From the NCBI GenBank assembly GCA_009694475.1, contig SHUX01000005.1, positions 1 to 39,983 of the forward strand: DNA of 39,983 bases. The letters are read 5' to 3'. Both the position numbers and the translations under genes were made by a program. Every line of letters begins with the position of its first letter. Within the stretch, counting starts at the first letter, position 1. The notes beneath the pieces were generated by a model. The model worked only from the letters and a program-made list of their open reading frames with translations, was not told where the DNA came from and did not search any database. Below, piece after piece: positions 1 to 39,983 of the stretch. The stretch comes from Thermoleophilia bacterium. Its GTDB lineage: Bacteria > Actinomycetota > Thermoleophilia > Gaiellales > F1-60-MAGs149.

Positions 1-2
1 GT

Positions 3-890
3 GGCGGCATCAAGGCGAGTGTCAGCCTGACGCGTGAGGCCACAGAAGACGAGCTCGTCGCCAGTGCCACCACGCGACTCGAGACAATGCTGCGCCTCGG
101 CACTACCACCGCCGAGATCAAATCGGGCTACGGCCTCAGTGCCGAGCACGAACTCCGCATGCTGCGCGTCGCCAAGGCCGCCGGCAAGCAGGCCGGTGTG
201 CGCGTGCTGACAACCTGCCTCGCACTCCATTCGACGCCACCCGAGGCCGAGTCGCCCGCTGCCTACGTGGACTATGCGATCGCAGAGATCCTGCCCGCCT
301 GCGCCGAATTGGCCGACGCCGCCGACGTATTCCTCGAGCGCGGCGTCTTCGATGTCGACCAGTCGCGACGATTCCTGCTGGCCGCCCGCGAGCACGGACT
401 ACGACTGCGCCTCCACGGCGACCAGTTCTCCTCGATGGGCGCAATCCCGCTGGCAATCGAACTCGGCGCTGCGTCCGTCGACCACCTCGAGGCAACAGGC
501 CCAGAAGGCATCAAGCAACTAGCCGCATCGAACGTGATCGCCGTTGGCCTGCCTGTCGCCGCACTGACACTCAAGTGCCCAATGCCTCCACTCCGCGCCC
601 TGATCGACGCTGGCGCCCGCGTGGCCCTCGCGACCGACGCGAACCCGGGCTCCGCACCGTGCCTGTCACTCCCGACCACGATGCATCTTGCCTGTAGCCA
701 GATGGGGTTGTCGTGCGCTGAGGCGCTGCAAGCCGCGACGGCCGGCGGCGCCGCCGTGCTCGGCCTCGACGACGAGGTCGGTCGCCTCGCCGTCGGTTTC
801 AAGGCCGACGTCGTGTTGGTCGACAATCCCGACTGGCGTGCCCTGATCGCGCAGCTCGGCGCGGAACCAGCCCGCGTCATTCGCGCGTAG
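3..890 (+). CDS. hutI: Imidazolonepropionase, 5'-truncated by the window edge
   Basis: The enzyme hydrolyses 4-imidazolone-5-propionate to N-formimino-L-glutamate, the third step of histidine degradation in the cytosol. The frame is open from base 3, so the N-terminal part with the first metal-binding HxH lies upstream. Seen here: a GGIK...TRLETMLRLGTTTAEIKSGYGL block typical of HutI, then RLHGDQF, SVDHLEA and ATDANPG, which carry the His/Asp residues of this amidohydrolase family (family knowledge). The in-frame ATG at base 87 is internal and not the real start. Any other hut genes would be to the left. It is convergent with the ABC exporter, with 2 bases between the stop codons. Confidence 0.93.
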   Translation, partial: GGIKASVSLTREATEDELVASATTRLETMLRLGTTTAEIKSGYGLSAEHELRMLRVAKAAGKQAGVRVLTTCLALHSTPPEAESPAAYVDYAIAEILPACAELADAADVFLERGVFDVDQSRRFLLAAREHGLRLRLHGDQFSSMGAIPLAIELGAASVDHLEATGPEGIKQLAASNVIAVGLPVAALTLKCPMPPLRALIDAGARVALATDANPGSAPCLSLPTTMHLACSQMGLSCAEALQAATAGGAAVLGLDDEVGRLAVGFKADVVLVDNPDWRALIAQLGAEPARVIRA

Positions 891-892
891 CG

Positions 893-2725
893 CTATAGGT
901 CCACAGTGACACCGAGCGAGTCGCGCGCGACGAGTTCGGCATAGCGACCGCCTTGGGCGATCAGTTCGACATGCGTACCGCGCTCAACGATTGCGCCGTC
1001 GTCGAGCACAAGAATCTGATCTGCATCGCGCACTGTCGAGAGGCGATGGGCAATCGTGATCGTCGTTCGCCCCTCGGCCAATGCATCGAGCGCCTCCTGT
1101 ACCTGGCGCTCGGTATCAACATCCAGCGCACTTGTCGCCTCGTCCAGCAACAAGATCGGTGGGTTACGCAGGACGGTGCGGGCGATTGCAATGCGCTGCT
1201 TCTCACCACCTGAAAAGCGATAGCCGCGCTCGCCAACGACCGTCTCGTAGCCCCTAGGCAGCCCCGCGATGTGATCGTGGATGCGCGCCGCGCGACAGGC
1301 GTCCTCGATCTCAGTATCGGTCGCCTCGGGGTGCGCAAAGCGGAGGTTCTCACGCACGGTGGCGTGGAAGAGATACGTCTCTTGGCTGACCACACCGACG
1401 AGATCGGCAAGCGACGCGAACGAGACATCCTTGACATCGACACCGTCGATGCGAACAGACCCACGCTCGGCGTCATAGAGGCGCGCCACGAGATAGCCCA
1501 GCGTCGTCTTACCCGAACCCGTCTCACCGACCAGGGCGGTGCGAGTGCCCGGCGCAGCCAGGAAGGTCGCGCCGCTGACCGTCCACGTGCCTGCAGGCTC
1601 GTAGCGGAACCAGACGTCAGCGAACGAAACCTCGCCACGCACATCCTCGCGCCGCAACTCCTGCGACCCGGAATGCTCATCGATATCGACCTTGAGATCG
1701 AGATACTCAAAGATGCGATCAAACAGGGCCAGTGACGCCTGCACGTCGATACCGACCGACAGCAGCGCGCCGACGGGGAAGAAAATGCGCGTCTGGATCG
1801 TCGCGAAGGCGACCAGCGTACCGACGCTGACTGCGCCAAGCCCATTGGCAATCGACCAACCACCGGCCCAGTAGACCAGCGCCGGCAAGATCGCGAACGA
1901 CGCGCTAATCGTCGCCATCACCCAACGACCCGCCATCCGCTGGCGTACCTCCAGCTCGGCGAGCTCGCGCGACTCCTCGCGGAACCGCTCGGCAAGCTCG
2001 GGGCCGCGCCCCATCGTCTTGCCGAGCAAAACCCCCGAGACACTCAGCGACTCCTGCACGAGTGACGAGATATCCGCCAGCGTTTTCTGCCGCTCCGTCG
2101 CCAACTTGCGCCGCTCGACACCGACGCGGCGCGTCAACAGGACGAAGAACGGCACCAGCACGAGCGAGAGGATCGCCAGACGCCAGTCGAGCAGAAACAT
2201 CGCGACAATCGCCGCCAGCACCGTCGTAACGTTCGAAACTACCGACGTCGCCGTCGACGTAACGACATCGTCGACGCCGCCAATATCGTTCGAGATCCGT
2301 GACTGCACCTCACCCGTGCGCGTGCGCGTGAAGAACGCGAGTGACTGGCGCTGCAGGTGCTCGTAGACGTCGGCCCGCAACTCGTGCATGACCTCTTGGC
2401 CGACACGATTCGACAGGTACGTCTGAGCGACACCGAGGATGCCGACGATGATGGCGATCGCGATCATGCCGCCCGCAAGCCACGCCAGTAGCGTTGTGTT
2501 GTTGGTCGGGATCGCATTGTCGATCACGTCGCGCAACAGGAACGCGGGCACCATGCCGAGGGCACTCGAAATCATGATCAAGCCCAGTACGAGCGACAGG
2601 CGCGGCTTCTCGGGCCCGAACAGGCGGAAGACGCGCCGCAAGTTGGCGCGACGAACCTCCGGGTCCTCCGGCCGCTTCGGCTTGTCACCGACGTCGAACG
2701 TTCCGTGTCTTCCGCGTGTGCTCAC
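893..2725 (-). CDS. ABC exporter, fused permease and ATPase (MsbA/MdlB type)
   Basis: A 610-residue half-transporter that would dimerise in the inner membrane and export a lipid, drug or peptide; the substrate cannot be told. The N-terminal half holds about six membrane helices (first one LVLGLIMISSALGMVPAFLL). The C-terminal ATPase has Walker A GETGSGKTT, signature FSGGEKQR, Walker B ILLLDEAT and the H-loop in TIAHRLSTV. The frame is open upstream to a TTG at 2818, but GTG at 2725 (VSTRGRHGTF) gives a usual length, and the 31 extra residues look non-conserved. No strong ribosome site is visible. It is divergent from the His-rich gene at 2865. Confidence 0.9.
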   Translation of the reverse strand: MSTRGRHGTFDVGDKPKRPEDPEVRRANLRRVFRLFGPEKPRLSLVLGLIMISSALGMVPAFLLRDVIDNAIPTNNTTLLAWLAGGMIAIAIIVGILGVAQTYLSNRVGQEVMHELRADVYEHLQRQSLAFFTRTRTGEVQSRISNDIGGVDDVVTSTATSVVSNVTTVLAAIVAMFLLDWRLAILSLVLVPFFVLLTRRVGVERRKLATERQKTLADISSLVQESLSVSGVLLGKTMGRGPELAERFREESRELAELEVRQRMAGRWVMATISASFAILPALVYWAGGWSIANGLGAVSVGTLVAFATIQTRIFFPVGALLSVGIDVQASLALFDRIFEYLDLKVDIDEHSGSQELRREDVRGEVSFADVWFRYEPAGTWTVSGATFLAAPGTRTALVGETGSGKTTLGYLVARLYDAERGSVRIDGVDVKDVSFASLADLVGVVSQETYLFHATVRENLRFAHPEATDTEIEDACRAARIHDHIAGLPRGYETVVGERGYRFSGGEKQRIAIARTVLRNPPILLLDEATSALDVDTERQVQEALDALAEGRTTITIAHRLSTVRDADQILVLDDGAIVERGTHVELIAQGGRYAELVARDSLGVTVDL

Positions 2726-2832
2726 AGTAGAGGGAACGGTAGACCCGGCCGGGATATGCCGCGACGAAAGCCGCCACCCGCCTGGATCGCGAAACACAAA
2801 ATATGAGGACGCCCACAATCTTCACCGGCAAG

Positions 2833-2858
2833 GACTCCTAGGAAAGACTCCTAGTCTT
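2833..2858. repeat. Repeated GACTCCTAG boxes in a divergent promoter region
   Basis: GACTCCTAG occurs at 2833-2841 and again at 2846-2854 (13-base period). CTAGGA and TCCTAG form an inverted repeat between them, and AAGACT/AGTCTT (2844-2858) forms another small dyad. The right half overlaps the TAGTCT -10 box of the gene at 2865, so an operator is possible. The 8-mer TCCTAGGA also occurs in the outer arms of the palindrome at 3540. Operator function is inference only. Confidence 0.4.
2852..2857 (+). promoter_or_regulatory. -10 box TAGTCT, leaderless promoter for the gene at 2865
   Basis: The hexamer ends 7 nt before the ATG, so transcription would start at or next to the start codon. It lies inside the GACTCCTAG repeat. 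No -35 box is evident. Confidence 0.5.
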
Positions 2859-2864
2859 CTGCCG

Positions 2865-3521
2865 ATGGCCTGCGACGACCCGAACTGCGAGCACGATCAC
2901 GACGAGGGTGTCAGCGATCTTGGCGGCACGCTCTATGGCGGCACGCCCGCCGCTGCCGAGCACGTCCATGGACCCGACTGCGACCACGGTGACCAGGAGG
3001 AAGGCGATGCGGCCGAGGCCGAGCGCCTTGCCGACGAGCTCGCAGAGGCAACTGCGCGGATGGCGAGCGAACTCGGCTGGGCGATTGCGCCGTTTCGTGA
3101 GCGTGCGGAGTACTTGCTCGCTGGCGCTCCTGTAGCCGTCATCTTCGAGCGCGCTGCCGATCACGCATCGACGCCAAAGCATCGCTCGGGACAACTGTCC
3201 GCCGAACTCTTGCCCTTCCTCGTCGACGCCACTCTTAGGACTCGTGAGCGCTTGACCTACGCCGATGACGAGGACAACGCCTTTCTGATCGCGCTCGTGC
3301 TGGCCAGCTTCTACGCCGTCGAGTCGTCGCGCTCGGGTGCTCTCGGTCTCGGTCCAGAGACACGCCGCAGCCTTCCAACAGTCGAACTTCTCCGAGACGA
3401 CGATGCGATCGCCGACATCCGCGGCGTGCCCGGTTCATCGATGTTGCGCGTGATCGTGCCCGTCGAGAGCGAGGCCGACGTGGCAACCACAGCCGCCGTC
3501 CAGTTCGTCTGGCGCACCTAA
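2865..3521 (+). CDS. Hypothetical protein with His/Asp/Cys-rich N-terminus
   Basis: A 218-residue protein that I do not recognise. The first 45 residues are rich in metal-ligand types (CDDPNCEHDHDEG, then HVHGPDCDHGD). A Glu/Ala-rich, probably helical stretch follows, then a mixed domain with FLVDATLRTRERLTYADDEDNAFLIALVLASFYAV. There is no signal peptide or membrane helix, so it is probably cytosolic. The ATG at 2865 is supported by the -10 box 7 nt upstream. Earlier in-frame starts would read through the divergent promoter. It may bind a divalent metal through the N-terminus; that is inference from composition only. Confidence 0.7.
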   Translation: MACDDPNCEHDHDEGVSDLGGTLYGGTPAAAEHVHGPDCDHGDQEEGDAAEAERLADELAEATARMASELGWAIAPFRERAEYLLAGAPVAVIFERAADHASTPKHRSGQLSAELLPFLVDATLRTRERLTYADDEDNAFLIALVLASFYAVESSRSGALGLGPETRRSLPTVELLRDDDAIADIRGVPGSSMLRVIVPVESEADVATTAAVQFVWRT

Positions 3522-3539
3522 CGCGCAATCCAGGGCCGC

Positions 3540-3597
3540 TCGTGTTCCTAGGAGGACATGACAAGTGCGCACTTGTCATGTCCTCCTAGGAACACGA
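3540..3597. repeat. 58-bp perfect palindrome with no spacer (REP-like)
   Basis: Bases 3540-3568 are the exact reverse complement of 3569-3597. The central part is GACAAGTGC/GCACTTGTC and the arms carry CCTAGGAGGACATGA/TCATGTCCTCCTAGG. It starts 18 bases after the stop of the gene at 2865 and ends 6 bases before the acs -10 box. As RNA from the upstream gene it would fold into a stem of up to 29 bp without a U-tract. As DNA it covers the -35 region of acs. GACAT/ATGTC sits at the same distance from the centre as in the palindromes at 7143 and 39145. Confidence 0.9.
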
Positions 3598-3603
3598 AAC
3601 GAG

Positions 3604-3609
3604 TAGAAT
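3604..3609 (+). promoter_or_regulatory. -10 box TAGAAT, leaderless promoter for acs-like gene
   Basis: The hexamer lies 5 nt before the ATG at 3615. The -35 region (about 3581-3586) lies in the right arm of the 58-bp palindrome, so the palindrome could modulate this promoter. Confidence 0.55.
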
Positions 3610-3614
3610 GCGCT

Positions 3615-5513
3615 ATGAGCGAGAGTGAACTTCAGCGACTGCAGCGCGAGGCGCGCGAAGACCCTTCCGCTTTCTGGGGTCGCGAGGCAGCCGACCTGCC
3701 ATGGTTCTCGCCATGGGAGTCCGTGCTCGACTGGACACCACCGACCTTTACCTGGTTCAAAGGCGCGACCACAAACCTGACCTACGCGTGTCTGGATCGA
3801 CACATCGCGAGTGGCCATGGTGACCGGCCGGCACTGATCTGGCTGCGCGAGGACGGCGCCGAGCGGCGCCTCTCCTACGCCGAGTTGTTGCACGAGGTCG
3901 AACGCGTAGCCGCCGCGCTGCGCGCCCTCGGTATTGGGCACGGCGACCGCGTCACGATTTCGATGCCCGTCAGTGTCGAGGCGATTGCCCTGATGCTCGC
4001 CTGTGCACGGATCGGCGCAATCCACAGCGTCGTCTTCGCTGGCTTCGGCGAGGGTGCGCTCGGCCAGCGCATCCGACTGTCGGGCTCGAAGGCCGTCTTC
4101 GTCTCCGACTCGACGCGTCGGCGCGGCAAGGTCCTGCCACTCAAGCACATCGTCGATAACACGCTGGCCACGGGCGACCACGCTGTTGAGCACGTGATCG
4201 TCCAACGCCGCGAGCCCGATGCCGCCCCCGCCGGTGACGGCGAAGTTGACTGGGACGACTTTCTTGCCTCCGGCGCGAGCGAAAGCGGCACATACGCCGA
4301 GTTGGCTGCCACTGATCCGGTCTTCATCCTCGCCACCAGCGGCACAACCGCAACGCCAAAACTCGTGGTGCACGTCCACGGCGGCTACATGGCAGGCCTC
4401 GAGACGATGGGACGTTGGGTCTATGGACTCGATCGTAATGACATCTGGTGGTCGACCAGCGACATTGGTTGGATCGTTGGCCACTCGTACATCGTCTACG
4501 GGCCGCTGCTTGCGGGTGCGGCCACCATCGCTTTCGAAGGGTCGCTCGACTACCCCGGCCCCGACACGCTATTTCGACTTATCGCCCAAGAGCGAGTGAC
4601 CGGCCTCTTCACGGCACCGACCGCCGTGCGGATGCTGATGCAATACGGTACTGAGCCCGCCGAAGGCCATGACCTCTCGAGCCTCGCCCGCGTCTTCTGT
4701 GCCGGCGAAACACTCAATCCGCCGGCCTGGAAATGGCTGCAGCAGGATGTGCTCGGCGACCGCACCCCTGTCATCGACCACATGTGGCAGACCGAAACGG
4801 GTGTGCCACTCTTCGCCAACCCGTGGGGGCTTGGCCTCGAGGAAATTCGGCCTGGCTCCGGCGGCCTGCCCATGCCCGGTTGGGATGTTGCGATCGTCGA
4901 CCCCCAGACGCACGAGGACCTCGCGACGGGGCAGACCGGGATGATGATCGTGCGCCAGCCCTTCCCGTCACTGACGGCGACAATCTGGGGCGACCCTGAG
5001 CGCTACGCAAAAGACTATTGGTCACGTGTGCCCGACGTTTACACGAGTGGTGATGCCTGTCGCTTCGACGAGGCTGGCTACGCCTGGTTTAGTGGCCGAG
5101 CCGACGAGGTGATCAAGATCGCCGCGCATCGCATCGGTACCGTTGAGGTCGAGACCGCGTTCCTCCACCACCCCGCCGTTGCCGAGGCAGGCGCGACCGG
5201 CCAGCCCGACGAGTTGCGCGGCGAGATCGTGGCGGTGTTCGTCGTCCTCAAAACGGGCTTTGCCCCTTCGCTCGAGTTGGAGCAGGAATTGCGTGCGACA
5301 GTGCGTGAGGTGCTCGGACCGGTGGCGGTGATCGGCGATCTGCGCTTCGTTTCGAGTCTGCCCAAAACACGCAGTGGCAAGATCATGCGGCGCGTCCTCA
5401 AGGCCGTCGTGATGGGCGTCGATGTTGGTGACGTCTCGACGATCGAGAATGAGGGCTCTGTCGGCGACGCCCGCACCGCCTTTGCTCAACTGCAGGCCGA
5501 GACTGGCGCGTAG
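3615..5513 (+). CDS. Acetyl-CoA synthetase-family AMP-forming acyl-CoA ligase
   Basis: A 632-residue enzyme of the acetate/propionate-CoA ligase family that converts a short acid, ATP and CoA to acyl-CoA, AMP and PPi in the cytosol. Motifs in order: IHSVVFAGF; the ATP loop TSGTTATPK, where the usual TSGSTGxPKG is altered; SDIGWIVGHSYIVYGPL; MWQTETG; YTSGDACRFDEAGYAWFSGRADEVIK; and C-terminal KTRSGKIMRR with the catalytic lysine. The Trp of WQTETG matches the residue that narrows the pocket for acetate in Acs (family knowledge), so acetate is a reasonable but unproven substrate. ATG 3615 is fixed by the -10 box; the frame is open further left only through the palindrome. Confidence 0.88.
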   Translation: MSESELQRLQREAREDPSAFWGREAADLPWFSPWESVLDWTPPTFTWFKGATTNLTYACLDRHIASGHGDRPALIWLREDGAERRLSYAELLHEVERVAAALRALGIGHGDRVTISMPVSVEAIALMLACARIGAIHSVVFAGFGEGALGQRIRLSGSKAVFVSDSTRRRGKVLPLKHIVDNTLATGDHAVEHVIVQRREPDAAPAGDGEVDWDDFLASGASESGTYAELAATDPVFILATSGTTATPKLVVHVHGGYMAGLETMGRWVYGLDRNDIWWSTSDIGWIVGHSYIVYGPLLAGAATIAFEGSLDYPGPDTLFRLIAQERVTGLFTAPTAVRMLMQYGTEPAEGHDLSSLARVFCAGETLNPPAWKWLQQDVLGDRTPVIDHMWQTETGVPLFANPWGLGLEEIRPGSGGLPMPGWDVAIVDPQTHEDLATGQTGMMIVRQPFPSLTATIWGDPERYAKDYWSRVPDVYTSGDACRFDEAGYAWFSGRADEVIKIAAHRIGTVEVETAFLHHPAVAEAGATGQPDELRGEIVAVFVVLKTGFAPSLELEQELRATVREVLGPVAVIGDLRFVSSLPKTRSGKIMRRVLKAVVMGVDVGDVSTIENEGSVGDARTAFAQLQAETGA

Positions 5514-5516
5514 CGC

Positions 5517-5819
5517 CTAGGTGTCGCGGTCGGCGACAAGGTCCGAGAAGACGCAAAACGAGCCATCGGCACCAGTGGCGTGCACATCGACCTTATCGAT
5601 CGCCTCGTACACGCCGACACCTACCATCGTCATCTGCAAGCGCCCAAGAAATCCAGTCTTACGCCCCACGTGGAGTGGCACGGTAAAAACGAGTGCGCCA
5701 TCGACGACATCGAAGTCGACGCTCTCCGTCATCTGCTTGCCATTGACGAAGACCATCAGCGCGCCGTCTGCCCCGTCCGGCAGGAGGACGCGATGGCCGG
5801 TAGGAACTTCCTCACTCAT
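5517..5819 (-). CDS. Small hypothetical protein, beta-rich
   Basis: A 100-residue protein of unknown function. The pattern is alternating hydrophobic beta strands with glycine turns (HRVLLPDGADGALMVFVNGK, then DGALVFTVPLHV and LQMTMVGVGVYEAID). No signal peptide or catalytic motif is seen. The start is supported by a TACGAT hexamer 6 nt upstream. It converges on the acs-like gene with 3 bases between the stops, where GGCGC-GTA-GCGCC could form a small hairpin. Confidence 0.65.
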   Translation of the reverse strand: MSEEVPTGHRVLLPDGADGALMVFVNGKQMTESVDFDVVDGALVFTVPLHVGRKTGFLGRLQMTMVGVGVYEAIDKVDVHATGADGSFCVFSDLVADRDT

Positions 5820-5825
5820 ACCCGC

Positions 5826-5831
5826 ATCGTA
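5826..5831 (-). promoter_or_regulatory. -10 box TACGAT (minus strand), leaderless promoter
   Basis: It lies 6 nt upstream of the ATG at 5819 on the minus strand. It is one half of a short divergent promoter region with the PHP gene. Confidence 0.5.
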
Positions 5832-5858
5832 GGCAGTTTTCTACGCCGTGAGGCCAAG

Positions 5859-5864
5859 TAGGAT
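5859..5864 (+). promoter_or_regulatory. -10 box TAGGAT, leaderless promoter for PHP gene
   Basis: It lies 6 nt upstream of the GTG at 5871. This supports the GTG as both start codon and transcription start. Confidence 0.55.
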
Positions 5865-5870
5865 AAGGGT

Positions 5871-6752
5871 GTGACACCGTCCACTGTTGATCTTCACTCG
5901 CATTCGACAGCATCGGATGGTGATCATTCCGCGAGTTTCGTGGTCGAACTGGCTGCTCAACGCGGCGTTGAGGTGCTGGCCCTGACGGATCACGACACGC
6001 TGCAAGGGATCGCTGAGGCGCAGGCGACCGGTGCCGAGCATGGTGTCCACGTTGTTGCTGGTATCGAATTGTCTGCCAAGTACAGCGCGGGTCAGTGTCA
6101 CCTGCTGGCCTGGCTGCCGAGTCCTGTGCCTGAGGAGTTCCGCGTCTGGACCACGTCGCGCGAGATCGATCGCGAGCGCCGGGCAGAGGAGATGGTCCGG
6201 CGTCTCAACGAGCAGGGCTTCGAGATCACGTGGGAGGATGTGCGCGCCCGCGCCGTCGGCAACCTTGGGCGTCCGCACGTTGCTGACACGCTGGTCGCGG
6301 CCGGCCACTGCAGCGATCGCAGCGACGCCTTTGATCGTCTGATCGGTCGTGGTTGCAGTGCCTATGTGGAAAGTGGCAAGGTCGCGCCGGAGGCCGCGAT
6401 TGAGCGAGCGGTTGCGGCGGGCGCCCTCGTCTCGCTCGCTCATCCCTATACGCTCGAGCTCGAGGGCCAGCCGTTGAGTGATTTCGTGGCGCGTTTAGCG
6501 GCGGCCGGCCTCGGCGCGTTGGAGGCCCACCGTGGCGATCAGGACGCTGCACGACAGGCCGAGTATTGCGCGCTTGCGGAACGTCATGGGCTACTCGCCT
6601 CGGCTGGTTCGGACTTTCATGCGCTCGCGTTGGAGGGCGGAGCACGAGGGAAACGCAAGCTTGGCCGGACCGGCACTCCAGGTCTTTCCCCGGAGGCGCG
6701 TGAGCGCTTGCTCAGCCGCCTACCCGGCGTACCCGCAAGCCTTGTGCGGTGA
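5871..6752 (+). CDS. PHP-domain phosphoesterase (YciV/TrpH-like)
   Basis: A 293-residue metal-dependent phosphoesterase. Characterised relatives act as 3',5'-nucleoside bisphosphate phosphatases or 5'-3' exoribonucleases on small RNAs (family knowledge). Metal-ligand motifs in order: DLHSHSTASDGDHS, LTDHDTLQG, GIELSA, AGQCHLLAWL, SLAHPYT and AGSDFHA, so all PHP motifs appear intact. The GTG start is supported by the -10 box. The 3' end overlaps the opposing SUI1 gene by 41 bases. Confidence 0.87.
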   Translation: MTPSTVDLHSHSTASDGDHSASFVVELAAQRGVEVLALTDHDTLQGIAEAQATGAEHGVHVVAGIELSAKYSAGQCHLLAWLPSPVPEEFRVWTTSREIDRERRAEEMVRRLNEQGFEITWEDVRARAVGNLGRPHVADTLVAAGHCSDRSDAFDRLIGRGCSAYVESGKVAPEAAIERAVAAGALVSLAHPYTLELEGQPLSDFVARLAAAGLGALEAHRGDQDAARQAEYCALAERHGLLASAGSDFHALALEGGARGKRKLGRTGTPGLSPEARERLLSRLPGVPASLVR

Positions 6753-7047
6753 GATGTTCGATCAGGCGCTCGGCATGATCGCCCTGCACTTCGACCGCGC
6801 CTTCGCGTAGAGCGCCACCTGCGCCGCAGAGTTTCTTGAGGTCTTTGAGCCACGTCTTGGTGTCGCCTGGCAATCCCGTCACGAGCGTCACCCAGCCTGC
6901 ACCACGTCCACCCCGCCGACGCTCGACACGTACGACGCCGTCTGCGGGATGCCCTTGAGCCGCCCCGGGTGCACCCGTCGCACCCATCCGCTGCCGCTTC
7001 CCACTGCGGCGTAGATCGCCGTCTTCTGTCGAATAAACCCGCGTCAT
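6712..7047 (-). CDS. SUI1/YciH-family translation initiation factor
   Basis: A 111-residue homologue of bacterial YciH and eukaryotic/archaeal eIF1. It begins MTRVYSTEDGDLR, like YciH proteins that start with a VYST motif. The SUI1 core has VVRVERRRGGRGAGWVTLVTGL, LKKLCGAGGALREGAVEVQGDH and a C-terminal GLRVRRVGG. In E. coli YciH influences start-site fidelity and translation under stress; the role here is inferred. An ACTCTA (TAGAGT on the minus strand) hexamer lies 9 nt upstream. The last 41 bases are antisense to the end of the PHP gene. Confidence 0.9.
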   Translation of the reverse strand: MTRVYSTEDGDLRRSGKRQRMGATGAPGAAQGHPADGVVRVERRRGGRGAGWVTLVTGLPGDTKTWLKDLKKLCGAGGALREGAVEVQGDHAERLIEHLTAQGLRVRRVGG

Positions 7048-7056
7048 ACCTGAGAG

Positions 7057-7062
7057 ACTCTA
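7057..7062 (-). promoter_or_regulatory. -10 box TAGAGT (minus strand) for SUI1 gene
   Basis: It ends 9 nt upstream of the ATG at 7047, slightly further than the 5-7 nt of its neighbours. The predicted leader is therefore absent or only 2-3 nt. Confidence 0.4.
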
Positions 7063-7142
7063 CGCGTCCAACTCCACCCGCCTCGCACGAGCCAACGCGC
7101 GAAGCCGCCAACGCTTGTCTGGCCTCTATGCGCAGAGCAGGA

Positions 7143-7176
7143 AGCGACATTTTGGGCCCGGGCCCAGAATGTCGCT
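7143..7176. repeat. 34-bp palindrome, REP-like, centre GGGCCCGGGCCC
   Basis: Dyad with centre between 7159 and 7160 and no spacer; one mismatch (T7152/G7167, a wobble pair in one orientation of RNA). Arms are AGCGACATTTTGGGCCC and its near complement. It shares TGGGCCC and GACAT at identical offsets with the palindrome at 39145. It lies 4 bases before the gluQ -10 box, so it spans that promoter's -35 region. Confidence 0.85.
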
Positions 7177-7180
7177 CGGG

Positions 7181-7186
7181 TAGGCT
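7181..7186 (+). promoter_or_regulatory. -10 box TAGGCT, leaderless promoter for gluQ
   Basis: It lies 6 nt upstream of GTG 7193, directly after the 34-bp palindrome. Confidence 0.5.
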
Positions 7187-7192
7187 GGCGGG

Positions 7193-8074
7193 GTGAGTAG
7201 AGGACGGTACGCACCGACGCCGAGTGGCGACCTGCACCTAGGGAACGCGCGGACCGCGATTGTCGCGTGGCTCCATGCGCGAGCCAGTGGTGGCCAGATC
7301 GGGCTGCGGCTGGACGACCTCGATGTCGATCGCTGCAAGGAGGAGTTCGAATTTCGCCAACTCGAAGATCTCGCCTGGCTCGGGCTGACGTGGGACGGCG
7401 AGTTGGTGCGGCAATCCGAACGCATCCCGAACTACAACGCCGCCGTCGCACACCTGCAGGCGGCTGGACTCGTCTACCCATGCTTCTGCTCGCGCACGGA
7501 AATCAAAGCCGCTGCCTCCGCACCACACGGCGACAATGAGGCGATCTACCCCGGCACGTGCCGTGCACTCTCCTCAACCGAAGCAACAAAACGCATCGCG
7601 CAAGGCGATCGACACGCGCTACGACTCGCCGTCCCCACAGGCATCGAACGCTTCCACGACTCCGTCCACGGCGACGTAGCGATCGATGTCGCCGCCACGG
7701 CTGGCGACCTCGTACTCGTACGCTCGGACGGCGTGATCGGCTACCAACTCGCCTGCGCCGTCGACGATGCGCAACCAGCCATTACGAGCGTCGTCCGCGG
7801 CGAAGACCTGCTCGCCTCAGCCGCGTTTCAACGCGTCATCATGCGGCTGCTCGACCTTGAGCCACCCGACTACGGCCATGTACCGCTGATGCTCGGCGAA
7901 GACGGCACGCGCCTCGCCAAACGCCACGGCTCGATCGCCCTCCGCGACCACCGCGAAGACGGTGCCTCCCCCGAGGACATCGTCGGCATGCTCGCCGGGA
8001 TGTTCGCGATCGGCGATGGTTCACCCTCCAGCCTCGACGACCTCATCCCACTCGCCGCAGGCCTCGCCGGCTAG
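7193..8074 (+). CDS. gluQ: Glutamyl-Q tRNA(Asp) synthetase
   Basis: A 293-residue GluRS-like enzyme lacking the anticodon-binding domain. It activates glutamate and attaches it to queuosine at position 34 of tRNA(Asp) (family knowledge). Seen: APTPSGDLHLGNARTA with the HIGH motif as HLGN, zinc ligands CFCSRTE and YPGTC, VRGEDLL, and a KMSKS variant RLAKRHG. The length equals the family norm and is far below true GluRS. The GTG start is set by the TAGGCT box. Queuosine genes are not in the window, so an external source of Q-modified tRNA is assumed. Confidence 0.87.
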   Translation: MSRGRYAPTPSGDLHLGNARTAIVAWLHARASGGQIGLRLDDLDVDRCKEEFEFRQLEDLAWLGLTWDGELVRQSERIPNYNAAVAHLQAAGLVYPCFCSRTEIKAAASAPHGDNEAIYPGTCRALSSTEATKRIAQGDRHALRLAVPTGIERFHDSVHGDVAIDVAATAGDLVLVRSDGVIGYQLACAVDDAQPAITSVVRGEDLLASAAFQRVIMRLLDLEPPDYGHVPLMLGEDGTRLAKRHGSIALRDHREDGASPEDIVGMLAGMFAIGDGSPSSLDDLIPLAAGLAG

Positions 8075-8075
8075 A

Positions 8076-8327
8076 TCAATCGTCAGTCGGCCGCGAGCGC
8101 TCGCGCACAGCGATCTCGCCGACCTCGAGCAGTGGATCGATCTCGATCGGCAACCCATCGATCGCATCCAGTTCGGATGCTCCGAGCGGCTCAAGCCCGA
8201 GCGCAGGATCAGCAACATGGATCACCGTAGCCGGATGCAACACCAACGCCACCGGTTCGCGACCCTCCTCGAAAGCAGCGTGAATGGCCGCTTGGAGATC
8301 TTCGAGCGACAACGCGTCTTCAGCCAT
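8076..8327 (-). CDS. Small acidic hypothetical protein
   Basis: An 83-residue, Glu/Asp-rich protein of unknown function (MAEDALSLEDLQAAIHAAFEEGREPVALVLHP...). It looks cytosolic, with one amphipathic helix followed by a short beta segment. A TAGGCT hexamer 7 nt upstream supports the ATG. It is convergent with gluQ (1 base between stops) and divergent from the lipoprotein at 8382. Confidence 0.6.
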   Translation of the reverse strand: MAEDALSLEDLQAAIHAAFEEGREPVALVLHPATVIHVADPALGLEPLGASELDAIDGLPIEIDPLLEVGEIAVRERSRPTDD

Positions 8328-8334
8328 CTGCGCC

Positions 8335-8340
8335 AGCCTA
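8335..8340 (-). promoter_or_regulatory. -10 box TAGGCT (minus strand), leaderless promoter
   Basis: It lies 7 nt upstream of the ATG at 8327 on the minus strand. Confidence 0.5.
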
Positions 8341-8369
8341 TCAGCACAAAGGTGCGCAGACTCGCCGGA

Positions 8370-8375
8370 TAGGAT
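8370..8375 (+). promoter_or_regulatory. -10 box TAGGAT, leaderless promoter for lipoprotein gene
   Basis: It lies 6 nt upstream of GTG 8382. The ATG at 8380 is out of frame and runs straight into TGA, so it is not the start. Confidence 0.5.
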
Positions 8376-8381
8376 GGGTAT

Positions 8382-9134
8382 GTGAGGACGCGCCCCAAAC
8401 TGCTTCTGCCCCTACTCGCCCTAGCCATGATGGCCGGGTGTGGCGAGTCGGGCACACCCGGCCAGACCGCCACCATCGCACCGCCACCACCAGCAACCGG
8501 TGCCAACGCGGTGACGATCTCGCCGTTCGATACGACTGGCGGGGACACCACCTCGACGGACGTCACGAATGGGCAGCCAATCTTTCCCGCCCCCGACCCG
8601 CGCGGCGTCCTCACACTCGCCGCCCAACATCCAGATGGGCGCATCGTCTACGCGACCGTACTCGACGGCACACAAGGCGAGATGATTATTGCCCGTCTCG
8701 GCAACAGTGGCCTCATCGCGACCACGCGCGATGCCAAGACCGTCCGCGTTGGCATCGACCTGACCGACTCTTCGATCGTCTGGGTCTGTGTCACGACAGG
8801 TGCCGACACACCAAAATGTCGCACCCACGATTTCGAGAGCGAAGGCGCAAACGCGCTCGCCAGCGCCGCCCTGCTGGTAGGAGAAGATCGTGTGCGACAG
8901 ATCGCCGCGCGCGTCGCCGGCACGAGTGACGGCACGCTCGAGGTGCAGACACGTGCCAACAAGGTCGACGCCTCCTGCCTACGCGGTACAGACACTGGCG
9001 TTGGCAACCTACTTATCTGCGTTTCGCCAAGTGGCTTCGTGACGGATGCGCAAGAGGGAGCAACCATTGCCCGTGCCAGTGAGGTCTCGCCGACCGTTGA
9101 CCCCGACGAGCTCAACCCAGCCGGTCTCGGCTAG
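8382..9134 (+). CDS. Putative lipoprotein, unknown function
   Basis: A 250-residue protein with a basic N-terminus (MRTRPK), hydrophobic core LLLPLLALAMM and a lipobox-like MAGC with Cys20 as the predicted lipidated residue. A Thr/Pro/Gly-rich linker follows, then a globular domain with VYATVLDGTQGEMIIARLG and VRVGIDLTDSSIVWVCVTT and several Cys residues that may pair (WVCV, PKC, ASCLRG, LLICV). It is probably anchored outside the membrane. I do not recognise the domain. Confidence 0.75.
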   Translation: MRTRPKLLLPLLALAMMAGCGESGTPGQTATIAPPPPATGANAVTISPFDTTGGDTTSTDVTNGQPIFPAPDPRGVLTLAAQHPDGRIVYATVLDGTQGEMIIARLGNSGLIATTRDAKTVRVGIDLTDSSIVWVCVTTGADTPKCRTHDFESEGANALASAALLVGEDRVRQIAARVAGTSDGTLEVQTRANKVDASCLRGTDTGVGNLLICVSPSGFVTDAQEGATIARASEVSPTVDPDELNPAGLG

Positions 9135-9149
9135 CCCGATCGGCTACCC

Positions 9150-10028
9150 CTAATCGGAATAGCAGCGACCACCGTGCGTAGCCGCGAGGCGCTCATCCAC
9201 TGCATCGGCGGTTTCGGCGACCGCCTGGACGGCGTGCCGGAGCTCGACCTCTTGCAGATCGTCACCAAGGATCGCGTGTTCGAACCAGAGCTCACGACGC
9301 TCAGGGGTGTAAGAGAAGCGACCCACCGGCCCCTCCGCCGCGATGGCGCAGGCCTCGAGTGCGAGCTGATCGGTTAGATCGACATCGATCAGGACTGGCG
9401 CGGCGACGATCACCGCCGTCGAGCGCTCAAGATGATGCATAACGGACACGAAGACCCGCGTCGAACCCGCTGCACCGTGCAGGCCCCAGACCGGATCGTC
9501 CACAAAATCGGCGGCCAAGAGGTGTCGTGCCGTGCGCTCGCGCACCAACGCGACGCGTTCGTCGGCTCCGCGCCGTACGTCCACCTCGGGCCGACGCGGC
9601 TCGCCTGGGTCCATGCCACCAACCCGCATCTGGAGACGAGCCCCCTCGTTCGCCGCGATCCAACCAACCGTCCAGACGGCAACCATCATCTCGTCCTGAT
9701 GCAGCGTGTGCCCACCGAGAATCGCCTGCTCGGCAATCAGAGCGCTACCGTTGTGGCGCAAACGACCGAGCACGAAACCGTCGTGCTCGAGCAGGACCGC
9801 CTCGGCAAGTGGGCCGGTGAAGCGCGGTACGGGCAGAACCTCGGCCGTGGCCACCACAATCGGCTGCGCAGCATCGATCGGGTCGGCCATGACATCGACC
9901 CGCACCGCGGTCCGCGCGGTGCCAACCCGTCCACGCCAGGCGGCATCGCGGGGGTCTTCTTCCACGAATGTTCGCTCGAGGGCGCGCCGAATGGTCGCGT
10001 TCGTGCCGGGGAACTGGACCTCGCTCAT
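9150..10028 (-). CDS. YbjN-like protein with two T3SS-chaperone-like units (tentative)
   Basis: A 292-residue cytosolic protein. Two segments look alike: one around LIAEQAILGGHTLHQDEMMVAVWTVGWIAAN and a C-terminal one around LWFEHAILGDDLQEVELRHAVQAVAE. Both follow the pattern ILGxxLxxxExxxAVxxV seen in YbjN-type (type III chaperone-like fold) proteins; this assignment is by eye. It is last in the crtI-crtB operon. ATG 10028 overlaps the crtB stop as ATGA, which favours it over GTG 10034 and suggests translational coupling. Confidence 0.6.
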   Translation of the reverse strand: MSEVQFPGTNATIRRALERTFVEEDPRDAAWRGRVGTARTAVRVDVMADPIDAAQPIVVATAEVLPVPRFTGPLAEAVLLEHDGFVLGRLRHNGSALIAEQAILGGHTLHQDEMMVAVWTVGWIAANEGARLQMRVGGMDPGEPRRPEVDVRRGADERVALVRERTARHLLAADFVDDPVWGLHGAAGSTRVFVSVMHHLERSTAVIVAAPVLIDVDLTDQLALEACAIAAEGPVGRFSYTPERRELWFEHAILGDDLQEVELRHAVQAVAETADAVDERLAATHGGRCYSD

Positions 10029-10867
10029 GACCACCGCTTGGGACGCATGAAGGCGCGGCCAACAAGTAGCGCCTTACGGTGACGCGGGACGACGGAGCGC
10101 TCGCGCCGGGCTCCATAGCCACCGCGCTCGATCTCGCGCAAAATCTCACGATACATCGCGCCGGCCGCCGCCACCGACCTGCCCCCATGGATCAACATTG
10201 GAATGCCAGCCATCCCTTGATCGTAGAGCGTGTCAGCGCGGGCGACCTGATCCTGATACAGCGCGGTGCGATCCTGCGTGAAGAGGTCCGTAATGCCAAA
10301 ACGGTCGAGAGTATCGCGCGCCAGGTAGACGCGCCCATTGGCAAGATCCTCGTCCACATCACGCAGAATGTTCGTGCGCTGCATCGCGTTACCGAGCGCA
10401 CGCGCGGCGTTCCAAGCCTGATCATTCCAGACGCCAAGGATCGAGGCCATCATCTCGCCGACGACACCTGCCACGCGGTAGCAGTAGACGTCCAAGTCGC
10501 CCTCGGTCTGGATGTTCGGCACCTCGAGGTCGTCGCGCATGCCCTGCAGAAAGGCCACCATTGCTGGTCGGTGCAGTGAGTGCCGGTTCTGGAGATCCGC
10601 AAGGATGATCGTCTCGCGGGTCGTCGGTTCACCCGTCACGAGCCAGGTCTCGACCGCAGCGACGGCGGCTGCCGCCTCTGGGCTCTGATCGTCGACGAGG
10701 TCGTCGAGCGTGCGCAGTACGAGATACAGCAGCGTCACATCGCGGCGTACGGTGACTGGCAGGAGGCGCGCGGCGACTGAGAACGTCCGCGAGACGTTCT
10801 GCATGACCTCGTCAGCCTCGGCCAGATACGTGTCAGTGTTGCGCGCCGAGCGTCGAGGAAACCTCAT
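10025..10867 (-). CDS. crtB: Phytoene/squalene synthase family enzyme, probably phytoene synthase
   Basis: A 280-residue trans-isoprenyl diphosphate synthase that joins two geranylgeranyl diphosphates to phytoene, the first dedicated carotenoid step. The two Asp-rich Mg-binding motifs are DDLVDD (about 55-60) and DVDED within LRDVDEDLANGRVYL (about 168-182). SRTFSVAARLLP near residue 26 is also typical. The ATG overlaps the crtI stop by 4 bases. The adjacent desaturase favours phytoene over squalene synthesis. Confidence 0.92.
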   Translation of the reverse strand: MRFPRRSARNTDTYLAEADEVMQNVSRTFSVAARLLPVTVRRDVTLLYLVLRTLDDLVDDQSPEAAAAVAAVETWLVTGEPTTRETIILADLQNRHSLHRPAMVAFLQGMRDDLEVPNIQTEGDLDVYCYRVAGVVGEMMASILGVWNDQAWNAARALGNAMQRTNILRDVDEDLANGRVYLARDTLDRFGITDLFTQDRTALYQDQVARADTLYDQGMAGIPMLIHGGRSVAAAGAMYREILREIERGGYGARRERSVVPRHRKALLVGRAFMRPKRWS

Positions 10868-12366
10868 ACGGGGATGCCCAGGTCTCGACGCACCAACCCC
10901 GCGGCAACTTCGGCACCGAGCAGGACGCCAGGCACGCCAGCACCTGGGTGCGCACCCGCACCAACGTGGTACAGCCCCTCGACGGTGCGGTCCTTGTTGG
11001 GCTGACGGAAGTACGCCGACCGCGTCAGCACAGGCTCGGTCGAAAAGGCGGTGCCTTCGTCGGCGTCATAGCGCTGTTCGAAATCCTGCGGGGTCATGCG
11101 GTGCTCCACCTTAATCGATGCGCGTAGACCCTCCAGCCCGGCGTCATGTTCGAGATAGTGAATCACCTTTTCGCGCCACACATCAGTAATTGCACCCCAA
11201 TCGTCGCCCGAGGCGAGGTTCGGAACGGGCAGTAGCACGGCGAGCGAATCGCCGCCGGGCGGAGCCATCGTCGGATCGGTGCGGGCTGGTACGTGCAGAT
11301 AAAACGAGAGCGAGTCGGGCAGCACCTGCCGGTTGGTGACATCGTCGATGAACTTCCGATAGTTGTCGCCGACAAACAGCGTGTGGTGCAAGAGCTGAGG
11401 AAACTGGCGGTCGGTGCCAAGATAGAGCAGAAAGCACGACATCCCGTTGCGTGCCTTGCGGTAGCGCCAGGGGGCGCGATCAGGCGCGCCCTTGAGCAGG
11501 CGGCTGCGCGTGCGCACCGGGTCGGCATCGGAGACCACGACTTCGGCGGGGATCACCTCGCCGTCGGCTAACCGCACACCGATAGCCTTGCCATCCCGAA
11601 CGATGATCTCGTCGACGTCGGCCTCGCAGCGCACCGTGGCACCGGCGGCTTCGAGCGCGCGAACCATCGCCTGGATGATCGCGTACGTGCCGCCCTTCGT
11701 GTACCAGACACCATCGGCAACCTGTAGGTAGGCGAGCGCGGCATAGACCGCAGGCACACGGTACGGATCGCCACCGATATAGAGCGAGTGGAAACTCATC
11801 GCCTGGAAGATGTGCTCCTCTGAGAAATACTTGCTGCAGAAGCTCGAGAGGTTGCGCGCCGCATCGAGTTTAAGCATCGTCGGCAGCAACTTGGCAAACG
11901 GCAGGGGGTTCTCGAAGGCGCGTCGCCCGGCGGCCAGCACGGCCTGGCGATGGATCTTGCCCGAGGCCTCGAGGAAGGCTGGATAGTTGGCAGCATCGAC
12001 CGGCGAGAGCTTCGCGAGTTCCTCCTGCATCTCGACGACGTCGCCTTTGAAATCGATGCGCGTGCCGTCGTGCGGCCAGTCGATCCGATAGAACGGATCG
12101 AGACCGATCAGTTCGACCTCGTCACGAAAATCGCGATCGAGCAGTGCGAACAGCTCGTCGAAACACCATGGCATCGTCACGAGGCTCGGGCCGAGATCCC
12201 ACGTGTAACCCTGGTCTTTAATCTGTGAGGCACGGCCACCCGGTGCAGGCAGACGCTCGAGCACGGTCACGTCGAGTCCGGCTGCGGCCATTCGCATAGC
12301 GACGGCGAGCCCACCAAAGCCCGAGCCGATCACGATCGCGCGGCGTGGCGTGGCAGAGGCAGACAT
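10864..12366 (-). CDS. crtI: CrtI-type phytoene desaturase
   Basis: A 500-residue FAD-dependent membrane-associated enzyme that introduces double bonds into phytoene towards lycopene. Seen: Rossmann motif VIGSGFGGLAVA at about residues 12-23, ERLPAPGGRA, YTWDLGPSLVTMP, and the C-terminal VGAGAHPGAGVPGVLLGAEVAAG that closes the FAD site in this family. The number of desaturation steps cannot be read from sequence. It is first in the crtI-crtB-YbjN-like operon and has a TACGCT box 7 nt upstream of its ATG. Confidence 0.93.
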   Translation of the reverse strand: MSASATPRRAIVIGSGFGGLAVAMRMAAAGLDVTVLERLPAPGGRASQIKDQGYTWDLGPSLVTMPWCFDELFALLDRDFRDEVELIGLDPFYRIDWPHDGTRIDFKGDVVEMQEELAKLSPVDAANYPAFLEASGKIHRQAVLAAGRRAFENPLPFAKLLPTMLKLDAARNLSSFCSKYFSEEHIFQAMSFHSLYIGGDPYRVPAVYAALAYLQVADGVWYTKGGTYAIIQAMVRALEAAGATVRCEADVDEIIVRDGKAIGVRLADGEVIPAEVVVSDADPVRTRSRLLKGAPDRAPWRYRKARNGMSCFLLYLGTDRQFPQLLHHTLFVGDNYRKFIDDVTNRQVLPDSLSFYLHVPARTDPTMAPPGGDSLAVLLPVPNLASGDDWGAITDVWREKVIHYLEHDAGLEGLRASIKVEHRMTPQDFEQRYDADEGTAFSTEPVLTRSAYFRQPNKDRTVEGLYHVGAGAHPGAGVPGVLLGAEVAAGLVRRDLGIPV

Positions 12367-12373
12367 TCGTCGC

Positions 12374-12379
12374 AGCGTA
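12374..12379 (-). promoter_or_regulatory. -10 box TACGCT (minus strand), leaderless promoter for crtI
   Basis: It lies 7 nt upstream of ATG 12366. TAGGCGC occurs on the plus strand at 12378-12384 and 12388-12394 (10-base period), overlapping the spacer, which could be an operator. Confidence 0.5.
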
Positions 12380-12412
12380 GGCGCGCTTAGGCGCTGATGG
12401 GGAACACCCGTA

Positions 12413-12479
12413 GCCGGCGACAGCTTCGCGTCTGGGGACTACTCATCCCCCCGCGTATCGCACGGCAGCAGCAGCCGGC
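12413..12479. other. Nested inverted repeats between cox operon and crtI
   Basis: Three nested pairs: GCCGGC at 12413-12418 and 12474-12479; CGCG at 12427-12430 and 12452-12455; GGGGA at 12434-12438 with TCCCC at 12446-12450. It lies after the last gene of the cox operon and upstream of the crtI promoter. It could be a structured 3' end or terminator, though no U-tract is seen. The 117-base gap holds no convincing ORF. Confidence 0.35.
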
Positions 12480-12483
12480 GCTA

Positions 12484-13386
12484 TCAGGCAAGAGTGCCGA
12501 CGAATTTTGCTGGGTCGTCGAGAAACCGACCCTTGCAGCCATTACACGAGAAGTAGTACGTCGCACCCTGATACTCGGCCGACGGTGTCGTCTCGTCAAC
12601 AAGGATCTCCGAGCCCGACGTCGGATCGATTGCGGTGCGTGGCCCCTCCTCCAGTACGGCTCGTGTGCGCTGCACGATGCCAGCGACCACGGCAAGTGCG
12701 ATCTCCTCCTGCGTTACCTCACCAAGCTCGAGCCCTGGCCGCGTATCGATGGTGGCGATCAGCTCGTCGCTGACCCCACGTTCGCGCAAAAGATCGAGCG
12801 CGGCTCGCGCTCGCTTGCGTGATGCGATTAGAGCAAGCGTCGCCGGCTGGAAAGCGAGTGCCGCGACCAGTGCGTCCTCGTCGTAGTGCCCCATCGAAGC
12901 GACCACGACATTCGCACCCGGCTCGATCGCGGCGACATCCAACCCGGCACGACCATCGATCAGTACCACGCGGTGGCCGATCGCCTCGCCAATGCTCGCG
13001 ACAGCGTGTGCGACCGGAGTGTGCCCGATCACGACGAGCTGCGGGCTTGGCTGGACTGGCTCCAGGAAAATGTCCACGGTACCTCCCGACGGACAGGTTG
13101 TCGTCAGACTCGTCACCCCAGTGGGAGACAACAGATCCTCGGGCCCGATCCGCAAGAGTTCGGTCTCGCCCGTCAAGAGTGCGTGGCGCGCATGGCGCAC
13201 GACGTTCGGCTCGGAACACGAGCCGCCGATCCACCCCTCGACACGACCATCGGCGTACACGATGGCTTTCGCGCCGGGCCGGACTGAGGCTGGTGCCTCG
13301 GCCCGAACCACGGTCGCGAGCACGAACGGCTGACCTTGCAAGGCAAGGTCAGCCGCGAGTCGTGCAATATCGAGCGTTCGTCGCAT
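12484..13386 (-). CDS. XdhC/CoxI-family CODH maturation protein fused to a C-terminal YHS domain
   Basis: A 300-residue protein. The N-terminal XdhC/CoxI part has TVVRAEAPASVRPGAKAIV and GWIGGSCSEPNVV with the conserved Cys; then a Rossmann segment LVVIGHTPVAHAVASIGEAIGHRVVLID. Relatives bind or protect Mo cofactor and help load molybdenum hydroxylases (family knowledge). The last 50 residues resemble a YHS metal-binding domain: EYQGATYYFSCNGCKGRFLDDP keeps CxxC, while the usual DPVCGM is DPTSGS. The stop and start of coxL and this gene overlap as TAATG. A longer open frame upstream is antisense-like extension inside coxL, so ATG 13386 is chosen. Confidence 0.88.
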   Translation of the reverse strand: MRRTLDIARLAADLALQGQPFVLATVVRAEAPASVRPGAKAIVYADGRVEGWIGGSCSEPNVVRHARHALLTGETELLRIGPEDLLSPTGVTSLTTTCPSGGTVDIFLEPVQPSPQLVVIGHTPVAHAVASIGEAIGHRVVLIDGRAGLDVAAIEPGANVVVASMGHYDEDALVAALAFQPATLALIASRKRARAALDLLRERGVSDELIATIDTRPGLELGEVTQEEIALAVVAGIVQRTRAVLEEGPRTAIDPTSGSEILVDETTPSAEYQGATYYFSCNGCKGRFLDDPAKFVGTLA

Positions 13387-15752
13387 TACTCGTCCGCGAC
13401 GCCCGCGTCGCGAAGAGCCTTCCAGACCTTGTGCGACGAGAGCGGCATGTCGATGTTCGTGATGCCGTATGGCGTCAACGCATCGACAACGGCATTGACG
13501 ATCGCCTGTGGCGAGCCAACCGTCGGCGATTCGCCGATTCCCTTCGCACCAATCGGGTGATGCGGCGATGGTGTCACGCACTCCCCGAGCGTCCAATGCG
13601 GACTCTCGACCGCCGTGGGGATCAGGTAGTCCATGAAGTTGCTGCCGAAGCAGTTGCCGTCCTCGTCGAACGAGATCAGCTCCATCATCGCTGTGCCAAA
13701 GCCCTGCGTCAGGCCACCGTGGATTTGCCCATCCACGATCATCGGATTGATGCGCGTGCCGCAATCGTCGACCGCGACGAACTTGCGGACCGTGACGGCA
13801 CCCGTGCCCTTGTCGATGTCGACGACGCAGATGTACGTGCCGAAGGGGTACGTCATCTCTGGGGCGTCGTAGTACGTGACGTCCTCGAAGCCGTTCTCCA
13901 TACCTTCAGGCAGTTCTGACTGATAGGCCTTGAAGATGCACTCCTGAATTGTCTTTGTGCGATCCGGCGAGCCCTTGACAGTAAACGTGCCGCTGTCGAA
14001 CTCGAGGTCGTCAGGTGCACACTCGAGCATGTGGGCGGCGATCTGACGCCCCTTCTCGCGGAGCTTGCGCGCCACAATTGCCGTGGCGGCACCACCGGTC
14101 GGGGTCGACCGCGACGCATACGTGCCGAGGCCATACGGCGTGTGATCCGTATCGCCATGCTCGACGACGATGTCGGTAGACGGAATCCCGAGCTCGTTCG
14201 CCACGATCTGTGCGAACGTGGTCTCGTGGCCCTGGCCCTGCGACTGGACACCCAGCTTGAGCACGCCCTTGCCGGTCGGGTGGATCCGTAGCTCGGCCGA
14301 ATCGATCATCGCCAAACCAGCGATGTCACAGATCTTCGACATGCCCGCACCGACGATCTCGGTGAAGGACGAGAAGCCAATGCCCATCACCTCGCCGCGC
14401 TCGCGCTTTTCGGCCTGCTCCTTGCGGAGCGCCTTGTAGTCGACGAGCTCGAGGGCGATGTCCATCGCCTTGTCGTAATCGCCTGAGTCGTACTCCCAGC
14501 CCATCGGGCTCTTGTACGGGAACTGCTCTGGCTGGATGAAGTTCATCTTGCGCAGCTCGGCCGCGTCGATCCCCGTCTTGTGCGCGAGGTTATCGACAAG
14601 ACGCTCGATTAGATACGCCGCCTCGGTAACGCGGAACGAGCACCGGTAGGCAACGCCACCCGGAGCCTTGTTCGTATAGACCGCGTCGACCTTGCAGTAC
14701 GCGGCCGGCATGTCATACGAGCCGGTGGCGATATTGAAGAAACCAGCGGGCCACTTGCTCGGCGCCGCCTGCGCGTTGAACGCACCATGGTCGGCCAGCA
14801 CGGTTGCCCGCAGGCCGAGCATCTTGCCGTCCTTCGTCGCTGCCAGCTCGCCACTCATGTGGTAATCCCGAGCAAAGCCCGTGGAGATGAGGTTCTCCGA
14901 ACGACTCTCGATCCACTTGACGGGCTTACCAATCAAGAGCGAGGCCGCCGTCGCTACGACATAGCCAGGGTAGATCGGCACCTTGTTGCCGAAGCCACCA
15001 CCAACGTCCGGCGAGATGATGCGGATCTTGTGCTCTGGCAGTCCAGCCACCAACGCAAACAGCGTGCGGTGGGCGTGTGGTGCCTGACTCGTCAGGTGCA
15101 CCGTCATCTTTCCGGTCGCCGTGTTGTAGTCCGACACGCAGCCACAGGTCTCCATCGGAGCCGGGTGGATGCGCGGGTAGAGCGTGTCGAGCGAGATCAC
15201 AATGTCGGCGCCTTCAAACGCGCGATCAGTGGCGTCGGCATCGCCGGACTCCCACGTAAAGATGTGATTGTCGGTCTTGCCCTCGAGATCCGTGCGCACG
15301 ACGGGAGCGTCCGCATCCATCGCATGCTTCGGGTCGATAATCACGGGCAGCGGGTCGTAGTCAACGTCGATACCCTCGAGCGCGTCCTCTGCCTGCGGCT
15401 GGGTCTTGGCGATGATCGCCACGACCTCTTGGCCCTGGAAGCGAACCTTGTCCGTGGCGAGCACGGCCTGGGTGTCGCCCGCGAGGGTCGGCATCCAGGC
15501 GAGGCCATGAGCCTCGAGATCCTTGCCGGTGATGCAGGCGAGCACGCCTGGCATTGCCATTGCGCGCGACGTGTCAATCGAATTGATCGTGGCGTGCGCG
15601 AACGGCGAGCGATAGATCGACATAAACAGCATCCCGGGGAGCTGCACGTCATCGACGTAGTTGCCCTTGCCACGGATGAAGCGGTCGTCCTCGATACGCT
15701 TGGGCGACTGCCCAATCGCGCCTTCAACATGGCTCACGGTTGGTGTGCTCAT
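13386..15752 (-). CDS. coxL: Form I aerobic carbon monoxide dehydrogenase, large (Mo-Cu) subunit
   Basis: A 788-residue catalytic subunit that oxidises CO to CO2 at a Mo-Cu centre. The form I signature AYRCSFR is present at about 368-374, with the Cu-ligand Cys at about 371. Other active-site motifs are [16 protein letters not shown], and GIGESP with the conserved Glu at about 741 (Glu763 in Oligotropha). The length matches form I enzymes. ATG 15752 overlaps the coxS stop (ATGA), which rejects the longer frame that starts inside coxS. The CSFR loop separates it from form II and xanthine dehydrogenase relatives. Confidence 0.96.
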
Positions 15753-16234
15753 GCCGTCACCCCCTGCTGCTTCTTGGCCGCGTACTGCACGGCCTTGACG
15801 ATGTTGACGTAGCCGGTGCAGCGGCAGAGGTTGCCGCTGATGGCCTTGCGGATGTCGTCCTCGGACGGATCCGGATTCTCGGCGAGCAACGCGACGGACG
15901 TCATCATCATGCCCGGCGTGCAGTAGCCACACTGGAGTCCGTGCTCCTCCTTGAAGCCCTCCTGGACGGGATGCAACCCGTCGGCAGTCTCGAGCCCCTC
16001 AACCGTCGTGATCTCACGGCCATTGGCCTGAACCGCGAGGATCGTGCACGACTTGACGGGCCTGCCGTCGAGCAGCACTGTGCAGGCGCCACACGACGAG
16101 GTGTCGCAACCAATGTGCGTACCCGTCTCGTGGAGCGATTCGCGAATCATGTTGACGAGCAACATGCGGGGCTCAACGAGCACCTCGTGTTCCTCACCAT
16201 TGACCGTCGTGGTAATTGCCATCTTGCCGCTCAT
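15749..16234 (-). CDS. coxS: CO dehydrogenase small (2x[2Fe-2S]) subunit
   Basis: A 161-residue iron-sulfur subunit that carries electrons from the Mo site to the FAD subunit. The N-terminal plant-type cluster has [12 protein letters not shown] plus a later SCTIL Cys; the C-terminal cluster has QCGYCTPG and CRCTGY. A strong AAGGAGG ribosome site lies 4 nt before ATG 16234, which shares a base with the coxM stop (TGATG). A GTG at 16237 is a weaker alternative. Its order after coxM and before coxL follows the classical M-S-L arrangement. Confidence 0.95.
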
Positions 16235-17112
16235 CACGCCTCCTTGCCCTGGGCGCGAGTGCCCGCAGTACGAAGCGCGCGCTTTGTTAGTACGCGTACG
16301 AGATCACGCTTGTAATCGGCCGGACCACGCAGGTCGCTGACCGGGTCGGAGGCTGCAGCAGCCAGCACGCCGGCCTGCTCGATTGCCTCTGCATCGTCGA
16401 TCGACTTGCCAATCAACGAGGCTGCGGCGGCGGCCGCATGGATCGTCAACGGGCCGACGTTCGTGAGGCCGATCGAGGCCTCCGTGATCGTCGTACCATC
16501 GAGGACGATCGAGACGCCAACCGCAGCGGCCGCATAGTCGCCAACCTTGCGCTCGATCTTCTTGTAGGCAGAGCCCTGGCCCGGCTTGGGCATCGGGATG
16601 CGGGCCTCGACCAGGATCTGGTCGGCACCCAACTTGGTCTCGAACATCGAGGTCTGAAAGTCGGCCGCGCTATGCACGACAGCGCCGTTCGGACCAACCG
16701 CGTGCAGTTCTGCGCCTAGCGCCGTGGCAACCGTTGCCCAATCGCCCGCCGGGTCGCCGTGCGCGACCGAGCCGCAGAACGTGCCGCGGTTGCGGATCAG
16801 CGGATCGGCAATGTGCTGAGCCGCGTCGAGGATGATCGGATAGCGATCACGGATCAACTCGGAGCGCTCGAGCTCGCCATGACGGACGAGTGCACCGATG
16901 CGGAGCATGCCGTCGGACTCCTCGAGCGTGTCGAGTCCAGCGATGTTGTTGATATCGACGATCAGGCTCGGGCTTGCAAGCCGGAGCTTCATCATCGGTA
17001 GCAGGCTCTGGCCCCCGGCCATAATTTTGGCGTCGCCTCCACCGGTGGCGAGGGCCTGCACGGCCTCGTCTACCGAGGTCGGGGCGACATATTCGAAACT
17101 GCTTGGTAGCAC
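16234..17112 (-). CDS. coxM: CO dehydrogenase medium (FAD) subunit
   Basis: A 292-residue flavoprotein that passes electrons from CoxS to quinone. The FAD motif AGGQSLLP lies at about 32-39. The second motif, usually TIGGS, is TFCGS within [19 protein letters not shown]. The GTG at 17112 ([11 protein letters not shown]) has GAAAGGGGAT upstream as ribosome site and gives the family length. The open frame continues further left without a sensible product, so longer versions are rejected. Confidence 0.94.
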
Positions 17113-17161
17113 CCTAATCCCCTTTCGTACGTCTTCGCCCCGAACGGAACGACTGCCGTGC

Positions 17162-17746
17162 CTAGTTCTTGTCGCCTCCGAAAAGGCCCTTGAGCTTGCT
17201 CTTCGTGATGTCGGCAGCGATGCCGACCGCACTCGGCGCCTCGGCTGCCACCGTCGGCGGCGGTGCCTCGCCGCGCGCTTTGGCGTCGGCACCGGCGAGC
17301 AACGTCGCCTCCATTGCCTTCGCCATCTCGCCAATCATCTTGCCGGCAACGTCCGCCATGATCCCGCGGCCCATCTGCGCAACACGTCCCGTCACGAGAA
17401 TGTCCGAACCAACCTTGACGGTGCTCGAGCCGTTGCCCGCATCGCCAATCTCCATCGACAGGGTCGCCTGTGCGGTGCCCTGCCCCTTGGTCTCCGTCGC
17501 CTTGGCACGCATGACGGCGGTCATGGCCGCATCGTTCTGCTCGATGATCTCGATCTGGCCCTTGTAGGTCAGGCTCATCGGACCCATCTTGAGGGTTACG
17601 AGAGCGTCAAATCCCCCGTCCTCACGCTTGCCCGTGATCGACGCACCCGGAATGCACGGCGCGACGCGCTCGACGTCGGTCATTAGTGCGAACGTGTCAT
17701 CAGGCGTCGCTGCGACGGTGAAATCGTTCTCAATAACGATGCCCAT
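17162..17746 (-). CDS. coxG: CoxG-type SRPBCC protein
   Basis: A 194-residue START/SRPBCC-fold protein (MGIVIENDFTVAATPDDTFALMTDVERVAPCIPGA...). CoxG homologues tether CO dehydrogenase to the membrane or shuttle menaquinone to the enzyme; that role is taken from family knowledge. The C-terminus has an Ala/Pro linker and ends in a Lys/Gly segment (KSKLKGLFGGDKN) that could contact the membrane. It is first in the operon, with AAGGAGAAG about 10 nt before the ATG. Together with coxMSL it makes one unidirectional unit. Confidence 0.9.
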   Translation of the reverse strand: MGIVIENDFTVAATPDDTFALMTDVERVAPCIPGASITGKREDGGFDALVTLKMGPMSLTYKGQIEIIEQNDAAMTAVMRAKATETKGQGTAQATLSMEIGDAGNGSSTVKVGSDILVTGRVAQMGRGIMADVAGKMIGEMAKAMEATLLAGADAKARGEAPPPTVAAEAPSAVGIAADITKSKLKGLFGGDKN

Positions 17747-17918
17747 GGTAAGTCTCTTCTCCTTACAAGCGCTACCGCACACTAAATCGTCTGGTGAGTA
17801 GGTGATTCTGTTACTTCTCCTTCGTAATTGCAAGCCAACGAGATGAAATAGCACGAGCCGCCGTTGATCTTGCACTTCCGGTAGCCTGCATGCGTCCGCG
17901 TACGAGGAGACCATCGCC
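17747..17918. promoter_or_regulatory. Divergent promoter region, cox operon and alcohol dehydrogenase
   Basis: This 172-base gap is more AT-rich than its surroundings. Both genes have leaders with ribosome sites (AAGGAGAAG for coxG, GAGGAGA for the dehydrogenase), unlike the leaderless genes nearby. On the minus strand AAGGAGAAG occurs twice, once at the coxG ribosome site and once further upstream without a start codon. TAGCCT (17882-17887) is a candidate -10 box for the dehydrogenase. Confidence 0.45.
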
Positions 17919-19079
17919 ATGCTTGAGCCGCTCGCCGCTTTCGGCAACTTCCTGCCCATTCGCATCCGCTTCGGCGCTGGCGAGATGAGCCGCCTGCCCG
18001 AGATCCTCAACAATGAGGGGACGCAGAGCACCGTCGTGATTATCGACCGCGCCGTCTGTGAACACCCGGCGATCATCGCTGCACTCAACGCTGCTCCAGG
18101 GACGATCACCACGTGGATCAAGGAGCCCGGCGAACCAACGACAGACGATGTGGCAGCCAGCGCCGCCGTGCTCGCCGACGTCAACGCCGACTCGCTGATC
18201 GCGATTGGTGGCGGCTCGGCGATCGATACCGCCAAGGCTGCCCGCCTCGTCTACGGCAGTGGCATCCCCTACTCCGAGTGGACCGCCGGCAAGGCGACGT
18301 ACAGCGAGTCACCCGTCATGTTCGTCACCATCCCAACGACGTCGGGTACAGGCTCCGAGGTGTCGGGTGGCATTGTCGTGACTGACTCCGCGACCCACCG
18401 CAAGACGGGTATCGCCCACCACACGGTGCGCGCCAAGTATGCGCTCGTCGACCCCGAATTGACGTACGGCCTACCGCCGGCGCCGACGATGTATGCCGGC
18501 GTCGATGCAATCGCTCAGGCGATCGCCGCCGTCGCCGTGACAGCCCGCTCGCCGATCGGCAATGGCATCGCCTTCGAGTCGATCCGCTATGGCATGGAGG
18601 CCCTCCCGACCGCAATTACCAATGGTTCCGACCCCGGCGCTCGCTCGCGCATGGCCGCCTGCTCGCTGCTCGGTGGCATGTGCATGAACATCGCCGACTG
18701 TGGCTCTGAGCACTCGATTGCTCAGGCGATTGGCGGCAAGTATGGCCTGCCGCACGGACTGACGATTGGCCTCGTGATGGCCGAGACAATGGACATCGAC
18801 CGCACCGCTGCGCCCGAGCTCTTCGAACGCATCGCCGACGCGATGGGTGCTCCCGAAGACGGCACGAAGGATGGCTCGCGCGCAGTCAAGGCCGCCAAGG
18901 CGCTGCTCAAAGAGATCGACTTCCCGACGCTCCGCTCGACCGGCGTCTTGGAGGAGGACCTCCCCGCGCTCGCGGAGGCAGCGATGCATGACTACTTCAT
19001 TACCGTCGCGCCCCACACATGGACCGTTGCTGACGTCCTGCGCTGCTACCAGGCCGCCTGGGCAATCGATTCGCGCTAG
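17919..19079 (+). CDS. Iron-type alcohol dehydrogenase family protein with altered metal site
   Basis: A 386-residue NAD(P)-dependent group III dehydrogenase, length normal. Coenzyme motif IGGGSAIDTAKA at about 97-107 and TIPTTSGTGSEVSG at 138-150 are intact. Of the four usual metal ligands, Asp196, His265 and His279 (PHG) are present, but the position of the second (normally His, D+4) is Gln200 (GVDAIAQAIA). The substrate is unknown. GAGGAGA lies about 10 nt before the ATG. It is divergent from the cox operon, so a link to CO metabolism is possible but unproven. Confidence 0.85.
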   Translation: MLEPLAAFGNFLPIRIRFGAGEMSRLPEILNNEGTQSTVVIIDRAVCEHPAIIAALNAAPGTITTWIKEPGEPTTDDVAASAAVLADVNADSLIAIGGGSAIDTAKAARLVYGSGIPYSEWTAGKATYSESPVMFVTIPTTSGTGSEVSGGIVVTDSATHRKTGIAHHTVRAKYALVDPELTYGLPPAPTMYAGVDAIAQAIAAVAVTARSPIGNGIAFESIRYGMEALPTAITNGSDPGARSRMAACSLLGGMCMNIADCGSEHSIAQAIGGKYGLPHGLTIGLVMAETMDIDRTAAPELFERIADAMGAPEDGTKDGSRAVKAAKALLKEIDFPTLRSTGVLEEDLPALAEAAMHDYFITVAPHTWTVADVLRCYQAAWAIDSR

Positions 19080-19085
19080 CGCGAA
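19070..19085. terminator. 16-bp perfect palindrome at the alcohol dehydrogenase stop codon
   Basis: TTCGCGCT/AGCGCGAA spans the stop codon (19077-19079). It lies between two converging genes, so it may act as a bidirectional hairpin. No U-tract follows, so terminator function is only suggested. Confidence 0.35.
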
Positions 19086-19097
19086 GGGGCTCGACGA

Positions 19098-19505
19098 TTA
19101 GGCTGGTTGGAACGTTGGCAAAAGCGCAGAAAGGGCCTGCCAGCGCCCGATCTCGCAGCCGTTGACACGTGATAGCCGCGCGCGCACCAGATCACCATCG
19201 ACCGTCCCCACGATCGTCGCCTCGGCGGGCCCACCATAAAGTTCGGTACACATCGCCGACAGCGGCGTTGGGTCGAGAGCGGCACGCTCCAGACCCTTCA
19301 GTGCCGCACAGGCGGCGACGGGATCAACAACGTTACCGACGGTGGGGTCACACGACAGATTGAAGAGCTCCTGCGGCCCCTTCCCCTTGCCGTTGGGCCA
19401 ATAGGTAACCGTCAGGTTCGTCGTCGTCTCGTGCGTCGTGTTGCCCCCACCACCACAGGCCGCCAACACGACGACAAGCACAACTAAAAGAGTGATGCGC
19501 GGCAT
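19098..19505 (-). CDS. Subtilisin-inhibitor-like (SSI) protease inhibitor, predicted lipoprotein
   Basis: A 135-residue protein. A signal peptide ends in the lipobox LAAC (Cys17) and a GGGGNTT linker. The SSI-type domain has LTVTYWPNG, FNLSCDP, ACAAL, MCTELYGGPAEATIVGTVDGDLV and SRVNGCEIGRW, with four Cys for the two family disulfides. By alignment with SSI (CPM-V), the reactive P1 residue would be Glu in CTE-L. It would inhibit serine proteases at the cell surface. A TAGAGT box lies 6 nt upstream. Confidence 0.87.
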   Translation of the reverse strand: MPRITLLVVLVVVLAACGGGGNTTHETTTNLTVTYWPNGKGKGPQELFNLSCDPTVGNVVDPVAACAALKGLERAALDPTPLSAMCTELYGGPAEATIVGTVDGDLVRARLSRVNGCEIGRWQALSALLPTFQPA

Positions 19506-19511
19506 CGTCTG

Positions 19512-19517
19512 ACTCTA
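19512..19517 (-). promoter_or_regulatory. -10 box TAGAGT (minus strand), leaderless promoter for SSI gene
   Basis: It lies 6 nt upstream of ATG 19505. Confidence 0.5.
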
Positions 19518-19560
19518 CGCGGTCAGCCAGCACTCCGTGGTGACACGCGCCACCAGACCG

Positions 19561-22245
<2,685 letters not shown>

Positions 22246-22257
22246 CAGCGCGGCGGA

Positions 22258-22263
22258 GGCTAG
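22258..22263 (-). promoter_or_regulatory. -10 box TAGCCT (minus strand), candidate promoter for topoisomerase
   Basis: It ends 12 nt upstream of ATG 22245, giving a predicted leader of only about 5 nt. Its -35 region falls in the hairpin at 22279. Confidence 0.35.
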
Positions 22264-22278
22264 CACGCTTATCACCCC

Positions 22279-22310
22279 CCACCCCCCTCGCGCGTACGCG
22301 AGGGGGGTGG
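22279..22310. promoter_or_regulatory. 14-bp perfect inverted repeat between topoisomerase and E1 genes
   Basis: CCACCCCCCTCGCG (22279-22292) pairs with CGCGAGGGGGGTGG (22297-22310) around a CGTA loop. It lies in the -35 region of both divergent promoters (TAGCCT at 22258 on the minus strand and TACCCT at 22317 on the plus strand). A shared operator is the simplest idea. A terminator is unlikely because both flanking genes point away from it. Confidence 0.55.
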
Positions 22311-22316
22311 TCGCGC

Positions 22317-22322
22317 TACCCT
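22317..22322 (+). promoter_or_regulatory. -10 box TACCCT, candidate promoter for 2-oxoglutarate dehydrogenase E1
   Basis: Transcription would start near 22329. That is just before a TTG at 22337, preceded by GAGAGGA, and about 46 nt before ATG 22376. It does not settle the start codon. Confidence 0.35.
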
Positions 22323-22375
22323 GAGAGGACATTGCGTTGAGGTCGCTAACCCAGCCCCAGCGTGATGTCACAGAC

Positions 22376-25096
22376 ATGTCGGCAGCGCCCGAGAAGACCA
22401 ACGTACCGAACGAGAGCGTCCCTGCCGACGTGACTGGTACGTGGCGGCCGCGTGTCGATGGCCCCGAGGCAATCGGCCCATTGCCCGAGGGTGTTTCGCC
22501 GGAGGAACTGCTGACGTACATGAGCGCGGGCATGTCGCTCGTCAAGTCGTTCCGCACGCACGGGCACCTTGCTGCGCACCTCGACCCGCTCGGCTCAGAG
22601 CCCCCCGGCGACCCTGCACTCGACCCCTCGTTCCTTGGCCTTGACGAGCGCGCGCTGCAGTCCGTGCCGGCCGTGCCGCTACGCGTCTTCGTCGAAGGCG
22701 AAACACTTGCCGAGGCGCTCGACCACCTCAAAGACATCTACTGCGGCTCGATCGCCTACGAGATCGAGCACCTGCGCTCCCACCGCGAACGCGTCTGGCT
22801 ACGCGAGGCAATCGAGTCGCGCACCTTCTGGCTCGAGGGGACGGCCGAAGAGAAGCGTCGCCAACTGATCCGCCTTTTGCGCGTCGAGGGTCTCGAGACG
22901 TTCCTCAAGCGCACCTTCCTCGGCGCCAAGCAGTTCTCGATCGAGGGCCTCGATACCCTGATCTTGCTGCTCGACGAGGCCGTCATGCTGGCGGCCCGCG
23001 AAGGCATTGAAGACGTCACCATCGGGATGGCTCACCGTGGTCGCCTCAACGTGCAGGCCCATGTGCTGCGCCTGCCGTACACGCAGATCCTCGCCGAGTT
23101 TGAGGGCGAGACGGACTCGAACATCGAGACGCTGATGCCCGCCGGTGGCACCGGTGACGTCAAGTACCACTATGGCGTCAACGGTGTGCGCCAGCTCGAA
23201 ATCGAACCCGGCGTGATGCGCGAGGTCCGCCTCTCACTGCTGCCGAACCCGTCGCACCTCGAATTCATCAATCCCGTCGTGCTCGGACGCACCCGCGCCC
23301 TGCAGACCGACTGGCTTCAGCCAAGCACCACCACGCGTGACACGAAGCGTGCACTCGCGATCCAGATCCATGGTGACGCGGCCTTCCCCGGCCAGGGCGT
23401 TGTTGCCGAGACGCTCAACCTGCAATTGCTGCCCGGCTATGCCGTTGGTGGCTCGCTGCACGTGATCGCCGACAACCAGGTGGGCTTTACAACCGACCCG
23501 AGTGACGGCCGTTCGACGGGCCACTGCTCGGACATTGCCAAAGGCTACGACGTGCCGATCATCCACGTCAACGCCGACGACGTCGATGCCTGTCGCGCCG
23601 CCGTGCGGCTGGCGATGTCATACCGAAACCGCTTTGGCAAGGACATTGTCGTCGACCTAATCGGCTATCGCCGCTGGGGCCACAACGAGGGCGACGAGCC
23701 GCTTTATACGCAGCCACTCATGTACCAGCGCATCGAGTCGCATCGGCGCGTCGCTGCAATCTACGCCACCAAGCTGGTCGCCGAGGGCGTCATGACCGAA
23801 GCCGAGGTCGAGGAGATGCGCGAGCACGTAACCGGCCGCCTCAAGCAGGCGCACGAGGAAGTGCGGCACATCACGACCGACGAGCCAATGCCAACCTTCT
23901 CATCGCCATCGCGCACCACGCTCGAAACCGGCGTAGCCGCCGCACAGCTCGTGCGTCTAACCGACGAACTACTGGCCGTCCCCGAGGGCTTCACCATCAA
24001 CGAAAAACTCGCGCAGGTGCTCGAGCGCCGCCGCAACGCGCTCGGCCCCAACGGCGGGATCGAGTGGGGCCATGCCGAGGCGCTCGCCTACGCGACGCTG
24101 CTCGAAGAGGGTGTCGCGATTCGTCTGACGGGGCAGGATTCCGAGCGCGGCACGTTTTCGCATCGCCACGCCGTGCTGCACGACGCCGTCGACGGTACCG
24201 AGTACACCCCGCTCGAGCACATCAAGGACGCCCGTGCCGGCTTCGAGGTACGTAACACGCCACTGACCGAGACGGGCTGTCTTGGCTTCGAGTATGGCTA
24301 CGCGACGACGCGCCACGACGCCCTTGTCCTGTGGGAGGCGCAGTTTGGCGATTTCGTCAACGTCGCCCAGGTGATCGTCGATCAGTTCATTATGAGCGGC
24401 CGCACCAAGTGGGGCGACGAGTGTCGTCTCACGCTGCTGCTCCCCCACGCCTACGAAGGCAATGGTCCGGAGCATTCGTCGGCGCGCCTCGAGCGCTTCC
24501 TCAAGCTTGCCGCCGAAGACAACTGCACGATCGTCTACCCGACGACGGCCGCTCAGTGCTTCCACATGCTGCGTCGTCAGGCGCTGGCGCCGGAGCGCCG
24601 TCCGTTGATCGTGATGACGCCGAAGTCGCTATTGCGCCTCAAGGACGCCTCGTCGAACATCGACGATCTAACCCACGGCTCCTTCATCAAGATCATCGAC
24701 GACACGGCCGTCAGCGACTGGCGCGACGATATCTCACGCGTCATCGTCTGCACCGGCAAGGTCTACTACGACCTCAAGCATTACCCCGAGTACACACCCG
24801 AAGACGGCATCGCGATCGTGCGACTCGAACAGCTCTACCCCTTCCCGACCGAGACATTGGCACGTACGTTGGCCGGCTATCCGAACCTCGAGGAACTCGT
24901 CTGGGTTCAAGAGGAGCCCGCCAACATGGGCGCGTGGCGGTCGATCCGCCACCGACTCGAGATGGCCTCTCCGGGCATTCGTCTGCGCTATGCCGGTCGG
25001 CCCTGGCGGGCGAGCCCTTCGGAGGGCTATCTGCCAGACCACAAGATCGAACAGGAGCGCCTCGTACGCGATGCGCTGGGTCTCAGCCACCGCTGA
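22376..25096 (+). CDS. sucA: 2-oxoglutarate dehydrogenase E1 component
   Basis: A 906-residue thiamin-diphosphate enzyme that decarboxylates 2-oxoglutarate and passes succinyl to the E2 lipoyl domain in the TCA cycle. Seen: IGMAHRGRLNVQAHVL, the ThDP/Mg segment HGDAAFPGQGVVAETLNLQLL with ADNQVGF, and the C-terminal LLPHAYEGNGPEHSSARLERFL and QEEPANMGAW. The usual 40-residue N-terminal E2-binding segment seems reduced. There is no fused E2 domain as in mycobacterial Kgd. The start may instead be TTG 22337, which adds 13 residues and has GAGAGGA upstream. No E2 or E3 gene is adjacent. Confidence 0.93.
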   Translation: MSAAPEKTNVPNESVPADVTGTWRPRVDGPEAIGPLPEGVSPEELLTYMSAGMSLVKSFRTHGHLAAHLDPLGSEPPGDPALDPSFLGLDERALQSVPAVPLRVFVEGETLAEALDHLKDIYCGSIAYEIEHLRSHRERVWLREAIESRTFWLEGTAEEKRRQLIRLLRVEGLETFLKRTFLGAKQFSIEGLDTLILLLDEAVMLAAREGIEDVTIGMAHRGRLNVQAHVLRLPYTQILAEFEGETDSNIETLMPAGGTGDVKYHYGVNGVRQLEIEPGVMREVRLSLLPNPSHLEFINPVVLGRTRALQTDWLQPSTTTRDTKRALAIQIHGDAAFPGQGVVAETLNLQLLPGYAVGGSLHVIADNQVGFTTDPSDGRSTGHCSDIAKGYDVPIIHVNADDVDACRAAVRLAMSYRNRFGKDIVVDLIGYRRWGHNEGDEPLYTQPLMYQRIESHRRVAAIYATKLVAEGVMTEAEVEEMREHVTGRLKQAHEEVRHITTDEPMPTFSSPSRTTLETGVAAAQLVRLTDELLAVPEGFTINEKLAQVLERRRNALGPNGGIEWGHAEALAYATLLEEGVAIRLTGQDSERGTFSHRHAVLHDAVDGTEYTPLEHIKDARAGFEVRNTPLTETGCLGFEYGYATTRHDALVLWEAQFGDFVNVAQVIVDQFIMSGRTKWGDECRLTLLLPHAYEGNGPEHSSARLERFLKLAAEDNCTIVYPTTAAQCFHMLRRQALAPERRPLIVMTPKSLLRLKDASSNIDDLTHGSFIKIIDDTAVSDWRDDISRVIVCTGKVYYDLKHYPEYTPEDGIAIVRLEQLYPFPTETLARTLAGYPNLEELVWVQEEPANMGAWRSIRHRLEMASPGIRLRYAGRPWRASPSEGYLPDHKIEQERLVRDALGLSHR

Positions 25097-25112
25097 ACCA
25101 ACGGCAAAGCGA

Positions 25113-25118
25113 TACGCT
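25113..25118 (+). promoter_or_regulatory. -10 box TACGCT, leaderless promoter for glc operon
   Basis: It lies 7 nt upstream of GTG 25126, in the 29-base gap after sucA. It favours GTG 25126 over ATG 25132 as the glcD start. Confidence 0.45.
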
Positions 25119-25125
25119 GCACCCC

Positions 25126-26592
25126 GTGGCTATGGCTGAGACGACAGGGGCGCTCGCCGTTGCGACTCAGGCACGCGCCATCGTTGGCCCCGATTGGGTC
25201 GTGACGGACGCTGCCCAACTGCGCGTCTACGAGTGTGATGGGCTGACGAACCACCGCATCGTGCCCGGTGCGGTGGTCCTGCCTGGCTCGACTGAACAGG
25301 TTGCCGCAGTCGTGCGCCTCTGCCACGAGCATCACGTCCCGTTCGTCGCGCGTGGTGCCGGCTCGGGCCTGTCTGGTGGCGCGTTGCCAACGGAAGACGG
25401 CATCGTGATCGGCCTCTCGCGTCTGCGCGAGGTGCTCGACCTTGACGCGCCAAACCAGCGCGTGCGCGTGCAGCCTGGCGTCACCAACCTCCGCGTCAGC
25501 GAGGTCGCCGCGCCGCATGGTCTCTACTACGCACCCGACCCCTCCAGCCAGCAGGTCTGCACGATCGGCGGCAACCTCGCTGAGAACGCGGGCGGTGCCC
25601 ACTGCCTCAAGTACGGCTTTACCGTCAACCACGTCCTGACCGCGACCGTCGTGCTGTCAGATGGCACGATCGTCGAGCTCGGCAGCGAGGCACCGGACGC
25701 GCCTGGTCTCGACCTGCTTGGCGTCCTGATCGGCAGCGAAGGCACCGTCGGGATCGTCACCGAGGCACTGCTCAATCTTCTGCCGAAGCCCGAGCACGTC
25801 GAGACGCTCGTCGCCATGTTTCCCTCGACCGAGACCGCCGGCGATGCCGTCTCTGCGATCATTGCCGAGGGCGTCGTGCCAGCAGCAGTCGAGATGATGG
25901 ACCGACTCGCGATCGACGCCGCCAAGACGCAGACGCCGATCACCTGGGATACCGAGGCCGCGCTGATCGTCGAGCTCGACGGCCCCGCCAATGAGGTGCG
26001 CTCACAATTCGAAGCCATCAACGCGATCTGCAAACGCTGCGGAGCCGACGCCGTTCAGGTTGCCGCCAGTCCCGAAGAACGGCTGACGATTTGGCGTGCC
26101 CGCAAAAGTGCGTTTGCCGCCGTCGGGCAACTCTCGCCCGCCTATCTCGTGCAAGACGGTGTGATCCCTCGGACCCGTCTGCCCGAGGTGCTCAACGGCA
26201 TTCGTGCTCTGGCCGATGAGGCCGGATTGCGTGTTGCGAATGTGTTCCATGCCGGTGACGGCAACCTGCACCCACTCGTTCTGTACGACAACGCCGTCGC
26301 AGGCGAGCAGGCCAAGGCGGAGGCGATCGCGATGCGGATCGTCGAACTCTGCGTCGACTTTGGTGGGTCGATCACAGGCGAGCACGGCGTTGGTATCGAG
26401 AAGGTCTGCTCGATGCCGAAGATGTTTACGGGCGACGACCTGACGGCGTTCGATCGCGTGCGCGCAGCCTTCGACCCTGTGGGTCTCTGCAACCCGGGCA
26501 AGCTCTTGCCAACGCCGCGCCTATGCGGTGAGGTGCCAGGCTTCTACCACACACACCGTGTCGAGACCGCGGGTCTCGGAGAACGCATGTAA
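25126..26592 (+). CDS. glcD: Glycolate oxidase FAD subunit GlcD
   Basis: A 488-residue flavoprotein of the FAD-linked oxidase family that oxidises glycolate (or D-lactate) to the 2-oxo acid. The PCMH-type FAD domain has PFVARGAGSGLSGGALP, then PSSQQVCTIGGNLAENAGG and IGSEGTVGIVTEALL. The C-terminal FAD-oxidase domain has NVFHAGDGNLHPL and GSITGEHGVGIEKV, with His residues typical of the active site. The adjacent glcE and glcF point to the three-subunit glycolate enzyme. A much longer frame to the left is a shadow of sucA. Confidence 0.93.
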   Translation: MAMAETTGALAVATQARAIVGPDWVVTDAAQLRVYECDGLTNHRIVPGAVVLPGSTEQVAAVVRLCHEHHVPFVARGAGSGLSGGALPTEDGIVIGLSRLREVLDLDAPNQRVRVQPGVTNLRVSEVAAPHGLYYAPDPSSQQVCTIGGNLAENAGGAHCLKYGFTVNHVLTATVVLSDGTIVELGSEAPDAPGLDLLGVLIGSEGTVGIVTEALLNLLPKPEHVETLVAMFPSTETAGDAVSAIIAEGVVPAAVEMMDRLAIDAAKTQTPITWDTEAALIVELDGPANEVRSQFEAINAICKRCGADAVQVAASPEERLTIWRARKSAFAAVGQLSPAYLVQDGVIPRTRLPEVLNGIRALADEAGLRVANVFHAGDGNLHPLVLYDNAVAGEQAKAEAIAMRIVELCVDFGGSITGEHGVGIEKVCSMPKMFTGDDLTAFDRVRAAFDPVGLCNPGKLLPTPRLCGEVPGFYHTHRVETAGLGERM

Positions 26593-27752
26593 TGGCAGAC
26601 CTAGCGGGGATCCTTGGCGCCGACCGCCTCTCGGACGAGTGCGGCACGCCAATCCTGACACCACGCGATGCGGCTGAGGTCTCGACGCTCCTCGAGGCCG
26701 CGAGCAAGACGGGGCTGGCTCTCGTGGTCCGTGGCGGCGGTACGAAGACCAACTGGCGCCCGGAACCCACGCGCTGTGACGCGATCCTCTCGACAGCAGC
26801 ACTGGTCGGCATCGTCGACCGCCAGCCCGGCGACATGACCCTCGTCGCGCAGGCCGGTACCCCGCTTGCTGCCCTACAGGCAGCCGTCACCGGCGATGCC
26901 ACCCATCACCAACGCCTGATGCTCGATGGCGTTGGTGGCGAGCACGCCACGCTCGGCGGCATCCTCGCGACCCGCGCCGCCGGCCCACGCCGCCAGCGTT
27001 ACGGCACGCCACGCGACATCGTGATTGGCGCGCGCTACGTGACGGGGGATGGCCTCGCCGCGAAGACCGGCGGCACCGTCGTCAAGAACGTTGCTGGCTA
27101 CGACGTCGCTAAACTGTTGATCGGGTCGCAGGGCTCGTTGGCCGTGATCACCGAGGTGTCACTCAAGCTGCATCCTGTGCCCGACGCCGCGCGCACCGTC
27201 ATCTTGCAGACGACCGCTGTGGCTGCCGTCACCGACTTCGTCGCGGCCGTGCGTACCGCACCGATTACCGCCACCGTGTTCGACGTCCGCTGGCCCGACG
27301 GTGTCGTCGCGGTGCGAATCGAGAGTACGCCCGACGGCGCCGCCGCGCAGATCGACCTACTGGGCGGGTTTGCAGCACTCGAGGAACTCTCGTCCGAGGC
27401 CGGCAATGCACTCCTCGAGGAGCACCTCGCCTTCCCCTTCAGCGGGGCCGGCGCCGTGCTTGGGGTTGGAGTGCGCCCCGAGCATCTCGGCACGCTGCTG
27501 ACCGCCATTGCCGCTGCGGGAGGCCTGTTCGTCGGGCGCGCCACGCTGGTAGCGGGCGACATCGTGCTGCCAGATCTCGACCCCGAGCGGATTACTCAGC
27601 TGGTCCAGGCCGTCCGCGACATGGGTGGCAACGTGCAGGCCCGGCGCGGCGTGGAGACGCACCGTCTCGCCACCGGCGCTGCTGCACCCGGTGTTGCCAG
27701 TGTCGAGGCCGCCATCAAGCAGCAACTCGATCCGGCTGGGGTGCTCGTATGA
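26592..27752 (+). CDS. glcE: Glycolate oxidase FAD-binding subunit GlcE
   Basis: A 386-residue partner of GlcD with its own FAD-binding domain: LALVVRGGGTKTNW near the N-terminus, EHATLGGILATRAAGPRR, and VVKNVAGYDVAKLLIGSQGSLAVITEV. The C-terminal catalytic half is reduced, as is usual for GlcE. The ATG overlaps the glcD stop as TAATG. It ends in an ATGA overlap with glcF, so the three subunits are probably made in step. Confidence 0.93.
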   Translation: MADLAGILGADRLSDECGTPILTPRDAAEVSTLLEAASKTGLALVVRGGGTKTNWRPEPTRCDAILSTAALVGIVDRQPGDMTLVAQAGTPLAALQAAVTGDATHHQRLMLDGVGGEHATLGGILATRAAGPRRQRYGTPRDIVIGARYVTGDGLAAKTGGTVVKNVAGYDVAKLLIGSQGSLAVITEVSLKLHPVPDAARTVILQTTAVAAVTDFVAAVRTAPITATVFDVRWPDGVVAVRIESTPDGAAAQIDLLGGFAALEELSSEAGNALLEEHLAFPFSGAGAVLGVGVRPEHLGTLLTAIAAAGGLFVGRATLVAGDIVLPDLDPERITQLVQAVRDMGGNVQARRGVETHRLATGAAAPGVASVEAAIKQQLDPAGVLV

Positions 27753-29161
27753 GTCTCCCCGTCACCCACATTCCACCTCGTCCCTCGAGTGGACACCCCC
27801 TTGGCAACGCCGCAACCGCGGCCTTCGCTGACGATGCTGGTCCAGAGCGCGCGCTGCTCGACGACTGCGTACACTGCGGCTTCTGTCTGCCAACCTGCCC
27901 CACCTACGTGTTGTGGGGCGAGGAGATGGATTCGCCACGCGGCCGCATCCTGCTGATGGACCTCGCCGACAAGGGCGAGATCGGTCTGGATGCCACGACA
28001 GTGCGGCATTGGGACTCCTGCCTTGGCTGCATGGCGTGCGTGACGGCCTGCCCCTCCGCCGTCCAGTACGACCGGCTGATCGAGCAGACGCGCGCCCAGG
28101 TCGAGGAGCGCTTCGAGCGCGAGGGAGGCGACCAGCGCTTCCGCGACGCAATCTTCGCCGTGCTGCCTCACCATCGTCGGATGACGCTCGTCGCGGCCCC
28201 GCTCGTGGCGTACCGCGCCTCCGGACTCCAGCGCCTCGTCCGTCGCTCTGCCCTCTATCGGCACCTTCCCGAGCGCCTACGCCAGCTCGAGGCGCTCTCC
28301 CCGATTGTCACCTGGGCAGCATTGCGCGAGCAGGCGCCTGCTCACAGTGCACCGGCTGCCGAACCGAAGCTGCGCGTCGCGATGCTAACGGGCTGTGTGC
28401 AACGCGCAATCTTCGGCGATGTCAACGCCGCCACAGCCCGCGTCTTGACGGCGTATGGCTGCGAAGTCGTCGCACCCAGCGAGCAGGCCTGCTGTGGTGC
28501 GCTCGAACTCCACGCTGGACGCCAGCAATCGGCCAAAGAGCGTGCCCGCGCCTTGATCCGGGTGCTCGACGATCCCTCGATCGACCGCATCGTCGTCAAC
28601 AGCGCCGGCTGCGGCTCGACACTAAAGGAGTACGGCGCATTGTTCCGTGACGAGCCGTCGCTCGCCACACGTGCCGAGGCCTTTGCCGCGAAGGTCTGCG
28701 ATGTCCACGAGCTGCTCGCCGAGCTCGAGCCACCAGCAAAATTGCGCCCGCTCGAGATGACGGTTGCGTACCACGATGCCTGCCACCTCGCCCACGCTCA
28801 GGGCATACGTAGCCAGCCGCGTGAGGTGCTGACGCGCATCCCTGGTGTCACGCTGCGCGAGATCCCGGACGCGGCAATCTGCTGCGGTTCGGCGGGTATC
28901 TACAACCTAATCAACCCCGAGCCCGCCGCCGAACTTGGCCGCCTCAAAGCCGCCAACGTGCGCTCCGTTGCCCCCGACGCCTTGGCCGCCGCGAACCCGG
29001 GCTGCCTCCTCCAGATCTCGGCAAACCTCGGTGCTGAGGGCGAGCCGATCCCGACCTTCCACCCGATCGAACTCATCGATGCCTCACTGCGCGGCGAAGA
29101 CGCAACCGGGCTGCTGTCACGCCGCCGCGCGCTCCTCAAGAGCGCAGGGTCGCCGACGTGA
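27749..29161 (+). CDS. glcF: Glycolate oxidase iron-sulfur subunit GlcF
   Basis: A 470-residue subunit that takes electrons from GlcD/GlcE to the quinone pool. The N-terminal ferredoxin part has two [4Fe-4S] motifs, CVHCGFCLPTCPTY and CLGCMACVTACPS. Two CCG domains follow, each with a Cys-Cys-Gly pair (CCGALELHAG and CCGSAGIYN) and upstream Cys (NSAGCGS, HDACHL). It overlaps glcE by 4 bases and the next gene by a GTGA junction. Confidence 0.94.
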   Translation: MSLPVTHIPPRPSSGHPLGNAATAAFADDAGPERALLDDCVHCGFCLPTCPTYVLWGEEMDSPRGRILLMDLADKGEIGLDATTVRHWDSCLGCMACVTACPSAVQYDRLIEQTRAQVEERFEREGGDQRFRDAIFAVLPHHRRMTLVAAPLVAYRASGLQRLVRRSALYRHLPERLRQLEALSPIVTWAALREQAPAHSAPAAEPKLRVAMLTGCVQRAIFGDVNAATARVLTAYGCEVVAPSEQACCGALELHAGRQQSAKERARALIRVLDDPSIDRIVVNSAGCGSTLKEYGALFRDEPSLATRAEAFAAKVCDVHELLAELEPPAKLRPLEMTVAYHDACHLAHAQGIRSQPREVLTRIPGVTLREIPDAAICCGSAGIYNLINPEPAAELGRLKAANVRSVAPDALAAANPGCLLQISANLGAEGEPIPTFHPIELIDASLRGEDATGLLSRRRALLKSAGSPT

Positions 29162-29583
29162 CGTGGCTGCTCGCGGCGCAGGCAGCCGCGACGCTCGTGA
29201 TGGTCGGTGTGATCTGGATGTGCCAGATCACGCACTACCCACTGCTCGCGGATGTCGGATCGGCCCTGCCGCAGTATCAGGCACGCAACGTGCGCTTGAC
29301 GACGCGCATCGTTGGACTGCCAATGCTCGTCGAGGCAGCCACCGTAATCACCTTGTTGATCTGGCGTCCCACAGCGATTCCGCTCTGGACCGCACTGCTT
29401 GGAGCCGCCCTGCTCGTCCTGATCTGGGCCGCCACCGTGCTCTTCTCCGTCCCGATGCATGGCCGACTCGGCCAGGGCTATGACGCAGTCATCCATCGCC
29501 GGCTGGTAGCCACAAACTGGATTCGCACACTCGGCTGGAGCGCGCGTGGCGTGCTCGTGCTGTGGATGCTGACAGTCGGCTGA
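29158..29583 (+). CDS. Small integral membrane protein coupled to glcDEF
   Basis: A 141-residue protein with four predicted membrane helices (about 3-20, 51-67, 75-98 and 122-139). Conserved-looking residues sit between them: WMCQITHYPLL, RIVGLPMLVEAATV, FSVPMHGRLGQGYD and ATNWIRTLGW. I know no assigned function for this pattern. The GTG start overlaps the glcF stop (GTGA), so it is the fourth gene of the glc operon. It might anchor the complex or assist quinone access; that is inference from position. Confidence 0.75.
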   Translation: MTWLLAAQAAATLVMVGVIWMCQITHYPLLADVGSALPQYQARNVRLTTRIVGLPMLVEAATVITLLIWRPTAIPLWTALLGAALLVLIWAATVLFSVPMHGRLGQGYDAVIHRRLVATNWIRTLGWSARGVLVLWMLTVG

Positions 29584-29584
29584 G

Positions 29585-30076
29585 CTAGCGCGGGAGGCGC
29601 AGCGTGCGGATTGCCCCCGTGCGCAGGCCGTAGCGATTGACCGGCTGCGTGACAATCACACCATTTGCCTCTTCGAACCGCCGCACCCACGCGGCCAGTG
29701 GTAGGTACGCAAGACCGATCGCAAGGAACATTGCCGCTGCCAGGCCGCGGTACTCGACTGCACCAGGGATCAACGCCAGTACGAGCAGGATCAGCGCTGC
29801 AAGAGCGACTGGACCAATACAGCGACCAACGGCCTCGCTCGGTGCCGCCAGCGGCACACCAACCGCAGGCTCGGCGCTTGCGAGCGACGCTCGAACGGAC
29901 AGCGCCGACGCAATCGCGAGGGCAATCGCTACGCCAACCGCGATCGCGAACGAGGCCCACCAGCCAAACAGCGGTAGGCCATCCGTCGCATACAACACGA
30001 TCAGATTGGCAGCACCCAAAACCACCCAGCCCAACCCATTAGCCGCCTGTAGGATTGCGATTGGGGCTAGCGACAT
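29585..30076 (-). CDS. Hypothetical membrane protein
   Basis: A 163-residue protein with about four hydrophobic segments (GWVVLGAANLIVLYA, ASFAIAVGVAIALAIASAL, VALAALILLVLALI and LAAAMFLAIGLAYLPLAAWV) and a basic C-terminal tail (VNRYGLRTGAIRTLRLPR) probably on the cytosolic side. No family is recognised. The start has a TAGTGT box 7 nt upstream. It is convergent with the glc operon with 1 base between the stops. Confidence 0.7.
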   Translation of the reverse strand: MSLAPIAILQAANGLGWVVLGAANLIVLYATDGLPLFGWWASFAIAVGVAIALAIASALSVRASLASAEPAVGVPLAAPSEAVGRCIGPVALAALILLVLALIPGAVEYRGLAAAMFLAIGLAYLPLAAWVRRFEEANGVIVTQPVNRYGLRTGAIRTLRLPR

Positions 30077-30083
30077 TTACCGC

Positions 30084-30089
30084 ACACTA
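30084..30089 (-). promoter_or_regulatory. -10 box TAGTGT (minus strand), leaderless promoter
   Basis: It lies 7 nt upstream of ATG 30076 on the minus strand. Confidence 0.5.
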
Positions 30090-30131
30090 TCGGACGTCCA
30101 CTGGTGCCGTGCCATGGAGGGAGACACTTCG

Positions 30132-30137
30132 TAGACT
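30132..30137 (+). promoter_or_regulatory. -10 box TAGACT, leaderless promoter for ABC exporter operon
   Basis: It lies 7 nt upstream of ATG 30145. Confidence 0.5.
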
Positions 30138-30144
30138 GCCTCCT

Positions 30145-31119
30145 ATGAGCGCAATCGAAGTGCGCGGACTTGTCCGCGAGTTTAAGAAGGGACCACGGGC
30201 TGTCGACGGCATCGACCTAACCGTTGCCGAAGGTGAGATCTATGGGTTTCTTGGCCCAAACGGCGCCGGCAAATCGACGGCGGTACTGATGCTGACGACG
30301 CTGCTGCCACCAACATCTGGAACGGCCACAGTCGCCGGCTTCGACATCGTCAAACAGGGACCACAGGTGCGCGCCTCGATCGGCGCTGCGCTGCAAGAGG
30401 CCGCCCTCGATCGCTTCCTAACGGGCCGCGAACACATCAAGCTGCAAGGCTCGCTGCACGGCATGAAGGGCGCCGACCTGAAGCAACGAGGCAACGACCT
30501 GCTCGAACGCGTCGGTCTGACCGACGCAGCCGATCGTAAAGTTGGTGGCTACTCCGGCGGCATGAAGCGCCGACTCGACCTCGCGCTCGCCCTGCTGCAT
30601 AGCCCCCGCGTGCTGTTTCTCGATGAGCCGACGACGGGCCTCGACCCCCAGAGTCGCTCGGCACTCTGGGACGAAGTGGCACGCCTCAGCCGCGAAGATG
30701 GCGTGACGGTTTTTCTGACCACGCAGTACCTCGAGGAGGCCGACGCACTCGCTAATCGGGTCGGCATCATCGACCACGGCACAATCGTCGTCGAAGGCAC
30801 ACCTGACGAATTGAAGGCCGAAGTCGGGCGTTCCAGTGTCGAGATTGAGCCGCATGACGCAGCACGTCTCGCCGACCTCGAGCGCGCACTCACGCCATTC
30901 GGCGAGCCGATGGTAACCCGCGGCACAAGTGCCTCAATTCGCCTCAACGAAGGCGTCGGCGATGTCACGGCGATCGTGCGTGCGCTCGACGCGCAAGGCA
31001 TCGTCGTTCATCAGTTGCGACTCCGCGAGCCGACCCTTGACGACGTTTTTCTCGAAAAGACGGGCCGTTCGCTCGAAGGGTCGGGCGACAACGATGAGGA
31101 CGAGACGCCCTCCGCGTGA
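30145..31119 (+). CDS. ABC transporter ATPase, DrrA/daunorubicin-resistance type
   Basis: A 324-residue ATPase driving an ABC-2 exporter. Walker A GPNGAGKST, signature YSGGMKRRLDLA, Walker B VLFLDEPTTGLD and H-loop TTQYLEEAD are all present. The C-terminal extension (from about residue 225) with LREPTLDDVFLEKTGR is typical of DrrA-type ATPases. The substrate may be a drug, lipid or other hydrophobic compound. ATG 30145 is supported by the -10 box; earlier in-frame starts lie within the divergent promoter. It overlaps the first permease by GTGA. Confidence 0.9.
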   Translation: MSAIEVRGLVREFKKGPRAVDGIDLTVAEGEIYGFLGPNGAGKSTAVLMLTTLLPPTSGTATVAGFDIVKQGPQVRASIGAALQEAALDRFLTGREHIKLQGSLHGMKGADLKQRGNDLLERVGLTDAADRKVGGYSGGMKRRLDLALALLHSPRVLFLDEPTTGLDPQSRSALWDEVARLSREDGVTVFLTTQYLEEADALANRVGIIDHGTIVVEGTPDELKAEVGRSSVEIEPHDAARLADLERALTPFGEPMVTRGTSASIRLNEGVGDVTAIVRALDAQGIVVHQLRLREPTLDDVFLEKTGRSLEGSGDNDEDETPSA

Positions 31120-31895
31120 GCGCCGTACTCGCCACCCAAGTGCTCGTGATCTCCGAACGCAGCGTGCGCCGGACATTCCGCCAACCGGCCGCGATTATCC
31201 CGGCGATCATCTTCCCGATCATGCTGCTATTCGTCTCGGCCGGGGGGCTGCAGGCGGCAGAGGACCTACCCGGTTTTCCGAGCGTCTCGTACTTTGACTT
31301 CGCACTGGCCGTGACGTTTATGCAGGGTGCGATCTTCGCGACGGGCGGTGCCGGCACGGACCTCGCAACCGACATTGAGACGGGCTTCCTGAGCCGCCTC
31401 TCGTTGACACCGATGAGCGGCGCGGCACTGGTGCTCGGCCAGCTCGGCGGCGCGATCACCCTCGGCGTCTTCCAGGCCACCTGCTACCTCGCCGCCGGTT
31501 TTGTCGGTGGCGCCACGATTGCCGCGGGAGTCGGTGGCGTGGTCATGATCTACCTGCTCGTGATCCTGATGGCGATTGGCTTCGGTTCGATTGGTATTGC
31601 CGCCGCACTCCGCACAGGCAATGGCGAAGCCGTGCAAGGCCTCTTCCCCTTGCTCTTCGTGCTGCTTTTTCTGAGCACGATCAACCTACCACTCGACCTG
31701 ATCCCGATCTCGTGGTTTCGCTGGGTGGCGACCGGCAATCCGATCACGTACCTCGTCGACGCAGTGCGCAGCCTGATCATTACCGGCTGGGATGGGCAGG
31801 CAATCCTTGCTGGCTTCCTGGTCGCATTCGCGATCGCACTACTCGGCATCATCGGCTCGGCCGCCGCCATGCGAGGAAGGCTGCAACGCACATGA
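31116..31895 (+). CDS. ABC-2 type permease, first subunit
   Basis: A 259-residue membrane protein with six predicted helices, from AAIIPAIIFPIMLLFVSAGG to the C-terminal ILAGFLVAFAIALLGIIGSAA. Also ABC-2-like is FRWVATGNPITYLVDAVRSL before the last helix. GTG 31116 overlaps the ATPase stop, and its own stop overlaps the next gene as ATGA. It pairs with the next permease to form the membrane channel. Confidence 0.87.
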   Translation: MSAVLATQVLVISERSVRRTFRQPAAIIPAIIFPIMLLFVSAGGLQAAEDLPGFPSVSYFDFALAVTFMQGAIFATGGAGTDLATDIETGFLSRLSLTPMSGAALVLGQLGGAITLGVFQATCYLAAGFVGGATIAAGVGGVVMIYLLVILMAIGFGSIGIAAALRTGNGEAVQGLFPLLFVLLFLSTINLPLDLIPISWFRWVATGNPITYLVDAVRSLIITGWDGQAILAGFLVAFAIALLGIIGSAAAMRGRLQRT

Positions 31896-32668
31896 CCGGC
31901 TTCTCGCACTGGTTGACGGCCGTCAAAGGCATCACCTGGCGTCAATCGTCATCGTTCTTCAAGAACCCGGCACTCGTGTTGCCCAGCCTGCTCTTTCCGA
32001 TGCTCTTCTTTGCTGCCTTCGCAGGTGGCCTGTCCGATCTCAACCGCATCCCCGGCTTTGACTACGAACCCGGTTACACGACATTCCAGTACGTGTTCGT
32101 GTTGTTCCAGTCCTCGATGTTCGGCGGCATCTTCATTGGCTTTGCCGTTGCGCGTGATTTCGAGAACGGCTTCGCCCGCCGACTAATGATCGCAACGCCA
32201 CGCCGCAGCGCGATCATCTGTGGCTATGGCCTGGCGGCCCTCGTGCGCTCGGCCTTCACAATCGTCTTTGTCACCATCGTCGCACTCGTCGCGGGCATCA
32301 ACGTGCTCGGCTCGCCCGGCCAGATCGTCCTGCTCTTCTTGCTGGCGCTGACCTCGAACATCCTTGGCTCACTCTGGGCACTCGGCATCGCCTTCCGCTT
32401 CCAGACCCTGAGCGTCACGCCGCTGATGCAGATCCCCTTCTTCATCCTGCTCTTCCTCGCGCCCGTCTACGTCCCGATCCAACTGCTCAGAGGCTGGATC
32501 CGACATGTTGCCGACGTCAATCCCGTCACGTTCCTGCTCGAGGGCGGTAGGGCGTTGATGGCCGGTACGACAGGCCCGATCGTGACGGCCTGGCTCGTGA
32601 TTCTGATCGGTGGAATCGTGCTCGGCATCTGGTCCTTGACCGGACTACGTGCCGCCGAAAAGCGCTAG
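31892..32668 (+). CDS. ABC-2 type permease, second subunit
   Basis: A 258-residue permease, similar in plan to its neighbour: LVLPSLLFPMLFFAAFAGG first helix, then ARDFENGFARRLMIATPRRS, and VADVNPVTFLLEGGRALMAG before the last helix. The two permeases make a heteromeric DrrB-like channel. ATG 31892 is chosen for the ATGA overlap; an upstream frame is a shadow of the first permease. It ends tail-to-tail with the M20 gene, sharing CTAG so that the two TAG stops overlap. Confidence 0.88.
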   Translation: MTGFSHWLTAVKGITWRQSSSFFKNPALVLPSLLFPMLFFAAFAGGLSDLNRIPGFDYEPGYTTFQYVFVLFQSSMFGGIFIGFAVARDFENGFARRLMIATPRRSAIICGYGLAALVRSAFTIVFVTIVALVAGINVLGSPGQIVLLFLLALTSNILGSLWALGIAFRFQTLSVTPLMQIPFFILLFLAPVYVPIQLLRGWIRHVADVNPVTFLLEGGRALMAGTTGPIVTAWLVILIGGIVLGIWSLTGLRAAEKR

Positions 32669-33975
32669 CCGAGCAGGCGTCGAACGATGTCGATCTGCAA
32701 TTCGGTGGCAACACCAAGGTCGTCGCGATGGATGCGCTCGTCCCTGTTGTGCATGCCACCCTCGTAGACATCAATTGGCGTGCACGTGAGTGGCCAGAAG
32801 CCGTAGGCAATCGTGCCGAAGGCCTGACGAATATAGGCCGCATCCGTAAACCCTGTCGATAGGCTCGGCACGATAATCGCGCCCGGGTCGTGCGCCTCGA
32901 GAGCCGCGCTGATCGCCTCGTGCAGCGGCGTGCCAAGAGCAGACTCGGTGCCGCCGTTGATCTGCTGGTCGTAGACGAACTCGTATGGGATGTTCTTGCC
33001 GAGCGCCTCTTGCAGTTCGCGCTCCAGGTCGGCTTCGGTATCACCCGGCAGGATGCGACAATCGACGCCGACTGAGGCGCGTCCCGGCAACACGTTGCGG
33101 GCACTCGAACCCGTCAAGAGCGTTGGTGCGATGGTGATGCCAAGCAGCGCGTCGATCTCGGCTCCAAACATCGGATGCAGCGCACTCACCTGCGCCGCCA
33201 CAAGATCGAGGTCCTGATCGGGATCGATGCCGAGCGAGGCAACCATTTCGCGAATCGCCGGCACGAGTCGCTTGCGTGTCTGGTGGGCAGCGAGGCGCTG
33301 AATCAGCGTCGCAAGCAACGGCACCGCGTTGCGACCGAGCGTCGGCACAGACGCATGGCCCGCTTCGCCGAGCGCCGTGATCGTAGCCGGCAGCGTCGCC
33401 TTCTCGCCAACCTGGAGCGTGTAGACCACACGCCCATCAACGAGCTCGAGGCGTATACCACCGCCCTCGTCAATCGCGTAGTCGCACATGAGATCGGGCC
33501 GCTCCTTGAGGAGCCACGGCATGCCGACCTCCTCCATCCCGTCCTCCTCGTCGGCCTGCGAGATCAAGAGCAGATCGCCACTCGGCTGAAAGCCGGTGCG
33601 GGCAAGGTGCGCGATCGTGACACAGCGCGTCGCCAACTCGTTCTTCATGTCGCACGTGCCACGACCCCAGATGTAGCCGTCGTCATCGAGGTGCGCGGCA
33701 AACGGAGGGTGCGTCCAGTCGGGCGCGTGGGCGGGCACGACGTCAGTGTGCCCCATCAGAGCGAGCGACGGCCCGTCGCCTGTCCCCCGTAGACGCGCGA
33801 TCACGTTGGCGCGCTCGGGGTCGCGCGCCACAAGTTCAACCGTCAAACCATTGGCCTCAAGGTACTGCTTGACAACCAGCGCAGCAGGCGTCTCCCGCCC
33901 CGGCGGATTCGAAGAGTCGACGCGCACGAGATCGCGCATCAACTCGACCGCCTCGTCTCGGAGCGCTACATCCAC
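32665..33975 (-). CDS. M20-family metallopeptidase (ArgE/DapE/PM20D1-like)
   Basis: A 436-residue zinc-dependent amidohydrolase, probably cytosolic. Metal and catalytic motifs in order: LMGHTDVVPAH, WGRGTCDMKNELA, ISQADEEDGMEEVG with the Glu-Glu pair, a dimerisation lid domain starting near GEKATLPATI, and a C-terminal EGGMHNRDERIHRDD with the last His ligand. All ligands seem present. It may cleave N-acyl amino acids or dipeptides; the specificity cannot be told. GTG 33975 is 6 nt after a TAGGAT box. Confidence 0.88.
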   Translation of the reverse strand: MDVALRDEAVELMRDLVRVDSSNPPGRETPAALVVKQYLEANGLTVELVARDPERANVIARLRGTGDGPSLALMGHTDVVPAHAPDWTHPPFAAHLDDDGYIWGRGTCDMKNELATRCVTIAHLARTGFQPSGDLLLISQADEEDGMEEVGMPWLLKERPDLMCDYAIDEGGGIRLELVDGRVVYTLQVGEKATLPATITALGEAGHASVPTLGRNAVPLLATLIQRLAAHQTRKRLVPAIREMVASLGIDPDQDLDLVAAQVSALHPMFGAEIDALLGITIAPTLLTGSSARNVLPGRASVGVDCRILPGDTEADLERELQEALGKNIPYEFVYDQQINGGTESALGTPLHEAISAALEAHDPGAIIVPSLSTGFTDAAYIRQAFGTIAYGFWPLTCTPIDVYEGGMHNRDERIHRDDLGVATELQIDIVRRLLG

Positions 33976-33981
33976 GATTGA

Positions 33982-33987
33982 ATCCTA
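33982..33987 (-). promoter_or_regulatory. -10 box TAGGAT (minus strand), leaderless promoter for M20 peptidase
   Basis: It lies 6 nt upstream of GTG 33975 and overlaps the last codons of the upstream oxidoreductase gene. Confidence 0.5.
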
Positions 33988-35019
33988 TCTGCCCGCGAGA
34001 TCGAGCACGATCTTGCCGACGAACTGCTTCTCGACAAACATGCGCTGCGCGTCATAGACCTGCTCGAGCGCAAACGTCGCCGCCACCACCGGCTTAATCA
34101 CGTCCCGCTCGATCAGCTCGACCAGCTCGGCAAAAACCGTGGGCTCGGTGATCGTCGCACCAATCAGGACAAGGTCGTTGAGGTAGAGCGTGCGCAGGTC
34201 GAGCTCGACGATTGGCCCGCCAATGGCGCCCGCGACGACGTAGCGACCACCCCGTCGCAATGCCAAAAGCAGCGAGGACCACTGCGGGCCACCGACGACA
34301 TCGACCGCAACATCGAAGGGCTCGAGTGCGGTCGGATCGGCAGCGCGATCGATCGTCTCGACCGCGCCGAACTCGCGCACAAGCGATGCCTTCGAAGGGT
34401 CGCAGACACCGACCGGGATTGCCCCAAACGCCCGGGCGAGCTGCACGGCATACGAGCCAACGCCGCCCGACGCGCCCGTAATCAACACGCGCTCTCCCGG
34501 CTCGACCTTGGCCCGCCGCAGCATGTCGAGTGCCGTGCCGGCCGACGTCGCGAACGAGGCGAGTTGGACGGCCGACAGCCGCGCCGAGATGCCATACGCA
34601 TTGATCGCCGGCACAGCCAGATAGTCGGCGTAGCCCCCGTTGAGCTCCGACCCGACATAGCCAGCACGGTCGAGATCGTCCGGAGCCACCGGATCCCGCA
34701 CCCACGGATCGATCACGACGCGCTCACCCACCCGCTCGTGAGGCACGCCCTCGCCAACCGCGGCGATCACGCCACAGACATCCGCGCCTTGGATAATCGG
34801 AAACCTCAATGGCTCGCCCCAGGCACCATTGTCGTCGCCCTGGGCGTACCAGCCAACCCGCGTATTGATATCGGTGTTGTTGATGGCACATGCATCGACG
34901 CGGATCACTACCTCACCAGGCCCGGGCTGCGGTGTCGGCCACGCCGATTCGAACACGAGCGCATCGAGCTCGCCGTGCCGCGTCAACAGCATGGCGCGCA
35001 TGGTTGGCGGAATTGTCAC
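33985..35019 (-). CDS. Medium-chain dehydrogenase/quinone-oxidoreductase-like protein
   Basis: A 344-residue NAD(P)H-dependent MDR enzyme. It has the N-terminal GroES-like fold (PGPGEVVIRVDACAINNTDI, IQGADVCGVIAAVGEG) and the Rossmann motif ITGASGGVGSYAVQLA. Ligands for catalytic and structural zinc are not evident, so it is more like a quinone or enoyl reductase than an alcohol dehydrogenase. The GTG at 35019 lies 2 bases after the previous stop; an in-frame ATG (MRAML) at 35001 is an alternative. It is last of the cydAB unit. Confidence 0.83.
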   Translation of the reverse strand: MTIPPTMRAMLLTRHGELDALVFESAWPTPQPGPGEVVIRVDACAINNTDINTRVGWYAQGDDNGAWGEPLRFPIIQGADVCGVIAAVGEGVPHERVGERVVIDPWVRDPVAPDDLDRAGYVGSELNGGYADYLAVPAINAYGISARLSAVQLASFATSAGTALDMLRRAKVEPGERVLITGASGGVGSYAVQLARAFGAIPVGVCDPSKASLVREFGAVETIDRAADPTALEPFDVAVDVVGGPQWSSLLLALRRGGRYVVAGAIGGPIVELDLRTLYLNDLVLIGATITEPTVFAELVELIERDVIKPVVAATFALEQVYDAQRMFVEKQFVGKIVLDLAGR

Positions 35020-35021
35020 TG

Positions 35022-35408
35022 CTACGCGCTGTCTGGTCGCCGTACGAACTTGACCAACGCCACCCCGATGACGATCAGGAAAACGCCCGAGACGAGGCCA
35101 CCCGTCAGAGACGGATTTGCCGAGATGTCACCACGCCACGGCCCGGCACCACCAAGCAACGCGAGCAACGCGAGCAACGCGTCGAGCAGGATGATCAGCG
35201 ACACCACCAAGGCGATGCCACGCGCACGCCCCGCGCCCGCGCTGCGCTCAGCCGCCATCCACGCGAGGCAGATGCCCGCAATCAGACCGTCCTTGACACC
35301 AACGATGATGTCAAACGGCGGAATAAAATTCGAACCGTAGGCGGCCCACGCTGCCGTCCCCGCGTACACGGCTGCACACCCCCCGGCCACGATCGCGTCG
35401 AGCTTCAT
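35022..35408 (-). CDS. Small membrane protein following cydB
   Basis: A 128-residue protein with four hydrophobic segments (AIVAGGCAAVYAGTAAWAA, IIVGVKDGLIAGICLAWMAA, GIALVVSLIILLDALLALLALL and LVSGVFLIVIGVALVKFV). It overlaps the cydB stop by 4 bases (ATGA), so it is translated with the oxidase. It may be an accessory subunit of cytochrome bd, which often has small membrane partners (CydX/CydS), but it is much longer than those. This is inference from context. Confidence 0.72.
   Translation of the reverse strand: MKLDAIVAGGCAAVYAGTAAWAAYGSNFIPPFDIIVGVKDGLIAGICLAWMAAERSAGAGRARGIALVVSLIILLDALLALLALLGGAGPWRGDISANPSLTGGLVSGVFLIVIGVALVKFVRRPDSA
35155..35181. repeat. Three tandem copies of a 9-bp unit (AGCAACGCG)
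   Basis: Copies at 35155-35163, 35164-35172 and 35173-35181 lie inside the small membrane gene and encode the LLALLALL part of a helix. Slippage would change the helix by three residues without a frameshift. Confidence 0.7.
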
Positions 35409-36424
35409 CGACTTCCCGCTTCCGGATGGCTGCCCTTGAACACGCGAAACAGGTATATCAGCGACGGCACGAGGATCGCGGAGCCGACCACGATGCAGCC
35501 GAGGTACACCGTCAGCATCTCATTTGAAGAGGCAGATTCTTGGAACGTCAGATACGGCGTCACGGCGTAAGGCCACTGCCCAGCACCCCACGCCCACAAC
35601 ACGACGAGGACGAACGCAACCGCCACATAACGCACCACACGATAGGCACCCGTTGCCGTGACCACGAACCCAAGCAGGCCGAGGACGCCCGCGAGCACGA
35701 CGAGGGGCAGCGCGCGCCCCGACAAGAGTTCGTACGAAAGCTCGGGCGCCTCGCTCCACGCGAGCGGCAGACCGAGCGCCGAGAACAGCGCCACGCCCCC
35801 ACCCGCAATCAGGGCGCGGCGGCGGAAGTCCTCACGCAGCGACCCCTCCGTCTCGACCATCAAAAACGTTGCCGCAACGTACGCGCAGATGGACACAGCG
35901 AGCAGGCCCGTCACGATCGGGAACGGCGCGAGCAACTCGCTCCACGGCACCATCAGCCAGCCACCATTGCCGTCCGGCTTGAGCGCACCAGCCGCGATCA
36001 CGCCAGCGCACCAGCCTAATGCGAACGGCGTGATCACACTCGAAACGCTGAACACCAGGCCCAACCAGCGCTGCACCAACGGCTCGTCCTCTGAGTGTGC
36101 CCGTAACACGAAGCCCGCACCACGCAAGATCATGCCGAGCAGGATCAGGCTGAGTGGGGCGAACAGTCCAATACAGAGCGCCGAGAACGCCTTCGGGAAG
36201 GCGGTAAACAAGACGGTGATCAGGAAGATGATCCAGACGTGATTGGCTTCCCAGACGGGACCCATCGCACGGCTAATCGCGCTGCGCTGCTGATCCTTGC
36301 GCTCGCCGAACGAGAGCAGATCCCAGATGCCACCACCAAAATCGGCACCCGCAAAGACCGCGTACATGCTGAGACCCGCGAGCAGCGTCAACACGGCAAG
36401 CGTGACGAGCGTAGGGTCAGTCAC
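35405..36424 (-). CDS. cydB: Cytochrome bd oxidase subunit II
   Basis: A 339-residue membrane protein that pairs with CydA in the quinol:O2 oxidoreductase. About nine hydrophobic helices are visible. Typical parts are YAVFAGADFGGGIWDLL near residue 21, GPVWEANHVWIIFLITVLFTAFPKAFS and LILLGMILRGAGFVLR. It overlaps cydA by 8 bases, so the two are coupled. Confidence 0.94.
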   Translation of the reverse strand: MTDPTLVTLAVLTLLAGLSMYAVFAGADFGGGIWDLLSFGERKDQQRSAISRAMGPVWEANHVWIIFLITVLFTAFPKAFSALCIGLFAPLSLILLGMILRGAGFVLRAHSEDEPLVQRWLGLVFSVSSVITPFALGWCAGVIAAGALKPDGNGGWLMVPWSELLAPFPIVTGLLAVSICAYVAATFLMVETEGSLREDFRRRALIAGGGVALFSALGLPLAWSEAPELSYELLSGRALPLVVLAGVLGLLGFVVTATGAYRVVRYVAVAFVLVVLWAWGAGQWPYAVTPYLTFQESASSNEMLTVYLGCIVVGSAILVPSLIYLFRVFKGSHPEAGSR

Positions 36425-37757
36425 CCGGCACCTCCACCGCCAACTCGGCCGCAGCGAGGCGCTGGCGCCGCTTGCGCGCCATTCGCAGCAAAATCGAGAT
36501 CATCAGCACCGTGATGACCAGATAGACAGCGCTAAAGAGAATGAACCAGCCGAGAATGCCCGTGGCTGTGGTAACACTGTCCTCGACCTTGAGCACGTTG
36601 TAGATCGCCCACGGCTGCCGCCCCGACTCGGTCGTAATCCACCCCGTCTCCATGCAGATGTACGCCGCTGGTCCCGTCGCCACCATCATCAGCAGGAACG
36701 GCTTGGCCTCCAGCCAGCGCGGGCGACGACGCCACGCGTAGAGAGCGATCAGCCCGGGCAACATCAGCGCGGAACCGATCGTAATCATCAGATCGTAGGC
36801 CGTGTGCACAATCAGCGTATTCGGCCAATTCTCCTCCGGAAACTCCTCCATGCCCTGCACCGTCGCGTTCGGATTGTTGTATGCGAGGATCGACAGCAGG
36901 TACGGGATTTCGACGCCACCGACGACCTCCTGCTTCTCGTCATTGGGAATGCCGAACAGCGTTAATGGTGCGCCCTCGGTCGTCTTGTACAGACCCTCCA
37001 TCGTGGCAAGTTTGAGCGGCTGGTTCTCCGTCACCTGCTGGGCGATCAGATCGCCAGTGACGAGTTGGATTGGCAGCACGATCGCCGCAAACACGAGGCC
37101 GATGGCGAGGCCTTTGCGGTGATACTCGTCCTTACGGCCGCGCAGCATCCCTGCTGCATAGACCGATGCAAGGGCAAACCCCGAGCAGACAAGCGCCGCG
37201 AAAAGCATGTGCGAGTACTGCGTCGGAAACGCCGGGTTCAACATCGCGGCAATCGGATCGATGTTCGTGATCGCACCGTTCGCATCTAGCGTGAAGCCCG
37301 CCGGCGTGTTCATCCACGCATTCGCGGAGACGATGAAGAACGTGGAGAGGAAGCCGCCGACCACGAGCGGGATGCCGCAGAGGAAGTGCGCACACGGCGT
37401 CAGTCGGTTCCAGCCGTACAGGTAGATAGCGAGGAAGATAGCCTCGATAAAGAACGCGAAGCCTTCGAGGCTGAACGGCATGCCGATGATGCCGCCGGCG
37501 AACTCCATGAAGCGCGGCCAGAGCAGTCCGAGTTCGAACGACAGCATCGTGCCGGAGATGGCGCCGATGCCGAACGTCACCGCAAAGGCCTTCGACCAGG
37601 TGCGGGCGAGATCGCGATAGACCTCATTGCGTGTGCGCAGCCAGAGGCCCTCAGCAATCATCAGCAGGGCCGGCATCCCGATGCCGAGAACGGCGAAGCA
37701 GATGTGGAACGCGAGCGAGGAGCCCATCTGGATGCGTGCTGCCATTAGTTCAGACAT
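36417..37757 (-). CDS. cydA: Cytochrome bd oxidase subunit I
   Basis: A 446-residue quinol-oxidising subunit. The b595/d ligand His is in SLAFHICFAVLGIG, the second His in QYSHMLFAALVCSGF, and the Met ligand probably in AYDLMITIG. The quinol site segment KLATMEGLYKTTEGAPLTLFG keeps the Lys and Glu of the E. coli enzyme. The Q-loop looks short. GRQPWAIYNVLKVEDSVT is present near the C-terminus. ATG 37757 has GGGGAGGGGAG 4-8 nt upstream; a longer frame is not needed. The operon is cydA-cydB-small membrane protein-oxidoreductase, giving high-affinity O2 respiration. Confidence 0.95.
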   Translation of the reverse strand: MSELMAARIQMGSSLAFHICFAVLGIGMPALLMIAEGLWLRTRNEVYRDLARTWSKAFAVTFGIGAISGTMLSFELGLLWPRFMEFAGGIIGMPFSLEGFAFFIEAIFLAIYLYGWNRLTPCAHFLCGIPLVVGGFLSTFFIVSANAWMNTPAGFTLDANGAITNIDPIAAMLNPAFPTQYSHMLFAALVCSGFALASVYAAGMLRGRKDEYHRKGLAIGLVFAAIVLPIQLVTGDLIAQQVTENQPLKLATMEGLYKTTEGAPLTLFGIPNDEKQEVVGGVEIPYLLSILAYNNPNATVQGMEEFPEENWPNTLIVHTAYDLMITIGSALMLPGLIALYAWRRRPRWLEAKPFLLMMVATGPAAYICMETGWITTESGRQPWAIYNVLKVEDSVTTATGILGWFILFSAVYLVITVLMISILLRMARKRRQRLAAAELAVEVPGD

Positions 37758-37822
37758 CGACTCCCCTCCCCCGGCAACCGTCGGACGGATCAACGATAGC
37801 GGGGGCGAGTAGTGCTGGTGGC

Positions 37823-38593
37823 TTAAATATCCTGAACGCGCCCAATTGCGTGCGACAACAGGCGACGTGGCGCGATGCGCGGCAACTGGGTAAAAATCTT
37901 GTTCGCAACGCCCGGCACGATTACGCGCTTACCCGACCGGAAGCCACTCCAACCGATACGAGCAACGGAGGCAGCATCCATCATCATCGGCCCCTTGACG
38001 AGACTGGCGCCCTGGCCGGAGCGATCTTGGAAGCCTGTCGCGACAGGGCCTGGGCAGAGCGCACTGACTGTCACGCCCGCGCTAGCGACCTCATGGGCGA
38101 GGGCCTCGGAGAGTGCGAGGACATAGTTCTTTGTGGCGTAGTACGTCGCGGCGTGTGGCCCCGACATGAAGCCCGCTACCGACGCAACATTGAGGACGCC
38201 GCCGCGACCGCGCTCGATCATGGCGGGCAGCACGAGCCGTGTCAGCGTGGTGAGCGCGGCGACGTTGACGCGCACCATGTCGTCGATCTCCTTGGGATCC
38301 GACTCCGCAAAGGACTCCCAGATACCGAAGCCTGCGTTGTTAACGAGGACGTCAATCGAGCGATCGATGCCGGCGACGATGCGTGCGGGTGCTTCGGGGT
38401 CGGTCAGATCGTCGGCAATGACACTGGCGGAGACGCGGTAGCGCGATGCGATTTCACCGGCCGCGGCTTCGAGCGCGTCTTTGCGGCGAGCAGTCAAGAC
38501 AACGTCGTAGCCATCGGCTGCTGCGCAGCGAGCAAGGTCGAGGCCAATGCCGCCAGAGGCGCCGGTGATAAGTGCGAGTGGTCGGTCAGTCAT
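37823..38593 (-). CDS. Short-chain dehydrogenase/reductase
   Basis: A 256-residue SDR of unknown substrate. Coenzyme motif LITGASGGIGLDLA near residue 8, VLTARRKD (Arg suggests NADPH), NNAGFGIWESF, and catalytic NVASVAGFMSGPHAATYYATKNY with the Ser-Tyr-Lys triad intact. PGPVATGF follows. ATG 38593 has GGAG about 7 nt upstream; an open upstream frame overlaps the next gene in another frame. It sits 65 bases before cydA on the same strand. Confidence 0.88.
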   Translation of the reverse strand: MTDRPLALITGASGGIGLDLARCAAADGYDVVLTARRKDALEAAAGEIASRYRVSASVIADDLTDPEAPARIVAGIDRSIDVLVNNAGFGIWESFAESDPKEIDDMVRVNVAALTTLTRLVLPAMIERGRGGVLNVASVAGFMSGPHAATYYATKNYVLALSEALAHEVASAGVTVSALCPGPVATGFQDRSGQGASLVKGPMMMDAASVARIGWSGFRSGKRVIVPGVANKIFTQLPRIAPRRLLSHAIGRVQDI

Positions 38594-38619
38594 GTCTTGC
38601 TCCGGTCTACGAGTACGAG

Positions 38620-38934
38620 TCACGAATACGAGAGAAATCCGCGGCCGCCGGCGAAGCGGTGGACGGCTTTCATGAATCCTGCCCATTCCATCCCCGGGAC
38701 TGACGTTCCGTGTGGCGGCCAGACACCAATTCCGCTGATTTCAATTCTACGTCGCCTCCAGCGAATAGAGACCTCCCACACCCCACCCTCAACGCTGCCC
38801 GTGCTCGGTGGTGCCTCCCACCCCCAGACACCTAGGCGGTCGAGCGCCTGCTCGAAGCGCTGCCACGTCTCGTCGCTGGGGGTAAAGATCGAGACATCCG
38901 CGAGCCCATCGTCATCCCATTGCCGATAGCGCAC
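38620..38934 (-). CDS. Small Trp-rich hypothetical protein
   Basis: A 104-residue basic protein with about nine Trp (RQWDDDG, ETWQRFEQ, VWGWEAPPS, VWEVSIRWRRRRIEISGIGVWPP, MEWAGF). No family is recognised. GTG 38934 is the first usable start after an in-frame TAG 18 bases upstream; no clear ribosome site is seen. It follows the remnant at 38950 on the same strand. Confidence 0.6.
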   Translation of the reverse strand: MRYRQWDDDGLADVSIFTPSDETWQRFEQALDRLGVWGWEAPPSTGSVEGGVWEVSIRWRRRRIEISGIGVWPPHGTSVPGMEWAGFMKAVHRFAGGRGFLSYS

Positions 38935-38949
38935 GACGGGCCCAATCAG

Positions 38950-39114
38950 CTATCCGAGCGCCAACAGCGCCCCTAAACCTGGTTCGGCCTCGAATGCGGC
39001 CTGATCTGTCCACGCGTCTGGATCCGCGGCGATGGCAGCACTCGTCAGGTCGAGCTGCCAACTCGACCCCACGGTGTTCGACACGGCAATCCTGAGTGCG
39101 TCGGGAAGTTCCAC
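38950..39114 (-). pseudogene. Short ORF, possible 3' remnant of a gene interrupted by a palindrome
   Basis: From GTG 39114 it would encode 54 residues (VELPDALRIAVSNTVGSSWQ...AALGALLALG-like end) with protein-like codon use. The same frame stays open further upstream (RFDGEFCERIA) until a TGA inside the 34-bp palindrome at 39145, with no good start there. Beyond the palindrome the frame is broken again by TAG. A gene whose 5' part was lost or split by the palindrome fits, but a genuine small gene is possible. Confidence 0.4.
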
Positions 39115-39144
39115 GGCAATACGTTCGCAGAATTCGCCATCGAA

Positions 39145-39178
39145 GCGGACATGATGGGCCCGGGCCCATCATGTCCGC
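39145..39178. repeat. 34-bp perfect palindrome, REP-like, near RAYT gene
   Basis: Centre between 39161 and 39162, no spacer. Arms are GCGGACATGATGGGCCC and its exact complement. It lies about 115 bases downstream of the RAYT stop, the usual place for a cognate REP. Against the palindrome at 7143, GACAT and TGGGCCC match at the same offsets (13 of 17 arm positions read by eye). Confidence 0.85.
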
Positions 39179-39293
39179 CCACCTGCAAGGAGTTCCGCGC
39201 GTCTTCGCTACACCCACGTCTGCACTGACCGCCGTCCAAAGGCCCAAGTTGCGCCACCCGCCAGTGCATCGTCTGAGTGCATACATGCTTTTG

Positions 39294-39983
39294 TCAGCCG
39301 AAATGAGGCCGGACCGCGCTCTGCGAGACCAGACGCCGAACGTGCCGTTCGGAGTATCCGGTGTCCTTGACGATGGCCTCCAGTGAAATTCCCACTTGCG
39401 CCATCACCAACACCCGGTGCTGTTTCAGTTCGAGTCGCGTCATAGGTGGCGGCGCAATCGGCGTGTCAGTCAACACGAATCGTTCGTACGCTTGCGCATC
39501 AACGAATCCGAATGCACGCAACACCTCATCACGATCGAACCACTCCGGCGCGACTCGTTTACCGAGCAAGATCGAGTGTGTACTCCAAACCCACTTCGCC
39601 GGGTCTTGCGCCAACTTGTGTAGCACCGGGTTCATCGGCACATACCGGATGAGGCGCTGAACATGCAGGTCATCCTCTGGGTGGACGACGTCGTAGCGAC
39701 GTCCAACGAGTGCCCCACGCCGCTCCTCGCGCCTGTTACGCACGTTCGCCAGCTTCGACAGCCCTCGGTGCATTGTTTCGGCCAGCGGCACGGCGTCGCC
39801 CCTAACTATGAGGTGGTAATGGTTACCTAAAAGGCACATCGCTAATACCTGCACACCGAATTCCAGTGACCGGTAGCCGATCTCCGTCCAGAAACACTGA
39901 GCATCGTCGTCATGTGGAAACAGAAAGTCGTTGTTCACGCTCCGACCAATCACGTGGAGCATGCGACCGCCATCGTCATATCG
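39294..39983 (-). CDS. REP-associated tyrosine transposase (RAYT, Y1/IS200-like), 5' end outside window
   Basis: A Y1-type HUH nuclease of the RAYT group, which is single-copy, lacks IS ends and acts on REP palindromes (family knowledge). Seen from the internal ATG 39962: the HUH pair in LLGNHYHLIVRG (His48, His50), catalytic Tyr in LIRYVPMNPV (about 107), and AKWVWSTHSIL. The C-terminal part (TRLELKQHRVLVMAQ...TGYSERHVRRLV) looks like a helix-turn-helix. The frame stays open to the window end, so the start probably lies beyond 39983. Confidence 0.87.
   Translation of the reverse strand, partial: RYDDGGRMLHVIGRSVNNDFLFPHDDDAQCFWTEIGYRSLEFGVQVLAMCLLGNHYHLIVRGDAVPLAETMHRGLSKLANVRNRREERRGALVGRRYDVVHPEDDLHVQRLIRYVPMNPVLHKLAQDPAKWVWSTHSILLGKRVAPEWFDRDEVLRAFGFVDAQAYERFVLTDTPIAPPPMTRLELKQHRVLVMAQVGISLEAIVKDTGYSERHVRRLVSQSAVRPHFG

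Follow-up and report, generated by a model that had tools for sequence, protein, structure and literature searches.

A RAYT gene between loop-less palindromes in an uncultured freshwater actinobacterial genus: a probable TIRtron/REPtron-like system

At the end of an actinobacterial contig, a gene for a RAYT, an HUH-Y1 transposase-like protein (positions 39294-39983, minus strand), lies beside a perfect palindrome without a loop (39145-39178), which raises the question whether the two belong together and, if so, as which kind of system. The window, the whole stretch of DNA analyzed here, is the entire contig C71 (39,983 b) of the draft genome G000, a MAG of 1.81 Mb in 124 contigs that is 75% complete. 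Its host genus is uncultured, freshwater and actinobacterial. An actinobacterial host had been considered likely in the initial annotation and was supported by the two nearest relatives of the RAYT, which belong to the same genus and come from 'uncultured actinobacterium' MAGs from Loclat. The comparison set comprised 13 congeneric genomes, three other genera of the family and 113 further genomes of the order (129 in total), and RAYT relatives were found in 85 of them.

The window holds the 229 3′ codons of the RAYT gene, whose ORF leaves the contig end. By a protein search of G000, the 5′ part with the first 49 residues was located, at 100% identity, at the end of contig C101. The ends of the two contigs share an exact overlap of 149 b, the start codon lies 15-16 b into C101 beyond this overlap, and the joined gene encodes 234 amino acids. 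A repeat artefact at this join is excluded, since two contigs from other species are collinear across it: CAINDT010000140.1 (G007:C140), a single contig with the orthologue, over 4.1 kb at 75.7% identity, and CAJCBN010000383.1 (G009:C383) over 2.1 kb.

The protein had been annotated as a Y1-type RAYT with HUH and tyrosine motifs, and both were found (NHYH and YVPMNP). H-x-H, Y and NP are invariant in an alignment of seven proteins of clades A and A′, which are described below. Six of the seven clade members were matched by Y1_Tnp (best 3e-7) and six by HTH_23 (E down to 0.002). For the window protein itself the sequence profiles were sub-threshold, HTH_23 and NCBIfam REP_Tyr_transpos (2.1e-10) both falling under their curated cut-offs. 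The best PDB matches of an AF2 model (pLDDT 76.7) were all IS200/IS605-type transposases, including 4er8 (E. coli TnpAREP), so that the RAYT is predicted to have the Y1 transposase fold, and the modeled C-terminus consists of three helices, as expected for an HTH. Among G000, G007, and G009 the RAYT shows a dN of 0.08-0.12 and a dS of 1.0-1.8 (near saturation), i.e., a dN/dS of about 0.06-0.08. With dN far below dS between these species, purifying selection on the protein is strong. Full-length RAYTs of each clade are present in one copy per genome.

The palindrome at 39145-39178, designated class A (GCGGACATGATGGGCCC/GGGCCCATCATGTCCGC), lies 115 b away from the RAYT stop codon, in agreement with the first description, and can form a 15-bp stem with a 4-nt tip as single-stranded DNA (-18.9 kcal/mol). 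A second flanking palindrome, which the initial annotation had suggested looking for beyond position 39983, is present on C101, upstream of the gene at 175 b from its ATG. The class A cores around the joined gene are thus located at -175 from the ATG and at +125 after the stop. With 22 copies in 1.81 Mb, simple arithmetic gives a chance of about 0.2% that a particular gene end has a palindrome at 200 b or less, and of about 6e-6 that both ends do. Class A palindromes on both RAYT flanks were also found in G002, G007, and G009, and the order flank, palindrome, RAYT, palindrome, flank is kept in G007 and G009. The locus in G002 (L029, G002:C23:11670-15336) has outer flanks 88% identical to those of G000 and an inverted RAYT, only 49% identical in protein, which sits exactly between the two palindromes. 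Since the palindromes delimit the exchanged segment, the cassette was probably swapped or re-inserted there.

A copy of the palindrome 32 kb away, which had also been noted before, was recovered at 7143-7176, upstream of a plus-strand gene; it matches the flanking palindrome over 28 b at 86% and has an identical 14-b core. It is one of 22 exact copies of the class A core TGGGCCCGGGCCCA in G000, compared with 0 for the reversed control. The degenerate 28-b class A pattern has an expectation of 0 in the window and was never seen in shuffled windows. A chance origin of the class A palindromes was ruled out by the shuffles, the reversed control and the distribution among genomes. The class A core is confined to the genus of the window: it occurs in nine of the 13 species (22, 29, 36, 19, 23, 19, 20, 8, and 20 copies), is absent from the other four congeners and the three other genera of the family, and has 0 or 1 copies in each of the 113 further genomes, i.e., at most one in each of the 116 other genomes of the order.

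According to a crude hexamer gene model covering 93% of the DNA, 20 of 26 class A copies in G000 are intergenic (nine in codirectional, seven in convergent and four in divergent gaps), and many are found 9-40 b past a gene end. The copy L025 (8389-8416 on G000:C67), about 70 b from the end of contig C67, combines an arm of the RAYT-flank type (GGACATGA) with a decayed opposite arm (TAGCGTCC). An imperfect 54-b palindrome at 16950-17003 of the window (82% over the arms) is unrelated to class A and to class B, which is described next.

Every RAYT detected in the family had its flanks inspected. In clade A (four RAYTs) both flanks carry TGGGCCCGGGCCCA (TGGGCCC/GGGCCCA), whereas the three RAYTs of A′ are flanked by TGGATCCGGATCCA (TGGATCC/GGATCCA) and the two of clade B by GGACATGACAA-N8-TTGTCATGTCC with the cores CAAGTGC/CAAACCC; for the clade B member on G010:C84 just one flank lies inside the contig. 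The other clade B member is a second RAYT of G000 itself (C31), with class B palindromes on both sides. A maximum-likelihood tree supports A and B as clades and recovers A′ as a group (support 92/95). Mapped onto this tree, the palindrome labels require the minimum possible number of changes, a value as low being reached in 0 of 200 shuffles. Whether RAYT clade and palindrome class go together had been proposed as a test in the initial annotation; on the flanks they do, as A, A′, and B are each bordered by their own palindrome. Because RAYT and palindrome type change together across sister species, the RAYT probably spreads or maintains the palindromes.

The class A′ core was detected in four congeners only, with 14-37 copies, and the class B core in six, with 26 copies in G000. 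One class B copy, a perfect palindrome of 58 bp with the core GGACATGACAAGTGC/GCACTTGTCATGTCC, is located at 3540-3597 of the window and would be the cognate of the second RAYT on C31, not of the window RAYT. The class B palindromes (this one and L128-L147) have extended arms that are specific to each copy, and several show an asymmetric head, AATCCAGG-CC--CTCG, ahead of the stem. Further RAYTs of the genus were also inspected. Five distant ones (L035, L040, L041, L045, and L046) have GGGGTCAGACCCC-type palindromes on both flanks, which fit the GGGGWSAS TIR type, and L038 (G005:C11:102323-103006), a sister to clade B, is flanked by a 42-b near-palindrome, CCTCGAGGTGGCTCGGTCCGAAAGGACCGATTCACCTCGAGG. 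Another five distant members of the family (in G014 and G015) showed no convincing common palindrome in their flanks.

For A (three genome sets), A′, and B, half-sites were aligned on the dyad. All three classes share one loop-less layout of 30 bp, a mirrored [G/C]GACA-N3-core7, and differ only in their cores. Located 11-14 b away from the dyad, at one and the same distance in all three families, the GACA box is conserved to 94-100%, apart from one A′ position with 71%. At the stem foot, GT[AG]G was observed in 15-17% of the A half-sites and in 4-13% of those of A′ and B, compared with a background of 3-5%. Given its presence in only 15-17% of the A half-sites, it is not the conserved guide, so that the earlier remark that no GTAG foot is evident was right in the main, although at 15% of half-sites the motif is above background. 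A literature search for the motif GGGTCAGACCC gave nothing relevant.

The outer arms beyond the consensus vary between copies yet pair within each copy. Their mean paired run is 3.00 for A in G000 (permuted 0.98), 2.38 for A in G002 (1.52) and 4.96 for B (1.15), and in each of the three sets this mean was reached in 0 of 2000 permutations. Pairing copy by copy suggests that a change in one arm is accompanied by the matching change in the other. This could reflect quasi-palindrome repair, the explanation we would prefer, or selection for a hairpin. Insertion into pre-existing hairpins was also considered as a cause, but the empty sites show no obvious leftover hairpin.

Copies of the palindromes also occur as doublets of fixed spacing. 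Close pairs of class A′ are exactly 37 b apart in 12 of 14 cases in G005 and in 8 of 9 in G007, and 11 class A pairs across G007, G009, and G012 (e.g., L242, L243, L247, L249, and L251) are exactly 192 b apart, with 0 in the control. The 162-b spacers of the latter are mostly related without indels, at about 35-57% identity for most pairs vs. 29% in shifted controls. Neither a mirror hairpin nor mirror complementarity was found in this spacer; the conserved fold obtained with RNAalifold was weak, though it exceeded column-shuffled controls (z -7.6). The 192-b doublets look like elements of about 220 b whose length is constrained. Unlike G005, G007, and G009 with their doublets, G000 has mainly single copies.

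The occupancy of individual sites differs between the species. One intergenic site is empty in G005, holds a single palindrome in G000, G002, and G003 and a 192-b doublet in G007 and G009. The copy at 7143-7176 is shared with G002 and G003 and missing from the aligned position in G004-G009, the site of the class B palindrome at 3540-3597 is empty in G004, G005, G006, and G008, and G003 has an extra class A copy near window position 7097. As the genomes compared for the insertion sites are merely 70-90% identical, the exact junctions are uncertain.

The initial observation is real, and it was understated. We hold with good confidence that the locus represents a cognate RAYT/palindrome system of the TIRtron/REPtron-like kind, in which an HTH-bearing RAYT would mobilize or maintain a spacerless palindrome lacking GTAG. 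The RAYT would be a single-copy, vertically kept gene bounded by spacerless palindromes of 30-34 bp, with non-coding copies scattered between genes. In single-stranded DNA, e.g., the lagging-strand template, the palindrome would fold into a hairpin, which the RAYT may recognize by the conserved [G/C]GACA box at the foot of its stem and the family-specific 14-bp core. Its HUH/Tyr site could then nick beside the stem, and the hairpin would be rejoined or transferred to other single-stranded sites, mostly beside gene ends, as a monomer or as a doublet of fixed spacing. Binding, cleavage and transposition, like any role in RNA stability or termination, are what we infer from the sequence comparisons.

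This confidence is limited by genomes that have palindromes and lack the matching RAYT. RAYT-A was not detected in five of the nine A-bearing genomes, a large share (G003, G010, G011, G012, and G013), of which G010-G013 are incomplete MAGs and G003 lacks the RAYT-flanking locus itself in its bin. G009 has 32 A′ copies and no detected RAYT-A′. Palindromes in related genomes without any RAYT had been named beforehand as an argument against the pairing, and this is literally the situation in G011 and G013, with 20 A copies each and no RAYT whatever at E≤0.01. We do not count it as a refutation, because these MAGs are 82% and 71% complete and the loss of REPtrons in some strains is already known (PMC3733652); it does cap our confidence. 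Within the genus, the presence of RAYT-A and of A palindromes is not associated by itself (4/4 vs. 5/9, P ~0.18 by arithmetic), and hence the functional link rests on the flanking, the co-switching and the shared layout.

The orphan palindromes would fit a reading of the palindromes as host regulatory or structural sites, such as targets of a dimeric regulator or a nucleoid protein or intrinsic terminators, between two of which a RAYT merely inserted. Perfect dyads resemble operators, the position shortly after gene ends is frequent, and the arms keep a complementarity specific to each copy. Against this, copies stand in convergent and divergent gaps alike (7/26 and 4/26), no T-run follows the stem in the copies inspected, spacings fixed at 37 and 192 b are unexpected for operators, and three palindrome families each follow their own RAYT clade on the flanks, so that we regard such an origin as improbable. 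Still harder to credit is an autonomous IS200/IS605-type or other insertion sequence, itself transposing, with MITE-like derivatives. The single full-length copy per genome in each clade (i.e., no multicopy full-length element), the one chromosomal locus shared by G000, G007, G009, and G002 and the strong purifying selection speak against it, although palindromes do bound the RAYT, composite elements of about 220 bp with two palindromes exist, and the cassette between the palindromes in G002 is inverted and replaced.

The palindromes could also be relics of an extinct or trans-acting RAYT, with RAYT-A kept for a domesticated job, e.g., hairpin processing at replication forks. RAYT-A is vertically conserved with a dN/dS of ~0.07 while five of nine A-bearing genomes lack it, and several copies occupy the same site in G000, G002, and G003 and are therefore old. 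Site polymorphism among the congeners and the extra copy specific to G003 indicate turnover since the species split, and we give this reading a small chance, slightly better than that of host sites. The cognate system remains the preferred explanation.

RAYTs are vertically kept relatives of transposases, and a genus with three RAYT clades and three matching palindrome families of common layout and differing core is a natural specificity-swap system. Empty, single and double versions of one site exist naturally, and the genus lends itself to asking if GACA, as a second guide box, can stand in for GTAG.

Among published systems, the pairing of RAYT and palindrome proposed in the initial annotation stands, whereas the classical GTAG REPtron is not the nearest category: this is the TIRYT/TIRtron (PMC3733652), and the RAYT probably belongs to TnpAY1 subclass 2.1, RAYT group 1 (PMC6006769). 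TIRYTs/TIRtrons were described as RAYT-like genes between inverted repeats, with GGGGWSAS in the majority, not all, of the TIRs, some of which are self-complementary and form moderately abundant families, as in S. maltophilia and K. versatilis (Di Nocera 2013, PMC3733652). RAYT-like genes with self-complementary inverted repeats and moderate genomic families are therefore already published. The window RAYT shares with TIRYTs and subclass 2.1 the position between inverted repeats, NHYH (general pattern NH[YF]H), Y[IV]xxNP, the C-terminal HTH and the length (234 aa vs. about 235-240 aa, typically about 238 aa), and the distant RAYTs of the same genus with their GGGGTCAGACCCC palindromes conform to GGGGWSAS as well. 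Unlike TIRs of this type, classes A, A′, and B lack GGGGWSAS, are loop-less 30-bp dyads with a common GACA box and swapped cores, and have 20-40 dispersed copies and fixed-spacing doublets. No REP-like sequence was reported at subclass 2.1 genes (Quentin 2018, PMC6006769), and as REP populations are not reported for the large HTH-bearing RAYT group, its role is unsettled. The word 'Actinobacteria' is absent from the main text of both papers (PMC3733652, PMC6006769), and the open-access literature examined holds no description of a spacerless, GTAG-less palindrome class.

With classical REPtrons (Nunvar 2010, PMC2817692; Corneloup 2021, PMC8266576) the locus has in common a gene between two inverted cognate palindromes, dispersed and mostly intergenic copies, and an own repeat family for each RAYT, with co-evolution. 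It differs in the extra C-terminal HTH of the RAYT, in the lack of a conserved GT[AG]G foot and of a loop in A, A′, and B, and in copy number, with 8-37 cores per genome where a family is established compared with usually more than 100 classical REPs. The REPs of S. maltophilia also have perfect stems, but with a 3-nt loop and GTAG. REPINs were described as doublets at a preferred distance, with a spacer whose length is conserved and whose sequence is not (Bertels and Rainey 2011, PMC3116915), and the doublets described here likewise keep one distance and a spacer length but not its sequence. They differ from REPINs in spacing (37 b for A′, 192 b for A in G007/G009), in a 162-b spacer without mirror complementarity and in the mainly single copies of G000. 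It is possible, if somewhat short of an even chance, that these palindromes constitute a distinct REP class of Actinomycetota, loop-less and 30 bp long, in which a [G/C]GACA box acts as guide instead of GTAG and each HTH-bearing RAYT has its own exchangeable 14-bp core; they would spread as singles or REPIN-like doublets, with RAYT cassettes exchanged or inverted between palindromes at one locus. What appears to be new, relative to the open-access literature examined, is the common layout with exchanged cores, the REPIN-like doublets of HTH-bearing RAYTs, the in-place exchange of cassettes and the actinobacterial host.
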